A DNA stretch of 55,405 nucleotides from Candidatus Liptonbacteria bacterium (GTDB taxonomy: Bacteria; Patescibacteriota; Minisyncoccia; UBA6257; JACOXY01): NCBI GenBank assembly GCA_016182095.1, contig JACOXY010000013.1, forward strand, positions 1 through 55,405, given 5' to 3'. Both the position numbers and the translations under genes were made by a program. Below the pieces are notes generated by a model. It had not been told where the DNA came from. It searched no databases and saw only the letters and a list, made by a program, of their open reading frames with translations. Below, piece after piece: positions 1 to 55,405 of this stretch. Position 1 is the stretch's first letter, and the number at the start of each line of letters is the position of its first letter.

Positions 1-340
1 CATCCAATCCCAATCTTTTTTTCGCTTCCTCATTAAACCTATTAAAGAACTGCGTGCCTGCCTTGGAAAAAAGCTCGCCTAGGTCGTGTTCGCTTATAGC
101 GGCGCTCATGTTATTTTTTTCAAACTTAACGAAGCCGGCATAAGTGGCTGCCGAAGAACTATTGTGGAGAAAAATTATTTTTGAGTTTTTTGGCGGGTTG
201 AGTTTTTTTAAAAACCCATGAAGATTGCCGTGTTTTTCATCCCAATATTTAAGAAAGTCTATCTCCTGGTCTCCAAAAATCAAGGTGGCTGCTCTTATGC
301 GCCCATCGGAACAATCTACTATATATATTCTTTCTTTCAC
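1..340 (-). CDS. 5' end of unidentified protein, possibly FtsA/PilM-like (partial)
   Basis: The first 113 codons of a gene that continues past the left edge. The GTG start is chosen because TGCTATAAT ends 8 nt before it (core format, leaderless) and the frame is open from there to the edge. The protein begins VKERIYIVDCSDG and later has NNMSAAISEHDLGELF. A beta-strand start followed by a helical segment reminds me of the FtsA/PilM actin-like proteins of CPR bacteria, but no diagnostic motif is visible in this fragment. No signal peptide or membrane segment is seen. The coding call is firmer than the family. Confidence 0.55.
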   Translation of the reverse strand, partial: MKERIYIVDCSDGRIRAATLIFGDQEIDFLKYWDEKHGNLHGFLKKLNPPKNSKIIFLHNSSSAATYAGFVKFEKNNMSAAISEHDLGELFSKAGTQFFNRFNEEAKKRLGLD

Positions 341-394
341 TTACATTTATTATAGCATTCCATTAGAAATAACAAAGCATTATCTAAACAAAAA

Positions 395-414
395 AAGGGG
401 CACAAAGCCTCCTT
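395..414 (-). terminator. Intrinsic terminator of the 413-757 gene
   Basis: Read on the minus strand, AAGGAGGC and GCCCCTT arms (one mismatch) close a short loop and are followed by seven T. The hairpin overlaps the stop codon of the gene. Confidence 0.6.
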
Positions 415-757
415 AGAAACAACCGCGGGGATTGGCAGTGACGGTGAGGGTAACAGTCATAACATTAGACACAACGTCCGGAGCGGCAAATATCATAGTA
501 GAAAATTTTTGATAAGCAGACGAGAGATCTCGCAAGCGAATACAGGGATGTTTATTTATCAAACGCGCAACTTCCTTGCCAAATTTCCCGGTATGATCTC
601 CGAAAAGCTCTGCAATAGTTGCCGTTTTTTGGGCTAAAATCAAACCATGGGGAAAATCGCTTGGGGATAGAAGCACTTTGACTGGGGCTTCCGTGGCGTG
701 AGCAGAGACGCTTATCACCAAAAAAATACCCGCGAGCAAGCCAGCAATTTTCATCAT
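413..757 (-). CDS. Small exported orphan protein (114 aa)
   Basis: Family not recognised. The start is the first of two Met codons, placed 5 nt after AAAGGAGA. A classic Sec signal peptide follows (MMKIAGLLAGIFLVISVSAHA, cleavage likely after AHA). The mature part has about 93 residues with two Cys (in KHPC and at the GCF C-terminus) that could form a disulfide. Cassette format: TTGATT-N16-TATAAT promoter, a Shine-Dalgarno site and a terminator overlapping the stop. The neighbouring gene lies 10 bp beyond its promoter region on the same strand, so this is likely a monocistronic accessory gene. Confidence 0.7.
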   Translation of the reverse strand: MMKIAGLLAGIFLVISVSAHATEAPVKVLLSPSDFPHGLILAQKTATIAELFGDHTGKFGKEVARLINKHPCIRLRDLSSAYQKFSTMIFAAPDVVSNVMTVTLTVTANPRGCF

Positions 758-785
758 GCAATCTCCTTTATCAAGAACCAAAAAC

Positions 786-813
786 ATTATAGGTCTTGTG
801 GCAAAAAAATCAA
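786..813 (-). promoter_or_regulatory. Sigma-70 promoter of the 413-757 gene
   Basis: Minus strand TTGATT, 16 nt, TATAAT; the predicted leader is about 25 nt and holds the Shine-Dalgarno site. Confidence 0.65.
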
Positions 814-841
814 ATTCTTGCGTACGGGACAAAACGCCGCC

Positions 842-1189
842 TCATGAGCCACGGCGGCGGGGTACGATGATTATGTCAGCATAAACAACCACCAAAGAAG
901 CGACGGATGTCAGCTGGGCGGCTAAGCTATATTCATAAATAATTCCAAGGAAAAATCCGAAAGTGAAAACTATCGCGCCAGCGAGAACGGCATTTAAAAA
1001 TTCAGCAAGGCCCGCAACAGTACCAGGGTAAGGTGAGGTATATCTCACCAGAAACGAGACTACGGCAATAAATATGACCAGAATTTCTACAGTCAAAAAT
1101 TGACCGAATCGCGCGACGGGCCCCAAGAAATGGAAAAGCAGTGAGTTCGCCAGAAGATAAAAGAGTATGCATATGCCATTTGCAAGCAT
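842..1189 (-). CDS. Small integral membrane orphan protein (115 aa)
   Basis: Family not recognised. Four hydrophobic segments span most of the protein (about residues 7-22, 32-48, 66-84 and 92-108), joined by short polar loops, with a basic C-terminus (VPRRRGS). This fits a four-helix inner-membrane protein. The ATG follows GCGAGG by 5 nt, a moderate Shine-Dalgarno site. Its promoter begins inside the conserved joint that follows the terminator of the upstream cassette, so it is one unit of the tandem cassette run. Confidence 0.65.
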   Translation of the reverse strand: MLANGICILFYLLANSLLFHFLGPVARFGQFLTVEILVIFIAVVSFLVRYTSPYPGTVAGLAEFLNAVLAGAIVFTFGFFLGIIYEYSLAAQLTSVASLVVVYADIIIVPRRRGS

Positions 1190-1223
1190 GTAAGCCTCGC
1201 TTTTGTTTTTAGAAGCTAAAGAA

Positions 1224-1251
1224 ATTATAGCAGAAAATCGGAGTCACTCAA
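1224..1251 (-). promoter_or_regulatory. Promoter of the 842-1189 gene, starting in the intercassette joint
   Basis: Minus strand TTGAGT, 16 nt, TATAAT. The TTGAGT hexamer is part of the repeated TGGTTGAGTGAC joint. Confidence 0.65.
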
Positions 1252-1275
1252 CCATTCGCGCGGATAAAACAAAAA
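1236..1275 (-). repeat. Intercassette joint, copy 1
   Basis: Minus strand TTTTATCCGCGCGA followed by ATGGTTGAGTGAC, lying between the terminator of one cassette and the -10 of the next. The same string, with small changes, occurs at 1855-1885 and 4024-4053. Confidence 0.7.
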
Positions 1276-1301
1276 CCCCCGTGCAAGAACGCACTAGGGG
1301 G
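1276..1301 (-). terminator. Intrinsic terminator of the 1324-1788 gene
   Basis: Arms CCCCCGTGC and GCACTAGGGG around AAGAAC; on the minus strand the hairpin is followed by TTTTTGTTTT. Confidence 0.8.
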
Positions 1302-1323
1302 TGGGTGGGGGGGGAACACAAAT

Positions 1324-1788
1324 TCAAATATTATTTGATTTCGGGTAAGGTAAGAACTGCCAGGACGCAGAAACATCCTCGCGCCAAACATATCTTGAGT
1401 GACGGCAACCATATCTTAAACAAAGCACCAGTGCTTGCTGATAAGAAGATCTCATCACGCCCTTTCTCGCGGGATCTTTTTCCAAGTCATGCCAACCAAA
1501 AAAACAGAGAATTGCGCCGAATAAATTTCGAGGATTTTTCTTTTCCGTCCAAGGTTCTATAGATTCAATGGAATAATCTTCAGTGTGTCCGAAATAATCG
1601 TGGGCATGAACGCCAGACACTTCGCAGGCATTAAAGGCATCTCTATACGAATACCGCTCTACTACCGCCCAATGACCGTAATTTTTTACTCGCACAATTG
1701 AACCCAACGGAAAGCGGTCTTCAATAATTTTGTCCTGATTTCTGGCTTTAATGATCGAATCTACCGGGCGACCAATCCAAAGCCCCAT
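1324..1788 (-). CDS. Orphan protein with Cys/Trp/His-rich C-terminus (154 aa)
   Basis: Not recognised. The start MGLWIGRP is set by AAGGAG 7 nt upstream; an upstream in-frame Met lies within the promoter and is rejected. The middle of the protein is beta-rich (IVRVKNYGHWAVVERY). The C-terminal third has LCFFGWHDLEKDPARKG followed by LVLCLRYGCRHSRYVWRE, a spacing of Cys, His and Trp reminiscent of small phage zinc-binding proteins such as DUF1660; this is only a resemblance. Cassette format: TTGACA-N17-TATAAA promoter and a strong terminator 23 bp after the stop. Confidence 0.65.
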   Translation of the reverse strand: MGLWIGRPVDSIIKARNQDKIIEDRFPLGSIVRVKNYGHWAVVERYSYRDAFNACEVSGVHAHDYFGHTEDYSIESIEPWTEKKNPRNLFGAILCFFGWHDLEKDPARKGVMRSSYQQALVLCLRYGCRHSRYVWREDVSASWQFLPYPKSNNI

Positions 1789-1828
1789 TGCTACGCTCCT
1801 TGTCAATTTAGTATTAGGTTCTACGGCC

Positions 1829-1857
1829 TTTATACTACCAAATATAATTCTTGTCAA
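1829..1857 (-). promoter_or_regulatory. Promoter of the 1324-1788 gene
   Basis: Minus strand TTGACA, 17 nt, TATAAA, directly after joint copy 2. Confidence 0.75.
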
Positions 1858-1885
1858 CCGTTACGCAACAGTCGCGCGGATAAAA
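1855..1885 (-). repeat. Intercassette joint, copy 2
   Basis: Minus strand TTTTATCCGCGCGA followed by CTGTTGCGTAACGGTTG; it merges into the -35 of the next cassette. Confidence 0.65.
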
Positions 1886-1891
1886 TAGAAA

Positions 1892-1913
1892 CCACGCGCG
1901 AGAATGTGCGTGG
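1892..1913 (-). terminator. Hairpin terminator of the 1938-2387 gene
   Basis: Arms CCACGCGC and GTGCGTGG close on a short loop; minus-strand downstream sequence is TTTCTATTTT. Confidence 0.65.
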
Positions 1914-1937
1914 CTAAAAATCAATTATCCCTTCTTA

Positions 1938-2387
1938 TTATACATAACCGAACACACTCAGCCCCTCGAATGCCTCGTTCATTTCTCTTATTCCAATAAT
2001 TTCGAAGGTATTCCCCGCCGGCTGGAACATCTCCTCGGAATTTTCTCCATCGAAATGAAATAGTATGCGATACTGTCCCCTTTTCAGGCGATAAGTACTG
2101 ATAGTGAGAATAAAAGTACCATCTTTAGAAAGTGTAAAATTTCTTGCCCAAAGCGTTGTGAAACCGCGCTTCAACGTATAGTGAACACACGGCTCAGAAG
2201 TCACCGGAAATATTGTTTCGTCATTCCGAAGAACAGTGCCGCGGAGAATGATCTTTTCTCCACGGATAATCAGAGGTACATCAATTTTAACTTTTACACG
2301 ATATTGAGATTGATTTCCTCGGCTGAAAAGTTCAGTGATGCGTTGCGCCAAAGCTTCTTGAGTCCTCTCTGCATGCGACTTACTCAT
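1938..2387 (-). CDS. Beta-rich cytosolic orphan protein (149 aa)
   Basis: Not recognised. A helical, polar N-terminus (residues 1-28) is followed by alternating beta-like strands (VKVKIDVPLIIRG, TFILTISTYRLKRGQYRILF), suggesting an immunoglobulin-like or jelly-roll sandwich. No signal peptide, membrane segment or metal motif. The ATG follows AGGGAGAG by about 6 nt. Promoter TTGACA-N16-TATAAA; its core GAGTATAAATA is almost the same as in the promoter of the 4120-4635 gene, so these two cassettes share a promoter origin. Confidence 0.65.
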   Translation of the reverse strand: MSKSHAERTQEALAQRITELFSRGNQSQYRVKVKIDVPLIIRGEKIILRGTVLRNDETIFPVTSEPCVHYTLKRGFTTLWARNFTLSKDGTFILTISTYRLKRGQYRILFHFDGENSEEMFQPAGNTFEIIGIREMNEAFEGLSVFGYV

Positions 2388-2428
2388 GTTAATCTCTCCC
2401 TAAATGCTTTGGGCTGTTGCTACCTATA

Positions 2429-2456
2429 TTTATACTCAAAAATTACGCATTGTCAA
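2429..2456 (-). promoter_or_regulatory. Promoter of the 1938-2387 gene
   Basis: Minus strand TTGACA, 16 nt, TATAAA; the stretch TTTTTGAGTATAAATA recurs at the 4672-4700 promoter. Confidence 0.75.
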
Positions 2457-2898
2457 TTGTTGCCCTAATGCGCCTAGTTCCCGCCCCCACAGCTTCTTCT
2501 TTCAAAATACGAAAGTGTCCTATCTCCCCAGTGTGGGTCACGTGAGGGCCGCCGCAAAATTCTTTGCTATAAGCGTCTTCAATCGTTTTGCCGACATAAT
2601 ATACATTCACCATGTCGGGATATTTCTCCCTAAAGTAATACAGAGCGCCGGTTTTTTCGGCTTCGGCTTTAGGCATTACTGCTTTTTGCACCGGCAAATC
2701 TTTTGCAACTATAGAATTCACTTCGTCCTCAACTTTCTTAATTTCTTCGGGTGTGAGCTTGCGAGGAAATGTAAAATCAAAACGGGTACGCTCGGCCGTA
2801 ATGTCCGATCCCGCCTGATGAACATCGTTCCCCAAAATATTCCGCATGGCCTGCTGAAGCAGATGGGTCGCGGTGTGAAGCCGTGACCGCACCTGCAT
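2443..2898 (-). CDS. Detached second copy of the AlaRS editing domain (AlaX-like)
   Basis: From RLHTATHL (2883) to the stop it matches the last 143 residues of the AlaRS encoded at 4753-6594, roughly four residues in five identical by eye. It covers the post-transfer editing domain that hydrolyses mischarged Ser-tRNA(Ala) or Gly-tRNA(Ala). Metal-site residues are kept (HTATH and CGGPH). The catalytic half of AlaRS is absent, and homology stops abruptly at 2883. An in-frame ATG at 2898 (MQVRS) lies 14 nt after TGCTACAAT, so it could be made as a free-standing AlaX-like protein. It may instead be a remnant left when modules entered the alaS 3' end; the intact frame and catalytic residues argue against long decay. 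Confidence 0.7.
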   Translation of the reverse strand: MQVRSRLHTATHLLQQAMRNILGNDVHQAGSDITAERTRFDFTFPRKLTPEEIKKVEDEVNSIVAKDLPVQKAVMPKAEAEKTGALYYFREKYPDMVNVYYVGKTIEDAYSKEFCGGPHVTHTGEIGHFRILKEEAVGAGTRRIRATIDNA

Positions 2899-2942
2899 TA
2901 GCAGACAAAAGCATTGTAGCAAAGGTTGGCATAAAAGAAAAT

Positions 2943-2981
2943 GAGCCTCCGGCGCTGCGAAAAAATTCGCGCCGAAGGCTC
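2943..2981 (-). terminator. Terminator of the 3020-3782 gene
   Basis: GC-rich arms GAGCCTTCGGCGC and its near complement around an A/T loop; on the minus strand CATTTTCTTTT follows. A second small hairpin (GAGGG/CCCTC) lies at 2992-3008, closer to the stop. Confidence 0.75.
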
Positions 2982-3019
2982 AAGGGTTAAAGAGGGACAA
3001 GCCCTCAAGGTTACAAGGT

Positions 3020-3782
3020 TCAGAACTTCCGGGACGCCCCGAGGCCAACGCTGTAGTAACGGCGGCCGTCCCAGTTGAGGACGCGGAGGCCGCGCCCGTC
3101 GAAAGTGCCGACACACGAGACGAAGCCAGCAGAGACCTTGTCGGTATTGACTGTGCGTTCCGTGCAGGCTGCCCATCGCGATCCGTTGGGGCGCTCGCCG
3201 GTCTTCTTGAAGACGAGGATGTCCTTCGTCGTCTCGACGATGGTCGTCGGCACCTCGTACTCGGGCGGGAGCATCGCTACCTGTTCTTCAGGCGTCTTGT
3301 CCGTTGAGCCGGGAACGATTTCCTTGTGCACGAGGTACCAGTGACGCCGCATCGTTACCACATCGGTGTGGGGCTGACCAACATGCCACGGACTGGTGTT
3401 GAAGTAGAACTTCGGCTGACCCGTTGCCGGGTGCAATTCCATCCACTTCGCCACCGTGAGCGGATCGCCGTTTATGCAGTCGATTCCATAGAAACCGAAG
3501 TGGCAATCCTTCACCACTTTGCCGCAGAGCAAGCAGACAGAGGTGAGAACATCTTCACCCCACGGGAACTTCCCGGCTTCGCGGATCTGCTTCTTCACGA
3601 ACTTGGCGTCGTAGTAGCTCATCCAGTCGGCATCGGTGAAGATGTTGCGACCGAGAACCACCCGAGCCAACCTCGACTCGATGGAACCAACGAGACCCGA
3701 CTGCCTTCTCCAACGCGGAGACGCTTTCCTCGAACTCGCCCTTGGTCATTGTCCAGAGACCGCTTGTCTGTCTTGTGCTCAT
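3020..3782 (-). pseudogene. GC-rich orphan gene with a +1 frameshift
   Basis: Orphan family, far richer in GC than its surroundings. The true start is at 3782 (MSTRQTSGLWTMTKGEFEES), 5 nt after GGAGGTGTG. That frame runs well to ALEKAVG near 3695 and then turns into poor protein. Good protein continues in another frame as GLVGSIESRLARVVLGRN and goes on to the stop at 3020. One extra base in the GGG run near 3694-3696 explains the break. The restored protein would be about 253 aa, cytosolic, with CLLCGKVVKDCHFG-type Cys/His residues. It is either a sequencing slip or a recent pseudogene. It has a strong promoter and a 220-nt leader with a hairpin, like the genes at 18800 and 25477. Confidence 0.7.
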
Positions 3783-3878
3783 GGCACACCTCCAGTTTTT
3801 GATTTGCTCTCCACATCCTTTAGAGACTTTAGAGAGCGGATTACCCCTTGCCGCGGGGCTGCGGTCCCATCTCGGAAT

Positions 3879-3936
3879 TTGAGACGAGCGTTTTGGGAAC
3901 TATTTTGGTTTATAGCGCCGAAAACGCTCGTCTCAA
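3879..3936 (-). promoter_or_regulatory. Leader hairpin H1 of the GC-rich orphan gene
   Basis: Minus strand TTGAGACGAGCGTTTT and CAAAACGCTCGTCTCAA pair around a loop of about 24 nt. It lies between promoter and Shine-Dalgarno site in a leader of about 200 nt. Confidence 0.75.
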
Positions 3937-3990
3937 GATATTCATAACCTTGTTTGTTCAATTTTCAAAGGTGCTATTTTAACTGTGTTA

Positions 3991-4019
3991 AGTATAGCAA
4001 TATATTGCCTAAATGTCAA
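3991..4019 (-). promoter_or_regulatory. Strong sigma-70 promoter of the 3020-3782 gene
   Basis: Minus strand TTGACA, 17 nt, TATACT, a near-consensus promoter placed directly after joint copy 3. Confidence 0.8.
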
Positions 4020-4023
4020 GGGC

Positions 4024-4053
4024 AACCGTCACTCAACCATCGCGCGAATAAAA
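4024..4053 (-). repeat. Intercassette joint, copy 3
   Basis: Minus strand TTTTATTCGCGCGA followed by TGGTTGAGTGACGGTTG; closest to copy 1. Confidence 0.7.
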
Positions 4054-4059
4054 TAAAAT

Positions 4060-4085
4060 CCCCCACGCAACAATGCATTGGGGGG
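4060..4085 (-). terminator. Terminator of the 4120-4635 gene
   Basis: CCCCCCAATGCA and TGCGTGGGGG arms; on the minus strand ATTTTATTTT follows and leads into joint copy 3. Confidence 0.75.
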
Positions 4086-4119
4086 AGAAAAAATTCCCAG
4101 GGACAAAAGGTTAAACAGA

Positions 4120-4635
4120 TTACTTGCGAACGGCGAGGAAACGAACGCTCCCGACCCAGCTGTACTCAAACCAGTACAAGAACAAGTAACGCCCCAAGTC
4201 GTCCCTGTAAAGGTACGCCACATATCGATTGCCGTGCACCTCACACACCGAACCAATGGTAACAACCGGGAAGTGCAACTGGACATCCGGGTACTTCACG
4301 CCAAACGCAAGAAGCTCGTGCAATGTGGCTGGGCGATAACCCCGATCATCAAGTTCCATGAGAGCACCATCAGATGAAACCATACGATTGAAAGAAATAA
4401 GTTCTGTCTGAACTTCTGCTCTGCCATGTTTTTTGCTGTGAAAGTTGCTGGAATTAACACTCTTGCTTGCCCAACTGTAGTGACCAAGTTCTACCAATTT
4501 TTCTACTGATATATCGTAGTTAACGGTAACAGGGTAACTGACCGCTGATCGATCAGCGGCAAGGGAGATGCAAGATAAAACGGCGAAAAGAAAAGCAATG
4601 GTAGCAAATAGAGAAAAGAGCTTATTCCGCGACAT
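4120..4635 (-). CDS. Exported orphan protein (171 aa)
   Basis: Not recognised. An N-terminal signal (MSRNKLFSLFATIAFLFAVL) contains a Cys in VLSC that is a weak lipobox; cleavage after SLA is the alternative. The mature part is mixed alpha/beta and ends in an aromatic strand (YLFLYWFEYSWVGSVRFLAV). ATG follows GAGGAGG by 5 nt. Promoter TTGACT-N17-TATAAA. It sits between the two copies of the alaS 3' end together with the frameshifted GC-rich gene, so both belong to the segment that separates them. Confidence 0.65.
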   Translation of the reverse strand: MSRNKLFSLFATIAFLFAVLSCISLAADRSAVSYPVTVNYDISVEKLVELGHYSWASKSVNSSNFHSKKHGRAEVQTELISFNRMVSSDGALMELDDRGYRPATLHELLAFGVKYPDVQLHFPVVTIGSVCEVHGNRYVAYLYRDDLGRYLFLYWFEYSWVGSVRFLAVRK

Positions 4636-4671
4636 TACTGCCTCCTCAAGTTTTGTGATTTGCTATCTGTA

Positions 4672-4700
4672 TTTATACTCAAAAAATTGTGGCTAGTCAA
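4672..4700 (-). promoter_or_regulatory. Promoter of the 4120-4635 gene
   Basis: Minus strand TTGACT, 17 nt, TATAAA. TTGACTAGCC recurs upstream of the 6693-6893 gene. Confidence 0.75.
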
Positions 4701-4752
4701 CTCCGAAGCTCTGGTCGGAGCTCCGATCTCGCTATGCGAGCATCGGAGCCGT

Positions 4753-6594
4753 TTAATCTACTGAAGCGCGGATGCGGCGAACTCCCGCTCCAACGGCTTC
4801 TTCTTTCAAAATGCGAAAGCGCCCTATCTCTCTAGTGTGGGTTACATGCGGGCCCCCGCAGAATTCTTTGCTATAAGCATCTTCAATCGTTTTGCCGACA
4901 TAATATACGTTTACTGGATCAGGATATTTTTCTTTGAAAAAATACAGCGCGCCGGTTTTTTTTGCCTCCTCTATCGGCATTTCTTTGAAATGCACCGGCA
5001 TATCCCGCGCTATCACTTCATTTACTTCTGTCTCAATTTTTTTAATTTCTTCTGGGGTTAATTTTCTATGGTATGTAAAATCAAAGCGGGTGCGCTCGGC
5101 GGTAATGTCAGACCCCGCCTGATGTACTTCGTTACCCAATATATTTCTCAAGGCTTGTTGCATCAAGTGCGTCGCAGTATGTAGCCGCGTTACTTTCTTT
5201 AACTCTTCCTCATCCCCTGCTTTCAATTCACCCGTATCTAAAATAAGCCCGTGTCCACCGAATTTTTTCTCCAGTCCCGCGCGTGATTTTTCCTGATGCT
5301 TTTGGTATGCTTCATCGAATTCTTTTTCTGTCCGCTCGCTAAAACTGAACCCCCATTTCTCCATCACCATTTTCATCACCTCGAAATCAACTCCGTGCGT
5401 CTCTCTTATCCTGAATAAAATAGACCCGTCAATATCAGCCACATTATTTTTTACAACAACATTTGGTAGCAGCCTTTCAGGATCAACGCCTCCAATAAAT
5501 CGACTATAAAGTTTTTTCAAATCTGCTACGGTTCCAGTCAAAATTTTTGAGTATTTTTCTACCTCATCTTGCATAATACTCATCATTCGATCCCCGTTGT
5601 TAAGCAAATCAGGATAAAAATGCTTATATATATCAATAATTATGGAAACTGGATTCTGAAAAAAATTTTTGTCAGGTCCGGCGCCCACATCAAGATAGTG
5701 GGCCGTGAGAGCTCTCCTTAATAAGCGCCTGGGGATATAACCTCGTCCCTCTTTACCAGGCAAAACACCATCACTGATCAAAAAAACTGCCGCGCGAAGA
5801 TGATCAACGATCAACCTAATTTGACCTATGGGTTTATCTCCTTGAATTTCAATTATCGAATGCATTATTGGCTGCAACAAATCCGTCTCAAAAATATTAT
5901 TCTTCTCCTGCGAAACCATAACCAGACGTTCCAGTCCCATGCCCGTGTCAACACCCGGGGTCTTTAATTTTTCTAATTTTCCGTTTTTACAATAATATTC
6001 ATTAAAGACAATGTTCCAAATTTCAACGCCGTTTATATAAATTTCTGTGGTCGGGCCGCACGGGCCTTCGTTCCCGGTCGGGCCCCAAAAATTGTCTGTT
6101 CTGCCAAATTTTTTTATGCTTTTTACTCCCAGCGATTTCCAAATCTCTTCGGATTCAGTATCAGCAGGAACTCCATCACCACCTTCAAAAACGCTTACAT
6201 AATCTATCGCAAGCCCCATTTCTTTGGTAATAAAATCATGCGCATAGGTTATCGCCCCTTTTTTGAAATATCCGCCCTTGGGCGAAACTGGCTCGCCGGG
6301 CTTATAGCCAAACGAAAAATTCCCTAGCATTTCAAAAAAAGTAAGGTGTGACTCATCCCCCACCTCGTCAATGTCGGAAGTGCGGAATGACTTTTGAATA
6401 GAAGCGGTGTTTTTGCTTCCAAAATCCTTCATTGGGTCAGCTTCGCCCGTGTAATACTTCTTAAACTGCTGCATCCCAGCGGTCGTTAAAAGCACCGACG
6501 GGTCGTCAGGAATAAGTGATGACGAAGACACGATAGTATGTCCGCGTTCTTTGAAAAAGGCGAGAAACTTTTTACGGATTTCTTCTGAAGACAT
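4753..6594 (-). CDS. alaS: Alanine--tRNA ligase, short form
   Basis: Charges tRNA(Ala) in the cytosol. Class II catalytic core at about residues 1-245 (TTAGMQQFKKYYTG, SFRTSDIDEVGDESH, FFEMLGNFSFG), tRNA-recognition helices to about 460 (PGKEGRGYIPRRLLRR), and editing domain 471-613 with HTATH and CGGPH. At 613 aa it lacks the C-terminal oligomerisation/C-Ala region of standard AlaRS (about 875 aa), as is common in CPR bacteria. The start has a weak TTAAGT box 7 nt upstream and no Shine-Dalgarno site. A GC-rich hairpin between 4708 and 4753 may end the transcript. Its 3' third is duplicated at 2443-2883, with two orphan genes in between. Confidence 0.95.
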   Translation of the reverse strand: MSSEEIRKKFLAFFKERGHTIVSSSSLIPDDPSVLLTTAGMQQFKKYYTGEADPMKDFGSKNTASIQKSFRTSDIDEVGDESHLTFFEMLGNFSFGYKPGEPVSPKGGYFKKGAITYAHDFITKEMGLAIDYVSVFEGGDGVPADTESEEIWKSLGVKSIKKFGRTDNFWGPTGNEGPCGPTTEIYINGVEIWNIVFNEYYCKNGKLEKLKTPGVDTGMGLERLVMVSQEKNNIFETDLLQPIMHSIIEIQGDKPIGQIRLIVDHLRAAVFLISDGVLPGKEGRGYIPRRLLRRALTAHYLDVGAGPDKNFFQNPVSIIIDIYKHFYPDLLNNGDRMMSIMQDEVEKYSKILTGTVADLKKLYSRFIGGVDPERLLPNVVVKNNVADIDGSILFRIRETHGVDFEVMKMVMEKWGFSFSERTEKEFDEAYQKHQEKSRAGLEKKFGGHGLILDTGELKAGDEEELKKVTRLHTATHLMQQALRNILGNEVHQAGSDITAERTRFDFTYHRKLTPEEIKKIETEVNEVIARDMPVHFKEMPIEEAKKTGALYFFKEKYPDPVNVYYVGKTIEDAYSKEFCGGPHVTHTREIGRFRILKEEAVGAGVRRIRASVD

Positions 6595-6629
6595 GAGAGT
6601 AACTTAACACAAAAAAAAGACAAAAAAAA

Positions 6630-6646
6630 GGCGGCCTATGCCGCTA
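6630..6646 (-). terminator. Terminator of the 6693-6893 gene
   Basis: GCGGC-ATAG-GCCGC stem followed on the minus strand by eight T, just upstream of alaS. Confidence 0.75.
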
Positions 6647-6692
6647 ATTTACTTATCTTTCATTTCCTCGGAATATTTCTGAAAACAAATTC

Positions 6693-6893
6693 CTATTCTA
6701 ATTTTTTAAAAAGATACAGATTATAGAAATAGATACCAATGGCAATAAGAGCGGCAACAAGTCCAAGAGAACCAACGGCAAGATTATAAAAGCTATAGTT
6801 ATAGGGAAAGTTGGCGTTGTCAAAAATAAAAACACTCGCTACCCACGCCAGCAAACAACAACCAGTAATTCTGTTATATAATCTTGGGCTCAT
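6693..6893 (-). CDS. Small two-helix membrane protein (66 aa)
   Basis: Not recognised. The start MSPRLYNR is preferred over an upstream Met because residues from here give an ordinary membrane protein: helices at about 8-25 (CCLLAWVASVFIF) and 36-58 (LAVGSLGLVAALIAIGIYF), with a short Lys/Glu tail. No clear Shine-Dalgarno site. TTGACTAGCC, shared with the 4672-4700 promoter, lies about 30 nt upstream, but no good -10 is seen at the right spacing, so the promoter is uncertain. A clean terminator follows. Confidence 0.5.
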   Translation of the reverse strand: MSPRLYNRITGCCLLAWVASVFIFDNANFPYNYSFYNLAVGSLGLVAALIAIGIYFYNLYLFKKLE

Positions 6894-7125
6894 GCTTACA
6901 TCAGCTCTCAATCCATATGTTCTGCGGCTAGTCAATCACATCTATGGCGCGGAGGGATTAGTGTCTGCTTACCGGCAAGCGGGGAAGTGAACAAAATTTA
7001 TCAATTGAACTCCCGTGTCGTCACAAGAGTGACTAAAGCTCCTGCGAACTCTCGAATCAGGTATCCTGCCCAAGTTTTTCTACAGAAAAATTTAGGCGGG
7101 TAGGGGCGGTCCAAAATTTAAAAAA
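6894..7125. other. Intergenic stretch with a degraded palindrome
   Basis: No convincing gene. An imperfect palindrome (CCTGCCCAAG...TTTAGGCGGG around TTTTTCTACAGAAAAA) lies at 7069-7101. The rest holds short frames broken by stops. Confidence 0.4.
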
Positions 7126-7147
7126 ATCACCTCACATGAGGTGATTA
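7126..7147 (-). terminator. Terminator of the 7153-7773 gene
   Basis: Perfect AATCACCTCA/TGAGGTGATT hairpin, followed by a T-run on the minus strand. Confidence 0.8.
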
Positions 7148-7152
7148 ATTTA

Positions 7153-7773
7153 CTATCCCGAGCAGGATTTCCACTCTCCGACAAGTATCTTTTCGCAATT
7201 TCTACAGAGCCAACCAGGAAATGTTTTTTCAGATCCGTCTTTACAGGTATAAGTTCTTTTTATGGGGAAGTTGTGCGCTATGTGATACGGCGCTGCGTTG
7301 TAGGCGTCATCGCCCCAGTGCCAATTCATGTCGAATTGATAATCGCAATTGATACATGGAATGTACCGATGTGTAAAATATTCAGACATCCCATTTTTTA
7401 TTGCCCAATCGCGGTTTAGCGGTTCTTGCGGCCGCGCTCCCTTACAAACTTCTGCCGGAGTATATCTCTTCAGTTTTTTTACCGCCCAAGCGTATGCATT
7501 CTGATAAGCGATAATCTGCTCTGGCAGAATCTGCGCCACTACTTGGCAGCTTTGGTCTGATGGAGAATAGCCGACTTCCCGGACTTTAATACCCGCTCTC
7601 CGCATTTCATCTGCGATTTTTTCTGATACACGGGTAAATCGTCTTACGCGGAGGTCATATTTTGTATCATCCCACCAGCAGTATAGGGGAGCAATAAGGT
7701 TAAGAGGTTTTATGATTACATAAATAATAAAATAGGTTACGATGACAGAAAGCACCCTTTTGATCGATTTCAT
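7153..7773 (-). CDS. Membrane-anchored protein with C-terminal zinc-ribbon-like Cys pairs (206 aa)
   Basis: Not recognised. One N-terminal membrane helix (about residues 7-30) is followed by a soluble domain. Two CxxC pairs in the C-terminal half (CINC near residue 143 and CRNC near 194) could bind one zinc. The region between is rich in Trp, Tyr and His (FDMNWHWGDDAYN). ATG is preceded by a GGGGGG Shine-Dalgarno-like run. Promoter TTGAAC-N17-CATTAT at 7806-7834 and a strong terminator give it full cassette format. Confidence 0.65.
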   Translation of the reverse strand: MKSIKRVLSVIVTYFIIYVIIKPLNLIAPLYCWWDDTKYDLRVRRFTRVSEKIADEMRRAGIKVREVGYSPSDQSCQVVAQILPEQIIAYQNAYAWAVKKLKRYTPAEVCKGARPQEPLNRDWAIKNGMSEYFTHRYIPCINCDYQFDMNWHWGDDAYNAAPYHIAHNFPIKRTYTCKDGSEKTFPGWLCRNCEKILVGEWKSCSG

Positions 7774-7805
7774 TCAACCCCCCAGTTTTACCAAGAACTA
7801 AAAAT

Positions 7806-7834
7806 ATAATGCCACATTATCGTTGATAGTTCAA
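7806..7834 (-). promoter_or_regulatory. Promoter of the 7153-7773 gene
   Basis: Minus strand TTGAAC, 17 nt, CATTAT. Confidence 0.6.
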
Positions 7835-7884
7835 TCAGCAGGCGCTCCCCACTATTCGCTAGCCACTATTCACTAGTTACTTTC

Positions 7885-8349
7885 TTACTCTGCTACAGTA
7901 ACTTTCCCAAAAACAGATGCAAGCAGGTGGTTATGATATCCCCACTCGCCAACTTCGTTGAAGGTGAAACTATAAGATTCCCCCGGCTTCACGGCTCGGC
8001 AAGCATCAAACATTTTACTCTCGTTACTCGTGCCGCACTTTTCAATATCGGAACCAGGATAGACAGTGTGCGTGGGATGCATCGCTGTCGCCGGCCAAGT
8101 ATCTTGAGTTCCGTCATTCTCCCAAGTAACCGTGTCGCCTTTTTTAACGGTCAATTCTCGGGGAGTGAAAGCTGTCCCGTCAAAACTAACCACCCAAGTC
8201 TTATTCACGCTTACCGGAGAGAGCGGCGGCTCAACTGGAGGAGTAACATTCGGCGCATCCGCAGGAGCATTTGAATTTTGATAGAAAACGAACCCGCCGA
8301 CTAAAACCACTACCATAACTACAAACCACGATAAAGATTTGTTATTCAT
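7885..8349 (-). CDS. Membrane-anchored cupredoxin-like protein (154 aa)
   Basis: A plastocyanin/azurin-type beta-sandwich held outside the membrane by an N-terminal helix (residues 8-24) and a Pro-rich linker. Cupredoxin features: FTPRELTVKKGDTVTWENDG, then Cu-site candidates in AMHPTH and in the C-terminal EVGEWGYHNHL. The usual C-x-x-x-x-H ligand loop is altered: the strand before the last loop carries Tyr-His-Asn-His with no Cys directly before it, and the nearest Cys is in FDACRAVKPG. Copper binding is therefore plausible but not assured; an electron-transfer or copper-handling role is an inference. The flanking A/T-rich spacer at 8350-8475 contains an ATCTGCC/GGCAGAT palindrome. Confidence 0.8.
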   Translation of the reverse strand: MNNKSLSWFVVMVVVLVGGFVFYQNSNAPADAPNVTPPVEPPLSPVSVNKTWVVSFDGTAFTPRELTVKKGDTVTWENDGTQDTWPATAMHPTHTVYPGSDIEKCGTSNESKMFDACRAVKPGESYSFTFNEVGEWGYHNHLLASVFGKVTVAE

Positions 8350-8475
8350 GATATTAAATCAAAATTTAAAAATCAAAAATAAAAATTTTGGATTATCTGC
8401 CTTTGGCAGATCCCATAATAATTTTACATTTTGAATTGCAATTTTGACTTTTGCATTTTGAATTTTTAATTAATT

Positions 8476-9651
8476 TTAGTGTCCTTCCAGCGCTTTCGCG
8501 TGTTCATGCTGGCGGATTTTCTCCAGCGCTTTGGCTTCAATCTGCCTGATGCGTTCGCGCGTTACGCCAAAAACTTTGCCGACTTCTTCCAAGGTGTGCT
8601 GGACTCCATCCTCAAGCCCGAATCTCATGGCTAATATTTTCTGCTCCCGGTCGCTTAGGGTTCCTATAATTTCTCCTATTTTATCTTTTAGGAGAGCGTT
8701 GGAGGCCGCCTGTGGCGGCGTAAGATTTTTTTCGTCAGGTATAAATTCCGAAAGCGTTGACTCATCGTCTTCGTCGCCAATAGGAGACTCCAAAGACATT
8801 ACATCCTGCGAAATTCTCTGTATATGCCGCACCTTGTCAACATCCGTGTCCATCTCCACGGCAATTTCCTCCGCCAATGGATCGCGGCCCAGCTCCTGCA
8901 TTAGGCGGCGCTTGGCTTGAGTGTAGCGCGATATGGTCTCAACCATATGAACAGGAATTCTGATAGTTCTTGATTGGTCGGCAAGAGCCCTGGTAATCGC
9001 CTGCCTAATCCACCAAGTGGCATAGGTTGAAAATTTGAATCCTTTTCGATAATCAAATTTTTCCACGGCTTTTGAAAGGCCGATATTGCCTTCCTGTATA
9101 AGATCTAAGATGCTCAAGTTTGGGCTCCTGTTCACATAGCGTTTTGCAATTGACACCACCAAACGCAAATTGGCGCGGATTAATTTCTGCCGCGCCTCTT
9201 CGTCGCCAGCCTCCGATTTTTTGGCGAGTTCTTTTTCGTCGTCCTTGGTTAAAAGAGGCGTTTTGCCGATCTCTTTAAGATACATCTGTACGGAGTCGGG
9301 AAGATCTCCGACTTCGGTTGCCATCTGAAGTTCTTTTTCGGTTACCTCGTCCTTGGGCAGATCAATAAGCTGGGTTGTTTCAACAACTTTAATATTAGCG
9401 ATTTCCAGTTTTTCATAAAGTGCTTCTAAAAAAGAGAGGTCTTTTTCTATGTTGGGAAAATAAGACAAAATCTCCGAGTCGGTAACAAACCCGCGGACAC
9501 GGCTCCCTTGTATGAGCTCGCTTAAGGTTGCTTCGTTAAAAACCGGTTTTTTTTCGCGAACCGCCTTTTTAGCCGCTTTGGCTTTGGGCTTAGAGGCTCT
9601 TTTTTTGGTTTTTGGGGATTTTTTGGACATGCGTAGTTTTTTAAAATTCAT
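8476..9651 (-). CDS. rpoD: RNA polymerase primary sigma factor RpoD/SigA
   Basis: Housekeeping sigma factor. A Lys/Ala-rich start is followed by region 1.2/2 ([15 protein letters not shown], then [14 protein letters not shown] and [17 protein letters not shown], the -10 recognition and melting segments), region 3, and region 4 with the -35 helix-turn-helix ([20 protein letters not shown]). At 391 aa it is a normal short group 1 sigma. The start is placed at the first Met because TAAAAT ends 6 nt before it; MSKKSPK nine codons later is the alternative. It follows dnaG, the usual macromolecular-synthesis order. An inverted repeat separates the two genes. Confidence 0.95.
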
Positions 9652-9675
9652 TTATAAATTTTACCAAAAACAAGC

Positions 9676-9738
9676 ACCCCGCCCTCTATGCCCAGCAAAC
9701 AAGTTGCTATTAAGTACGGCAAGCCCAGAGGACGGGGT
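9676..9738. repeat. Inverted repeat between dnaG and rpoD
   Basis: ACCCCGCCCTCT and AGAGGACGGGGT (one mismatch) enclose about 39 bp; the loop has a smaller GCAAAC/GTTGC pair. Could attenuate dnaG-rpoD read-through. Confidence 0.6.
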
Positions 9739-9747
9739 AAGATGTTT

Positions 9748-11490
9748 TCAACATCTTAAATTATGTATTTGTTTTGTCAAAAGATCAAGTTCTCGCATGG
9801 CCTTTTGGAGTTCTTTCAGATTGCCTTTTGCCTCAAATTCTTTGACGGCGCGGGCAAGTTTCTGTTTTTCCTCTTTCAAATATTCCAATTTCAACTGCAT
9901 GCAAAGATCGTTTTCGCTGTGAGCTAAAGCGACGCCAGATCTTAAGTACAGCGAATTAATGAGCGCTCCGGTCTCGCCCTCATAATTTGCACCCGGCGCA
10001 CCGCTTGCCCCGAGGCGCAAATTTTCGGGGTTCTTCAACAAAGAAATAATATCCTGATATTTTTGGGGCAAATATTCTTTTACTTTTTGAACGATGTCCA
10101 GATCTCCCTTAGCGATTCCCAGGCTTATCAGATTTTCAGATATCAGAGCCAAGCGGCTCACAGGTTTAATATTCTCTGAATCTATGGGTGAGGCGGGCGC
10201 ACTTTCGTTTTCCGCCTTAATGCTCGCGGATTTTCCGCTCTGCTCCATTTCCTCTATTAGATTTTTTTCGGGGATACTCGATCTTTCGCTTAATTTTTTC
10301 ACCCAGATATTTTTATCTATCGGACTCCTAAAATATGCGATTTTCGCAAGAACCGCCCTTACAGATCTTTTGTCGGAACCATTTGCGAGATATCTATCAA
10401 AATAAAATTCCATCGCCGGCTTTGCGCCTTTATCAATAAGTTCCGCGAGCTTCCCGGGGTACTTTTCCACAAATTCAGCCGGGTCTTTCACGCCCTGGGG
10501 CAGAGTAACAACCCCAACCTCAAAATCATTAGCGGAACCCAAATCTATCGCCCGCTCTGCCGCCTGAATACCAGCTTCATCAGAATCAAAGCCCAGAATC
10601 AGCTTGTCGGCTTGCCTTCTTAAAACAGTCAGATGATCTTGCGTCAGTGCCGTTCCGGAAGCAGCGAGAACATTTCTAACCCCGTCCTGATGCGCCATTA
10701 AAAAATCCATCTGCCCCTCAACCAAAAAAGCCATGCCTAAATCTCTGATAGCGTTTTTGTTTTTATGAAATCCGTAAAAAATCTTGGACTTCTTGAAAAT
10801 CGCCGTTTCCGGACTGTTAACATATTTTCCCGATGTGCCATTGTCAAATTCCGGCAAAATCCTCCCGGTAAAAGCTACCGCCTTCCCAAAGTGATCGTCA
10901 ATCGGAAACATAAGCCGGCCCCTAAAGCGATCCAAATAGCCACCCCTCTCGCTCTTAAAGGCCAGGCCCGATCTTTCAATATCCGCGACTGAAAACCCCT
11001 GATTAATTAAAACCAGGGTCAATGCGTCAAATTTATTGGGAGCAAATCCAATTTCAAATTCTTCTATAGTGCCATCCTTTAGTCCGCGCGAGTGGGCATA
11101 ATTCAGGACGGCTTTATTTTCTTTTAGGGAGCTCGCGTAAAAATTCTTGGCGGTTTTGTTCATGTCATACAAAACTCCAAACTGCCTTTGCTCTGCCGGA
11201 TTAGCTCTTTTTAATTCAATCCCCACCTTTTCTGCCAGAATCCGAAGCGCTTCAAAAAACTCAATGTTTTCATACTTCATGAGAAACGTAAAAACATCTC
11301 CGCCCATATTGCACGAACCAAAACAATGCCAGGTCTGCCGATCCGGAGAGACCATAAAAGAGGGGGTTTTCTCTTTATGAAACGGGCAAACTGCTTTGAA
11401 GTTTTTTCCGGCAGGCAGGAGCGTAATGTAGCTCTTCAAGAGATCTACAATATCAATTTTTTGTTTAATTTCTTCGGCAGTAGACGGCAT
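9748..11490 (-). CDS. dnaG: DNA primase
   Basis: Makes RNA primers for replication. The CHC2 zinc finger is at about residues 36-62 (CPFHKEKTPSF and HCFGSCNMGGD, one residue longer than usual between the last two Cys). The RNA-polymerase core follows, with Toprim at about 250-335 (FLVEGQMDFL, ASGTALTQ, LGFDSDEAG). The 580-aa length includes a divergent C-terminal helical region that would bind DnaB. Core format: GTGTATAGT ends 8 nt before the ATG and there is no Shine-Dalgarno site. Confidence 0.95.
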   Translation of the reverse strand: MPSTAEEIKQKIDIVDLLKSYITLLPAGKNFKAVCPFHKEKTPSFMVSPDRQTWHCFGSCNMGGDVFTFLMKYENIEFFEALRILAEKVGIELKRANPAEQRQFGVLYDMNKTAKNFYASSLKENKAVLNYAHSRGLKDGTIEEFEIGFAPNKFDALTLVLINQGFSVADIERSGLAFKSERGGYLDRFRGRLMFPIDDHFGKAVAFTGRILPEFDNGTSGKYVNSPETAIFKKSKIFYGFHKNKNAIRDLGMAFLVEGQMDFLMAHQDGVRNVLAASGTALTQDHLTVLRRQADKLILGFDSDEAGIQAAERAIDLGSANDFEVGVVTLPQGVKDPAEFVEKYPGKLAELIDKGAKPAMEFYFDRYLANGSDKRSVRAVLAKIAYFRSPIDKNIWVKKLSERSSIPEKNLIEEMEQSGKSASIKAENESAPASPIDSENIKPVSRLALISENLISLGIAKGDLDIVQKVKEYLPQKYQDIISLLKNPENLRLGASGAPGANYEGETGALINSLYLRSGVALAHSENDLCMQLKLEYLKEEKQKLARAVKEFEAKGNLKELQKAMRELDLLTKQIHNLRC

Positions 11491-11594
11491 TTGGTTTTAC
11501 TATACACCCAAATTTAAGAAACACAAAAGATTTCGCGTATCTTATGCGGTTACAATAATAAAGTCCTTGTTTTCCCTTATTCTTTCTTCTTTCC

Positions 11595-12287
11595 TTATTC
11601 TTTCTTTGCCGCAGGGGCGGTAATGGCTGGCGTCTCGCCCTCTGTAGTCTTTGACGCTTCGCGTTTTGCTTTTTCTTCTTCAGTCTCAACTTTTACTTCG
11701 TCAATCGTTGCGGGCGCCGCCATTGCCGCTTCTTCTTCCTCGGTCACCTTAGCGTTAATGCTCGCGATAACCGTTTCCTGGTCGGCCAAAAATTCAACCC
11801 CTTTGATTGGAGCGAGGTCTCTTACATAAAAACTTGAGCCAATGTCCACGAGCCCCGCCATGTCAACTTCCAATTTGTGGGGCAGGTCGCCAGGAAGCGC
11901 CTCAACCTCAAGTTCGTGCATCGCTTTTACCAAGATACCATTTTTCTCTTTAACGCCAGGGGCAATACCAATAAATTCCAAAGGAACCCTAGTTTTAATT
12001 TTCTCGTCCATGCGAACCTGGTAAAAATCGACGTGCGTCACGGTATCCCGCACCGGATCGCGATCAATATCATATATCAAAACCGGCCTTTTATCGCCGT
12101 CAATATTTACAGTTAATACGGTGCTCTCTCCGGCCTCCTTAAGAGCTTTGGAAAATTCTTTAGCGGAAACAGCAAGGTGCGCGTTTTCTATGCCTCGTCC
12201 ATAAAGCTCGGCCGGAATATAGCCCTCCGCCCTAAGACCTAAGAGCGCCTTCCCAAATTTTTCTCTTTTTTTAGCAGATAATTCCAT
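11595..12287 (-). CDS. rplY: 50S ribosomal protein L25/TL5 (CTC family)
   Basis: Binds 5S rRNA in the large subunit. The N-terminal L25 domain (about residues 1-90, KREKFGKALLGLRAEGYIPAELYG) and the C-terminal TL5 beta domain (VPLEFIGIAPGVKEKNGILV, LEVEALPGDLPHKLEVDM) are clear. An acidic, Ala-rich tail of about 50 residues follows. The ATG is unusual: its A is the last base of an inverted-repeat arm (GTGAGGG directly before ATGG), the same geometry as the hsp20 gene at 47630. No TATAAT box lies at leaderless spacing; TATAAA-like boxes are inside the repeat region upstream. Confidence 0.92.
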   Translation of the reverse strand: MELSAKKREKFGKALLGLRAEGYIPAELYGRGIENAHLAVSAKEFSKALKEAGESTVLTVNIDGDKRPVLIYDIDRDPVRDTVTHVDFYQVRMDEKIKTRVPLEFIGIAPGVKEKNGILVKAMHELEVEALPGDLPHKLEVDMAGLVDIGSSFYVRDLAPIKGVEFLADQETVIASINAKVTEEEEAAMAAPATIDEVKVETEEEKAKREASKTTEGETPAITAPAAKKE

Positions 12288-12531
12288 CCCTCACGCAAGA
12301 AGGAGCATTATCCGCTTCCTTCCTGTAATTTATCTTTTTATTTACAAAGTTATTTTATAATATTTATGTTCTACTTATCCATCCCTCACCCAAGAAGGAG
12401 TATTGTCCGCCGCTTCTTGTATTATTGTTTAATTTAATATTTAACTGAATTATTACTTATTTTCTAAATTACACATCAGACCATCCTTCACTCCTTCTTG
12501 GGTGAGGGACCACTCCTTCTTGAGTGAGGGA
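12287..12531. repeat. Four-arm CCCTCAC/GTGAGGG inverted repeat upstream of rplY
   Basis: Two arms TCCCTCACSCAAGAAGGAG (12287-12305, 12382-12400) face two reverse complements (12490-12509, 12512-12531). The arms at 12382 and 12490 are exact complements. Looks like a tandem duplication of one palindromic element. The intervening sequence is very A/T-rich. The stretch 12288-12678 holds no gene that I can see apart from this. Confidence 0.8.
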
Positions 12532-12678
12532 ATAAAGATCAAATATGATATGGTCCCGCCAAGCTAGACAATTTTAATTTTTGATTTTTTATTTCAGTAG
12601 AATAGCAGATAGCCCAAAAAAAGGCAACACTCTGTCTTATGTAGCCTACATGTATCTGAACCTAGACGCCCGAATTTA

Positions 12679-13080
12679 TTACCCGCCGCAGGCTTGCCTG
12701 ATTTTATCGATAGAAATGCTCAATTCGTCGGTTTTTCTAAAAAAATTGGCAGCTCCTATTTCTTCGGCAAATTTCTTGTCCACATCGGACATTTCGAGGA
12801 GCGGCTCGCCGTGATTTGTCATAAACACAACCTTAAGATTTGTAAGTTCCGGATTTTCCTTGATTTTTTGAAAAGTTTCAACGCCATTCAAAATCGGCAT
12901 TTGAAAATCCATTACCACGCAACTTGGTTTTACTGTTTTCAGCTTCTCCAGGGCATCGGCTCCATTTTCAGCGGTAACCACTTCAAATCCGGCCTGTTTA
13001 AGCTTAATGCTAAAAATCTCCCTGAAGTCCGCCTCGTCTTCAACCAATAATATTAGTGTTTTTGCTTCTTGATTCCCCAT
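12679..13080 (-). CDS. Single-domain response regulator (CheY-like)
   Basis: A stand-alone receiver domain of 133 aa. The acidic pocket LLVEDEADF, phospho-acceptor Asp in VVMDFQMPILNG (about residue 58), the conserved Thr/Ser strand VVFMTNHG and the switch Lys in FFRKTDEL are all present. There is no output domain, so it must act on a partner protein; no kinase is in the window. TGCTATACT ends 11 nt before the ATG. The gene lies 25 bp downstream of fba on the same strand. Confidence 0.88.
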   Translation of the reverse strand: MGNQEAKTLILLVEDEADFREIFSIKLKQAGFEVVTAENGADALEKLKTVKPSCVVMDFQMPILNGVETFQKIKENPELTNLKVVFMTNHGEPLLEMSDVDKKFAEEIGAANFFRKTDELSISIDKIRQACGG

Positions 13081-13104
13081 TTGACCAGTTTAGTATAGCA
13101 CAAT

Positions 13105-13989
13105 TTATTGCAGGCCGCTAAAAAGTTTTAGCCGTGAAAGCGTCGCGGCCTTAACCGCCCCTTCCGCCGCAGCTAAAATTTTGTAGGGGGCAATTTCATC
13201 TTTATTATTGTTCAGCGCGGACTCAAGTGCCTCGCGCCAGGCAATTCTTATTTCGGTATTTATGTGAATAATGCTCGTGCCGTTTTGCGCGGCTTCCATA
13301 AAATCATTATCGGATATGCCAGAGCCGCCATGCAAAACAAGCGGGATTTTAACGGCTTCAGAGATTGCTTTAATGCGTGGAATATTTAATCGCGGATTAG
13401 GAGCATTTTTCAGCATCCCGTGCAAATTGCCTACCGCCGGCGCCAAGAGATGAACGCCCGTTTCCGCAACAAATCTTTTTGCTTCTTCCGGTTTAGTTAG
13501 TGCCTCGCCGCTCGTTACGGCGCCCTCCGGAATAACATCCAACAATTTGGACGAACTGCCAATGTAGCCCAGCTCACCCTCCACTAAAACTTCGGACTTT
13601 GAACCTCGAACTTTGGACTTGACATATTGAACAACTTTTTTGGTTTGCCTCACATTTTCTTCAAACGGAAGTTTCGCGCCGTCAAAAATAACACTGTCAA
13701 ATCCAGCCGCGACCGCCTCTTTAATTTTTTCAAAAGAATAAGTATGGTCCGCGTTTATAAAAATCGGATAATCATACTCTTCGCGCAAATTCCTGACCAA
13801 TGCCACGGCCCGCTTAACGCCGATAAAATCCCTTTCGCCCTCTGAAACCCCTATGATAACCGGAACGCCTAAGTCTTTCGCGGCGCCAAATATGGCTTTT
13901 AGGGCAGACAAATCAGAGATGTTAAAGTGGCCTATGGCTACGTGGTTATCTCGAGCTTCGGCAATATGTTGTTTTAAGGTCTTTAACAT
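13105..13989 (-). CDS. fba: Class II fructose-bisphosphate aldolase
   Basis: Cleaves fructose-1,6-bisphosphate to DHAP and G3P. A zinc-dependent TIM barrel: INADHTYSFEKIKEAV (zinc His), VEGELGYIG, LAPAVGNLHGM (zinc His), LVLHGGSGI (zinc His) and HINTEIRIAW. The 294-aa length is normal. One oddity is VKSKVRGSKSEVLVE near residue 130, encoded by a duplicated CAAAGTYCGA string; it looks like a small in-frame repeat insertion. TATAAT overlaps the start region (2 nt before ATG). It is followed by the receiver gene and preceded by the PfkB kinase gene. Confidence 0.93.
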   Translation of the reverse strand: MLKTLKQHIAEARDNHVAIGHFNISDLSALKAIFGAAKDLGVPVIIGVSEGERDFIGVKRAVALVRNLREEYDYPIFINADHTYSFEKIKEAVAAGFDSVIFDGAKLPFEENVRQTKKVVQYVKSKVRGSKSEVLVEGELGYIGSSSKLLDVIPEGAVTSGEALTKPEEAKRFVAETGVHLLAPAVGNLHGMLKNAPNPRLNIPRIKAISEAVKIPLVLHGGSGISDNDFMEAAQNGTSIIHINTEIRIAWREALESALNNNKDEIAPYKILAAAEGAVKAATLSRLKLFSGLQ

Positions 13990-14065
13990 ATATTATAAAA
14001 ACGGCGCGCTTTTGTTGGAAATTTTGAATTATTTGGAAATTGCCGATAATTTAGAATTTAGAAAT

Positions 14066-15052
14066 TCAAAGTTTTTTTGGCAGATAATATTTCGGCGCCA
14101 TTTTTAGTAACCCTTCTAATTTCTCGCGTGTAAGTAATCCGGCCCTCGCGCCCACATCCTGCACGACCGACATGGAGTTAATCGGCGCCCAACGCATGGC
14201 ATCGGTTATATTCAGGCCGGCTGCCAAAGCCGCGACAAAAGTTGAAGAAAAGGCGTCTCCGGCTCCGGTCCTTTCAAAGGGCGGCTTTGGATCCGGGTAA
14301 ATAGGCATAACCCATGTGTTTTCTTCTTCATAAACATACGCGCCCCTCGGACCATCAGTAATAACAACTATTTTCGGGCCTAAGTCGTGAATGCCTTTTA
14401 ATAAGAGTTTAATATCGCTGGGACCAAGACCCAAAATTCTTTCCGCCTCTTCTTTGTTGCAGAAGAAAATATCAGCTAATTCATAAATAGCTTTTAGGCG
14501 GTCAACACCCAATTTCATTTGAAAGGTCCCTGGTTGAAAAGCCAGTTTCGTGGCCCGATGACCCATGAGCCAGTCGGCAATCGTGTCGTGAAATTTTTCT
14601 CCGCTCTCCCCAAGCGATGTCAGATACACCCAGGCCGGATCGTCAATGTCCGGCATCGCGTAATTGTAGTCTTGGTGCTTTATTAAAATCGTGCGGTCAT
14701 CTTCGTACCACAAAACATAATGATAGTTGGTCTTTTTGCCGGCATTTACATTAACAAATTCCGTGCCGACATTTTCTGCGGAGAACACCGCCAGGGATTC
14801 CTTGCCCTCCAGGTCGCTTCCTATGCTTGAAACCAGGGCGCTTTTTAACCCCAAACGCGCGGCGGCAACTGCGGCGTTGGCGCTATTCCCCACCGCAGGG
14901 ACTACCCAGACGTTTTCATAGGGAACTTTATCGCCAAACCGCAAACATATTTCACATTTTTCGCGGTTAACGGTACAATGAATCTCCGCGTCCTTTAATC
15001 TAATAAACGCGTCAGTTGTAACGTCACCAATCGCTATAAAATCATACCGCAT
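14066..15052 (-). CDS. PfkB-family carbohydrate kinase
   Basis: Ribokinase-fold sugar kinase. The N-terminus has the GD start (FIAIGDVTTDAFI), the substrate region VPAVGNSANAAVAAARLGL, and the C-terminal ATP/anion-hole signature ERTGAGDAFSSTFVAAL with catalytic Asp. Its placement between fba and transketolase suggests a sugar-phosphate role such as a fructose-6-P or ribose kinase, an inference from context. A stretch with four Cys/His (HCTVNREKCEICLRFG, residues 25-40) is unusual for the family. Core format: GTGTATAAT ends 7 nt before ATG. Confidence 0.88.
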   Translation of the reverse strand: MRYDFIAIGDVTTDAFIRLKDAEIHCTVNREKCEICLRFGDKVPYENVWVVPAVGNSANAAVAAARLGLKSALVSSIGSDLEGKESLAVFSAENVGTEFVNVNAGKKTNYHYVLWYEDDRTILIKHQDYNYAMPDIDDPAWVYLTSLGESGEKFHDTIADWLMGHRATKLAFQPGTFQMKLGVDRLKAIYELADIFFCNKEEAERILGLGPSDIKLLLKGIHDLGPKIVVITDGPRGAYVYEEENTWVMPIYPDPKPPFERTGAGDAFSSTFVAALAAGLNITDAMRWAPINSMSVVQDVGARAGLLTREKLEGLLKMAPKYYLPKKL

Positions 15053-15071
15053 ACAGAGTATTATACACTAA

Positions 15072-15180
15072 AATAACCCCCCACCCTTCAAGCATTAATA
15101 ACTTTGCGACTAAAAAAGCGTTTGTAAAATTTTTGCTTATCATAAAACTTGTTGTATTGCTTGAAGGGTGGAGGGTTATT
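15072..15180. repeat. Inverted repeat between the PfkB kinase and transketolase C
   Basis: Arms AATAACCCCCCACCCTTCAA...GCA and TGCTTGAAGGGTGGAGGG...TTATT, 23 bp each with one mismatch. The right arm contains the stop codon of the transketolase gene. The core CGCTTTTTTAGTCGCAAAG (minus strand) is shared with the element at 47500-47630. Confidence 0.75.
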
Positions 15181-16180
15181 TTCTTCTGATAACTTTTTTA
15201 ACCGCCCTTACAATATCCTTAACCCCCATGCCATATTTTTCTATAAGTTCGTTTGGACTGCCGGATTCGCCAAAAATATCCTTCATGCCGATAAATTCCA
15301 TCGGCGCAGGCTCGTGTTTCGCGAGCAGCTCGGCTATCGCCCCGCCCAAACCCCCCAAAATTTGGTGCTCCTCCACCGAAACCACAGCTTTGGTTTTTTT
15401 GGCCCAATATACAATGGCCTTTTCATCCAACGGCTTAATGGTATGACAATTTAAGACCACCACGCCAATTTTTTCTTTTTCTAAAATTTGCGCCGCAAGA
15501 ATCGCATTGTGCAGTAATGGCCCGCAGCCGACAATGACAGCTTTGGGAACTCTCCCAAGCCAGAATACTTCGGCCTTCCCTGGGATAAAGGGGGTTTTCT
15601 CGGTCGTAAAAATCGGGGTTTTTTCTCTTGCGAATCTTAAATAGACCGGCCCCCATATTTTCGCGGCCGCGACTGTGGCTTTTCTGGCCTCAATCGCGTC
15701 ACAGGGCACAAAAACTTTCATATTAGCCATGACGCGCATTGTCGCGATATCCTCTATCGCCTGGTGAGTCGCTCCATCAGGCCCCACAGAAATTCCGGCG
15801 TGAGATCCGGCAATTTTAACATTGGAATCATTGTATGAAATAGTTGTTCTGATTTGCTCCCAATTTCTGCCTGGAGAAAAAGTAGCATAAGAAGAAATAA
15901 AGGGAATTTTTCCTGAAACACCCAAGCCTGCGGCAATAGTTGCTAAATTCTGCTCGGCTACTCCAACTTGGAAAAATCTTTGCGGATATTTTTTGGCGAA
16001 TGCTTCCATGCGAGTTGATTCCGTTAAGTCGGCGCAAAGCGCGACCACATTTTGGTCGTGATCGGCCGCCTCCACCAAGCCCAAACCAAAGCCGTCGCGA
16101 GTGGGCTTCATTTCTAATCCACCTTCATGAGATGCGGATATCGCCTCTAATGCAAGTTTTGCGTTAAGATTTAATGACAT
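15176..16180 (-). CDS. Transketolase, C-terminal subunit
   Basis: The pyrimidine-binding and C-terminal domains of thiamine-diphosphate transketolase, 334 aa. VGVAEQNLATIAAGL carries the catalytic Glu that activates the cofactor; GSHAGISVGPDGATHQAIED and YLRFAREKTP are family motifs; the C-terminal domain starts at VIVGCGPLLHNAI. It must pair with the N-terminal subunit at 16757-17644. The ATG follows GGGAG by about 10 nt, so it may be translated from the shared transcript. Split transketolases are known in archaea and many CPR bacteria. Confidence 0.92.
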   Translation of the reverse strand: MSLNLNAKLALEAISASHEGGLEMKPTRDGFGLGLVEAADHDQNVVALCADLTESTRMEAFAKKYPQRFFQVGVAEQNLATIAAGLGVSGKIPFISSYATFSPGRNWEQIRTTISYNDSNVKIAGSHAGISVGPDGATHQAIEDIATMRVMANMKVFVPCDAIEARKATVAAAKIWGPVYLRFAREKTPIFTTEKTPFIPGKAEVFWLGRVPKAVIVGCGPLLHNAILAAQILEKEKIGVVVLNCHTIKPLDEKAIVYWAKKTKAVVSVEEHQILGGLGGAIAELLAKHEPAPMEFIGMKDIFGESGSPNELIEKYGMGVKDIVRAVKKVIRRK

Positions 16181-16288
16181 AATACCTAGACTCCCGCAAT
16201 TGAGTTACGGGTAGATTGCCCACGACCATCTAAGACCGCGGCACAAAAAATTGCTCTCGGATATCTAAAAAACAGTTTGTAAATAAAA

Positions 16289-16432
16289 TTAATTGCCAAA
16301 TCCCCGGCCGATACTCCCCAAAATATCAACCTTGTAAAACCCTTCCGGCAACACAAACTGAACCGCGATAAAAAGGCCGACCAGAACAATAATGGTAACA
16401 ATTGTAAAAAATTTTGGATCTGATGCGTTCAT
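16289..16432 (-). CDS. 47-aa single-pass membrane protein between the transketolase subunits
   Basis: Too short for ordinary ORF calling. It reads MNASDPKFFTIVTIIVLVG... and ends ILGSIGRGFGN, with one membrane helix (about residues 8-28) and a short Gly-rich tail. ATG at 16432 follows a weak AGGGA. Preferred over two overlapping frames in the same region because it alone has a clean membrane topology and sits in the operon orientation. Function unknown; its place suggests a membrane partner of the carbohydrate pathway, an inference only. Confidence 0.55.
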   Translation of the reverse strand: MNASDPKFFTIVTIIVLVGLFIAVQFVLPEGFYKVDILGSIGRGFGN

Positions 16433-16610
16433 GATTTTCCCTAACGAATTGCGCAATTTTTACCTGCGCTACGCCAAGACTGCGGCAAGGCGAGCGAGAG
16501 TGCGAATTCATAAGAGTTTTATCGACTTTTACCCTCCTAAATTTTATAATGCAAAACTTGGGGCGGGTTAATTTAATTATACACTTATTACTTGTTACTT
16601 ATTACTTGCT

Positions 16611-16770
16611 TCATTGATGCTCGCCCCAGCACTAAATCCCGAACAAAGACCATCTTAGTTTATGTTCAGCTCGCAGAAGTCGCCTATCGGCTTATTTGTA
16701 TGCCTAATATATAATTCTCTAGGATTAGTGCGGGGCTTCGCTTTTTTTAATAACAATCATTGATGCTCGC
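16611..16770. mobile_element. Small element with 14-bp direct repeats at the end of transketolase N
   Basis: TCATTGATGCTCGC occurs at 16611-16624 and again at 16757-16770, where it is the 3' end of transketolase N. Between them an inverted repeat CCCCAGCACTAAATCC (16624-16639) / GGATTAGTGCGGGG (16722-16735) bounds about 110 bp. This has the form of a small non-autonomous insertion with target duplication. The rest of 16433-16610 holds no gene; 16588-16610 has TTACTTATTACTTG-type short repeats. Confidence 0.6.
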
Positions 16771-17644
16771 TTCTTATTTTCCCGCTTAAAGTTCTTAACT
16801 CTTTCAGAGCCGCCCTGCCCTGCTCTTCTTTGGAAACAATATCCGTTGGCCCCAGCCCCGGAGGATTACCGTGCCACCTGTAATCGTTTTCCATGAAACT
16901 TACGCCCTTCCCGGGAATGGTGTGGGCGATTATTACCGTTGGCCTTTCGTAAATGGCATGAGCCTCCCGCACCGCATCAACAAACTGTGAAATATTATGC
17001 CCATCAACCTCTAATACATGCCACTTAAATGCCTCGTATTTATCGCGCAAAGAATCAAGCGGCATTACATCCTCCGTAATTCCATCAATTTGGATGTTAT
17101 TACGATCAATAATCGCCGTTAAATTATTTAAATGATTTTTTCCCGCGAACATCGCTGCCTCCCATAGATTTCCCTCATCATGCTCGCCATCGGAAAGCAT
17201 CGCGTAAATGCGGTATCGCTTTTCGTCAAGCTTTGCCGCCAAGGCCATGCCGATCGCCTGTGAAAGCCCGGATCCTAATGGACCGGACGTAGTTTCAAGG
17301 CCGGGGAGCGATGATCTATGCGGGTGGCCCTGCAGACGAGAATTTATTTTTCTTAGAGTTTTTAGCTCACTAATCGGAAAATATCCGGAGTGAGCCATGG
17401 TCGCGTATTGAACGGGACAAATGTGGCCGTTTGAAAGAACTAAACGGTCGCGTTCGGGCCAATTTGGTTTCTTGGGATTATGATTTAAGACATGAAAATA
17501 CATGGCCGTAAAAATATCAGCCATGCCAAGCGGTCCAGCAGAGTGACCGGACTTGGCCTCTAAGAGCATTTCAATAATCGACTCCCGGATTTTATTCGCC
17601 AGTTCTTCCAGATGTTTTAATTTTTTTTCATGCAACGACTCCAT
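16757..17644 (-). CDS. Transketolase, N-terminal subunit
   Basis: The thiamine-diphosphate-binding domain of transketolase (295 aa). GHSAGPLGMADIF, SNGHICPVQYA, and the cofactor/Mg motif LSDGEHDEGNLWEAA...IDRNN are intact. Start MESLHEKK at 17644 is preferred over a Met two codons earlier because TGTTATCAT ends 7 nt upstream (core format). With the C-terminal subunit it moves two-carbon ketol units between sugar phosphates. Its promoter and first codons are duplicated at 18466-18556 on the far side of the toxin module. Its 3' end carries a small insertion element. Confidence 0.93.
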   Translation of the reverse strand: MESLHEKKLKHLEELANKIRESIIEMLLEAKSGHSAGPLGMADIFTAMYFHVLNHNPKKPNWPERDRLVLSNGHICPVQYATMAHSGYFPISELKTLRKINSRLQGHPHRSSLPGLETTSGPLGSGLSQAIGMALAAKLDEKRYRIYAMLSDGEHDEGNLWEAAMFAGKNHLNNLTAIIDRNNIQIDGITEDVMPLDSLRDKYEAFKWHVLEVDGHNISQFVDAVREAHAIYERPTVIIAHTIPGKGVSFMENDYRWHGNPPGLGPTDIVSKEEQGRAALKELRTLSGKIRSEHQ

Positions 17645-17676
17645 TAACATTATGATAACATTTTTTGAAGTTTATA
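17586..17676. repeat. Promoter/5' end of transketolase N, original copy of a 91-bp direct repeat
   Basis: Matches 18466-18556 with four differences that I count by eye. The pair flanks the HTH-Doc module. Confidence 0.85.
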
Positions 17677-17706
17677 TCCTGGAACCCACCCTGGCTTTGT
17701 TAACTA

Positions 17707-17735
17707 TTGATTCATATATTAACATATGTTAAAAT
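17707..17735 (+). promoter_or_regulatory. Promoter and palindromic operator of the HTH-Doc operon
   Basis: TTGATT, 17 nt, TAAAAT. The perfect palindrome TTAACATATGTTAA (17719-17732) lies between -35 and -10, where a bound HTH antitoxin would block transcription. Confidence 0.7.
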
Positions 17736-17745
17736 AGCATCACCT

Positions 17746-18000
17746 ATGGAAAAAGAATTTTATTCAACGGCGGAGGCCGCCAAACTGCTCCGCGTAAGCA
17801 GAGTTTCAATATTCCAAAAGATTAAATCAGGGAACATAAGGGCGCAAAAGGTTGGGCGCAATTTTATCATTAAAAAAAGTGATTTATTTGAGGCGTTGGG
17901 CAATGTCTTAAGCAAAGAAAAGAAACAAAATGTCGACAGGGCGGTAGCAAAGGCGCTGCGGGATTACGGCGAAGTATTTAAAAAGTTAGGCAAGGAGTAA
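17746..18000 (+). CDS. Excisionase-type HTH protein, likely antitoxin of the Doc pair
   Basis: An 84-aa DNA-binding protein. Residues 4-50 (FYSTAEAAKLLRVSRVSIFQ...IKKSDL) form a MerR/excisionase-like winged helix; residues 55-84 are a charged helix that may bind and neutralise the toxin. ATG lies 10 nt after TAAAAT. Two nt separate it from the doc gene, and it carries the doc Shine-Dalgarno site at its 3' end. It replaces the usual Phd antitoxin. Autorepression through the palindrome in its promoter is an inference. Confidence 0.8.
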   Translation: MEKEFYSTAEAAKLLRVSRVSIFQKIKSGNIRAQKVGRNFIIKKSDLFEALGNVLSKEKKQNVDRAVAKALRDYGEVFKKLGKE

Positions 18001-18002
18001 AG

Positions 18003-18431
18003 ATGAAAGTAAAAAATCTCGCATTAAAAGAAGTTGAATATAGCGCTTATAGGCTGGCAAAAAAGTTTATGTCTTGGAATGAGCCCATTCTCGATTTTGG
18101 AACACGTTTCCCAGAAGTGCTGGAAAGCTGTCTTTTGGTTCCGTTTCAAACATACGCGCGAAAAAATCTTTACCGGGGATTGATTAACAAAGCGGCCATT
18201 CTTTTTTATCTAATGATTAAGAATCATCCGTTTGAGAACGGCAATAAAAGAATCGCGGTAATGACGCTATTGCTGTTTCTCTATAAAAATAATGCATGGA
18301 TTAAGGTTAGCGATAATGCATTATATAAAATCGCTGTCCGAGTCGCCGAAGGATCTCCGCAGGAAAAAGATTTTTATCTGAATGCCGTTCAAGGATTTCT
18401 AAAAGAAAATATGGTGCGGATAAAGAAGTAA
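18003..18431 (+). CDS. doc: Doc/Fic-family toxin
   Basis: Fic-fold protein of 142 aa with the Doc motif HPFENGNKRIAVMTL (about residues 77-91). In known Doc toxins this motif binds ATP and phosphorylates EF-Tu, halting translation. The nucleotide-binding His, Asn-Lys-Arg and Gly are all present, so the toxin looks active. Start ATG follows AAGGAG in the end of the antitoxin gene by 6 nt. The plus-strand operon is inserted against the grain of the minus-strand carbohydrate cluster and is flanked by duplicated transketolase sequence. Confidence 0.88.
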   Translation: MKVKNLALKEVEYSAYRLAKKFMSWNEPILDFGTRFPEVLESCLLVPFQTYARKNLYRGLINKAAILFYLMIKNHPFENGNKRIAVMTLLLFLYKNNAWIKVSDNALYKIAVRVAEGSPQEKDFYLNAVQGFLKENMVRIKK

Positions 18432-18465
18432 CCCCGACCACATCAGCACTTTAATAATAGTCTGG

Positions 18466-18556
18466 CGGATTTTATTCGCCAGTTCTTCTAAGTGTTTTAA
18501 CTTTTTTTCATGCAACGACTCCATTAACATTATGATAACATTTTTTGAAGTTTATA
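18466..18556. repeat. Duplicate of the transketolase N promoter and first codons
   Basis: A 91-bp near copy of 17586-17676. It includes the TATCAT box, ATG and about 19 codons on the minus strand and then diverges. No gene is seen in the remainder of 18432-18799; 18557-18710 is unremarkable A/T-rich sequence. Confidence 0.85.
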
Positions 18557-18710
18557 AGTATTACCGTATTGCAAGAGCCCAAAAGAGAAAACTTATCCGC
18601 TTTTATTCTGATTTCTGAAATCTCGGAATTGGGTTGTGTAAAGCCGTAGCCGTGCGCATTATCTACTATCTGATATAAGTATAAATGTAAAAAGTTAAAT
18701 AAAAAAATCG

Positions 18711-18733
18711 CCCTTAGAGAAATTCTCTAGGGG
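18711..18733 (-). terminator. Terminator of the 18800-19372 gene
   Basis: CCCTAGAGAA/TTCTCTAAGGG hairpin, followed on the minus strand by CGATTTTTTT. Confidence 0.75.
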
Positions 18734-18744
18734 GGGGGGCCGAT

Positions 18745-18791
18745 GTCCAAGGGACCAAGGGACAAGATTTTTGTCCCAGGGTCCCAAGGAC
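18745..18791 (-). repeat. 21-bp inverted repeat in the 3' leader of the GC-rich orphan gene
   Basis: GTCCAAGGGACCAAGGGACA...A and TTGTCCCAGGGTCCCAAGGA...C pair with three mismatches around a 5-nt loop. It lies between stop codon and terminator. Confidence 0.7.
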
Positions 18792-18799
18792 TAAGTATG

Positions 18800-19372
18800 C
18801 TACTTGCTCGAGGCAACCCGATCGCCGGAGCGCACGTCGTCCCCGCCGGGCCGGGGCCAGTGCAGGCAGACACGCTCATCGTGCAATTCGAGACACGGGA
18901 CGCTACGGTCGTCGCCACCATCCACCGCAAATATCCCCGGAAAGTCAATGTAGACCTTTCCGAGAACCTTCGCAAGCTTGGGGAACCTGTCTTGGTTCGC
19001 CACGAGCCACTCGGCGTGCTGGAAGCCCAGAAGCTTCCCAGCAAGCGGAGCGAGCCGACGCTCGTACTCTACCACGTCGCCGATCGAGTCCTCGCCAGAA
19101 CGGAGAACCGTCCCGAGAACGAGGGTGGCTTCCTCCGTCGTAGAGGAGTCGTCGACCGAGCGCATCCAGCCGTACCTTGACTGGAGTTCTCCGAGAGTGG
19201 GCCGCGGGAGCGCAGGAATCGTGATTGAAAGCTTCCCGGTCACCCGGAAAAACGCCTCGACCTCCTTCACTTCGAGCTCTCCGCGGAGGAAGCTTTCGGC
19301 TGCTTCCTCACCACCCAGCCTGTTCACGATCGCCTCAAACCAGTTGTGTTCACGATGACCATACTTGGACAT
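18800..19372 (-). CDS. GC-rich orphan protein (190 aa)
   Basis: Orphan family, not named. Start MSKYGHREHNWFEAIVNRLG is fixed by AAGGAG 6 nt upstream; a Met 20 codons earlier is rejected. N-terminal helical part (EEAAESFLRGELEVKEVEAF), then IPALPRPTLGELQSRYGWMRSV and a C-terminal domain ending in a Cys/His/Trp segment (CLELHDERVCLHWPRPG). Cytosolic. GC content is far above its neighbours, pointing to transfer or different codon selection. Cassette format with a TTGACA-N18-TACAAT promoter overlapping the rpe 3' end, and a long leader with hairpin H3. I believe homologues are multicopy in Parcubacteria, from memory only. Confidence 0.75.
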   Translation of the reverse strand: MSKYGHREHNWFEAIVNRLGGEEAAESFLRGELEVKEVEAFFRVTGKLSITIPALPRPTLGELQSRYGWMRSVDDSSTTEEATLVLGTVLRSGEDSIGDVVEYERRLAPLAGKLLGFQHAEWLVANQDRFPKLAKVLGKVYIDFPGIFAVDGGDDRSVPCLELHDERVCLHWPRPGGDDVRSGDRVASSK

Positions 19373-19432
19373 GACACTCTCCTTTAGGCTCGTAGCTGAG
19401 TTTTTCCTCGCCTGATAGGCAAGTAGCCGCAT

Positions 19433-19479
19433 CCATTGCAGCCCAAAACCTTATTTTCAAAGACTTTGGGCCGCAATGG
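19433..19479 (-). promoter_or_regulatory. Leader hairpin H3 of the GC-rich orphan gene
   Basis: Minus strand CCATTGCGGCCCAAA and TTTGGGCTGCAATGG pair with one mismatch around a loop of about 17 nt, midway in a leader of about 200 nt. Confidence 0.75.
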
Positions 19480-19578
19480 TTCAACACAGCTCACCACGAG
19501 CAGTTCGGCGTGCCTCACCGTGGACAGGTAAAAGATGGCTTATTTTGTCAGTTCTTAAAGTTCTTATTTTGCGTGGGA

Positions 19579-19608
19579 ATTGTACCATATTTTATGCTAT
19601 TTTGTCAA
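19579..19608 (-). promoter_or_regulatory. Promoter of the 18800-19372 gene
   Basis: Minus strand TTGACA, 18 nt, TACAAT; the -35 lies inside the last codons of rpe. Confidence 0.75.
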
Positions 19609-20233
19609 TTAACTCCATATAGGCTGTTTTTGGATTTTCACTCCCAAAAATAAAGTTTCCGGCCACAAATAGGCTAGCTCCGGCTTCTTTCGCGAGTTTC
19701 GCTGTTTCTAAATTAACGCCACCGTCAATTTCTATAATCACGTCTGATTTTTTATTTTTTAAAATTTTTATTTTTTCTAAAATTTCCGGCTTAAACGACT
19801 GCCCCGAAGGTCCCGGGGAAACCGCAAGCATTAAAAAACCGTCAAAATCATCAATGTGAGCGAAAATCCGCTCTACGGGAGTTGCTGGATTTATCGCTAA
19901 AAAAATCTCTGCATTATATTTTTTGTATTTTTCAATTAAATAAACCAAGTCGCCCATAGATTCCAGGTGGACAATGAGCCGCTTTGCGCCGGCCCGAAGC
20001 CACCGGTCAGCCTGAACTTCCGGATCTTCTACCATTAAATGAACTTCGAATCGCGGCGGGTTCGCGCCAAAAAATTCAGCAAACTCCTCCGGATTATTCC
20101 AGCTCACATGCGGGGTGAACTTGCCGTCAGAAATATCAACATGCATCATGGGAGCAAATTCGCTCGCCAAAGCTATTCGTTTTTTTATACACTCAAAATT
20201 TTCGCAATTGATTGATGGGATTATTTGATTCAT
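19592..20233 (-). CDS. rpe: Ribulose-phosphate 3-epimerase
   Basis: Interconverts ribulose-5-P and xylulose-5-P for transketolase. A TIM barrel of 213 aa: IPSINCENF, MHVDISDGKF (metal His and Asp), FEVHLMVEDPE (metal His), LAVSPGPSGQSF, and EIDGGVNLETAKL with the phosphate-binding GNFIFGS. The start MNQIIPSINC is preferred over an ATG 19 codons upstream because the extra codons lie inside a MITE-like element. The A of its ATG is the terminal base of that element (CACTCCTATG), so the element has inserted exactly at the start. Confidence 0.93.
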   Translation of the reverse strand: MNQIIPSINCENFECIKKRIALASEFAPMMHVDISDGKFTPHVSWNNPEEFAEFFGANPPRFEVHLMVEDPEVQADRWLRAGAKRLIVHLESMGDLVYLIEKYKKYNAEIFLAINPATPVERIFAHIDDFDGFLMLAVSPGPSGQSFKPEILEKIKILKNKKSDVIIEIDGGVNLETAKLAKEAGASLFVAGNFIFGSENPKTAYMELIDKIA

Positions 20234-20542
20234 AGGAGTGTGAAATACGAACAAAATCAATTGAGCGGAGCGAATTTGGCAAATATTCAAGGCGCGAGGA
20301 GGAGATTAGTAGCTTAAGCTACAGCTCCGACGAGTCCCGTTAGAAAGTCATCTTTCTAACGGGACGAGCAACGCTGAATATTTATCAAATTCGCCCGCCC
20401 CTCCGGGGAAGCTAAAAAATGGGTGATTTTCTTCGTTACTCTTCCTTAATGTATTCTACGAATACAATTTCGTCGTCGTGCCTTGAAATCATCTCATTTT
20501 TTAGCTTCTCAAGCTGATTTATGTTCGTATTTCACACTCCTA
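20233..20542. mobile_element. MITE-like structured element, copy A (310 bp)
   Basis: Perfect 20-bp terminal inverted repeats TAGGAGTGTGAAATACGAAC. Inside are two further foldback arms: GCGAATTTGGCAAATATTCA with its complement near 20375-20400, and AAGCTAAAAAATG/CATTTTTTAGCTT enclosing GTATTC-TAC-GAATAC. It carries a nested palindrome CCCGTTAGAAAG...CTTTCTAACGGG. It fills the gap between the stop of the L,D-transpeptidase gene and the start of rpe exactly. No open frame of its own. Copies B (51359) and C (26316) are homologous. Confidence 0.85.
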
Positions 20543-21919
20543 TTATTTTAACCCAAAACTTTTATTTAACCAGGCGAGAACATTCTCCATGTCTTTCCGG
20601 ATATTCTGCGACCCCAAAAATATTATACCGATTGTACGAACTTCTCCGCTCGAAAGCTTTAACTTCCAAGTGGAAACCAAGCCCTCGCCGCCTCCGCTAT
20701 AAGCAGTAATCCCGCCAAGCAATGAATCACCCTGAAACGCGGCACCGAGCTCATAAAGGCCTGACTGTTCTGTCTTGCTAATTTCTAAAATAACGCTCCT
20801 CTTTTCAATTATATATTTCAGCAATTTGGTGAGGTCGCTTGCGGTACTCACATTATCCTGCCCCAAACTCGCCGAATTGGACATTTTAGTACTGCCCATT
20901 TCCAGAGATTTTATTTTAGCCGCGACATTATCCATAAAAAGTTTTTCCCCCAGAAAAGAAGCGAGGGCGCGGGATGCTCCATTTGAAGAGCGGCTAATTA
21001 TCGGCGACAAAAGTTCAAGTGCCTCATAGCGCTCGCTTGGCAATAACTCGTAGCTCTGCTCTTCGCCAGAGAGCATGTATTCCTGTATGGTTATAAGCCG
21101 TCCAAGATAAATAACTTCACTGCCGGTAAGCGCTGTTATAAGTTTCCCCAACGATCCCATTGGCAAAATATCGTTGGAATTAAAATCCAAAAGCGGTTCA
21201 TCTCCGCTAAAATCATAAACAAGCGCTGACTTCGCGGTTATGGGCAGTGGCGCTATATCTGCGGTTATGGCCTGAAGCGGCGCTTTCAAAAAAAGCTGAC
21301 TGCTCTGGTCGGTCACCAAAACGGGCATTCCTTTTTTGGCAAAATCATAAACAAGTTTTGCGTCTTCATCCGAAAGACTTACGCACCCCGAGGAATACGC
21401 GGAGTCTGCAGGCGCGCCGCTTGGAAAACGCGGCGGTCCGTGTATAAAATAATTGCCGTAAAACCAGACACTCCACGGCATCCACACCTTGGCAATTGAC
21501 GATAAATGATTTCTTTCTTTAGAAATTACCTCATAATTTCCGGACGGGGTTTCGCGCGGGCCGCCCTCGCGCCCTTTGCGCAAAACCTTGAGCGTCGCGG
21601 AGGCGGTTCCCTCGCTAAAAATAGTAAGTTCCATCTTCACTAAATCTATTGCTATAAAATCCCTCTTTTCCTCAATATATCTGTCGCGCAGAAGTACAAA
21701 TTTTTCATGCTCAATCGCCGGCATTTCACCGGAATTTGTAAAAGGGCCGCTTTTCGCGGCAAGCACTTGCCGCTCATACAAATTCTGCCAATTTCTCAAA
21801 TCGCTTTTTACAATCTGAAACTCCTTATAAAAACCATAAAACAATCCGGCGGCGACCACGCCTAAAAAAAGAAGCGCAAAAAAGCTGAATTTGAAAAAAA
21901 GTTGGGATTTTCTCTTCAT
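20543..21919 (-). CDS. L,D-transpeptidase fused to a D-Ala-D-Ala carboxypeptidase-like domain
   Basis: Periplasm-facing cell-wall enzyme with an N-terminal membrane helix (residues 8-32). The YkuD domain (about 85-205) has HGPPRFPSG and SSGCVSLSDEDA, the His and Cys of L,D-transpeptidases that make 3-3 crosslinks. The second domain (about 225-458) resembles S11 penicillin-binding proteins: MGSLGKLIT (SxxK) and SRSSNGA (SxN). A KTG triad is not evident; SGGGEG stands near its place, so activity of this half is uncertain. Core format: TGTTAAAAT ends 6 nt before the ATG. Its stop abuts MITE-like copy A. Confidence 0.85.
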   Translation of the reverse strand: MKRKSQLFFKFSFFALLFLGVVAAGLFYGFYKEFQIVKSDLRNWQNLYERQVLAAKSGPFTNSGEMPAIEHEKFVLLRDRYIEEKRDFIAIDLVKMELTIFSEGTASATLKVLRKGREGGPRETPSGNYEVISKERNHLSSIAKVWMPWSVWFYGNYFIHGPPRFPSGAPADSAYSSGCVSLSDEDAKLVYDFAKKGMPVLVTDQSSQLFLKAPLQAITADIAPLPITAKSALVYDFSGDEPLLDFNSNDILPMGSLGKLITALTGSEVIYLGRLITIQEYMLSGEEQSYELLPSERYEALELLSPIISRSSNGASRALASFLGEKLFMDNVAAKIKSLEMGSTKMSNSASLGQDNVSTASDLTKLLKYIIEKRSVILEISKTEQSGLYELGAAFQGDSLLGGITAYSGGGEGLVSTWKLKLSSGEVRTIGIIFLGSQNIRKDMENVLAWLNKSFGLK

Positions 21920-21969
21920 GCCATTATTTTAACACAAGAATAGCGTTGATAAGTAGCACATCTTATAAC

Positions 21970-21994
21970 AAAATCGGGCTTCGGCCCGATTTTT
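21970..21994. terminator. Bidirectional terminator at the 3' end of rpiB
   Basis: AAAATCGGGC-TTCG-GCCCGATTTT, a UUCG-capped stem with A and T runs on both sides. Confidence 0.88.
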
Positions 21995-22436
21995 ATTTTT
22001 CCAACTCTTTTATTTTCTGAAGCCGTCTTAGATGCCTCTCTTCTCCTGAAAATTTAGTCTTGAGCCAAGAAACTGCTATTACAGAAGCCATTTCCTGGTC
22101 TACCCAATCGGAAGCAATTACAAGAACATTTGAATTCTCGTGTTCCCGAGATTGAACGGCAACTTTTTCATTAAACCCAAGCGCCGCGCGCACTCCTTTG
22201 TATTTATTCGCAACCATGTCCATGCCATGGCCCGATCCGCAAATTAAAATTCCATTATTGTTTTCGGGATCTGCGGAAACTTTTTCTGCCACCGCTTGCG
22301 CAAAATCAACATAGTCGTCTTCCTTATCAAACTGAAAAGCGCCGAGGTCCTGAAATTCGTATCCCGTTTTGACCAAGTGTTTTTTAAGTTCTTCTTTGAG
22401 TGCAAAGCCGCGATGATCGGCGCCAATGTATAACAT
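21993..22436 (-). CDS. rpiB: Ribose-5-phosphate isomerase B
   Basis: Interconverts ribose-5-P and ribulose-5-P. A RpiB/LacAB fold of 147 aa with YIGADHRGFALKEELK, the active-site Cys strand ILICGSGHGMDMVANKYKGVRAAL, and VLVIASDWV. It follows gap by 9 bp and probably shares its transcript. A weak TAATGT box ends 6 nt before the ATG. Confidence 0.93.
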   Translation of the reverse strand: MLYIGADHRGFALKEELKKHLVKTGYEFQDLGAFQFDKEDDYVDFAQAVAEKVSADPENNNGILICGSGHGMDMVANKYKGVRAALGFNEKVAVQSREHENSNVLVIASDWVDQEMASVIAVSWLKTKFSGEERHLRRLQKIKELEK

Positions 22437-22445
22437 ATGTGTACA

Positions 22446-23450
22446 TTAGAGAGCGGCCGCCACCCGCCTCACGTGTTCCACTAAAGTTGCCGTATACCCT
22501 GCCTCGTTATCATACCAAGAAAGAACTTGAACGAGATCTCCGTCCATTACCTTGGTCATTCCAAGGTCAATAATCGCTCCATAGGGTTCCCCCAAAATAT
22601 CGGTTGAAACAAGCGGGTCGTCGGTCGCTTTAATTATTTTTGACCAACGCGGTTCCTCTGCTACCGCTCTAAAAATATCGTTTACTTCTTCTGCGGAGGT
22701 TTTTTTCTTTAAGAGCGCGGTAATGACGCTAATAGATCCGGAAATAATCGGCACGCGCAGAGAAACAGCGTCAAATTTGTGGGCAAGCTCTGGCAATGAT
22801 TGGATAACCGCTTCAGCGGCGCCAGTCGTTGAAGGCACAATGTTTACAGCCGCCGCCCTCCCGCGGCGTAAATCTTTGGAATCGGGGCCGTCAACAAGTT
22901 TTTGGGTAGCGGTGTAGCCATGCGTAGTGCTCATGGACGCCTTTAATACTCCCAATTTTTCGCTTAATATCGCCATAACCGGCGCCACGGAATTAGTGGT
23001 GCAGGACGCATTGCAGGTTATGGGCCCGGCTTTTTTAAATCTGTCGTCATTTACTCCCACAAGCACGGTATCCGCGCCGCCCTTAGCCGGAGCCGATATG
23101 ACAACTCTTTTCGCTCCGGAATCCAAATGGACCTTGGCTTTTTCGCCATCAGTGAAAAATCCGGTGGACTCTACCACTATATCAACTCCCAATTTTTTCC
23201 AGGGAAGGTTAGCCGGATCTTTTTCGGCAAAAACCAGCGCCTCCTTGCCGTTAATGCGCAAACTTCCGTCCAGCGCCTCCACCTTCCCGTGATACCTGCC
23301 ATAAACACTGTCATACTTTAACAGATAGGCGAGCGTTTTTGTGTCCGTTAAATCATTCACCGCCACAATTTCAAAATCCGGATCGCTTATCGCCTGTCTG
23401 AAAAACAATCTGCCTATTCGGCCGAAGCCGTTTATCGCAATGCGGGCCAT
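22446..23450 (-). CDS. gap: Glyceraldehyde-3-phosphate dehydrogenase, type I
   Basis: Glycolytic oxidation of G3P to 1,3-bisphosphoglycerate. Rossmann start INGFGRIGRLFFRQ, catalytic ITCNASCTTNSVAPV, the S-loop and C-terminal WYDNEAGYTATLVEHV. 334 aa, full length. Core format: TATAAC ends 8 nt before ATG. First gene of a short gap-rpiB unit. Confidence 0.96.
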   Translation of the reverse strand: MARIAINGFGRIGRLFFRQAISDPDFEIVAVNDLTDTKTLAYLLKYDSVYGRYHGKVEALDGSLRINGKEALVFAEKDPANLPWKKLGVDIVVESTGFFTDGEKAKVHLDSGAKRVVISAPAKGGADTVLVGVNDDRFKKAGPITCNASCTTNSVAPVMAILSEKLGVLKASMSTTHGYTATQKLVDGPDSKDLRRGRAAAVNIVPSTTGAAEAVIQSLPELAHKFDAVSLRVPIISGSISVITALLKKKTSAEEVNDIFRAVAEEPRWSKIIKATDDPLVSTDILGEPYGAIIDLGMTKVMDGDLVQVLSWYDNEAGYTATLVEHVRRVAAAL

Positions 23451-23532
23451 AATGCAAAGTTATAATCGTTCTAGCCGCTCTATTCGTTTTAAACGTTTAG
23501 AACGTTACAACGCCATAACATAATATTTTTTA

Positions 23533-23979
23533 TTATATATCAAACGCCACCTCATCTCCAACTTTTATATTATCACGGAGAACTCTGCCGGCGGCAAATT
23601 CAACTACATGGGTTACCGGCTCCGGCGGCGCATAACTTGGATAATATCCATTAGACGCAACCGGCACAGATTCATTGATATAAATGACTCTGCCATTATT
23701 CACCCAAACGAAATCCAGCGGAAAACGAACGTCTTTCATCCAAAATGAATAAAATCCCGGCTTATTGAAAACGAATAACATGCCTTGGGCCTCCCCGATT
23801 TCATCTCTATTCTGCAAGCCTAAAGTTCTTTCTTCGTCGGTATCAGCCACCTCAACCATATATTGTTGCCCTGATATATTCACATAGCCAAAGTTAGTCT
23901 TCGCGCCAAAAAAATAGAAATAATAAATTCCCCCGGCAACTAAAATTATAATTGATAATGGTGAGATTAAACGAGCCAT
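23533..23979 (-). CDS. DUF192 family protein, membrane anchored
   Basis: A 148-aa protein with an N-terminal helix (residues 5-24) and a DUF192 beta domain: MVEVADTDEERTLGLQNRDE, GMLFVFNKPGFYSFWMKDVRFPLDFVWV, and VVEFAAGRV. The biochemical role of the family is unknown. It starts 6 bp after the GlgA-like gene stops and is probably co-transcribed. Confidence 0.88.
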   Translation of the reverse strand: MARLISPLSIIILVAGGIYYFYFFGAKTNFGYVNISGQQYMVEVADTDEERTLGLQNRDEIGEAQGMLFVFNKPGFYSFWMKDVRFPLDFVWVNNGRVIYINESVPVASNGYYPSYAPPEPVTHVVEFAAGRVLRDNIKVGDEVAFDI

Positions 23980-23985
23980 TGGTTA

Positions 23986-25371
23986 TTAGGCACTAGACAT
24001 CACCCGCCTATAAAGTTTCTGGTATGCGCTCGCTGGTTTTTTCCAGCTGAAATCCGCGACCTCGCACAATCCTCGCATTTTCTTTAATTTTTCCTCCTCC
24101 ACAAAAATCATGAGCGCTTCTTCAATTGCCCCAAGAAATGCCTTGTCGTTTTGCCCATCAAAAAGAACTCCTGTTTTGTTATGTTCTATAATATCGCAAA
24201 AACTTCCGATGCGCCTCGCAATAGGAATTGCCCCGTAACGCATGGCGGTGATTTGACGGGTGCCGCTCGGTTCCGAAGCATGCGGCGCCAAAATAAAATC
24301 CGAGGCCGCGTATATTTCGTGCGCCAAATTTTCATCAGCTCCGATTTTCACAAAAACATTTTCAGGGTACCTCTGCATAAGCCGCATAAGGCCATTTTCA
24401 AATTCTTCTTCTCCGAAACCGGAAAGGGCGAGGTCGGCATCAAAAACTTCAACTAAATATGGAGCCACCGCGAGCGCCAAATGGGTTCCCTTGCCTTCAT
24501 GCAACCGCGAAACCATCCCAAAAAGCGGGCGCGACAATCCATGTTTCAGGCGAAAATTTTCTTGAAACTTTAGTTTGGCGGCGTCTTTCCCGCCAAAATT
24601 TTTAATCAAGTCATAGTCACAGCCGCTTTGAATGCCGAGCGGCTTTCTTTTGCTCAAAATCCTGTGCAGGCCGGCTCCGAGATCTTTAGTTTGGATTTCC
24701 TCTGCGTGCGCGCGACTCACAGTTGTCACAGAGTCAGCTTTTTCTATTCCCTCCTTCAGATAATTTTTATCTCTTAAAATTCCCTGGTCGCTGATGTTAT
24801 GGACAGTAAACACCACCTTTGGCAACTGCGCTTGACCGGGAATATTCTTTAATTGATTTTTGCCTCGCTTTTTTGCCATTTGCGCTTTGCCATTCGCAAT
24901 TTGCGCCACCAATTGGCCCATTTGCCAATCGTGCGCATGCACAATATCCGGAGAAAAATTCAAAAGGTTGTTGCGCAAACACGCGAAAACGGCTTCTCCG
25001 AAAAACGCGAATCTTTCTACTTCCTTTCTGTGCAGTTGAGGCGTGGCTTTATAGAGCGAAATACCGCCGCCACCTAAGATTTTTTTATTTTCAACAAAAT
25101 AAACCGTGAGTGATGAGCCGGGGAAATGCCCGGAATAAAGCCCAAACTTTATTTTCTTTTGCTTCAGGCCGTGAGAAAACCTGATGGTTTTACTTTTAAA
25201 TATCGGCTTAAGTTTCCACGCCTTTTTGTCTATAACATTATAAAGAGGCAAAATAATCGCGGCCTCCGTCCCGGCCGCATGTAATTCTTTAGGCAGACCT
25301 CCAATAACTTCACCCAAGTCACTGATTTTCACATAAGGCACAGCTTCAGATGCCGCGAATAAAACTTTCAT
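23986..25371 (-). CDS. Glycogen/starch synthase-like glycosyltransferase (GT5)
   Basis: A GT-B fold enzyme of 461 aa. N-terminal starch-synthase catalytic domain (VLFAASEAVPYVKISDLGEV, the acceptor-loop Lys; DIVHAHDWQMGQL) and a GT1-like C-terminal domain (GMVSRLHEGKGTHLALAV, FILAPHASEPSGTRQITAMRYG). Probable ADP-glucose alpha-glucan synthase, although no branching or pyrophosphorylase gene is nearby. Near residue 160 the segment IANGKAQMAKKRGKNQLKN is encoded by an imperfect tandem repeat and looks like an in-frame insertion. Core format: TGTATGAT ends 8 nt before ATG. Confidence 0.82.
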   Translation of the reverse strand: MKVLFAASEAVPYVKISDLGEVIGGLPKELHAAGTEAAIILPLYNVIDKKAWKLKPIFKSKTIRFSHGLKQKKIKFGLYSGHFPGSSLTVYFVENKKILGGGGISLYKATPQLHRKEVERFAFFGEAVFACLRNNLLNFSPDIVHAHDWQMGQLVAQIANGKAQMAKKRGKNQLKNIPGQAQLPKVVFTVHNISDQGILRDKNYLKEGIEKADSVTTVSRAHAEEIQTKDLGAGLHRILSKRKPLGIQSGCDYDLIKNFGGKDAAKLKFQENFRLKHGLSRPLFGMVSRLHEGKGTHLALAVAPYLVEVFDADLALSGFGEEEFENGLMRLMQRYPENVFVKIGADENLAHEIYAASDFILAPHASEPSGTRQITAMRYGAIPIARRIGSFCDIIEHNKTGVLFDGQNDKAFLGAIEEALMIFVEEEKLKKMRGLCEVADFSWKKPASAYQKLYRRVMSSA

Positions 25372-25420
25372 GATAATTCATCATACACCGATCTTTGCCA
25401 AATTACAAATACAAATGAAA

Positions 25421-25451
25421 AGGGCCGACATGCGCATAGCACATCGGCCCT
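25421..25451 (-). terminator. Terminator of the 25477-26106 gene
   Basis: AGGGCCGATGTG/CATGTCGGCCCT stem followed on the minus strand by TTTTCATTTG. Confidence 0.75.
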
Positions 25452-25476
25452 GGACCACTTTCACCGATGCTCGGAG

Positions 25477-26106
25477 TTAGGCCGTCGCGAGTTGGACGGC
25501 GCCACCCACGATGCGGAGGTAGTAGGCGGCCTTGAGCGGGAGCGGGGCGTCGCCCACACGCTCGCCGTTCTCATCCTTCTGCCAGACCGTTACCGGCTGG
25601 CCATCAGGACGGAAGAGCGGCTGACGCGCTTCGAGGTTGATGCTCACGGCGCGCTCTCCGGGAATCTCCTCGCCGTTCTTGTAGAACGGATTGAGGAACG
25701 CCCTGACTCGCCACATCGCGCTCTCGCAGATGCTCCGAAGTTCGGCGCGGATCACATCCCGCACCTTCTTGAACTCGTCGGAGAGTTCCACGAACTCTCG
25801 GCGGGCGAAGAGGTACCGCACCATGTGGTACGACCTCTTGCCACGCGGGTCCTTGGCGTCGATGCGCATCTTGTAGAAGCCATAGACCATCTCATACCCC
25901 GACGCCTCGAGCTCTCCGAGAAACTCCACGAGGGAGCACTTCTCGGTCGGCTCGATAACCATGACGCCGCTCGAATGGCTCTTGCGCTCTACGCGCTCCT
26001 CTTGGGTTTCCCGATTCAGACGCTTCACCGAAGTAGGTATCGCGTCGGGGTTCGAGAAGCTGAACTGCATTGCAACCAGACGGACAGTACTATTCAGTTC
26101 GACCAC
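25477..26106 (-). CDS. GC-rich orphan protein (209 aa)
   Basis: Orphan family. GTG start set by AAAGGAGG 8 nt upstream. The protein is cytosolic and mixed alpha/beta: VAMQFSFSNPDAIPTSVKRL, then SLVEFLGELEASGYEMVYGF, RSYHMVRYLFARREFVEL, a helix RDVIRAELRSICESAMWRV, and a C-terminal strand region INLEARQPLFRPDGQPVTVW. No catalytic motif is visible. Third gene with the same format as 3020-3782 and 18800-19372: much higher GC than neighbours, a near-consensus promoter, a long leader with hairpin and a strong terminator. A 297-aa antisense frame is a by-product of its GC content. Confidence 0.75.
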   Translation of the reverse strand: MVELNSTVRLVAMQFSFSNPDAIPTSVKRLNRETQEERVERKSHSSGVMVIEPTEKCSLVEFLGELEASGYEMVYGFYKMRIDAKDPRGKRSYHMVRYLFARREFVELSDEFKKVRDVIRAELRSICESAMWRVRAFLNPFYKNGEEIPGERAVSINLEARQPLFRPDGQPVTVWQKDENGERVGDAPLPLKAAYYLRIVGGAVQLATA

Positions 26107-26137
26107 GGCGGGCCTCCTTTCGGTGTTTGGATTTTGG

Positions 26138-26202
26138 GGTTACTTTACGCAGTTTTGCCAGCAAAATGTGCGGTATTACAAGCAAAACTGCGCAAAGTAA
26201 CC
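26138..26202 (-). promoter_or_regulatory. Leader hairpin H2 of the GC-rich orphan gene
   Basis: Minus strand GGTTACTTTGCGCAGTTTTG...C and GCAAAACTGCGTAAAGTAAC...C, 21-bp arms with one mismatch, loop of about 23 nt. It begins about 30 nt after the promoter. Confidence 0.8.
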
Positions 26203-26232
26203 TATGGAAAAGAACTGTATTTTACTACCATA

Positions 26233-26261
26233 AGTATAACAGATTACATTGCTTCTGTCAA
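26233..26261 (-). promoter_or_regulatory. Promoter of the 25477-26106 gene
   Basis: Minus strand TTGACA, 17 nt, TATACT, near consensus. Confidence 0.8.
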
Positions 26262-26315
26262 GTCAAAACAGCCGCTTTTGTTACGCCTGCAGTTCACACC
26301 GTCATTGACATTCTG

Positions 26316-26441
26316 CAATGTATTCTCCGAATACAATTTCGTCGCTCGCCTCGCTCACGCCTTGGCGAAGCGGGCCATGCCTTGAAATCATCTCATTTTT
26401 TGGCTTCTAAATTTGATTTATGTTCGTATCTCACGCTCCTA
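26316..26441. mobile_element. MITE-like structured element, copy C (right half only)
   Basis: Homologous to the last third of copies A and B, from the GTATTC-TCC-GAATAC hairpin to the terminal repeat (minus strand TAGGAGCGTGAGATACGAAC). A short extra palindrome interrupts it near 26345-26370. Its terminal TAG is the stop codon of the SpoU methyltransferase gene. The left half is missing. Confidence 0.75.
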
Positions 26442-26930
26442 TATTCCATAAGCCACAATTCCAAAAGCAACAGCCACATTTAAAGATTCCTTGCGACCCA
26501 ACATCGGAATTTCCAGAATTTTATCGGCTAATTTCAATATATGCGGCGAAAGACCGCTAACTTCATTGCCCAAAACAAGCGCGACGCGGGGGACTTCGTA
26601 AGTTCTTTGGGACTTACGAAGTCCCGAGGATCGGACCTTTACCTTATAGTAAGGAATTGATTTTGCATTCTGTTCAACCACGAAAATTTTATAACCGTCT
26701 TTTTTTAGTTTCCTAATAACCGAAACTGCGGAACGCGAATATTCCCAGGGAACGGTTTTTTCGGCTCCCAAAGAAACTTTTATGAGCTGTTTCCGCGCGC
26801 ATCCAAATCTATCAAGCGGCGCCGGCGTAATGCCGCAGAGATAAATTTTCTCCACGCCGACCGCATCGGCAGTGCGAAAAATGGAGCCGACATTATGTAA
26901 ACTTCTTATGTTGTGCAAAATCACCGTCAT
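26439..26930 (-). CDS. SpoU/TrmH-family RNA 2'-O-methyltransferase
   Basis: A knotted SPOUT methyltransferase acting on rRNA or tRNA ribose. Motif 1 HNVGSIFRTADAVGV, motif 2 VALVLGNEVSGLS, motif 3 IPMLGRKESLNVAVAFGIV are complete, so it is a minimal 163-aa enzyme without an RNA-binding extension; the target is unknown. Start MTVILHNIRS is preferred over a Met nine codons upstream. Between motifs 1 and 2, VRSSGLRKSQRTYEV is encoded by a 14-bp-arm palindrome. The stop TAG is supplied by MITE-like copy C. Confidence 0.88.
   Translation of the reverse strand: MTVILHNIRSLHNVGSIFRTADAVGVEKIYLCGITPAPLDRFGCARKQLIKVSLGAEKTVPWEYSRSAVSVIRKLKKDGYKIFVVEQNAKSIPYYKVKVRSSGLRKSQRTYEVPRVALVLGNEVSGLSPHILKLADKILEIPMLGRKESLNVAVAFGIVAYGI
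26590..26625. repeat. Palindrome inside the SpoU methyltransferase gene
   Basis: GGGACTTCGTAAGT and ACTTACGAAGTCCC, perfect 14-bp arms around 8 nt, in frame within coding sequence. Related to those in mutM. Confidence 0.85.
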
Positions 26931-26966
26931 ATATTGAAAAGCAGGGCTCCTCACCAAGCAAGGCGA

Positions 26967-27046
26967 AACCCCGCACTAATTTTTTAATTTTACAATAGAA
27001 TTACCGAAAATAAAGCCGAAGCCAAATTAGTTCACTGCTTGGGGTT
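26967..27046. repeat. CCCCGCACTAA inverted repeat
   Basis: AACCCCGCACTAATTT and AAATTAGTTCACTGCTTGGG...GTT pair with a bulge. The CCCCGCACTAA core is shared with the element at 16624-16735. No gene is seen in 26931-27140. Confidence 0.55.
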
Positions 27047-27140
27047 GAGGCGGTTTCCGCGAAATAGACAAAATAATTGAAAACAAGGCTAAGGTTTTAA
27101 TGTGTTGAAGTCGAGGGACAGAAAATGTTGGGTGTCTGAA

Positions 27141-27169
27141 TTGACAAAATATACTTTCTCTGCTAACAT
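27141..27169 (+). promoter_or_regulatory. Promoter of the 27217-27435 gene
   Basis: TTGACA, 17 nt, TAACAT. Confidence 0.7.
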
Positions 27170-27216
27170 AGCAAGCAGTTCTGCGGTTCAACTTATGTCA
27201 ACCAAAGGGGGTTGTT

Positions 27217-27435
27217 ATGAAGTGCTCTCAATGGAAGAAGTTCTTGGTCGGCTGCAAGGGGCTTGCCATGATCCTGGGGTTCTTTTTCATCGTCCCTTTT
27301 CTCGGGGCCATGATTATGGGAACACCGATCACCATGGAGTTGGTGAAACAGTGCCTTGTGCCCCCTTCAATTCTTGCTACGGGATTCTTAATCCTGCTCT
27401 GCTTTATGCCTGGAAATGGAGCGGGGTGGTGGTGA
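27217..27435 (+). CDS. Small two-helix membrane protein (72 aa)
   Basis: Not recognised. Two hydrophobic helices (about residues 15-36 and 46-64), a basic N-terminus (KCSQWKKFLVGCK) and a Gly/Trp tail. ATG follows AAAGGGGG by 5 nt. Full cassette format with a TTGACA promoter and a UUCG-capped terminator 11 bp after the stop, but without a long leader hairpin. A longer overlapping frame from 27102 lacks these signals. Confidence 0.65.
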   Translation: MKCSQWKKFLVGCKGLAMILGFFFIVPFLGAMIMGTPITMELVKQCLVPPSILATGFLILLCFMPGNGAGWW

Positions 27436-27446
27436 TCCGTAGGGGT

Positions 27447-27472
27447 GCCCGGTTCTTCGGAACTGGGCTTTT
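27447..27472 (+). terminator. Terminator of the 27217-27435 gene
   Basis: GCCCGGTTC-TTCG-GAACTGGGC stem followed by TTTTTC. Confidence 0.85.
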
Positions 27473-27491
27473 TCTATTCCTACTCCCCCTA

Positions 27492-27695
27492 AAATATTTT
27501 GCCATGCAAAATATTCGGGCGATCATTTCGCCAATAGCGAAATGATTTAGCCATGACATTTTTTATATCATCCCACGACAGAAATTGTCATGGGGAATAA
27601 TTTTTGCTTTATTTATGGAGCTTTTCGGGCACTTTTCTGAAAAATCCTTTCTGTCCTTTCATGTTATTTCGGTAATTTATAGAAAATGTCATGGG
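27492..27695. repeat. Cluster of hairpins and an inverted repeat, no gene
   Basis: AATATTTTGC-CATG-GCAAAATATT (27492-27515), ATCATTTCGC/GCGAAATGAT (27522-27546), and a larger CCATGACATTTT (27551-27562) / AAAATGTCATGG (27683-27694) pair with an internal direct repeat near 27593. I see no gene in 27473-27776. Confidence 0.65.
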
Positions 27696-27776
27696 GATTT
27701 TTCTTGCTTAATTTCGTCAACTTTTATACTATACATTCAGATTGTACCTTGAACAATTAAATGGAGGTAACACGAG

Positions 27777-28367
27777 ATGCCGTATGACGAAAATTTTTAT
27801 CGAATGTACCGTGAATACCTACAAGAACAGACGGTGCGCCGTAATCATGATCATGTATTCTCCCTATTTGCATCACTGCTGTTGCACGATTCACCGCGCG
27901 TAATGGATCTTGGTTGCGGTATCGGTGAATATGCAACTTATGACCAGCAACATGCCGCGTATGTAGGGGTTGATCTCAATAACACCGGCTCAGTGATTCC
28001 TTTTGTACAGGCAGACTATCTAAAACTTAATTTTGGAAATCTCTTGCCCTTCTTGCCAAACGCTTTTATCAGTTTATTCTCGATTGAATGTTGTCATTCA
28101 TCGGAAAGCAAGTACACTCTCTACAATCGTATTTTCTCGACCTTCCCTGCTGTAAAGTATGGGCTAGTTGGCGGATTTTTTTATGAATCGCGGCGTAATC
28201 AGGAAACCGTATCAGAAGCCGGAGAAATCGTAAGTTATCAAACTATCGAAGATCCGTCGCTTCATATTTCTCCACTATTTACGGAGCTGCGCATCCATAT
28301 TCGGACACCATCTCGAATGTTTGGAAATGATGTCATTGAAGTCTGGAAACTCCTCGTGCGGAAGTAA
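27777..28367 (+). CDS. SAM-dependent methyltransferase
   Basis: A class I Rossmann methyltransferase of 196 aa. Motif I VMDLGCGIGEY (about residues 42-52), motif II acidic turn YVGVDLN, then VQADYLKLNF. The catalytic region has IECCHSSESKYTLYNRI, with two adjacent Cys. The substrate is unknown. ATG follows GGAGG by 9 nt; TATACT upstream serves as the -10. With its terminator at 28381 it has cassette format. Confidence 0.78.
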   Translation: MPYDENFYRMYREYLQEQTVRRNHDHVFSLFASLLLHDSPRVMDLGCGIGEYATYDQQHAAYVGVDLNNTGSVIPFVQADYLKLNFGNLLPFLPNAFISLFSIECCHSSESKYTLYNRIFSTFPAVKYGLVGGFFYESRRNQETVSEAGEIVSYQTIEDPSLHISPLFTELRIHIRTPSRMFGNDVIEVWKLLVRK

Positions 28368-28380
28368 TCACTCCTGCTAT

Positions 28381-28411
28381 ATCGCCAAGGCTCTGCCGCG
28401 GCGATTTTTTT
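28381..28411 (+). terminator. Terminator of the methyltransferase gene
   Basis: ATCGCC/GGCGAT stem with an imperfect loop followed by seven T. Confidence 0.7.
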
Positions 28412-28435
28412 ATCGTCTATCTCCCATGACACTTC

Positions 28436-31400
28436 TTATTCTTCAAGCCCCACCCGCATAAACCAATCGGCGCTCGCGGTAGGATAGGGAATTCTAAAAG
28501 ACGGGCAATAACTGCCGTTGCATTCGCCTGATGGGCCAGAGGCAGCCACACCATCCTCAAAATCTCCGGCAGTTGAGATTGCGTTCTGGAAAGAGGTCCG
28601 GTAATAACCGACTGGATTGTCATAGCGCGCGTCAAGCACAAACCAATAAGTTTGATTGGCTTCGACTGTTACCGGATCGGCAAAATAAAACACACTGTTT
28701 CCGGATTCCGTCTCGGCAATTTTGTTTGAAAAATCCGGCTTATTTGCTCCATTATCATCATAAACAGCGAGTCTATAAGAGGCGTCATCACCTCCGTTGT
28801 TCCGCTGTATATCAAGCAAAACTTTATTAAAACTTCCCTCTTCTCCTGAAGATATACTCTGTAAACTCGCCGAGTCAATCAGTCCCCCGCCGCACACCGA
28901 ACAATTAATATTAATCCTGCCCCAAGGATAACTCCAGCCGTCTTGATTCAACTGCTCTATTAAAAATCGGATTGGCGGGCGAGACCATTCTTTAGTTAGT
29001 ATATTGGAATAATTTCCAAAATCATCCCTAGCCCTTACGCCTATCAAAAATCGTTCGCCAGGTAAAACTACTCTGCTCGTCGTGGTAGCATGCCCCAAGT
29101 TTTGCCAATCTTGATCTAAAAAATCAGCGTGAGCCGAGTTTGACTCGGAGGAGGTGGAAAAATTAACTTCATATTTGACAAGGTTCGGCTCTGTATCTGG
29201 GTCTTGCGCATCGCTCCAATTAAGATTGATGCTTCCGGATTTAGCATATTCCACATTAATCTCTCCGCTTAATTCGGGTGCCAAGTGTTCCGGCGGATTG
29301 CCGTTAAAAAAATATTTGGTTTTATCAACCGTGAGCAGTTTGAAATTATTAAGTGCCCCGTCCTCAACCCTCGTCCCCTGCGGATAGCTTCTGTAAAAAC
29401 CGTAATAGGCAACAGTGAGATATCCATCCGCCCCAAAATCAGCATCACCATAATTACCTATCCTGAAAATGAGTCGGTTTAGAGTACCGGCCAAATATTT
29501 ACCGAACCGCAGCGCGTCGTTCATAAATCCTCCCCAAATGCCGCACTGGCTTTCGTCGTCAGGCAAAAGCAGAGAAGACTTGTAGCTTAAGATGCCAACA
29601 CAGCTCTCATATTCCGTAAAAAGCGCGTCGCTTAAATTTTCGGGTGTGGGACGCGCGCTATCTAAGAATTCATCTTTCGGCGCTTCTTTGTTTTTGTAGA
29701 AAACTAGAACTTTCCAATTAGCTCCGTGATCCCGCGAAGTTAAGTCGGGCAAAAACGGGTAATTATTATATCGTAATTCAACTACCGGCGCATTGCCAAA
29801 AATTGAGCTTGTCGGGGCCTGATAAAAATAAATTCCCGATAAAATTCCCGGCACTTCAAAATCTTTGAAAACTTCGTCGCTCGCAAGTCCGTCTTTATCT
29901 GCCGCTTGAATTGAAAATCTATAGCCTCGTCCAACTTCGTCAATCCGTCTTTCAAAAGCAGTTGAGGTGCCGTTATATATAGAAACGCCAGAGCTATTAT
30001 ATTCTTTAACTTCGTAAGTAAAATAGTTAGCTACTGAACTAGATTCAATAGTTCCCGAGCTTGTCGAGGGACTACCACGCCAATTAAAAATCAGCGCGAG
30101 AGAGCTCGTGCTGAAGCTAACTTCCAAATCATTTACGGCGGCCGGGGCATCGCGCGGCTCCGGCAAACTCGTGCTATTTTGCGGTTTGGGAATTTCGCGC
30201 GCTTCAAAATCATTGTTGGAGTCGGCGTCGCATCCATTCCCCAAAAACTCGTTTTCATTTTGCGGCAAAACACAGGAACTGTTTTTGAAAGCTTTGCGCT
30301 CCAAGCTCTTGCCAGCTTCAATTTCGCCATATGTTATGTCATCAACTACTTCCGCAGTCGCGTGATCGCCGTTGTAAAGCAAAATTGAGTTATTGGTGTA
30401 AGCGATACTCGCCGATTGGGCGGAGTATCTTAAATCCGGCTCCACGTTCCCATTATAAGAAGGACTTGCGATTAGAAAAAATCTTTTGGGGAGAATCGTT
30501 CCGGCGAAAACTCCGTCATCCACAAGGTTGCTCTCACTGCCCGAAGAAGTTTTTTTGCGTAGCTCCCATCCGGTTAAATCAACGGCTGTTTCGGTTGGAT
30601 TATAAAGTTCAATAAACTCATAATCGGAAGCGTTAGTGGCGCCAGCTTGAATTTCGCTTATTACAATATGATTCGTTGTCATATTTGTCGTATCAGACAT
30701 ATTAGACGTATCCGTCGCGCTGGAAGCATTGGCAGTATTGTCATCTGCTTGAGTTGAAGAAGGTGGCGGTGAAGCCGACGCGCCGCCACCGGACCCGCCA
30801 GAAGGATAAGTTGAGTTTTCCGCCTTGGGAGTGCCGTTCGTGACCGAACTCGACTGCCATCCAAAACCATAAATACGCTCCATGGTATTTTTGGTGGAAT
30901 TATTTCCGGCAGGCCAACTGCTTGCGGCAATAACCTCATCCATTAAGCCGCATTTATTGTCAAAAAGGCGAAGACCCTCGCCAGTATTCGCGAGCGCGCC
31001 GCTATAAATGAAGTCAGCAGCAATACCAGGCACCGTGTCATCGTCGGCGCGCTCCAAAAGCAAAAACTTGCCGGCTTCGAGCTTAGTGCCAGAATCAATA
31101 GTGATATGAATTTGTTCCTCCTTATCTATAACTTGCCAGCCGGAAGCATCGACCGGGGTACCGCTTATGTTTTTCAATTCAATCCATTCGTCATTCGCGC
31201 TATTTGTCGTACCCATCCAGGCAACTTCATTTATAATAATCCCCGCGCGGCTTGGAGTGCCGGGGACGCCATATGAGCAAGTTGAAGTCCGATCTCCCGG
31301 AGGTAGTTCCTCCGCTGGAGGTGTGACCTCCCCATATTGGCTCTCCTCGTCAGACGCTCCAGCCACTTCTCCGGTTTGCGTTTTAGGAAGAATAGTAACA

Positions 31401-32632
31401 GAAACTGAAGTTCCTAATTCCTCATAATCATTAGACGTATCAGATACGTCATTATTTAATGGAATAACTTCTATTAGATTCGCGGATTCTGTCACCGAAC
31501 CGCCTCCATTATCGCCAAACAACGAATCCCACCAACCGATTACAGCATCAATTGTATTTGCAAAAAATGATTTTTCCGCCTCATTATTATAGCGGCCATC
31601 TTTCTCGGCCGCGGCAACTTCTTTAAAAAACAGATCAATTAAGCCGGCACCGTGCCGAACTGCGCTGGTTGAGAGGAGGGACCAGTAGTTTTTTAGAACA
31701 AGACTATCGGGATCTGATAAGGTTATGTCAGAACGAAGCACCGTAACCAAATCACCGTATCTTGCATACATAAAGAGCAGCTGCGTATTTCCTTCTTCAT
31801 CTTCTTTAACAGCAAAAACTCGGCCACTAATTTTTGTCGGAGAGTTTGAGCTCGGAATAGGCAATTCGTACCCGCTTGATACCCCAATTCTATTTTGGCT
31901 ATAAAAATTATTATTTGAGTACTTCGCCATCACGTTGAAATAATTATCAACGCTATCCTGAACAATCGGCGCCATCCCTGTTAAGCGTGTTTTTAATTCT
32001 TTGTCGGGACTTTCCAAACCAAAAGCTCCGGCGAAATTTTCATATGGGCTCCTATCCCATTCGCTCCCAGGATGGGGATCATTTCGGGTGTGATCGGGAA
32101 CTGATGCGTCCTCTAATAAGTGCAGGACGTGGCCCAAGATAAACATGGCTTTTTCTTTGTCGCCTCGCGCGTAGTACTCCACTGCCCTCTCCCAGGTAAA
32201 GTCCGACTCGGTGGTTAGCGCTCCCAACTGTTTTTCCTGCCAGGCGGTTAAAATAGAAGTTATAAAAGCATAAGCCTTATAGCGAGTCTCTGTTTGCTTC
32301 TCTGCATCCTCGGCCCACTCTTTTGACCTATAGCCATCTCCATAAATAGATGTGAGCCCGGTGTCGTTAATAGGATCATAAAAATGATTAAGCCACCTTG
32401 GCGCGTCATCCTCGCGCCTTGAGCCGTCAATCAAGAATGGTTTTAAGTTTTCCGAAATTTTATTATTCTGATAGCGCTCGTTATAAAAATCAAAAATTTC
32501 CGAGGTTAAGTAGGCGTGCGTCCCAACTCCATACGCCAGCGCCTCGTTTGCACTTACAAAAGCTCCGACAGTAATCGGAGCAATAAACAGAGCAAAAAGT
32601 GATATTTTATTTCTTGCACCAAGGCGCTTCAT
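28436..32632 (-). CDS. Large exported protein: zinc phospholipase C-like domain, two lamin-tail domains and beta modules (1398 aa)
   Basis: Signal peptide with cleavage after EALA. Residues 34-240 resemble zinc-dependent phospholipase C/S1-P1 nuclease: GTHAYLT, LNHFYDP, GHVLHLLEDASVPDHTRND and SPYENFAG give the His/Asp/Glu metal ligands. Two lamin-tail (LTD) domains follow (about 465-600, starting IIINEVAWMG, and about 650-790, starting HIVISEIQAG), then fibronectin-like modules and a C-terminal beta domain with SGEEGSFNKVLLDIQRN. Ser/Thr-rich linkers join them. No sortase or membrane anchor is seen at the C-terminus. A role in attacking or binding host-cell surfaces is an inference. No Shine-Dalgarno site; a TATAAC box is 14 nt upstream of ATG. 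Confidence 0.8.
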   Translation of the reverse strand: MKRLGARNKISLFALFIAPITVGAFVSANEALAYGVGTHAYLTSEIFDFYNERYQNNKISENLKPFLIDGSRREDDAPRWLNHFYDPINDTGLTSIYGDGYRSKEWAEDAEKQTETRYKAYAFITSILTAWQEKQLGALTTESDFTWERAVEYYARGDKEKAMFILGHVLHLLEDASVPDHTRNDPHPGSEWDRSPYENFAGAFGLESPDKELKTRLTGMAPIVQDSVDNYFNVMAKYSNNNFYSQNRIGVSSGYELPIPSSNSPTKISGRVFAVKEDEEGNTQLLFMYARYGDLVTVLRSDITLSDPDSLVLKNYWSLLSTSAVRHGAGLIDLFFKEVAAAEKDGRYNNEAEKSFFANTIDAVIGWWDSLFGDNGGGSVTESANLIEVIPLNNDVSDTSNDYEELGTSVSVTILPKTQTGEVAGASDEESQYGEVTPPAEELPPGDRTSTCSYGVPGTPSRAGIIINEVAWMGTTNSANDEWIELKNISGTPVDASGWQVIDKEEQIHITIDSGTKLEAGKFLLLERADDDTVPGIAADFIYSGALANTGEGLRLFDNKCGLMDEVIAASSWPAGNNSTKNTMERIYGFGWQSSSVTNGTPKAENSTYPSGGSGGGASASPPPSSTQADDNTANASSATDTSNMSDTTNMTTNHIVISEIQAGATNASDYEFIELYNPTETAVDLTGWELRKKTSSGSESNLVDDGVFAGTILPKRFFLIASPSYNGNVEPDLRYSAQSASIAYTNNSILLYNGDHATAEVVDDITYGEIEAGKSLERKAFKNSSCVLPQNENEFLGNGCDADSNNDFEAREIPKPQNSTSLPEPRDAPAAVNDLEVSFSTSSLALIFNWRGSPSTSSGTIESSSVANYFTYEVKEYNSSGVSIYNGTSTAFERRIDEVGRGYRFSIQAADKDGLASDEVFKDFEVPGILSGIYFYQAPTSSIFGNAPVVELRYNNYPFLPDLTSRDHGANWKVLVFYKNKEAPKDEFLDSARPTPENLSDALFTEYESCVGILSYKSSLLLPDDESQCGIWGGFMNDALRFGKYLAGTLNRLIFRIGNYGDADFGADGYLTVAYYGFYRSYPQGTRVEDGALNNFKLLTVDKTKYFFNGNPPEHLAPELSGEINVEYAKSGSINLNWSDAQDPDTEPNLVKYEVNFSTSSESNSAHADFLDQDWQNLGHATTTSRVVLPGERFLIGVRARDDFGNYSNILTKEWSRPPIRFLIEQLNQDGWSYPWGRININCSVCGGGLIDSASLQSISSGEEGSFNKVLLDIQRNNGGDDASYRLAVYDDNGANKPDFSNKIAETESGNSVFYFADPVTVEANQTYWFVLDARYDNPVGYYRTSFQNAISTAGDFEDGVAASGPSGECNGSYCPSFRIPYPTASADWFMRVGLEE

Positions 32633-32675
32633 GTTCTAAGTTCTAAGTTATAAGTCCTTTGTTCTTTCTCAAATA

Positions 32676-33212
32676 CTACATACTTTCTATTTTCCATACA
32701 TTAGATTCTTCGTCTAACTTAAAAACTATGGTCTGGTACGCATCAGAATTTTCATCTCGTATTTCAAACCATTTTGTGTCATTAGACAATTCTTCCTTAG
32801 ATTCAACTGGCTTTGCTGCTAATAAACCATTGGCTATTTCTTGTAGCCTCCCATCTTCTTTGGCTTTTAATAAAGCTTCCTCCCATTTTTTTCTCGTCAA
32901 AAAATACTCCTGGTTTTCGGCAGTGAAATTCAGATCAAGCATAAAATATTTAGAGGCAAGGTCTACGTCTTCTTTCCGCAAAGCAGCGATAAAAAGATCC
33001 AGTGTTTCTTGCGGAGTCTTCCCGCCATAGGTGTCCGCTTTAAGCGCGGCCTTAATATCGTCGCTCAACTTTTCAAAGTTCTTGGCGGTTTGTTCTATGT
33101 TAATTTTATCGCGGCTTCCATAGTAATAATTCCACGCGGCATATACGGCCAAAATCCCCGCGATAATAAGCAAAAATAACGCCGCTGATTTTAAAAAATG
33201 TTTCCCTTCCAT
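32676..33212 (-). CDS. Membrane-anchored orphan protein (178 aa)
   Basis: Not recognised. One N-terminal helix (about residues 10-30), then an Asn/Lys/Glu-rich helical domain (SDDIKAALKADTYGGKTPQETLDLFIAALRK) and a C-terminal beta hairpin (YQTIVFKLDEESNVWKIES). The shape suggests an extracytoplasmic NTF2-like/DUF4878-type domain, not provable here. It lies 44 bp upstream of the large exported protein on the same strand and may be its operon partner. The left arm of an inverted repeat ends 6 bp before the ATG. Confidence 0.6.
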   Translation of the reverse strand: MEGKHFLKSAALFLLIIAGILAVYAAWNYYYGSRDKINIEQTAKNFEKLSDDIKAALKADTYGGKTPQETLDLFIAALRKEDVDLASKYFMLDLNFTAENQEYFLTRKKWEEALLKAKEDGRLQEIANGLLAAKPVESKEELSNDTKWFEIRDENSDAYQTIVFKLDEESNVWKIESM

Positions 33213-33217
33213 ACCCC

Positions 33218-33352
33218 ATCTAACGACATCGCAAGTCGTAAATTAATTTCTTCATTAAAAATCAATGATTGACTGTACCAAATTCCTACAAACGGTGTCA
33301 AGCGACAGCTACCACCACATCCACCATTTAACGACTTGCGATGTCGTTAGAT
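33218..33352. repeat. Long inverted repeat with CGACATCGCAAGTCG core
   Basis: ATCTAACGACATCGCAAGTC... (33218-33243) and its complement (33326-33352), about 26 bp with one mismatch, enclose 82 bp. The core GACATCGCAAGTC equals the palindrome inside mutM at 41908. No gene lies within. Confidence 0.8.
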
Positions 33353-33384
33353 AAGAAATGTGCGACCTATCTTAAAAAAGAAAA

Positions 33385-33405
33385 GCCCCCGCAAAGAGCT
33401 GGGGC
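33385..33405 (-). terminator. Terminator of the FAD oxidoreductase gene
   Basis: GCCCCAGC/GCGGGGGC stem; on the minus strand TTTTCTTTTTT follows. Confidence 0.8.
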
Positions 33406-33425
33406 GCTAATCTGGAAAATTTATT

Positions 33426-34607
33426 CTAAGAAAACAGCTCATCTCTAACATAATCTCCGATTACAGTCGCGCAAGTAAGTCCGGGAGAGTCCGCCATCAC
33501 ATGGCGCAACCCAGGGAACATTTTGTCGCGTTCAATAATAAAGTCGTCCTTGGGCAATTTCAGCTTAGCGCGAATCCCTATATAGCCTTTTTCCAAATCA
33601 TCTGCTCGCAATCCAGGTATAATACATGCCATGGCGTCTGCAAAATGCTCTGGTCCATGTATAAATGTCTTATAGTCGGTTAAGCTGTCGCATGGATCAG
33701 CGGTGGGCCCAACAAGAACAGTGCGGCCTATAACCGGTTTTCGATCGGCATCAAGCTCAAATGTAGGCGTGAGATGAATACCAACCGAAAAATATTCATG
33801 TCCGTCACGCTCGGCATATTTAGGCGTCGTATAAACATTCATTCCGCGCAAGTAAAGTTCAGGACGTTTCAATTTATTAAAGGTATAGTATTCTCCACGA
33901 AGCGGCTGAATTTCATAAGGGTTTTCAGGATTCACCATCTTCGCGATTTTTGGCGCGTAAAGTCCGGCGGCATTTACAAGATTATATGTGCGAAAGCAAT
34001 ATCTTTCATTCCGCTCCACAACCGATACCTCAAAACCGTGCGCGGTTGACGGATTGATGCCGACAATTTCCGCGTTTTTTATAATGGTAACACCTGCATC
34101 TACAGCGAGTTGTTCCAATCTGTTCACATAGGTTGCGGCGTCAAACACCCCGGAGGTTGGCGCAAGCAAGGCCGAGCGCCCGCGGACATTCGGCTCAAAC
34201 GATGGAATTTCATGCCCAGGAATAATTTGAACATGCGGCACACCATTTTCTTTGGCGCGCTGTAAGTAGAATTCCAAAATAGATTCGTCTTCGGGAGTAA
34301 CCGCGACTACCATCTTTCCCCCAATCGCGGAGTGATAGGGAACGCCATGTCGCAGAAAAAATTCTTTTGACTTTCTATTCCCTAAAACGCAGAGTCGCGA
34401 CTTAAGCGTTCCCGGCGGGTAATAAATATCGGCGTGATTTACGCCCGAACTATGTGTCGTTTGCTCTTCGCCAAGACACGCATTTTTTTCAAACAGATAG
34501 ACGGTGTCTTTCTGTCTTTCATATTTTCCAGCAAGTTTCCATGCGCTCACGGCTCCAAGAACCCCTCCGCCGATAACGACGACCGGAAGTTCAATCCGTG
34601 AGTTCAT
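33426..34607 (-). CDS. FAD-dependent oxidoreductase, L-2-hydroxyglutarate dehydrogenase-like
   Basis: A DAO-family flavoprotein of 393 aa. The FAD Rossmann motif VVVIGGGVLGAVSAWKL is at residues 9-25; TTHSSGVNHADIYYPPGTLKSRLC and LRGEYYTFNK match the LhgO branch, which oxidises L-2-hydroxyglutarate to 2-oxoglutarate. The C-terminal GIRAKL...DFIIERD and SPGLTCATVIGDYV complete the flavin site. An isolated 2-hydroxyacid oxidase is odd in a genome with no visible TCA genes here. It overlaps the upstream gene by ATGA, so it is translationally coupled. Confidence 0.82.
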   Translation of the reverse strand: MNSRIELPVVVIGGGVLGAVSAWKLAGKYERQKDTVYLFEKNACLGEEQTTHSSGVNHADIYYPPGTLKSRLCVLGNRKSKEFFLRHGVPYHSAIGGKMVVAVTPEDESILEFYLQRAKENGVPHVQIIPGHEIPSFEPNVRGRSALLAPTSGVFDAATYVNRLEQLAVDAGVTIIKNAEIVGINPSTAHGFEVSVVERNERYCFRTYNLVNAAGLYAPKIAKMVNPENPYEIQPLRGEYYTFNKLKRPELYLRGMNVYTTPKYAERDGHEYFSVGIHLTPTFELDADRKPVIGRTVLVGPTADPCDSLTDYKTFIHGPEHFADAMACIIPGLRADDLEKGYIGIRAKLKLPKDDFIIERDKMFPGLRHVMADSPGLTCATVIGDYVRDELFS

Positions 34608-34993
34608 GGCGTAAATGCCCTCCGTTGTAAAGACAATTGCGCCACTCTATGCCCACAAGCGCGACATTTGTATGTTTTGGCATAGCTGAAAACTCTGAGC
34701 ATATCCGCTTTCGGACGCCATTCGCCGCACTTCGCGCAAATAAACAAACTCATTTTTTCAAAATCATAAATAGCGCCTGAAACCCATTGAAAATCATCCA
34801 TTTTACCGGCAACATCAAAATGAACGCAGAGCATCCCCGCGCGATTGCAAACCTTTAAAATTGTAAGTCCTTTGGCCCGCGGGTCCTTCAATTTTTCGGC
34901 CATGTCAAGCAAAAATTTCTTCCAGCCGGGACCAGCTCTTTTATGAGAGCACTTGATGCGCAGAAGAGGCAGACGAACGCCTTTGCGGCCCAT
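34604..34993 (-). CDS. Zinc-ribbon orphan protein (129 aa)
   Basis: Not recognised. Basic N-terminus, a central alpha/beta segment (AEKLKDPRAKGLTILKVCN), and a C-terminal zinc ribbon: CAKC near residue 86 and CRAC near residue 110. ATG follows AAGGAGGGTGGA, a strong Shine-Dalgarno site. Its stop overlaps the start of the FAD oxidoreductase (ATGA) and both end at one terminator, so this is a two-gene cassette-format operon. A nucleic-acid or metal role is only suggested by the ribbon. Confidence 0.65.
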   Translation of the reverse strand: MGRKGVRLPLLRIKCSHKRAGPGWKKFLLDMAEKLKDPRAKGLTILKVCNRAGMLCVHFDVAGKMDDFQWVSGAIYDFEKMSLFICAKCGEWRPKADMLRVFSYAKTYKCRACGHRVAQLSLQRRAFTP

Positions 34994-35257
34994 TCCACCC
35001 TCCTTTTCTTATTAACTTAAAAACTTCTGATTAGATCGTAGCTCACAGGATTTCATTTTGCAATTGCGCAGTATTCTTGAATTAGTCCGAACGCATTTTT
35101 CCGAAAAAATCCCCCCGCGAAAATTCGGAAAAGCGGCGGCTCGTACTGAGCGAAGTCGAAGTGAGCCGCACCGCTGACAATTTTCCGCCAGAGGCGGATC
35201 TGCCTCTGGCATGACAAGTTTTTCTTTGGCGGCAAATTCAATAACAAAAAAGTATTT
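34994..35257. repeat. Palindrome-rich intergenic stretch
   Basis: Nested palindromes: GCGGCTCGTACTGAGCG/...AGTGAGCCGC (35152-35185), CCAGAGGC-GGATCT-GCCTCTGG (35188-35211) and TTTTTCCG/CGGAAAA types near 35095-35130. No gene seen. Confidence 0.55.
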
Positions 35258-35887
35258 TTAAAGCGGCTGGAATGTCATAATCATTTCTTTGAGAGTATCC
35301 TTTTTCTCAAGATGACTCTGAAATTCAACAAGTCCATTATTTACACACAAAACGATATGATACCTTTCTTGTTCACCACCAATCCAACCATAAGTAGCGT
35401 TAAACTCTATTCCTTGGTAATCGTGGATAGTAATAGGCGTAACAGCCTTTGCACTAAATCGTTCTTGGCAACTTCTCTTATCTTGAGTAGAAATCGAAGT
35501 TCCTTTCAAAGAATAATCATCTTCTGCAAATTTTATATCAGTCGGCTCAAAATAAACAACGGCTTTAAGGGGAACGTATTGATCTTGCGACGGGAATTGC
35601 TTCGCCCCTTCTCTAGGAACGCTAATTGGGTAATAAAATTTCCAGTTAGCAGGATATTTTATTTCGTATTTGTATTCATCATTAGAATAAGTTTTCCAAC
35701 TAGAAGTTATGCTCTGTGGCTGTGTAGTATTGGGCGACGGATTCGGCTTAGATACTTGGGGCGATTGAGATGGAATTGGTTGCCGATCTGGCAATCCTTG
35801 CTTGTTCAAAATCATCAGATACCCAAAGACACCAAGAGAAACGACGACAACGATAGATATTATGACTATGAGTTTATTTTGAAACAT
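35258..35887 (-). CDS. Membrane-anchored protein with PsbP-like domain (209 aa)
   Basis: An N-terminal helix (residues 6-26), a Pro/Ser/Gln linker (about 30-63) and a C-terminal domain starting WKTYSNDEYKYEIKYPANW. The last is the typical opening of PsbP/MOG1-like beta domains common in extracytoplasmic proteins of CPR bacteria and Firmicutes. It ends KDTLKEMIMTFQPL, also typical. Two Cys (SCQE, LCVN) may pair. Function unknown; likely faces the outside of the cell. Confidence 0.7.
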   Translation of the reverse strand: MFQNKLIVIISIVVVVSLGVFGYLMILNKQGLPDRQPIPSQSPQVSKPNPSPNTTQPQSITSSWKTYSNDEYKYEIKYPANWKFYYPISVPREGAKQFPSQDQYVPLKAVVYFEPTDIKFAEDDYSLKGTSISTQDKRSCQERFSAKAVTPITIHDYQGIEFNATYGWIGGEQERYHIVLCVNNGLVEFQSHLEKKDTLKEMIMTFQPL

Positions 35888-36039
35888 AGATGATTAAAAA
35901 ATTTTCTTCCCCCAAAATGCAGAATCGCCAATTCGTTTTTACCCCCAAAATTGAATGCGAATTAGTCGCCGAGTCCTTCGATTTTGCTCAGGATAAACTC
36001 CGCGAGGCAAACCAAAGCTCCTTGACTTTTCCTTTCTGG

Positions 36040-36113
36040 TGCGCCCGGAGGGACTCGAACCCCCAACCCTCTGGTTCGAAGCCAGATACTCTATCCAATT
36101 GAGCTACGGGCGC
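36040..36113 (-). tRNA. tRNA-Arg (anticodon TCG)
   Basis: Complete cloverleaf on the minus strand: GCGCCCG/CGGGCGC acceptor stem, anticodon loop CTTCGAA in a TCTGG/CCAGA stem, and GGTTCGAGTCC T arm. CCA is not encoded. Confidence 0.93.
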
Positions 36114-36195
36114 ATTATCTCCTTATAGTATGCAAAAATATAGACTTCGTCAAAGTTTTTTGATATAATATGCGGGTAAATATCCTGGCTCCGAT

Positions 36196-36268
36196 GCGCC
36201 CATAGCTCAATTGGCAGAGCAGCTCGCTCTTAACGAGAAGGTTCCAGGTTCGAGGCCTGGTGGGCGCA
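36196..36268 (+). tRNA. tRNA-Lys (anticodon CTT)
   Basis: GCGCCCA/TGGGCGC acceptor stem, D arm TAGCTCAATTGGCAGAGC, loop CTCTTAA, and GGTTCGAGGCC T arm. It lies 50 bp upstream of recG. A TATAAT box sits about 30 bp upstream. Confidence 0.92.
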
Positions 36269-36273
36269 CACTT

Positions 36274-36317
36274 CAACGGATTCAGTGTAAACACCTCAAC
36301 AAGCTCAGTGTAAACAA
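36274..36317 (+). repeat. Tandem CAGTGTAAAC repeat between tRNA-Lys and recG
   Basis: Two imperfect units TTCAACGGATTCAGTGTAAA and CTCAACAAGCTCAGTGTAAA, back to back; the second ends 1 nt before the recG ATG. Confidence 0.7.
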
Positions 36318-38513
36318 ATGTTCAAGCTTGATACCAACATACAAGAAATAAAAGGCATACCGCCGAAATTCGCGAAGAAGCTCTCAACATTAAAAATTGA
36401 AACCGTAAAAGATCTCTTGTGGCACTTCCCGGCGCGCTACGAAGATTACTCAAAAATTTACAATGTAGAAGAACTGATACCCGGACAGCAAGCCACGATA
36501 AAAGGTGAAGTTCAAAAAATAAACACTAAACGTACCTGGAGGCGACAAATGCTTATAACCGAAGCACGCATCGCCGACATGACCGGCGTGATTCGCGCTG
36601 TGTGGTGGAATCAGCCATACATAGAAAATAGTTTACGGATTGGAACCGTTGCTAATTTTGCCGGCAAAATCCGCGAAGATGGCGACGGTTTTTATTTCTC
36701 TAATCCGGCCTATGAAATGATCCGTAGCAACAAAGAAACCAGGCACACCGCGAGACTAGTGCCGATTTACCCCGAAACAAGGGGGCTAACCTCAAAAGGG
36801 ATCAGATTTCTTATGAAGCCGATACTGGAGCGATCGGAAGAAATTAAAGAATTTATACCGAAGAAAATCTTAGAAGAGCGCGGGCTCCCGGAAATAAACA
36901 GGGCCATAAGCGCGATACACTTCCCCATAACGATAGAAGCGGCCCTAAACGCTAAAAAAAGATTTGTGTTTGAAGAACTGTTCCTACTACAGCTCTTGAA
37001 CATGAAGCAAAGACAAGCCATGGCAAAAGAAAAAGCTCCGACGCTCACAGTTAACAACGAAGAATTTCAAAAAATTATAAATAGCCTGCCGTTCCCGCTA
37101 ACACAAGCGCAAACAAGGGTTCTCACAGAAATATTTAATGACCTAAAGAAACCGACTCCCATGAACCGGCTCTTGCAGGGAGATGTAGGATCCGGGAAAA
37201 CCGTAGTAGCGGCTCTTGCGGCTTTAGCCTTCGCTTACAATAATTATCAGACGGCTTTTATGGCTCCAACGGAAATCCTGGCGCGACAGCATTATGAAAC
37301 TTTCAAAAAACTGCTTGCTCCTCTCAACCAAAAAGTGGGCATCGCTCTTTTAACCAGCAATGAAGCGAAAGTTTTTGGTGAAAATGATTTAGAAGAAGAA
37401 ACCACTAAGAAAAAAGCCAAGGAGGCGGTGGAGAATGGCAAAATTAAAATAGTTTTGGGAACACACGCCCTTATACAAAAAGATGTCCTGTTCAATCGCA
37501 TAGGACTCGCAATAATTGATGAGCAACACAGATTTGGAGTACGCCAGAGATCACAGTTATTAAAAAGCGTGCAGAAAGAAAAATTGCTGCCACACCTCCT
37601 GTCAATGAGCGCAACCCCAATACCAAGAACTCTAACGCTCACTATTTTTGGCGACCTTGATCTTTCGGTTATAGATGAGATGCCAAAAGGCAGGCAACCA
37701 ATTATCACAAAAGTTGTGGCGCCAGAAAACCGCGGCAAGGCTTATGCGTTCATAAAAGCCCAGGTAAAAGCCGGCCGGCAAGTATTTGTAATTTGTCCAC
37801 GTATTGAATCTAGTTCTGAAAATGAGAAGTCTTCGCTATCCCCCATGCCCCATACCCCATACCCTTCCTCATGGGCCGATATAAAAAATGTAACCGAAGA
37901 ATACGAAAAATTATCCAAAAAAATTTTCCCGGACTTAAAAGTGGCGATGCTCCACGGAAAACTAAAGCCAAAAGAGAAGGGGGAAATTATGTCCGCCTTC
38001 GCCTCCTCCTCCGCTAAAGCTATGGGGGACAAGAAAGGTTCAGCGGATAAGAAAAATAAAATTGATCTCCTAGTTTCAACTTCGGTTGTGGAGGTGGGAG
38101 TGGACATCCCAAACGCTACTATAATGATGATTGAGGGGGCTGACAGGTTCGGCCTGGCACAACTTTACCAATTTAGAGGCCGGGTCGGACGCGGAGAACA
38201 CCAATCGTTTTGCCTTCTGTTTACAAACTCTTCATCAAAATCTACTAAGGAAAGATTAGGGGCTCTGGTAACGGCAAAAAATGGTTTTGAGCTCGCTGAA
38301 ATGGACTTAAAAATCCGCGGACCTGGAGAATTTTTGGGATCTAGCCAAACCGGTATGCCGGACATAGCCATGCGAGCCCTGCAAAATATGGAACTAATCA
38401 AAGAAGGACGCTCCGCGGCGGAAGCTGTGCTGGCTAAAAGTTCAGATCTAAAAAAGTATCCGTCTCTTCGGATAAGAACGGCCGAATTTGAAAAAATCAT
38501 CCATCCGGAATAA
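36318..38513 (+). CDS. recG: ATP-dependent DNA helicase RecG
   Basis: Regresses stalled forks and unwinds branched DNA. The wedge/OB domain is at about residues 1-150, then helicase motifs: GDVGSGKTVVAALA (Walker A, about 290), MAPTEILARQH, DEQHRFGVRQR (about 402), MSATPIPRT, and VVEVGVDIPNA with QFRGRVGRG. Full length at 731 aa. Two segments, SSLSPMPHTPYPSS (about 507) and ASSSAKAMGDKKGSADKK (about 562), break otherwise normal sequence. They are encoded by CCCCATACCCCATACCC and by a TCCGCT/AGCGGA palindrome of the kind found between genes. The start abuts a tandem repeat, with no Shine-Dalgarno site or -10 at leaderless spacing. Confidence 0.95.
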   Translation: MFKLDTNIQEIKGIPPKFAKKLSTLKIETVKDLLWHFPARYEDYSKIYNVEELIPGQQATIKGEVQKINTKRTWRRQMLITEARIADMTGVIRAVWWNQPYIENSLRIGTVANFAGKIREDGDGFYFSNPAYEMIRSNKETRHTARLVPIYPETRGLTSKGIRFLMKPILERSEEIKEFIPKKILEERGLPEINRAISAIHFPITIEAALNAKKRFVFEELFLLQLLNMKQRQAMAKEKAPTLTVNNEEFQKIINSLPFPLTQAQTRVLTEIFNDLKKPTPMNRLLQGDVGSGKTVVAALAALAFAYNNYQTAFMAPTEILARQHYETFKKLLAPLNQKVGIALLTSNEAKVFGENDLEEETTKKKAKEAVENGKIKIVLGTHALIQKDVLFNRIGLAIIDEQHRFGVRQRSQLLKSVQKEKLLPHLLSMSATPIPRTLTLTIFGDLDLSVIDEMPKGRQPIITKVVAPENRGKAYAFIKAQVKAGRQVFVICPRIESSSENEKSSLSPMPHTPYPSSWADIKNVTEEYEKLSKKIFPDLKVAMLHGKLKPKEKGEIMSAFASSSAKAMGDKKGSADKKNKIDLLVSTSVVEVGVDIPNATIMMIEGADRFGLAQLYQFRGRVGRGEHQSFCLLFTNSSSKSTKERLGALVTAKNGFELAEMDLKIRGPGEFLGSSQTGMPDIAMRALQNMELIKEGRSAAEAVLAKSSDLKKYPSLRIRTAEFEKIIHPE

Positions 38514-38553
38514 TCTAAGCGGTCCCGCTTATTGAATATTAAGCGGCGTCGTC

Positions 38554-40284
38554 TTATTGTCCCGCCAAAAGGGTAATGCTAAAAACCGATTCATCTTTTC
38601 TGACGTTGAGTGACCCACCCGAATCTTGGCGCGCCCAGACTTCAATATAATCATTCGCCGCAAGCCTTAATCGGGAGCACTCATGCAAAATAGTGGGCTC
38701 CTGGCCAGACGATACTGAATTTATCTGCGTCGTAGTTGCCGATCCGCCGTTAATATAAAATATAATTCGGCGCGCGTCGGTACTATTCGTGGCAAAACTA
38801 ACATTAGCGCAGACAAGATAGAGCCCCCCCGCGGGAATGGTGAAACGACTATTATTGGTAACGCTATCATGTAACCCGCCAAAGTCTTCGGTTTCGGTAT
38901 CCCAAGTAAGCGCGGTCCAGGTAGCGTTCGTTACTGATTGGTTGGAGCTTTTTTTAACTTCTGCCGTTCTTTGGGCTGCAGCGGATGTCGCCTGCCAGCT
39001 CGCGTTCCCACTCGCGTCAGAAGTTAAAACATAGCCGTTAGAAGCGCCGGTAGGAAGTTTGAACCCATTCACCGTTGCCGTTCCAAACACCTGTAACAAA
39101 GAAGACGGGGTTGTAGTTCCGATACCGACATTACCATTTTCATCAATCCTTATTCTGCTTGCCAAACCACTGCCATCTATTTTGGTGGCAAAATCAAGCG
39201 ATCCTCCCCAATTACCATTGGTAACCCCTTCAGTAAACGATCTTATGTTGGCTATTCTTACTCCATTAGTTCCCAATATGTTAGCCGCGGCGCTAAATGC
39301 AACGTCGGCCTGAATCACTCCGTCTCCTCCGGCCGCGTTTCCTGTAACTTCCAATACCACATTGCTATTGCTATTTCCGTAAACATTCAATTTCGTGTTA
39401 ATGACATTAGGATCAATATTTAAAGTTCCAATACCAACTTTTCCGGTATTATAATAAATATTATTGCCATTCGCCCCCCACTGGTCCCCCAGATTCCTCC
39501 AGGAACCGCTTGCATATTCCCTGAAAACGCTGCTTGCGGTGTTGTAATAAATTGACCCGTTTTGTCCTTCAACGGGATCCGCGGATAATTGCCCAACATT
39601 TAAAAGATTAGATATGTTGATATTTTTCCAGCGTGAAGGAGAAGAGAGACCGACGCTATAAATATTATCCTGTCCCGGGATTATGTCCGAATCAAAAACT
39701 GCCGCGGAGACGCGTGCTATAGTTGTCCCAAAAGATTTTGAAAAGGCGTACTTTGGATTATCCGAGTTAAAAGACAGCGTAAAATCAACCTGAACGGCAT
39801 TCTTGGCCAGCGAATTGTAAATGCGGCGGAAAACAAGCGAGCCCGCATCAACAGTAACATTTTCATTGGTAAGCCGGTTCGTTGTGGTGGATATAGTATA
39901 AATGCCAGAGCCAGGCGGCGGGGCCTCGACTGTTGTGCCTTCATCCATCCAAATAGCAGTGCCGGAAGCGTAAAAAGCCACATAGTCGCGGTTAGAATCT
40001 TTATGCCTAATAACAAGCACCGCAATCGGGGTATTGGTCGCTATATCTATAAGACTTGAATCTCTTACCTCTCTTTGGATCATTTGCAAAACAAACCTTC
40101 CTTGTTCGGAAACCTCCCTCGCGGAAGTGCCGCTATTTTGAATTCTTAAAATGGCAAACAGAATGCCGACAATGGAGCCGATTACAATGGCAAAAATGGC
40201 CACATATAAAATCATCTCTAGAAGGGTGGCGCCTTTTTGTTTCTGCGAAATACTTGGAATCTGATATCCGGCATCTGGCATCAT
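38554..40284 (-). CDS. Prepilin-like protein with phage tail-fibre-like and C1q-like C-terminus (576 aa)
   Basis: Start MMPDAGYQ chosen because TGTTATAAT ends 6 nt before it (core format). A type IV prepilin signal QKQKG|ATLLEMILYVAIFAI is near residue 20, with the helix continuing to about 50, as in PilW/GspJ pseudopilins. After residue 250 it changes to tail-fibre-like repeats: KVGIGTLNIDPNVINTKL, NVGIGTTTPSSLLQV and SNGYVLTSDASGNASWQ. The last 135 residues (RTAEVKKSSNQSV ... GGLYLVCANVSF ... LRLAANDYIEVWARQ) look like a C1q/TNF jelly roll. This would put an adhesive tip on a pilus-like filament; that role is inferred. Confidence 0.82.
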   Translation of the reverse strand: MMPDAGYQIPSISQKQKGATLLEMILYVAIFAIVIGSIVGILFAILRIQNSGTSAREVSEQGRFVLQMIQREVRDSSLIDIATNTPIAVLVIRHKDSNRDYVAFYASGTAIWMDEGTTVEAPPPGSGIYTISTTTNRLTNENVTVDAGSLVFRRIYNSLAKNAVQVDFTLSFNSDNPKYAFSKSFGTTIARVSAAVFDSDIIPGQDNIYSVGLSSPSRWKNINISNLLNVGQLSADPVEGQNGSIYYNTASSVFREYASGSWRNLGDQWGANGNNIYYNTGKVGIGTLNIDPNVINTKLNVYGNSNSNVVLEVTGNAAGGDGVIQADVAFSAAANILGTNGVRIANIRSFTEGVTNGNWGGSLDFATKIDGSGLASRIRIDENGNVGIGTTTPSSLLQVFGTATVNGFKLPTGASNGYVLTSDASGNASWQATSAAAQRTAEVKKSSNQSVTNATWTALTWDTETEDFGGLHDSVTNNSRFTIPAGGLYLVCANVSFATNSTDARRIIFYINGGSATTTQINSVSSGQEPTILHECSRLRLAANDYIEVWARQDSGGSLNVRKDESVFSITLLAGQ

Positions 40285-40365
40285 AGATTTATTATAACAC
40301 AAACTAAACAAAATCATTGCCAAATGTGGAAAAATGAGGTAAATTATGTAAAACTAATTACAGAT

Positions 40366-40402
40366 GGTCCCATCGTCTAACGGCTAGGACATGCCCCTTT
40401 TT
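40366..40402 (+). pseudogene. 5' fragment of a tRNA-Glu
   Basis: GGTCCCATCGTCTAACGGCT onward matches the 5' half of the intact tRNA-Glu 80 bp downstream for 23 nt (CCATCG...GGACAT). It breaks off at the anticodon arm, where the left arm of an inverted repeat begins. Confidence 0.75.
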
Positions 40403-40404
40403 CA

Positions 40405-40546
40405 TCCCTCACTCAAACTGGATTAGGCGCGGCACCCATCGACACGGCGCCATCGTCTAACGGCTAGGACATCGCCCTTTCACGGCGGAAATACGGGTTC
40501 GATTCCCGTTGGCGCTACTCAATAATAATCCAGCTTGAGTGAGGGA
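40405..40546. repeat. CCCTCAC/GTGAGGG inverted repeat enclosing tRNA-Glu
   Basis: TCCCTCACTCAAACTGG (40405-40421) and CCAGCTTGAGTGAGGGA (40530-40546), one mismatch. The intact tRNA-Glu lies inside. The sequence after the right arm (AAGCGGCAAAATAGGG) vaguely resembles a tRNA 3' half. Confidence 0.75.
40446..40517 (+). tRNA. tRNA-Glu (anticodon TTC)
   Basis: GGCGCCA/TGGCGCT acceptor stem (with a G-U pair), D arm TCGTCTAACGGCTAGGA, anticodon loop CTTTCAC in a CGCC/GGCG stem, and GGGTTCGATTCCC T arm. CCA is not encoded. Confidence 0.92.
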
Positions 40547-40664
40547 CAAGCGGCAAAATAGGGCTACACAAAGTAAAGCCGGCCAAATTCATCTTGGCTA
40601 GTTTTACTTTACTTTTTATTTTATCCACAATGGCAAGACCTGCGCTGTGTTATAATGAAAGCAT

Positions 40665-41279
40665 ATGAAATACTTTTTATTGTTTGTCGTTTTCGCAGCC
40701 GCGGCTTTTGGAGGAGTCTGGGCATATAATAATTTCAGTGATGATTCTCTGGCAACCCCAGGAGCTCCAGCGCCAGGGACACCCCCCACAGCACCCACAA
40801 CGCCCACAACGCCACCGGGCGGGGGAACTCAAATTGCCGCCACGGGTTGTTACAATTATGGCACAAAACTAGACGCGCCTGTTAAGTGCCCCTATAACAC
40901 GCCCTCATGCACCTCTGCTGGTGGCTGTGTGACACAGTGCGGATCCTGCTCATATAATATCTGTGAAGCGCCAAGCGGCGGCCCGCTTAAGAAATGGTTC
41001 CCAACTCCCTGCGACACCACGCCAAGCCCATTCTTTGGACACATAAAATCAGATTCGGAATTCCAGAGTTGTCTTGCGAGCACCTTTGGACAGCCAGCCG
41101 TGGACGACTGGGTTCTTGGGAAAATTGTAGTATGGCCGGCAGACGCTCTCACCCCAAAGGATAATCTAATCACCAAGGATTTTACTACATGTTACGACGG
41201 ATACTATAAGCGATTTTGCGCGAAATTGAGCCCGCAAGTGAGGACGAGTACATATAAGAGCTTGTGCGATAAGTATTAA
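40665..41279 (+). CDS. Cys-rich secreted or membrane-anchored orphan protein (204 aa)
   Basis: N-terminal helix (residues 2-18) followed by a Pro/Thr linker (about 28-52) and a domain with twelve Cys (CPYNTPSC, GGCVTQCGSCSYNIC, then six more to SLCDKY at the C-terminus). This pattern suggests several disulfides, so export to an oxidising outside is likely. Family unknown. Core format: TGTGTTATAAT ends 8 nt before ATG. Confidence 0.7.
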   Translation: MKYFLLFVVFAAAAFGGVWAYNNFSDDSLATPGAPAPGTPPTAPTTPTTPPGGGTQIAATGCYNYGTKLDAPVKCPYNTPSCTSAGGCVTQCGSCSYNICEAPSGGPLKKWFPTPCDTTPSPFFGHIKSDSEFQSCLASTFGQPAVDDWVLGKIVVWPADALTPKDNLITKDFTTCYDGYYKRFCAKLSPQVRTSTYKSLCDKY

Positions 41280-41327
41280 ACAGATAATTCATAATGAATA
41301 AAATGCTTCGTGTTGATGCGGAGTATT

Positions 41328-42200
41328 TTATTTTTGGCATTTTGGACAAAAGTGGAATGGGCGCCCGTGAAGTGTGGCGCGAACAATTTTAGTTTCGCAT
41401 CTCGGACACGGCTCCCCCTCTCTACCATAAACCAGACGCAATACATAATAATTTCCGGGCTTCCCAGTTACATCCGCATAATCGGACATTGAAGAGCCGC
41501 GTAATTTGATTGCTTTTCTCAAAATTATTTTTATTGAATCATGCAGGATCTTTATCTCATTTTTCTTTAGGCTTTTCGCGCTCCGTAACGGATGCAGGCG
41601 CGATAAAAATAAAATTTCATCGGCATAAATATTGCCGATACCCGCCAGGATTTTTTGATCTAAAAGCGCTTTTTTTATACAAATCTTTCGCCCAGCAAGA
41701 GATTTTTGAAAATCGACCAATTTTATCAGCAGAGCATCAGGGCCCACATCAAGGCCCAATATTTTGGACTTCGTAGGTCCAGCGGACTTACGAAGTCTTG
41801 GGGCAGAAGCAGCTAAAATTTTTCCGAATTTTCTGACATCCAAAAAAGCCAAAAGCTTGTTGCCCGATAAATAAAAAATAGCGTGGATATAGGGGCTGCG
41901 CTTTTTTGACATCGCAAGTCCATCGGACTTGCGATGTCTGGATATTAAAAGCAACTTTCCGGTCATTTTAAGATGAATGAGCATCAATTTACCATCCAAC
42001 AACTCAAAAATAATATTTTTCCCAATGCGCTTAACGCTTTGTATGGTTGCTCCCGACACTTGCCGCCGGAAACTTACAAATCCCCCTTTGTGACGCGAAA
42101 AATGCCGCGGCCAATCGGTCCAGATATTTATAATTTTTTTGCCGCTAACTTTTTTATTCAGTCCGCGGACTATTGTTTCAACTTCTGGTAATTCGGGCAT
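41328..42200 (-). CDS. mutM: Formamidopyrimidine-DNA glycosylase
   Basis: Excises 8-oxoguanine and nicks the site. Catalytic N-terminus MPELPEVETIVRGL, the Lys-containing LIHLKMTGKL, helix-two-turn-helix GIGNIYADEILF, and C-terminal zinc finger CPRCETKIVRA...FCPKCQK are intact. 290 aa. Two segments between the domains, SRHRKSDGLAMSKK (about residue 93) and SAPRLRKSAGPTKSK (about 140), are each encoded by a palindrome and look like in-frame insertions in surface loops. Core format: TACAAT ends 6 nt before ATG. Confidence 0.95.
   Translation of the reverse strand: MPELPEVETIVRGLNKKVSGKKIINIWTDWPRHFSRHKGGFVSFRRQVSGATIQSVKRIGKNIIFELLDGKLMLIHLKMTGKLLLISRHRKSDGLAMSKKRSPYIHAIFYLSGNKLLAFLDVRKFGKILAASAPRLRKSAGPTKSKILGLDVGPDALLIKLVDFQKSLAGRKICIKKALLDQKILAGIGNIYADEILFLSRLHPLRSAKSLKKNEIKILHDSIKIILRKAIKLRGSSMSDYADVTGKPGNYYVLRLVYGREGEPCPRCETKIVRATLHGRPFHFCPKCQK
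41766..41797. repeat. Palindrome 1 inside mutM
   Basis: GGACTTCGTAGGTCC and GGACTTACGAAGTC around AGC. Same family as the SpoU-gene palindrome. Confidence 0.85.
41908..41938. repeat. Palindrome 2 inside mutM
   Basis: GACATCGCAAGTCC and GGACTTGCGATGTC, perfect arms around ATC. The core equals that of the intergenic inverted repeat at 33218-33352. Confidence 0.85.
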
Positions 42201-42282
42201 GCCAATATTGTATAAATTTTTGAGCGCATTACAAGCACAAATGACCTTTGCTCCAATAAAGTCAGTGGTTCCTAAAAAATTA

Positions 42283-42309
42283 AAAAGACGGCTTAACAGG
42301 CCGTCTTTT
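42283..42309. terminator. Terminator overlapping the stop of the TrpF-like gene
   Basis: AAAAGACGGC/GCCGTCTTTT stem; the TAA stop of the 42293-43123 gene lies in its loop and the last codons in its arm. Works in both directions. Confidence 0.85.
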
Positions 42310-43123
42310 GCAATTTCATGAAAGTAGCCGCCGCATTATGGAAAAAGGCGAGCGCTTTCTTGGGACTATACGTGTCATTACCATACCCGACACCCAATTT
42401 GTTTCGGAGTCCCGATTCGGCATCAATAGAAAAATCATTACTGCCAAGCCACCCGGAAATTTCTTCCACCAAACGCGCCACATTGAATTGGTTGAACCCG
42501 CCGGCAAAGCCAATGGCTAAATCATTGTGTTCTTGAATTCTCTCCGCCAAGCTCACGCACGAAGCAGGAACAAGCTCTTCACCGCGCCCGCCGGACGGAT
42601 CAATAAGCACATAATCAATGCAATTGTTGTAGCTCTTAAGGCCAAAGACAATAGCCCCATGGCTCATAGTTTCAAGAGCCGTCCGGTGAAGCTGCATTAT
42701 GATTTGAAGCTCCGGGTATCGGATCCTGATTTTCTCCATCATCCCATAGTGAAGATTGCCAAACTGCATATTTAACTGCAGCCCACGACAGATATTATCC
42801 GCGTACATGTTTTCCATATCAAAAATCTTGCACACAGAATCATACAATGCGGGATATTCTCGGGTAGTGAAGTGAACAGCGGTGAAAATATCGTCTCTGG
42901 TAGCCAGTGCCGCCCGAAAAATTTCGGGAATGTCCGTCACAACCGGGTTCCGCTTGCTTTCGGTTTTTTCTCCGCGTAGGGTACGCGTAGTAACCTGCAC
43001 GCCCACCTGTCCGCGATGCGATATCGGAAAGTTATTCAAAACATAGTGAATGCTCGCCGAAGCGGAGATCGCCTCTTCTATATTTTTCACGCCAACAATG
43101 CCGATATATGGGATCTTGCTCAT
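42293..43123 (-). CDS. TIM-barrel protein resembling phosphoribosylanthranilate isomerase
   Basis: Start MSKIPYIGIVGVKNIEEA is chosen because it aligns with the TrpF opening (KICGI..PEDA); a frame extending to 43189 is possible, and neither has a Shine-Dalgarno site. Later TrpF-like features are YVLIDPSGGRGEEL and LAIGFAGGFNQFNVARLVEE, the barrel's phosphate-binding end. The catalytic Cys of TrpF is replaced by Val here, and no other tryptophan gene is present. The reaction is therefore probably different. About 276 aa, longer than TrpF (about 205). Family placement is tentative. Confidence 0.55.
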   Translation of the reverse strand: MSKIPYIGIVGVKNIEEAISASASIHYVLNNFPISHRGQVGVQVTTRTLRGEKTESKRNPVVTDIPEIFRAALATRDDIFTAVHFTTREYPALYDSVCKIFDMENMYADNICRGLQLNMQFGNLHYGMMEKIRIRYPELQIIMQLHRTALETMSHGAIVFGLKSYNNCIDYVLIDPSGGRGEELVPASCVSLAERIQEHNDLAIGFAGGFNQFNVARLVEEISGWLGSNDFSIDAESGLRNKLGVGYGNDTYSPKKALAFFHNAAATFMKLQKTAC

Positions 43124-43235
43124 TGCCGCCCACTTTTTCTCAAAGAAAATTACTGAAACCATTCTAAAATAACTTTTTTTCTTTGTCAATTATTTTTGAT
43201 TGAAAAAAGCCGCAAAATCATTTAGTATTTGCCTT

Positions 43236-44465
43236 ATGAAGATACTCGCTATTGAAACCAGCTGTGACGAAACCGCCATTGCCATCATTGATTACAACGA
43301 GAGAAAGCGCGGGGTGCGCATTCTCGCCAACATCATTTCCTCGCAAATAAAACTTCACGCTAAGTTCGGAGGTGTTGTTCCTAACTTGGCACGGCGGGAG
43401 CACGAGCGCAATTTACCCATTGTTTTAATACAAGCGCTAAAACAAAGTAAATTGCTAAATTCAAAAATGAAAAATCAAAAATCAAAAATACAACTTAAAA
43501 CTAAAAACTTAGGAAAAATTCTTGAGCGGGAATCGGAACTTTTAGAACTGGTTGTAAAAAAAATTCTTCCCATTGGTGCACCTAAAATTGATGCCGTAGC
43601 AGTAACGCACGGTCCCGGACTTGCTCCCGCTCTTTGGGTTGGAATAAATTTCGCGCGCGCACTTTCATATATATGGGAAAGGCCCTTGATTCCCATAAAC
43701 CATATGGAGGGCCATATTTTTTCAGCTATGCTGAAAAAATATGGAAACTCTAAACAATCACAAAGCTCAAAAATCAAAATTCAAAAAAACCATACCCCTG
43801 CCTGCGCAGGCAGGCTATACCCCATACCCTATCCTGCTTTGGCCCTGCTCGTTTCCGGCGGACACACAGAACTAGTGCTTATTAAAAAATTGGGAAAATA
43901 TAAAATCGTGGGGGAAACGGTGGATGATGCGGTAGGAGAGTGTTTTGATAAGGTGGCACGAATTTTAGATCTCCCCTACCCCGGAGGACCGGAGATCTCC
44001 CGCCTCGCAGACACATTCAACATTAAACATTCCGCATTGGATATTAAATTGCCCCGCCCCATGATCCACTCTAAAGATTTTAATTTCAGTTTTTCGGGGC
44101 TGAAGACTGCCGTTTTATATCTTACAAAAGATCTAAAAGATAGTTATCTCCTCCCCGAAGTAAAAGCGGCGATTGCAAAAGAATTTCAGGATGCGGCAGT
44201 AGAAGTCCTTGTTAAAAAGACGATGGCCGCCGCAAAAAAATATAAAGCAAAAACAATTATTTTAGGCGGCGGTGTTGCGGCCAATTCTTTGCTCCGCAAA
44301 GAATTGAGTGTCAGGTGTCAAGTGTCACGTGTCAAGTGTTTATTGCCGTCACCGGCAATAACTGGAGACAACGCCCTCATGATCGCGCTTGCCGCCGCAA
44401 TAACAGGGAAGATTATAAAAAGGCCTCAAGCTCTGAAAGCCGAGGCGAATTTAAGATTATCTTGA
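43236..44465 (+). CDS. tsaD: tRNA N6-adenosine threonylcarbamoyltransferase TsaD
   Basis: Makes t6A37 in tRNAs with TsaB, TsaC and TsaE. ASKHA fold with ILAIETSCDETAIAI, VPNLARREH, VTHGPGLAPALWVG, metal site INHMEGH (about residue 155), LLVSGGHTELVL and GGGVAANSLLRKE. Start at 43236, 7 nt after TAGTAT. At 409 aa it exceeds the usual 330-345 aa because of low-complexity or repeat-encoded inserts: SKMKNQKSKIQLKTKN (about 75-90), SKQSQSSKIKIQKNHTPACA (about 172-191, containing the palindrome CCTGCCTGCGCAGGCAGG), and VRCQVSRVKCLL (about 363). Confidence 0.93.
   Translation: MKILAIETSCDETAIAIIDYNERKRGVRILANIISSQIKLHAKFGGVVPNLARREHERNLPIVLIQALKQSKLLNSKMKNQKSKIQLKTKNLGKILERESELLELVVKKILPIGAPKIDAVAVTHGPGLAPALWVGINFARALSYIWERPLIPINHMEGHIFSAMLKKYGNSKQSQSSKIKIQKNHTPACAGRLYPIPYPALALLVSGGHTELVLIKKLGKYKIVGETVDDAVGECFDKVARILDLPYPGGPEISRLADTFNIKHSALDIKLPRPMIHSKDFNFSFSGLKTAVLYLTKDLKDSYLLPEVKAAIAKEFQDAAVEVLVKKTMAAAKKYKAKTIILGGGVAANSLLRKELSVRCQVSRVKCLLPSPAITGDNALMIALAAAITGKIIKRPQALKAEANLRLS
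43797..43814. repeat. Palindrome inside tsaD
   Basis: CCTGCCTGCGCAGGCAGG, perfect 18-bp palindrome in coding sequence; the same string is nested in MITE-like copy B near 51425. Confidence 0.85.
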
Positions 44466-44503
44466 TTCTTGTCAAGTCATAAATCCTGCGCCATAATCTA
44501 TGC

Positions 44504-46714
44504 ATGATGAAAGAATTGCCGCCACAATATAATCCCAAAGAAACAGAGGATAAGATATATGAGCTTTGGGAGAAGAGCGGGTATTTTAGTCCCGACAATC
44601 TTCCGTCTGACACTAAACCATATCCCCCAAGCCCTAAACCCTTCTGCATTATTATGCCCCCCCCAAATGCCAACGGCGCGCTCCATGTGGGACACGCGCT
44701 TTTTGTAACGCTCCAGGATATTATGATTCGCCACAAACGGATGCGGGGGTTTAAAACACTGTGGCTTCCCGGAGCAGATCACGCCGGGTTTGAAACGCAG
44801 GTTGTCTATAACAAAAAGCTTGAGCGTGAGGGACATTCGCTCTGGGGCATCCCCCACGACAAATTATACAAAGAAATCCTTGATTTTACACTCAAAAATA
44901 AATCTCGAATGGAGAGCCAGATTAGGAAGCTGGGCGCATCTTGCGATTGGTCACGCGAGAAATTTACGCTGGACGAAGATATAAAAGCAGTGGTCTATGA
45001 TACATTTGAGATGCTTTACAAAGACGGGCTTATTTATCGCGCCGAGCGCCCGGTCAATTGGTGCGTGAAACACCAAACTACGCTTTCAGATTTAGAAATT
45101 AAATACGAAGAGCGCGAAGATAAGTTATATTTTGTGAAATATGAGATACCGGAAATGCGCTCATATATTGAAGTCGCGACAACTAGACCAGAGACAATTC
45201 CTGCGGATATCGCAATTGCCGTAAATCCCAAATCAAAATGGAAAAAATTCATAGGAAAAACCGCGGTAAATCCCATGACGCAAATTGATTTGGCCATCGT
45301 GAGCGATACCAGAGTTGACTTAAGTTTCGGAACCGGCGCCCTAAAAATCACCCCGCATCACGACGCATTAGACTTTGAAATTTACGAGACACACAAAAAA
45401 GAAATCGTGAGTAAGCCGGTTTCGGTTATTAACCAATTTGGAAAACTTATGGGTGCGGGCACCTTGGGCGGCCTCAAAGTAAAAGAGGCGCGGGAAAAAG
45501 CCGCTCTAATATTAAGACCAAACTTCGCGAAGGAACCCGAGCCATATAAGCACCAGGTCTCTGTTTGCTATAAATGCGGGACAATTATTGAGCCGAGAGT
45601 TTTGGCGCAATGGTTCATCAAAATGACGGAAAAACCAAAATCCGGAGGAAAATCACTGCGCGACCTTGCTGTAGATGCGGTAAAACAGAAAAAAGTAAAA
45701 TTTGTCACCAAAAAATTTGAGAAAATATTCCTGCATTGGATGAAAAATCTGCGTGATTGGAACATCTCGCGCCAAATCGTCTGGGGAATTCCTATACCCG
45801 CATGGTTTCATGAACCAAAGTGTATTCCTCGCAAGGGCTATGAGAAAGATATCGTAAAATGCAGAGAATACATCATTTCTGGCACAAAACCAGTGTGTGA
45901 ATTTTGTGATGCCCAATTTGTGCAAGATACTGATGTTTTTGATACATGGTTTTCTTCAGGACAATGGCCATATGCTACGCTTATGACAACGAGCAATAAA
46001 AAAGATTTTGGAGCATTTTACCCGACAGATATCATGGAAACTGGCTGGGATATTTTGTTTTTCTGGGTAGCTCGAATGATTATGCTGGGACTCTACCGCA
46101 CCGGGAAAGTCCCGTTCAAAACCATATATTTGCACGGGCTTGTACGCGACAAAGACCGGCAGAAGATGTCAAAGTCAAAGGGCAACGTCATTGACCCGCT
46201 TGGGGTTTCTGAACTTTACGGCACAGATGCTCTGCGAATGGCGCTCGTAGCAGGAAATGCCGCGGGGAATGACCCGGTAATATCAGAGGAAAAAATTAAA
46301 GGATACCGCAATTTCGCGAATAAAATATGGAACGTGTCCAGATTTGTATTAATGAAAACCGGAGATGAAATTTCTAAGGGAAAAATATCCTTAACAGCAA
46401 AAGATAAAAAAGGTCTAAAAGAACTTGCAAATATTAAAAAATCAGTCACTAAAGATATAGAAGCGTATAAATTTCACCTTGCCGCCGAAAAACTATACCA
46501 CTACTTCTGGCACACCTTTGCCGATAAAATTATTGAAGAATCAAAGTCGCGCCTTGAAAAAGGCGGAAAAGAAGCTGAAAGTGCCACGTATATGCTCCGA
46601 ACTATTTTAGAGGGTTCGCTTAAAATGCTGCACCCATTCATGCCGTTCGTAACCGAAGAGATCTGGCAAAAACTTTACGGCGGCAAAAAAATGCTGATGG
46701 TGGAAAAGTGGTAA
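44504..46714 (+). CDS. valS: Valine--tRNA ligase, short form
   Basis: Charges tRNA(Val). Class I core: MPPPNANGALHVGHAL (HIGH-type motif, about residues 50-65), editing domain with ATTRPETIPADIAIAV, GADHAGFETQ, and DRQKMSKSKGN (KMSKS, about 553). The anticodon-binding helical domain ends at LHPFMPFVTEEIW and the protein stops soon after. The C-terminal coiled-coil arm of ordinary ValRS (about 880-950 aa) is absent. CATAAT ends 6 nt before the first of two ATGs. Confidence 0.94.
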   Translation: MMKELPPQYNPKETEDKIYELWEKSGYFSPDNLPSDTKPYPPSPKPFCIIMPPPNANGALHVGHALFVTLQDIMIRHKRMRGFKTLWLPGADHAGFETQVVYNKKLEREGHSLWGIPHDKLYKEILDFTLKNKSRMESQIRKLGASCDWSREKFTLDEDIKAVVYDTFEMLYKDGLIYRAERPVNWCVKHQTTLSDLEIKYEEREDKLYFVKYEIPEMRSYIEVATTRPETIPADIAIAVNPKSKWKKFIGKTAVNPMTQIDLAIVSDTRVDLSFGTGALKITPHHDALDFEIYETHKKEIVSKPVSVINQFGKLMGAGTLGGLKVKEAREKAALILRPNFAKEPEPYKHQVSVCYKCGTIIEPRVLAQWFIKMTEKPKSGGKSLRDLAVDAVKQKKVKFVTKKFEKIFLHWMKNLRDWNISRQIVWGIPIPAWFHEPKCIPRKGYEKDIVKCREYIISGTKPVCEFCDAQFVQDTDVFDTWFSSGQWPYATLMTTSNKKDFGAFYPTDIMETGWDILFFWVARMIMLGLYRTGKVPFKTIYLHGLVRDKDRQKMSKSKGNVIDPLGVSELYGTDALRMALVAGNAAGNDPVISEEKIKGYRNFANKIWNVSRFVLMKTGDEISKGKISLTAKDKKGLKELANIKKSVTKDIEAYKFHLAAEKLYHYFWHTFADKIIEESKSRLEKGGKEAESATYMLRTILEGSLKMLHPFMPFVTEEIWQKLYGGKKMLMVEKW

Positions 46715-46767
46715 ACAACATAAAATCTAAAATAGTATTTAGATTTTAGAGTGCTATAATGTAGTCA

Positions 46768-47499
46768 ATGACGCTAATATTATTGCTACTGGGTATTCTC
46801 CCTGGCTTTGTCTGGCTCCTCTTCTATCTTGAGGAAGACACAGACCACGAGCCAATGCGCGAAGTTTTTTTCGCCTTTCTTATCGGTTCGGCAATTACGA
46901 TCATTGTCCTTTTTACCGAACAGCTCTACGCCGCGCTTGGCAACATTATTGGGATAGCGCCTTATTCCTTTATATCTTTTCTGGGGCTCTCTTCAATAGA
47001 AGAATTTTTTAAATTCGCCGCCGCCTATCTGGTGGTAAGCAAGAGCAGGTATTTTGATATACCGGTTGACGCAATGATTTATATGGTTGTGGTGGCTCTG
47101 GGCTTTGCGACACTTGAAAACATTTTCGCGGTAAGCGGAGAGTTCAAAAACGCAGCCGCCCTAAGTTCCGCGGCCGAAACTGCCTCGCTCCGTTTTGTTG
47201 GCGCGACCCTGCTTCACACTCTTGCCTCCGCGACTGTGGGATATTACTGGGCCAAGGCGATGACCCACGGCTCTTGGGTTAAAAATTTAGTCACAGGGCT
47301 ATCTCTCGCGACCGGACTCCACACTGTCTTTAATTATCTCGTATCCGTTGAGGGCGTATCCATAATTTATCCCGTGATACTGCTCACCGTAGCAGGATTC
47401 TTTGTCCTAAACGACTTTGATAAACTAAAGCATCCTGAGAAACTGGGGGTTGCGCCATTCTTCAAAAAAAGAGTTGGCGCTCAAGCTGATATGGTATAA
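46768..47499 (+). CDS. PrsW-family intramembrane protease
   Basis: A membrane protein of 243 aa with about seven helices. Signature residues of PrsW glutamic/metal-type proteases: SSIEEFFKFAA (Glu pair about 78-79), FATLENIFAV, TLLHTLASA (His about 150) and GLHTVFNYL (His about 183). In Bacillus PrsW cleaves the anti-sigma RsiW; the substrate here is unknown. Core format: TGCTATAAT ends 7 nt before ATG. Confidence 0.85.
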   Translation: MTLILLLLGILPGFVWLLFYLEEDTDHEPMREVFFAFLIGSAITIIVLFTEQLYAALGNIIGIAPYSFISFLGLSSIEEFFKFAAAYLVVSKSRYFDIPVDAMIYMVVVALGFATLENIFAVSGEFKNAAALSSAAETASLRFVGATLLHTLASATVGYYWAKAMTHGSWVKNLVTGLSLATGLHTVFNYLVSVEGVSIIYPVILLTVAGFFVLNDFDKLKHPEKLGVAPFFKKRVGAQADMV

Positions 47500-47630
47500 T
47501 CCCTCACTCTTCACGCATCAAAATGAAGATTGTGGATATTCTCTTATTGATATGGCAAGGTTGTGTTATAATGAAAATAATTAATAATCGCTTTTTGTCG
47601 CAAAGCGACTAATGAGTGAAGAGTGAGGGA
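47500..47630. repeat. CCCTCAC/GTGAGGG inverted repeat upstream of hsp20, with internal promoter
   Basis: TCCCTCACTCTTCACGCAT (47500-47518) and ATGAGTGAAGAGTGAGGGA (47612-47630), one mismatch. A TGTGTTATAATG promoter core lies inside at about 47564-47576. The right-hand part CGCTTTTTGTCGCAAAGCG is shared with the element at 15072-15180. Confidence 0.8.
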
Positions 47631-48100
47631 TGGACGATGATACAAAAAATTATTTAAACGAGCTGTCACAAGAAACCGGCGAAGAGAATATAGAATTAGC
47701 GAGGTCTGGCGGCGCTGTCACAAACTCCAAGAAATCAGCCGAAAAAAATCTTGCCCTCTCGAGTGAAATGGAGGGGCAATTAACAATTGATGTCTATCAG
47801 ACAAGTTCGCATATTATAGTTGAATCAACTATCGCCGGAGTTAATCCGGACGATTTGGATATTGAAATTACCCCGGAATCTGTAACTATAAGGGGGCAAA
47901 GGGAAAAAGAGGAGCGCGTTAAGGAAGACGATTACATTTATCAAGAGTGTTACTGGGGAAGATTTTCACGATCGGTTATTCTGCCGCAGGAAGTTGACCC
48001 GGATAAATCAGAGGCAACGCTCAAAAATGGCGTCTTAAAAATAAAGCTTCCAAAAATCAATCGCGAAAAAAGCAAAAAACTGAAAGTGAATTTCGTGTAA
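47630..48100 (+). CDS. Small heat-shock protein Hsp20
   Basis: ATP-independent holdase of 156 aa. Acidic disordered N-terminus (about 1-45), alpha-crystallin domain LTIDVYQTSSHIIVESTIAGVNPDDL ... to the GVLKIKLPKI strand (I/L-x-I/L type), and a basic tail. The A of ATG is the last base of the GTGAGGG arm of an inverted repeat, and the promoter inside that repeat would give a leader of about 55 nt. The position of the arm over the ribosome site would allow structure-controlled translation; this is an inference. Confidence 0.92.
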   Translation: MDDDTKNYLNELSQETGEENIELARSGGAVTNSKKSAEKNLALSSEMEGQLTIDVYQTSSHIIVESTIAGVNPDDLDIEITPESVTIRGQREKEERVKEDDYIYQECYWGRFSRSVILPQEVDPDKSEATLKNGVLKIKLPKINREKSKKLKVNFV

Positions 48101-48191
48101 AGACGGAACAGATGGCATTTTTGTTAGTTTGCAAAAGACTAAAAGCCGCTCTATAATAAGAGTGGTTTTTTGATATTGTGAGAGCGTTCCA

Positions 48192-49304
48192 TTGGAAAAG
48201 CTCCTTAAAAAACTGAAAGAAGATGGCCATACCATAGTACTTTCTGGCAGTATTGGCGCCATACCTGCAATAGCGAGTTCCATTATTATCTGGAAGCTTT
48301 TAGAACCATATAAAAACTACTTTGATGCTATACGCGCCGCAAGCGGATCAAGCATTCCCCTCGCTTTTGCCGCAACAGGAATGCCGCCCGATGAAATTCG
48401 AAGCAAAATGTCGCTTATTACATTAAAGGATGTCGTTGAAGATATCGGGCTGTTCGCTGAACACAATGAGGGCAAGGGGCTGCGGGGCAAACTAAAAGAT
48501 CTTATCGCATACTATACTGATGCTTTTAACGCCGCCGGAATCCTAATGCGACATTTGACAGACGGAGTAGGCATTATCAAGGGTGACAATATGGCTAAAC
48601 TTATCGCTTCAAACCTACCAGTAAATAATTTTGGAAATACTTACCCAAAACTTGAAGTGGTGGCGACCGATTTTAATACTTTGAGGCCTTATATATTTTC
48701 AGCAAGTACTACCCCAGAGGTACTTATTTCTGAAGCAGCGACTGCTTCATGCGCCATGCGCGGCATATTCATGCCCAGAAGCATACAGGGCGCAGAATAT
48801 ATTGACGCGGCGCAATGTGAACCGCTTCCTCTATTGTCGGTGCTAAATTCACACCTCGCAAAGGGATTGGATCCCAAAAAACTTTTCATTCTCGGGTTCT
48901 TTGTCCACACATTTTCCCGCAAAGCACCGGAAAAAAGGCACTACCTGGCGCTTGACCGCCATTACGGAAGAGCGGCCCACAAAGACCTCTTCCAGCTTCA
49001 TAAGCAAATTCTTCATCATCACGGCGTAAAATTTATTATTTTGGAACTGGATACAGAAAAAGTGGTTCTTCCACCGCCAGAAGAGTTCCCCGATCTTTCT
49101 GATTTGGGCATTAATTGGCGCGGTATTAGAAAATTATTTGCCAGATTTGCGAATAAATCACAGGTCGAAAGGCTTCTCAGAGGAGTTTCTATATTTCTCT
49201 ATGAAGAAATAAACTTAAGGCACCTTCCATGTTTTATTGAAGCCCTGGAACCGGAAATTAATCGCAAACTCTTGGAAAAGGTTCAGCAATTTAAGTTCAC
49301 ATAA
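48192..49304 (+). CDS. Patatin-like phospholipase
   Basis: A patatin-family acyl hydrolase of 370 aa. The oxyanion-hole region is modified (LSGSIGAIPA), the nucleophile-elbow candidate is RAASGSSIPLAFA (Ser about 55), and the partner Asp is in EYIDAAQCEPLP, matching the family D-G/A-A/G motif. The elbow is GSSIP rather than GxSxG, so activity may be reduced. Start is TTG; no better start is seen in frame, so the N-terminus is uncertain. A terminator follows at once. Confidence 0.75.
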   Translation: MEKLLKKLKEDGHTIVLSGSIGAIPAIASSIIIWKLLEPYKNYFDAIRAASGSSIPLAFAATGMPPDEIRSKMSLITLKDVVEDIGLFAEHNEGKGLRGKLKDLIAYYTDAFNAAGILMRHLTDGVGIIKGDNMAKLIASNLPVNNFGNTYPKLEVVATDFNTLRPYIFSASTTPEVLISEAATASCAMRGIFMPRSIQGAEYIDAAQCEPLPLLSVLNSHLAKGLDPKKLFILGFFVHTFSRKAPEKRHYLALDRHYGRAAHKDLFQLHKQILHHHGVKFIILELDTEKVVLPPPEEFPDLSDLGINWRGIRKLFARFANKSQVERLLRGVSIFLYEEINLRHLPCFIEALEPEINRKLLEKVQQFKFT

Positions 49305-49307
49305 AAA

Positions 49308-49336
49308 TCCCCTAGCTTACTGCTGGGGGAATTCTA
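49308..49336 (+). terminator. Terminator of the patatin gene
   Basis: TCCCCTAGC/GCTGGGGGA stem, then ATTCTATTTTTT. Confidence 0.8.
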
Positions 49337-49464
49337 TTTTTTAGTATTTTTATCTTGATTTTCAGATTTTAATAATTCCTTAAAATGCCCGCGAATTTGC
49401 CTCGGCAAAAAAGAAACCATCCGGAAGAATGGGTCGTGCGAGTACGAAGACATGAAACACAAAG

Positions 49465-49486
49465 CCACCTGCCGTGAGGCAGGTGG
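49465..49486 (-). terminator. Terminator-like hairpin after the lipoprotein pair
   Basis: CCACCTGCC/GGCAGGTGG, perfect 9-bp arms; only a weak T-tract on the minus strand. Confidence 0.5.
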
Positions 49487-49504
49487 TCGATTATTATTAC
49501 TGGT

Positions 49505-50404
49505 CTAATTAAGAAAAAAAATCTCGAGCATTTCTTCCGCAAAAAGCTCTTCGCCAGGCATAAGCGGCCGATTTTCGTCACCACGATCCCAGCTTGCCTG
49601 AAGCGTATGGTCACCAGGATGGTTTAGCGCCATAAAAGATCGATAATTGCTTCCATTTAAAACCGTGCGGCGAAAACCGATACCCAGTGATAGCCGGCGC
49701 AATTCAAAGAAAGAAATCGGCGCGCCTTTTATCGCTAAGCCCTGTTTCACATCAGCGCCAGGAGTAATACACTCGCTGGGAATACCTTCAAAAATAAAAC
49801 CGAAATCGTTAATGTGCTCTTGTTCACAACCAAAAACTGTCATGTTATATCCGCGGCTTGAAAAACGAAATTCATCCGTAGGGTCCTTGCTGAAATCAGT
49901 CGGAAAGGAAAGTGAAATAAGTGGTGTGCGGATATTGTAGATATGGGTGCTGGAACGCAGGTGAAAGCCGTCTATATTGGTAAGGGTCCAATCATATTCG
50001 GGGCCTAAGCACGACGAACTGCGATCAATCGTTTCCAAGGTGCCACGCCACCGCTCGCTCGTTCCTGCGCGAAGCGCATGGAACGGTCCGAAGTTCCTTG
50101 TCGTAATGTTATTGTTATCATCCGTAATGTCGCAGGAACCTATGTCATACCCCCCGCCCTTATATTTTTTGTGCTGTCCATTCAGGGTAACGAAAGGAGT
50201 CTCTCCGGTGAGATTCACTCCATTGAATAAAATGTTGCCGATAGTGCCGTTACCAACTTGCCATTCGACCTCTTCATTGGTATGCCGTCCCCCGCCATCT
50301 CCGCCGCTTCCGCCACCACCTCCGCAAGCAGAAAAGGTGACAACAATACTAAACACAAAAACAACGCGCCAAAATTTCATCTGATATCTTCTTGTTGTTG
50401 TCAC
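49505..50404 (-). CDS. Gly-rich linker lipoprotein, downstream member of a pair (299 aa)
   Basis: Start GTG at 50404 overlaps the stop of the upstream gene (GTGA), suggesting coupling; ATG at 50380 is the alternative. Lipoprotein signal with lipobox TFSAC, then a Gly/Ser/Asp linker (CGGGGGSGGDGGG) and a beta-rich domain without recognised motifs (VTLNGQHKKYKGGGYDIGSC, LEEMLEIFFLN-type end). Probably an exported surface protein. The Gly-rich segment after the Cys is shared with its neighbour, so the two are likely related or co-evolved. Confidence 0.65.
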   Translation of the reverse strand: MTTTRRYQMKFWRVVFVFSIVVTFSACGGGGGSGGDGGGRHTNEEVEWQVGNGTIGNILFNGVNLTGETPFVTLNGQHKKYKGGGYDIGSCDITDDNNNITTRNFGPFHALRAGTSERWRGTLETIDRSSSCLGPEYDWTLTNIDGFHLRSSTHIYNIRTPLISLSFPTDFSKDPTDEFRFSSRGYNMTVFGCEQEHINDFGFIFEGIPSECITPGADVKQGLAIKGAPISFFELRRLSLGIGFRRTVLNGSNYRSFMALNHPGDHTLQASWDRGDENRPLMPGEELFAEEMLEIFFLN

Positions 50405-51081
50405 GGCACAACCTCAAGCCGTTCATGAGCGGTAAGAATGGCGCCACGTGGCAAATTCGTCCAGCGCGGCTCCACCGTTTCAGCGAGGTTCAACGGTGTC
50501 GGATTGGCAATGAACGACACTTTGTCGTAGCCAACGAAGTTGCGGCGGAACGTAACACCCTGGTGCGTAACAGACGCCCAATCAGCTGCTGGAAACAGCC
50601 ACTCGCGCAAATTAGGGCCGTACCTTCCCGTCTTCCCTGGCATAGCCCACACGTCATTGGGATCAAGGTTCAACTGCCATGGAACCGAAAGAAACTTATA
50701 TGGCGCCGGAAGTGGACCAACTTCCACGTCTAGATCAAGCATGTTGGGCGCTCCTGGAACCGGAGTAAATACAAGCTTGTAGGGCGCTCCGGGGCACCAC
50801 CCCGAAGGCGAGCCGAGAACATTGCCCGGGTACCCGAACGAGGTAACGTTTGTGTCCGGATCGTCAGTCGTATTGCAAGCGCCAATAATGTATAGAATTG
50901 CAGAGACGGTCCCATAGTCTGGCACATCAACGGCATAGAGCGCGGAATCGTCGTATTGAAAACGACTCCCACCATCTCCATCGCCCCCACCACCATCTCC
51001 GCCGCTTCCGCCGTGACCGGCACAACCAATAAGAGAGGATAGAATCACGAAAACAAGCGACAAAACAAGATTTTTGGCCAC
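50401..51081 (-). CDS. Gly-rich linker lipoprotein, upstream member of a pair (226 aa)
   Basis: GTG start 4 nt after AAGGAGGTGA, the best Shine-Dalgarno site of the window. Signal MAKNLVLSLVFVILSSLIGC with a good lipobox (LIGC), a long Gly/Asp linker, then a beta-rich domain (YKLVFTPVPGAPNMLDLDVEVGP, VTHQGVTFRRNFVGYDKVSF). Family unknown. Higher GC than its neighbours, like other accessory genes here. Overlaps the second lipoprotein by 4 bp, forming an operon. Confidence 0.7.
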   Translation of the reverse strand: MAKNLVLSLVFVILSSLIGCAGHGGSGGDGGGGDGDGGSRFQYDDSALYAVDVPDYGTVSAILYIIGACNTTDDPDTNVTSFGYPGNVLGSPSGWCPGAPYKLVFTPVPGAPNMLDLDVEVGPLPAPYKFLSVPWQLNLDPNDVWAMPGKTGRYGPNLREWLFPAADWASVTHQGVTFRRNFVGYDKVSFIANPTPLNLAETVEPRWTNLPRGAILTAHERLEVVP

Positions 51082-51140
51082 TTTTCACCTCCTTAAAAAA
51101 CTTTCGTAATTATATCAGAAAACAGGAAAAAAGCAAATTT

Positions 51141-51338
51141 CTATTCGCCGCTAAAAAATACGTAAAGAACCGCCAAAACTAAAATAATAACCATTACAAC
51201 CCATTTCAACTTGCTGGATTTAGCGGCCTCTAATTGATTGGACTCACCCTCCACTCTTTGCACTGTCCCCTGCATCCTCTGCGCCTGGCTAAGCGTAGTG
51301 TCCACCTTATTAAATAAATCAAATAATTTATCTAACAT
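51141..51338 (-). CDS. Small tail-anchored coiled-coil protein (65 aa)
   Basis: Not recognised. Residues 1-40 form an amphipathic, Gln/Glu-rich helix (FNKVDTTLSQAQRMQGTVQRV) likely to be a coiled coil; residues 44-62 are one membrane helix at the C-terminus (LKWVVMVIILVLAVLYVFF). No Shine-Dalgarno site; TAAAAT lies 12 nt before ATG, next to the end of MITE-like copy B. Confidence 0.6.
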   Translation of the reverse strand: MLDKLFDLFNKVDTTLSQAQRMQGTVQRVEGESNQLEAAKSSKLKWVVMVIILVLAVLYVFFSGE

Positions 51339-51358
51339 AATTAAAAAATTATTTTACC

Positions 51359-51677
51359 TAGGAGTGCGAGATACGAACAAAATCAATTGAGCGGAGCGAA
51401 TTTGGCAAATATTCAAGGCGCGACCTGCCTGCGCAGGCAGGGGAGGAGGTTAGTGCTCGGAGAGCACAGCTCCGACAAGCAACGCTGAATATTTATCAAA
51501 TTCGCCCGCCCCCTTGGGAAAGTTAAAAAATGGCTGATTTCTTCGTTATGCTTCATCCTGAGCTTGCCGAAGGACTCCTCCTCAATGTATTCTCCGAATA
51601 CAATTTCGTCATCGTGCCTTGAAATCATCTCATTTTTTAGCTTTTCAATTTGATTTTGTTCGTATCTCGCACTCCTA
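51359..51677. mobile_element. MITE-like structured element, copy B (319 bp)
   Basis: Terminal inverted repeats TAGGAGTGCGAGATACGAAC are perfect and extend to about 28 bp. Same internal foldback plan as copy A, with GTGCTC-GGA-GAGCAC in place of GTAGCTTAAGCTAC. Two palindromes are nested in it: CCTGCCTGCGCAGGCAGG and TCCTGAGCTTGCCGAAGGA. Confidence 0.85.
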
Positions 51678-51766
51678 TACGACTTTTATGTTTTAAGTAT
51701 AGCGCGTAAAAAGCTAAAGTATTTGTGGATAAATTTTCTATCTTAAAATTCCAGAAAGTCAGATTT

Positions 51767-51850
51767 TGGTGCTCGGGGCCGGACTCGAACCGGCATGCCT
51801 TTCGGCGCATCATCTTAAGTGATGTGCGTATTCCATTTCGCCACCCGAGC
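51767..51850 (-). tRNA. tRNA-Leu (anticodon TAA)
   Basis: GCTCGGG/CCCGAGC acceptor stem, long variable arm, anticodon loop CTTAAGA in a CATCA/TGATG stem, GGTTCGAGTCC T arm. ACCA is encoded at the 3' end, unlike the other tRNAs here. Confidence 0.93.
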
Positions 51851-51911
51851 TAAAACAATCTAAAAGATTGTTCGTCCGATCAGCGAAGCTGATTTAGGGC
51901 AATCAATCCAG

Positions 51912-51984
51912 AGGTGCCGGTGGGGATCGAACCCACGTATAACAGTTTTGCAGACTGTTCCCTTAACCACTTGGGTACGGCACC
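51912..51984 (-). tRNA. tRNA-Cys (anticodon GCA)
   Basis: GGTGCCG/CGGCACC acceptor stem with U73, anticodon loop CTGCAAA in an ACAGT/ACTGT stem, GGTTCGATCCC T arm. Confidence 0.93.
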
Positions 51985-51996
51985 ATTACCACTATA

Positions 51997-52323
51997 TTAC
52001 TCACCCCCCAACAATTTTTCAATCTGCGCGGCGTTTTCCGGGCCCTTGTCATGTTTAAATATAATTCGCGGCATTGGTTTGATATTTATTTTTTTAAGCA
52101 AAAGGTGCTGAAAATACCCGGCTCTTTTTCCCAGATTCTCCAACGCGCTCTTCGATTTCTGCGATGGATGAACAGTTATGCCTATTAATGCCCTATCCAT
52201 TTTTTTGTCTATCTCGACGGAAGTCACGGTGACCAAAACTCCGGGGAATTCTGTTTCCTTAAGAATAATTTTTGCGAGTTCGGCGTGTATCACGCTTGTA
52301 ACGCGGTCCTTGCGCTGAAACAT
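51997..52323 (-). CDS. rbfA: Ribosome-binding factor A
   Basis: Matures the 30S subunit (16S 5' helix). A KH-like fold of 108 aa with RKDRVTSVIHAELAKIILKE, VTVTSVEIDKKMDRALIGI and GYFQHLLLKKINIKPMPRIIF, the last holding the usual xxMRxxP-like turn. Lies 12 bp downstream of infB, the classical order. Confidence 0.93.
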   Translation of the reverse strand: MFQRKDRVTSVIHAELAKIILKETEFPGVLVTVTSVEIDKKMDRALIGITVHPSQKSKSALENLGKRAGYFQHLLLKKINIKPMPRIIFKHDKGPENAAQIEKLLGGE

Positions 52324-52335
52324 GTTTTGATTTGC

Positions 52336-53868
52336 TTAGGTGAGCTTTGTGGGCGCAGGTATTACAATTTTATCACCCACAATAATTTTAGTATTTGATT
52401 CAAATATCATCCCACACTCGTTTCCCGCATCTACCAATGCCGCATCCTGCTTTTGTTTTTTCAAACTCAAAATGCGTCCCTTACCCGCCATTACAGCCTC
52501 TCGCTCTTTTGTGGAAGCGGTCTCCCCCGTTTTTAGTTCCACGCTTGATGCCGGCACGCGCCACACATCACAATATGCTTTGTTCTTCATCACACCATCC
52601 AAAACTTTTCCTCCAATCAATTGCTTGTGGGTTTTTTGGTTGAAAATAGCGAGCACCTCCAAAACACCAAGAGGTTCCGGAGATTTCAGTTCATTAACGG
52701 CATCCTCCACCTTCTTCACAAGGTCATAAATAATGTTTGAGATGACGATCTTAATATCATTATTTTTTGCCAAGGTTTCCGCCGCTTTTTCTGCCTTTAC
52801 GTTGAATCCAAAAATAGCGGCTTTGGAGGCAATAGCCGATTTCACATCGCCATCCGCAATGCCACCCACTGCTTCATGAAGAACTTCAAGATTTACCTCC
52901 TCAAACTTAAGAGCTTTAACGATTTGTGAAACCGCCTCAAGCGAACCCGAAACATCCGCCTTCAATATAATGCGCAAAATAAGAGATTTTTCTTTATCGG
53001 TTTTTTCTGCCACCCTTTGTTTTTCTTGCTTTTCAACGCTCCGCTCCGGAGCATCACCCTCAGAAAACTCTTCGCCCACTTGCGGCAAATCTTCAAACCC
53101 CAAAATCATGGCGGGGGAGGATGGTGTAAATTCTTTCTCGTTTTTTCCCAAAAAATTCTGCAGTCCCCTAACCCTTCCCTTTGCGGTTGCGGTATAAATA
53201 TTCGTCCCTTGTTTTAAAACACCATTTTTCACGATTACCATTACTTCGTTGCCTCTGCTCTTTTCAAGACGGGCTTCAATTACAAACCCAGAAGCGGGGG
53301 CCGTCGGGTTATATGTTAAATCTTCAAATTCAGCAGCTAAGAGTATTAAATCTAAAAGCTCTGGTACACCCTCCCCTGTTTTTGCGGAAATCGGCTGAAA
53401 AGAAATACTGCCACCATAACCTTCAAGCTGAACTTCATTTTGCGCCAATTCTTGCTTAACCCTTTCAGGATCGGCATTATTTTTATCAATTTTATTTATG
53501 GCTACTACAAATGGCGTTTCGCTCTGCTTTAATATCTGAATAGATTCCTTAGTCTGTGGCTTCACTCCGTCATCAGCCGCCACAACCAAAATAGCGAGGT
53601 CCGCGACGTGCGCGCCTCGCGAACGCATTTTGGAAAACGCTTCATGCCCAGGCGTATCAATGAACGTGATCCGCTTCTCGTTATGCGTTATCTCGTAGGC
53701 GCCCGTCGCCTGTGTGATGCCACCCGCCTCCTTCCCCGCCACATTCGTCTTCCTTATATAGTCGAGTAGTGAGGTCTTTCCGTGATCAACGTGACCCATT
53801 ACAACAACAATTGGAGAGCGGACTAATTTTTGATTTTCGATTCCCTTGCTTGTCATTTTAGAACCCAT
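52336..53868 (-). CDS. infB: Translation initiation factor IF-2, short form
   Basis: Brings initiator tRNA to the ribosome with GTP. The G domain starts almost at once: [17 protein letters not shown] (G1, about residue 24), [15 protein letters not shown] (G3), [14 protein letters not shown] (G4). Domains II, III ([13 protein letters not shown]) and the fMet-tRNA-binding C-terminal domain ([16 protein letters not shown]) follow. The long N-terminal region of ordinary IF-2 is absent, giving 510 aa. Met at residue 5 is an alternative start. Upstream of rbfA in one transcript. Confidence 0.94.
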
Positions 53869-53944
53869 CTTAAGATAGGTGCTATCAACTTAACAGAAAA
53901 CCTTGATAAAAACAAGGATTTTATGTATTCTATAGGAGATTCAC

Positions 53945-54031
53945 GGAGGCGTGGCCGAGTGGCTTAAGGCAGCATCCTGCTAAGATGTTAGGGGAGAAAT
54001 CCCCTCGAAGGTTCGAATCCTTCCGCCTCCG
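53945..54031 (+). tRNA. tRNA-Ser (anticodon GCT)
   Basis: GGAGGCG/CGCCTCC acceptor stem, loop CTGCTAA in a CATC/GATG stem, long variable arm GGGGAGAAATCCCC, GGTTCGAATCC T arm. Its 3' half lies antisense to the last codons of the recombinase frame. Confidence 0.95.
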
Positions 54032-55298
54032 CAATTTTTCGAAAAGGGTTTCTGAACGCAAATCTGGGTCGGCGCTTCGCGCCGACACTAATGCATTCCC
54101 CCCGCCGAATCCAGAATTCAAAAGAGTGATACTCGTCTAACGAAAGAGCATTTTCAAGATAAGCGTTCATCAGCTTCTCAATTTTGGAATCCAAAAGAGA
54201 AATATCGGCTTTTGTGTTGTCTGCAAAAAGCGTAGACGATTGGGCTTCACACAATATATCTTTTTTATTTTCCGCCAACATCCAAGAAGCCCAATCGTCT
54301 GGCAAAGAAACTTTTTTGATTTCTTTTTGAATTTCAGAAGTGATGATTTCCTCACGAGTATATTTTTGTGAGCAAGGATTTTTCCGTTTTGTACATCGCA
54401 AATAGTTATGACCCTTTTGTGTTTCGGTGGTAATGAAACAGCCACATTCTCCGCAACGGAAAAATCCTCTATACAAAAATGGTTTCAATCCTTTGCTATG
54501 CGGTTTAGATTTTCGGCTCATCACTTCAGCAACGGAATCAAAAAGTTTCTTTGAAATAATCGGTTCGTGCTTTCCCTCAAAAATCTCTCCGTTATACCTC
54601 ATTAGCCCCGTGTAAATAGGATTTTTGAGAAGTTTTTGATAATTCGACACCGCAAGCTCTCTACCGCTTTTTCGCTTCAATCCAAGCGCGTTAAATTTGT
54701 CGCGGACTTCCCGCAAAGTGAAGTTTCCAGTTGCGTATGCCTCAAATGTCTTACGAACAAGTGGTGCTAAATCGGGATGTGGCACAATACCTTTTCCTTT
54801 CTCGTTCACATATCCAATCGGGGACATTTGAGGCCATATTCCTTCCTTCACTTTGTTTCTATGTCCGCGCTTGATATTCTCGCTTAAGTTGTCCACATAA
54901 TACTTGGATTGCGAAAAAGCGATTGAGAGCATGAATTTGCCTTGCGGTGTCGGATCAAACCAAAAAGTTGGAAATTTCATTTCTGAAATTACACCAGTAT
55001 CAACGAGGTAGATAACTTTTCCTCCATCTACCGAGTTGCGAGCAAGTCTATCGGGATGCCACGCCAAAATACCAGACGCTTCGCCCGCTTCCATTCTCGT
55101 TACCATTTCGTTGAACACAGGACGACCTGGTATTTTGGCGGTCTGCTTTTCGACAAAGACATCTACCACTTCCAGTTGTTCTTTCGACGCGAGTTCCTTT
55201 AACTCACTTAACTGGTCAGAAATACTGCGGACTTGTCTGTCTTTGTCGTCCGTAGACTTGCGAGTATAGATGAAAAACTTTTTGGTTTGATTATTCAT
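53988..55298 (-). CDS. Large serine recombinase, C-terminus altered
   Basis: Site-specific integrase of mobile elements. Resolvase domain residues 1-150 with catalytic Ser in FIYTRKSTDD and DRLARNSVDGG; Recombinase domain about 155-265 (GYVNEKGKGIVPHPDLAPLV); zinc ribbon about 285-330 (CGECGCFITTE ... LRCTKRKNPC). The coiled coil starts at SKIEKLMNAYLENALSLDEY and then ends in unrelated sequence: about 45 residues from a GTCGGCG palindrome and the antisense of tRNA-Ser. The true gene has probably lost its 3' end, so the enzyme may be inactive. Start MNNQTKKF (55298) is preferred over a Met 15 codons upstream that falls in a hairpin. Confidence 0.85.
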   Translation of the reverse strand: MNNQTKKFFIYTRKSTDDKDRQVRSISDQLSELKELASKEQLEVVDVFVEKQTAKIPGRPVFNEMVTRMEAGEASGILAWHPDRLARNSVDGGKVIYLVDTGVISEMKFPTFWFDPTPQGKFMLSIAFSQSKYYVDNLSENIKRGHRNKVKEGIWPQMSPIGYVNEKGKGIVPHPDLAPLVRKTFEAYATGNFTLREVRDKFNALGLKRKSGRELAVSNYQKLLKNPIYTGLMRYNGEIFEGKHEPIISKKLFDSVAEVMSRKSKPHSKGLKPFLYRGFFRCGECGCFITTETQKGHNYLRCTKRKNPCSQKYTREEIITSEIQKEIKKVSLPDDWASWMLAENKKDILCEAQSSTLFADNTKADISLLDSKIEKLMNAYLENALSLDEYHSFEFWIRRGECISVGAKRRPRFAFRNPFRKIAEAEGFEPSRGFLP

Positions 55299-55320
55299 AG
55301 AATTGTATTGGCAAACGAGT

Positions 55321-55349
55321 GTACAAATGAAGAAAAACTTCATTTGTAC
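55321..55349. promoter_or_regulatory. Perfect palindrome upstream of the recombinase
   Basis: GTACAAATGAAG-AAAAA-CTTCATTTGTAC; it may be an operator or part of an attachment region. Confidence 0.6.
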
Positions 55350-55397
55350 AAAAAAGTCGGTTCGAACTTTTTAATTAAGGATCGAACCGTCTTTTTT
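55350..55397. terminator. Bidirectional terminator
   Basis: AAAAAAGTCGGTTCGA and TCGAACCGTCTTTTTT arms with one mismatch around a 16-nt loop; A- and T-runs flank it. Confidence 0.75.
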
Positions 55398-55405
55398 GAG
55401 CCACG

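Follow-up and report, generated by a model that had tools for sequence, protein, structure and literature searches.

The palindromic repeats that end on start codons in this genome are probably insertion sequence-like elements of a small, Ssn-like GIY-YIG nuclease, together with non-autonomous derivatives of them. We analyzed a 55,405-nt stretch of DNA (the window), which is contig 16 of a 23-contig, 893-kb draft genome, and followed its repeats through the rest of that genome and through its relatives; all of the data come from draft genomes, in which short repeats can mislead assembly.

In the window, rplY (minus strand, 11595-12287; L25/TL5, with a Ribosomal_L25p/TL5 match) adjoins an outer TCCCTCAC...GTGAGGGA element on the same strand (12287-12531; arms 12287-12305 and 12513-12531), and the final base of its GTGAGGGA arm is the A of the rplY ATG at 12287. 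Nested within it on the minus strand is an inner element (12382-12509) whose arms, 12382-12401 and 12490-12509, are perfectly complementary over 20 bp, and once this copy is subtracted the outer element measures ~117 bp, a normal element size. On the plus strand a TCCCTCAC element occupies positions 47500-47630, in the spacer between a PrsW-like gene, whose TAA (47497-47499) immediately precedes it, and hsp20 (47630-48100, plus strand; HSP20 match), whose ATG (47630-47632) is completed by the element's last base, the final base of the arm at 47623-47630. The first-pass annotation had placed the last arm base on the A of ATG at both genes, and its coordinates proved correct. It had also described inverted repeats enclosing a tRNA-Glu, and a complete tRNA-Glu(TTC) at 40446-40518 indeed lies on the plus strand between the arms, at 40405 and 40546, of a TCCCTCAC element (40405-40546, plus strand). 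The repeat that it placed between the PfkB and transketolase genes is a real palindrome (15070-15182, CCCCCCACCCTTCAAGCA / TGCTTGAAGGGTGGAGGG), and its right arm does hold a stop codon, the TAA of the transketolase gene, but the core has diverged to CCCCCCAC/GTGGAGGG, so that it is a diverged relative.

The window contains 11 copies of the heptamer CCCTCAC where 3.3 are expected, and none of 100 shuffles reached this number; the matches at 444, 2542 and 44826 are unpaired. The shuffles and the reversed-pattern controls given below led us to set aside chance as the origin of the palindromes. Plain terminators were also rejected, the arms being 90 bp apart with no consistent T-run, as was a phage origin, for which there were only one weak IMG/VR match and two weak phage records. 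The window contains other repeats as well: a second inverted-repeat family, TAGGAGTGYGARATACGAACA, is found at 20232-20543 and 51359-51677 (~312-319 bp), has several internal hairpins and no nuclease ORF, and is represented by 16 end copies in the stretches examined, while a perfect 22-bp inverted repeat, ATCTAACGACATCGCAAGTCGT, with a 91-bp spacer at 33218-33352 possibly belongs to another element family.

Genome-wide, TCCCTCAC occurs 93 times, against 19 occurrences of a reversed control pattern, and pairs of the form TCCCTCAC-N(85-115)-GTGAGGGA, 101-131 bp in total, number 26 against 0 for the control. Within the 634 of 893 kb examined there are 35 distinct paired TCCCTCAC...GTGAGGGA elements, mostly of 118-132 bp, including one 28-bp mini-hairpin, two 287-bp copies and two nested composites; about 30 are shorter copies without a nuclease gene. 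Terminal inverted repeats of ~20 bp, beginning TCCCTCAC(Y)CTT..., are common to the nuclease-bearing and the short copies. Copies within the genome have near-identical interiors set in unrelated flanks, and homology stops at the repeat.

Searching the genome for pairs and measuring their distance to starts, as the first-pass annotation had proposed, upheld the link to gene boundaries. When tRNA-type, mini and nested copies were left out and the ATG was required to open at least 80 codons, an arm ended exactly on ATG in 21 of the 29 testable pairs (p ~5e-22), with gene calls that are crude (longest ATG-started ORFs) and against a null of 4.8%, the share of non-coding A^T sites that are start codons. 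In relatives the corresponding figure is 16 of 27 (ORFs of at least 60 codons). The other arm often directly follows the upstream stop, giving TAA[TCCCTCAC...GTGAGGGA]TG in this genome and in relatives, and the elements adjoin ATG and stop codons, not interrupting coding sequence. The boundary rule is insertion at the N^TG of start codons, where the A that ends the element makes the ATG complete. The gene pairs that host copies are rpsK/rpsD, rpsD/rpoA, rplM/rpsI, pilT/pilC and the pair before rplT, and further host genes are a response regulator, rplY and hsp20. One relative has TAATG, the expected empty form, at its rpsK/rpsD junction, and relatives also show an empty pilT/pilC junction.

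The first-pass annotation had supposed that the palindromes can cover ribosome sites. Shine-Dalgarno-like motifs before the ATG are at background in this genome (12.7% of 409 ORFs vs 10.5-13.7% in control windows), a crude count that takes the first ATG as the start and could hide a weak signal. We therefore dropped occlusion of ribosome sites; the positional rule is one of insertion at start codons.

The arms differ between loci and pair within each locus, as had been noted from the window. Among 27 distinct arm pairs, 96.1% of arm cells form standard pairs vs 84.2% (sd 1.0) when the arms are shuffled, and double-sided changes are found in 52 cells vs 14.9, a signal that is lost when the pairing is slid; the outermost 8 bp are invariant. 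Few of the 52 compensated cells are G.U pairs, unlike the usual result of selection on RNA, and because of this we favor maintenance of arm complementarity at the level of DNA. Folding of the rplY and hsp20 leaders, also proposed at the outset, gave structures far better than those of shuffled sequences (z -6.8 for the inner rplY element and -6.7 for the hsp20 element), as is expected of any palindrome. In an Rfam search of the window only tRNAs reached the gathering score, with no leader or intron family, and a riboswitch or known RNA leader was dropped for want of such a match.

Inside each of the two 287-bp copies lies the ORF of an 86-aa GIY-YIG protein, intact in one (C18:50222-50479) and broken by a TAA in the other (on C2). 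Matches to the GIY-YIG family PF01541 score 49.3, 63.8, 58.5 and 40.5 bits vs a curated cut-off of 22.6, and residues Y5, Y16, G18, R26, H30, E50, E62 and K66, which include the GIY-YIG catalytic set, are invariant in 35 homologs, nearly all of them repeat-associated. The structure model of the nuclease (pLDDT 90) has a GIY-YIG fold; the nearest PDB entries are UPF0213 BH0048, Slx1, I-TevI and the UvrC N-domain, with E-values that are weak because the chain is short, and the TM-score to the catalytic domain of I-TevI is 0.50. This is the sole ORF of the elements, which contain no DDE, HUH, serine or tyrosine transposase, and no other gene was found linked to the repeats.

Homologs of the nuclease are present in 49 of the 61 genomes sampled. 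Inverted repeats scoring at least 13 flank 56 of 93 homolog loci, a number that includes a handful of longer unrelated palindromes, vs 0 of 176 and 3 of 300 control windows; ~40% of the homologs have no clear repeat. The enclosed homologs, about half order-wide, lie in elements of 252-345 bp, and both the repeat sequence, which starts with (A)TCCC, ACCCC or CCCCG, and the class of target differ from one GIY-YIG clade to another. On the protein tree the repeat-bearing rows cluster (17 changes vs 29 in shuffles), and the hosts of close relatives belong to different families; named relatives are from Candidatus Harrisonbacteria and Wolfebacteria, remoter matches lie elsewhere, and a record labelled Desulfobacterales has a ATCCCGTTAGA-type element at a start codon. 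Every assembled end of the close relatives of the window genome's nuclease carries TCCCTCACYCTT, and such relatives are found in 5 of 12 genomes with short pairs vs 0 of 13 sampled without them (Fisher p 0.015). Over repeat-bearing elements of all clades the right end lies on ATG in 20 of 49 cases and the left end in 0 of 49, with a control of 2%. The pilC start codon used in the window genome has been entered by a different clade in another genome, and six relatives are empty there.

Other classes of target were seen in other clades. Elements with ACCCC(G/T)CACC ends lie directly before TTGACA (L064, L072 and L073), and at L073 a perfect promoter, TTGACA-N17-TATAAT, stands behind the element. 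One clade is found at tRNA 3' ends and others at tRNA 5' ends; in one genome, G045, near-identical GIY-YIG elements (L078, L094, L095 and L107) lie at the 3' ends of different tRNA genes and are followed by end fragments in tandem arrays. At L063 (~1470-1770, minus strand) an RNase P RNA gene appears to be the site of a GIY-YIG element with CCCCCCACC ends (GGGGGG|AGGAAAGTC), an assignment that comes from a weak RNase P match (E 0.006).

The insertion event itself can be read in a sister clade. Among 244 genomes of the order, 21 contain its pattern, TCCCGTTAGAG...CTCTAACGGGA, vs none for the control pattern, and all 20 parsed copies share one orientation, ending in GGGA|TG; in 15 of them the ATG begins a reading frame of 100 codons or more, and in two others the frame is cut off by a contig end. 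TGAA stands on both sides of 11 of the 20 copies. For the gene behind L083, two genomes supply near-identical empty sites, ATGAAAAATTATTAC and ATGAAAAACTATTAC, and for the gene behind L115 the empty site is ATATGAAAATTACATTT. Therefore, entry occurred at A^TGAA, the TGAA was duplicated, and the last A of the element rebuilt the ATG. In 19 of the 20 copies the nuclease ORF lacks its own stop and terminates at the TGA of the target, producing an ATGA overlap with the host start, a natural consequence of which may be, judging from the sequence, translational coupling of the host gene to the nuclease ORF.

A 2-bp duplication of AT was dropped as a general rule, as the empty sites show TGAA, and duplication is not uniform: TGAA is duplicated at some sites, nothing at TAA^TG, and ~4-5 bases are lost at tRNA sites. 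In the window's own clade three copies show the TGAA duplication and the TAA^TG junctions none, the latter sites being compatible with no duplication or with AT. Insertion itself is proven, from these sequence comparisons, for the sister clade only, because the empty junctions of the window's clade lack a close genome with the same intergenic DNA. The initial proposal of a mobile or copied palindrome is nevertheless borne out by the near-identical interiors in unrelated flanks, the empty sites and duplication of the sister clade and the covarying arms.

In tRNA clusters, TCCCTCAC copies lie inside an older tRNA, in or near its anticodon arm, with a complete tRNA within them. For at least four of the six such copies (L043, L048, L049 and L052) the inner tRNA matches the outer one in type, and L016:7505-7611 is a further nested locus. 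In several cases the halves of the older tRNA can still pair in the acceptor stem, although the break lacks ~4-5 bases. The tRNA-Glu of the window is nested in this way, with the old tRNA recognizable by its 5' part only: a disrupted tRNA-Glu (40366-40404, plus strand), identified from a 27-point local match in which CCATCGTCTAACGGCTAGGACAT is identical, ends in the anticodon region and directly adjoins the element. The same genome has a further tRNA-Glu(TTC) on contig C10 (L016:7383-7456). A first impression of arbitrary tRNA cargo gave way to this nested reading, which suggests that the element carries a replacement for the gene that it destroys. At L043 and L052 the T-loops of the broken outer tRNAs hold another palindrome, of the CCTGCCTGCCGGCAGGCAG type, as though dead tRNA genes were open to a second family of repeats.

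Several of these results could be accounted for in other ways. Cis-acting mRNA hairpin leaders ending at the start codon might regulate or process the mRNAs of ribosomal proteins and other genes, for example by cleavage at the stem base to give a leaderless mRNA, and have spread by duplication; the strong folds, the covarying arms, the ends exactly on ATG and the presence of several copies in ribosomal operons would all fit. We consider this quite unlikely, given that the scarcity of G.U among compensated cells points to maintenance at the DNA level, that copies are also found within tRNA genes and within one another, that the interiors of subfamilies are unrelated, that some copies hold a nuclease gene, that relatives lack the element at the same genes and that no Rfam family matches. 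An unrelated transposase acting in trans on the repeats, with the GIY-YIG ORF as a passenger, would explain why most copies have no ORF and why some genomes with pairs lack an intact close GIY-YIG gene; it seems very unlikely when repeat sequence and target class both go with the GIY-YIG clade, the catalytic residues do not vary and the repeats have no link to another gene.

GIY-YIG enzymes are classical homing nucleases, and the nuclease here might accordingly do nothing more than break empty sites, the element then spreading through homologous repair or natural transformation with no true transposition. The tRNA-bearing copies lie in tRNA genes mostly of the same type, as if flanking homology matters, and one pilC start codon has been used by different clades, both of which fit such homing. 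Set against this are the near-identical copies at many unrelated sites of one genome, with no flank homology beyond the repeat, and the 4-bp duplications at new sites, which need ectopic cutting and joining, and we judge homing of this kind unlikely. GIY-YIG enzymes are known as hydrolases and are not known to be transposases, which counts against the nuclease as the mover, as does the finding of an intact close nuclease in only five of the 12 genomes with pairs. The fixed orientation, too, could reflect selection instead of targeting.

With these points weighed, we infer from the sequence associations that the GIY-YIG nuclease mobilizes the elements. It would recognize the hairpin that its repeats form, probably when replication or DNA uptake makes the DNA single-stranded, and cut the element ends and a short target motif, after which the element would be copied in by repair; autonomous copies would be mobilized in this way and short copies in trans. 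During passage through a long hairpin, mismatch repair would restore the complementarity of the arms, and such repair would leave arms that differ between copies yet pair within a copy, with few G.U. Insertion at start codons would be tolerated because the ATG is rebuilt and the genome seems not to rely on Shine-Dalgarno motifs, so that landing on an ATG should be mild in this genome, and in nuclease-bearing copies coupling of the host gene to the nuclease ORF may add to the tolerance. A fuller proposal, which we put forward tentatively as about as open to doubt as to belief, with doubt slightly the stronger, is that of a new transposon class in which a lone GIY-YIG nuclease of 85-90 residues moves a ~280-bp hairpin element, by cut-and-paste or by copying, into a target that depends on the clade (start codons, -35 boxes or tRNA ends), the stop being borrowed from the target, the start rebuilt, the arms kept complementary by repair of a hairpin intermediate, and some derivatives bringing a replacement tRNA into the tRNA gene that is broken.

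The Ssn enzymes are site-specific single-stranded GIY-YIG nucleases that occur with NTS repeats in Neisseria, and this system appears to be the closest precedent. Both combine a small stand-alone GIY-YIG nuclease with many genomic copies of a matching short palindromic repeat, but in the present elements the nuclease gene itself lies between the repeats, within a ~290-bp unit, and the short copies are inserted exactly at start codons, with target duplications and empty sites. Miniature and full insertion sequences (MITEs/IS, including Correia elements and NIME/dRS3) share short non-autonomous copies, terminal inverted repeats of ~20 bp, target duplications of 4-5 bp in several clades and an autonomous partner with the same repeat, whereas the present elements have a GIY-YIG nuclease as sole ORF in place of a DDE, HUH, serine or tyrosine transposase, covarying arms, and start-codon targeting with the ATG rebuilt. 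Homing elements of the I-TevI type have the same catalytic fold and insert into conserved sites; unlike them, the elements described here have no intron, intein or DNA-binding linker, and have terminal inverted repeats and targets of 3-5 bp at many loci. The REP/RAYT systems (IS200/IS605-like) also tie genome-wide palindromes to a small nuclease with hairpins as its substrate, as is presumed for the one here, but there is no HUH/Y1 enzyme and no GTAG/CGTC tag in our elements, whose ends are ATCCC or ACCCC.

A literature search returned no description of bacterial GIY-YIG genes enclosed by terminal inverted repeats. A 2006 survey of the GIY-YIG superfamily raised as a question of interest whether members beyond the known homing and restriction enzymes act as molecular parasites (PMC1564403), and the elements look like such parasites. 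If confirmed, they would rank with the smallest self-contained mobile elements known (~280 bp, with one protein of 86 aa), and their entry at start codons, each rebuilt in the process, would be their means of living in a tiny, gene-dense genome. For annotation, the short intergenic spacers, odd leaders and extra tRNAs of such genomes may be insertions.

Follow-up and report, generated by a model that had tools for sequence, protein, structure and literature searches.

A candidate pilus-borne receptor binder joining a type IV pilin to a phage-like fibre with exchangeable tips in Patescibacteria

The gene and its setting

The window, 55,405 nucleotides of a contig from a Candidatus Liptonbacteria bacterium, carries on its minus strand, at 38554..40284, a gene whose translation is a protein of 576 amino acids, starting from the ATG at 40284 and with the stop codon ending at 38554. 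The plus strand over the same interval has many stop codons, and the sole open frame there is that of the minus strand, 40284-38557 plus the stop. From N to C terminus the product is made up of a prepilin leader, a type IV pilin domain, a conserved junction, a tail-fibre-like stem and a jelly-roll tip. The gene is flanked by recG and by a gene for a 204-amino acid protein with tRNA-Glu upstream; the latter neighbour, at 40665-41279, is on the opposite strand and its product is without a known domain. No phage genes were seen nearby, the neighbours being housekeeping genes such as recG, mutM, tsaD and valS, no companion gene was seen beside this copy, and the gene is located outside the pilus operons of its genome. 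A putative extended -10 promoter-like element (40291..40298, minus strand), within a perfect TGTTATAAT read from the sequence at 40291-40299, ends seven bases before the ATG. It was missed by a consensus scan because there is no -35 in register, and its closeness to the initiator is such that the mRNA may be leaderless.

Elsewhere in the window a second, partial alanyl-tRNA synthetase-like frame with a tRNA_SAD domain (2443-2922, minus strand) is close to the long gene for AlaRS (4753-6594). The product of 28436-32632 on the minus strand, 1,398 amino acids long, begins like a secreted protein with a signal peptide and contains two Lamin Tail Domains; its N-terminal part resembles, by eye only, a zinc-dependent phospholipase C.

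Pilin part and junction

The prepilin site that a sequence-only reading of this DNA had placed at the N terminus is borne out. The leader, residues 1-18 (40231..40284, minus strand), has a predicted peptidase cut after Gly18, MMPDAGYQIPSISQKQKG/ATLLEM (KG/ATLLEM, residues 17-24, the slash marking the cut), with the Gly at -1 and Glu at +5 of a class III leader, and Pfam N_methyl matches it with E 3.7e-4 and 20.4 bits, slightly below the cut-off of 21.2. Among 59 homologues Gly18 is nearly invariant and Glu23 invariant, and the Glu at +5 is kept in all 91 members in which a prepilin motif was located (92 were compared). Residue +1 is Ala in the source gene versus Phe in 87 of these 91.

The mature pilin domain, residues 19-194 (39703..40230, minus strand), combines a long alpha-1 helix (21-75) with a beta-sheet. 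In the AF2 model, built with 37 sequences, residues 21-194 form a pilin whose alpha-1 helix has 55 residues, the pLDDT being mostly above 90, and the best VIA-align match of this part is the Thermus pilin TTHA1219 (5g24; Z 11.1 over 131 residues), which is a component of a DNA-uptake pilus. Conservation in the family covers the entire pilin globular domain, beyond the helix alone. The long alpha-1 helix and the beta-sheet head are accompanied by an extra C-terminal domain that is not specific to pilus biology, and so by its sequence and modelled fold the protein is a modular pilin.

Between pilin and fibre, family alignments define a conserved junction, residues 195-222, AVFDSDIIPGQDNIYSVGLSSPSRWKNI (39619..39702, minus strand). 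Five residues are invariant across 59 N-terminal regions, E23, F197, P203, G212 and W219, the last four of them in the junction. A weak match of the junction to a phage tail spike has E 0.024, and a possible phage origin of the junction would depend on this match only, because no phage match was returned when the junction and the first module of the stem were searched by themselves.

Stem and jelly-roll tip

The stem, residues 223-401 (39082..39618, minus strand), has two GxVGIGT repeats, with VGIGT at 281-292 (39444-39409) and 384-401 (39135-39082), so that the tail-fibre-type repeats claimed earlier are indeed present. Residues 286-447 are matched by the PHROGs tail fibre family phrog_18345 (E 3.8e-6), and the top match in a sequence search of solved structures, over residues 353-452, is Bd2133, a MAT fibre of Bdellovibrio (E 4e-6). 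Repeats of the GxVGIGT type are present in 54 of 92 family members versus 0.02 per shuffled sequence, and so are not due to chance. As the AF2 monomer model is not confident for the region from about 280 to 470, the term fibre is used for it on the grounds of sequence similarity.

The tip, residues 438-576 (38557..38973, minus strand), is modelled as a jelly roll of the C1q/TNF type. Modelled with phage relatives, residues 403-576 have a pLDDT of 82, and residues 431-567 match phrog_13989, a virion structural protein, with E 3.4e-15. Foldseek gives the tip model a TM of 0.84 on the target C1QL2, and in VIA-align it superimposes on the knob/petal part of the central spike of phage phi812 (9eul) with Z 20.6, rmsd 1.4 Å and 24% identity over 134 residues. 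The best 50 VIA-align matches have Z of 15.6-20.6 and are mostly C1q/TNF chains (Z 15.6-19.1), with the C1q domain of Caprin-2 at Z 19.1. The phi812 spike likewise comes first when solved structures are searched with a profile (E 0.003); the phi812 domain has the same jelly-roll fold as the source tip but is in a virion and not in a pilin. Outside the N terminus Pfam gives weak signals only: TNF on the tip has E 0.047 and 14.1 bits versus a cut-off of 23, and C1q has no match to the source protein. Since neither model is above its cut-off, the membership of the tip in the C1q/TNF group is by fold only. C1q/TNF and phage spike folds are trimeric, as is the S74 chaperone, and many C1q-like domains are structural or trimerising and do not bind. 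The jelly-roll-like C terminus of the sequence-only reading is upheld by the C1QL2 and phi812 comparisons, and the expectation that the C-terminal half would model as a fibre or a jelly roll holds for the tip and is left uncertain by the monomer model for the stem.

Pilus machinery in the source genome

The source genome, of 893 kb and 97.5% complete, encodes a single prepilin peptidase in which the two A24 domains are both present, together with a complete type IV pilus machine, and so the genome-wide peptidase partner on which the sequence-only reading depended is in place. One contig has a type IV pilus operon with PilM, PilN, PilC, two ATPases (T2SSE) and pilins (C2), and there are two further PilB/PilC/pilin clusters on C14 and C22, which contain un-fused relatives of the source pilin together with larger pilins having propeller-like C-terminal parts. 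The large pilins within the PilB/PilC operons of C14 and C22 are of 551 and 485 amino acids (L008 5593-7248 and L007 1011-2468), and one of them has a weak LVIVD match. Across the order the peptidase is found in 215 of 244 genomes, and its co-occurrence with the family is uninformative because it is so widespread.

A family with a constant pilin and varied ends

Matches to the source protein are found in 168 of the 244 genomes of the order, among them Harrison-, Colwell-, Lipton-, Wolfe-, Jorgensen- and Brennerbacteria and other Patescibacteria, mostly with one copy per genome; a single match is on a contig labelled Rokuibacteriota that is possibly mis-binned. In the 92 members with the junction motif, the pilin domain and junction are conserved and the part after the junction is from 43 to 1,813 amino acids long. 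In a class-wide search, the listed matches from outside the order reach no further than about model position 130-172, which is ahead of the junction or where it begins, and the greater number are in un-fused frames of about 165-250 amino acids without a junction. That these relatives stop where they do suggests that an ordinary minor pilin gained its fibre inside this lineage.

Several members adjoin pilM-pilN-pilO or are within pilB-pilC-pilin clusters (L045, L055, L071, L072, L083 and L100-L103), and the majority of the others, the source gene included, are in neither setting. In the 92-row alignment Pfam recognizes S74 in five members, Collar in two and Laminin-G in two, with Kelch, LVIVD, EPTP, C1q, F5/8C or glycine-rich ends in one or two each, and PHROGs gives 118 families altogether. 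In one genome (G190) L048 5607-8567 has an in-frame TAG between a 157-amino acid pilin part and an 823-amino acid fibre part and is either a broken gene or a split pair; two intact paralogues are present in the same genome. At L056 5353-9636 (G006) there are three tandem fibre genes, with a pilin part in the middle one only, the outer two having a Sec-type N terminus and no pilin part.

Replacement of tips at orthologous loci

The ends of the long forms are far more variable than the pilin part. When the last 120 residues of the 48 long forms were clustered (BLAST E 1e-5, at least 60 amino acids), 38 tip clusters resulted; a tip is shared by none of the 68 pairs whose pilins are 50-80% identical, and by 16 pairs at 30-50%. 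Lectin-like, collar, C1q and propeller tips all occur in the family. The orthologous loci L074 and L141 have collinear flanks, with DNA identity of 74-85% on one side and 75-78% on the other, and pilins that are 99% identical in protein; their DNA homology stops just past the first GNVGIGT repeat, the remaining 1.4 kb or so of fibre is non-alignable, and the flanks then resume. L051 and L053 likewise have collinear flanks and a non-alignable fibre end, and L049 and L050, paralogues within one genome, diverge near another GNVGIGT repeat. High variability of the C-terminal domain had been foreseen by the sequence-only reading, and what is found is wholesale replacement at orthologous loci. Such variability is that expected for a receptor binder, with the proviso that it is seen between species of one genus and not between strains.

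Not all members fit the picture of a receptor binder, because 44 of the 92 have short C termini, many of them with small similar caps, and this points to a conserved function of the short forms other than that of a variable receptor binder. Their caps recur, as GxCYRxxV...CP or RGTFWV...WRTIY, for instance in L087, L090 and L132.

The C-terminal part has relatives in phages. With tblastn it has 27-35% identity to phage proteins, including tail fibre 37_2 of Klebsiella phage Eowyn and proteins of Pelagibacter and Caulobacter phages, and in viral contigs the identity among the best matches is 34-39%. One such phage gene is directly ahead of an endolysin gene (L185) and another follows a tape-measure-like gene (L187). 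Phage tips and full-length members were kept in two separate alignments, as in a joint one the phage tips fell on the pilin. The sharing of modules with phages may reflect either borrowing by the pilin from phages or a pool of fibre modules common to both.

Relation to known pilins and fibres

Modular pilins, such as PilB and PilC of Streptococcus sanguinis, are known, and a tip location has been proposed for them; an InterPro survey of such architectures includes N_methyl with Peptidase S74 (PMC8179133). The arrangement here is the same, an N-terminal pilin module followed by a C-terminal functional module. The known cases have single-domain modules such as vWA or lectin, whereas the source family has a fibre stem and exchangeable tip behind an invariant junction across an order.

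Closest in the stem are the MAT fibres of Bdellovibrio, in which a phage-like stem with GxVGIGT motifs bears diverse tips, TNF-like and S74-ending among them, that are subject to swapping; the TNF-like tip of the MAT Bd2439 binds prey glycans (PMC10769870). MATs begin with a signal peptide and a conserved beta-rich domain of about 130 amino acids (PMC10769870). The phage-like fibre stem, as in the Bd2133 match, is common to both, but the N-terminal 194 residues of the source protein are a pilin and, because the MAT N-terminal domain is absent, it is not a member of the MAT group. At its tip it probably works like a MAT fibre.

CofB and TcpB of type IVb pili are minor pilins with a beta-rich C-terminal extension that form homotrimers at the pilus tip (PMC9565799, PMC8179133). 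The source protein also has the character of a minor pilin with a beta-rich C-terminal extension, though theirs do not consist of phage-fibre modules and serve to dock a partner that is secreted; CofB and TcpB were not among the sequence matches to solved structures, where a missing match excludes nothing. In Saccharibacteria the minor pilins PilX1 and PilX2 have an extra C-terminal domain, jelly-roll-like in PilX1 and a propeller in PilX2, and in a Saccharibacterium PilX2 has a part in binding to the host (PMC12206443). Unlike the source protein they are not predicted to have PilD-type leaders, and no fibre stem has been described for them. Nearer to PilX2 are the propeller-ended pilins of C14 and C22 in the source genome, its possible counterparts. 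The Kil predation pilus of Myxococcus, of the Tad type, has interchangeable minor-pilin tips that expose variable prey-interacting domains (PMC12075869), but these are multi-protein tips with four sets in one genome, in contrast to one protein, mostly in one copy per genome, here. A search of the open literature, with closed journals and preprints outside it, found no description of a prepilin-tail-fibre fusion in these lineages.

Proposed function and alternatives

The reading that we favour, and hold to be reasonably probable, is that of a modular minor pilin that equips a pilus with a trimeric, receptor-binding fibre, the tips of which can be exchanged, for recognition of a host or surface, with the pilus location, the trimer and the ligand each being inferred. 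The prepilin peptidase would cleave after Gly18 and the pilin domain would be built into a type IV pilus, most likely at the pilus tip. Stem and jelly roll would together form a trimeric tail-fibre-like rod, the distal domain of which would bind a receptor, be it on a host cell or on another surface. The pilin part would stay constant while fibre and tip modules are exchanged at the GNVGIGT repeats just past the junction, as phages swap tail-fibre tips. Modular pilins, MAT fibres, PilX2 binding and Kil tips are the precedents for reading the protein as a pilus-borne fibre adhesin. In its favor are also the pilin motif and modelled fold, the pilus machinery of the genome, the resemblance to phage and MAT fibres, the trimeric nature of the C1q/TNF, phage spike and S74 folds, the exchange of tips and the members beside pilMNO or in pilin clusters. 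The position of the source gene outside a pilus operon, the short forms, the lack of a confident stem model and the structural or trimerising role of many C1q-like domains count against it. The sequence-only reading, a candidate pilus-borne receptor binder with phage adhesin parts, is supported, since every check it proposed that was run came out in its favor.

Were the pilin part a membrane anchor only, the fibre would project from the cytoplasmic membrane as a surface adhesin, MAT-like with another anchor, and never be in a pilus. The location of the source gene is consistent with this, as are the two Sec-type genes at L056, from which it is evident that a fibre module does not need a pilin for its display; yet conservation of the full globular domain, and the members beside pilMNO or in pilin clusters, make it unlikely. 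A pilus that binds DNA or another abiotic ligand, in competence or surface attachment, instead of a host receptor has in its favor the resemblance to TTHA1219 and the modular Thermus pilin ComZ, which is thought to bind DNA (PMC8179133), but wholesale exchange of unrelated tips is odd for one invariant ligand such as DNA, and this possibility is distinctly unlikely.

It is improbable that the protein is a carrier or adaptor, priming the pilus and docking a separately secreted factor with a tip that is not itself a receptor binder. CofB and TcpB, whose trimers at the pilus tip are docking sites for secreted partners (PMC9565799, PMC8179133), and the companion Sec-type fibre proteins at L056 would accord with such a role, but the source copy has no companion beside it, only the domainless 204-amino acid neighbor on the other strand. 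The presence of phage-like modules could also bring to mind a prophage remnant, or an assembly artefact, in which pilin and phage gene were fused by accident. Recurrence of the fusion, with its invariant junction, in most genomes of the order and the housekeeping neighbourhood make this extremely improbable, and it was rejected.

What is new here is a family in which a pilin is fused to a swappable phage-like fibre, modular pilins as such being already known. Little is known about the choice of hosts by Patescibacteria, and the source family is a strong candidate for the part that recognizes the host cell or attachment surface. More tentatively, host recognition may be organized order-wide in this way, with one minor pilin per genome as a socket and swappable tips, turned over by exchange of modules at GNVGIGT repeats and perhaps from a pool shared with phages, setting the host range of the episymbionts. 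If the favored reading is true, a single recognizable gene per genome, its pilus socket constant and its tip exchangeable, would make it possible to predict host specificity from the genomes of uncultured lineages and to test it, and pili, predatory surface fibres and phages would share one set of receptor-binding modules.
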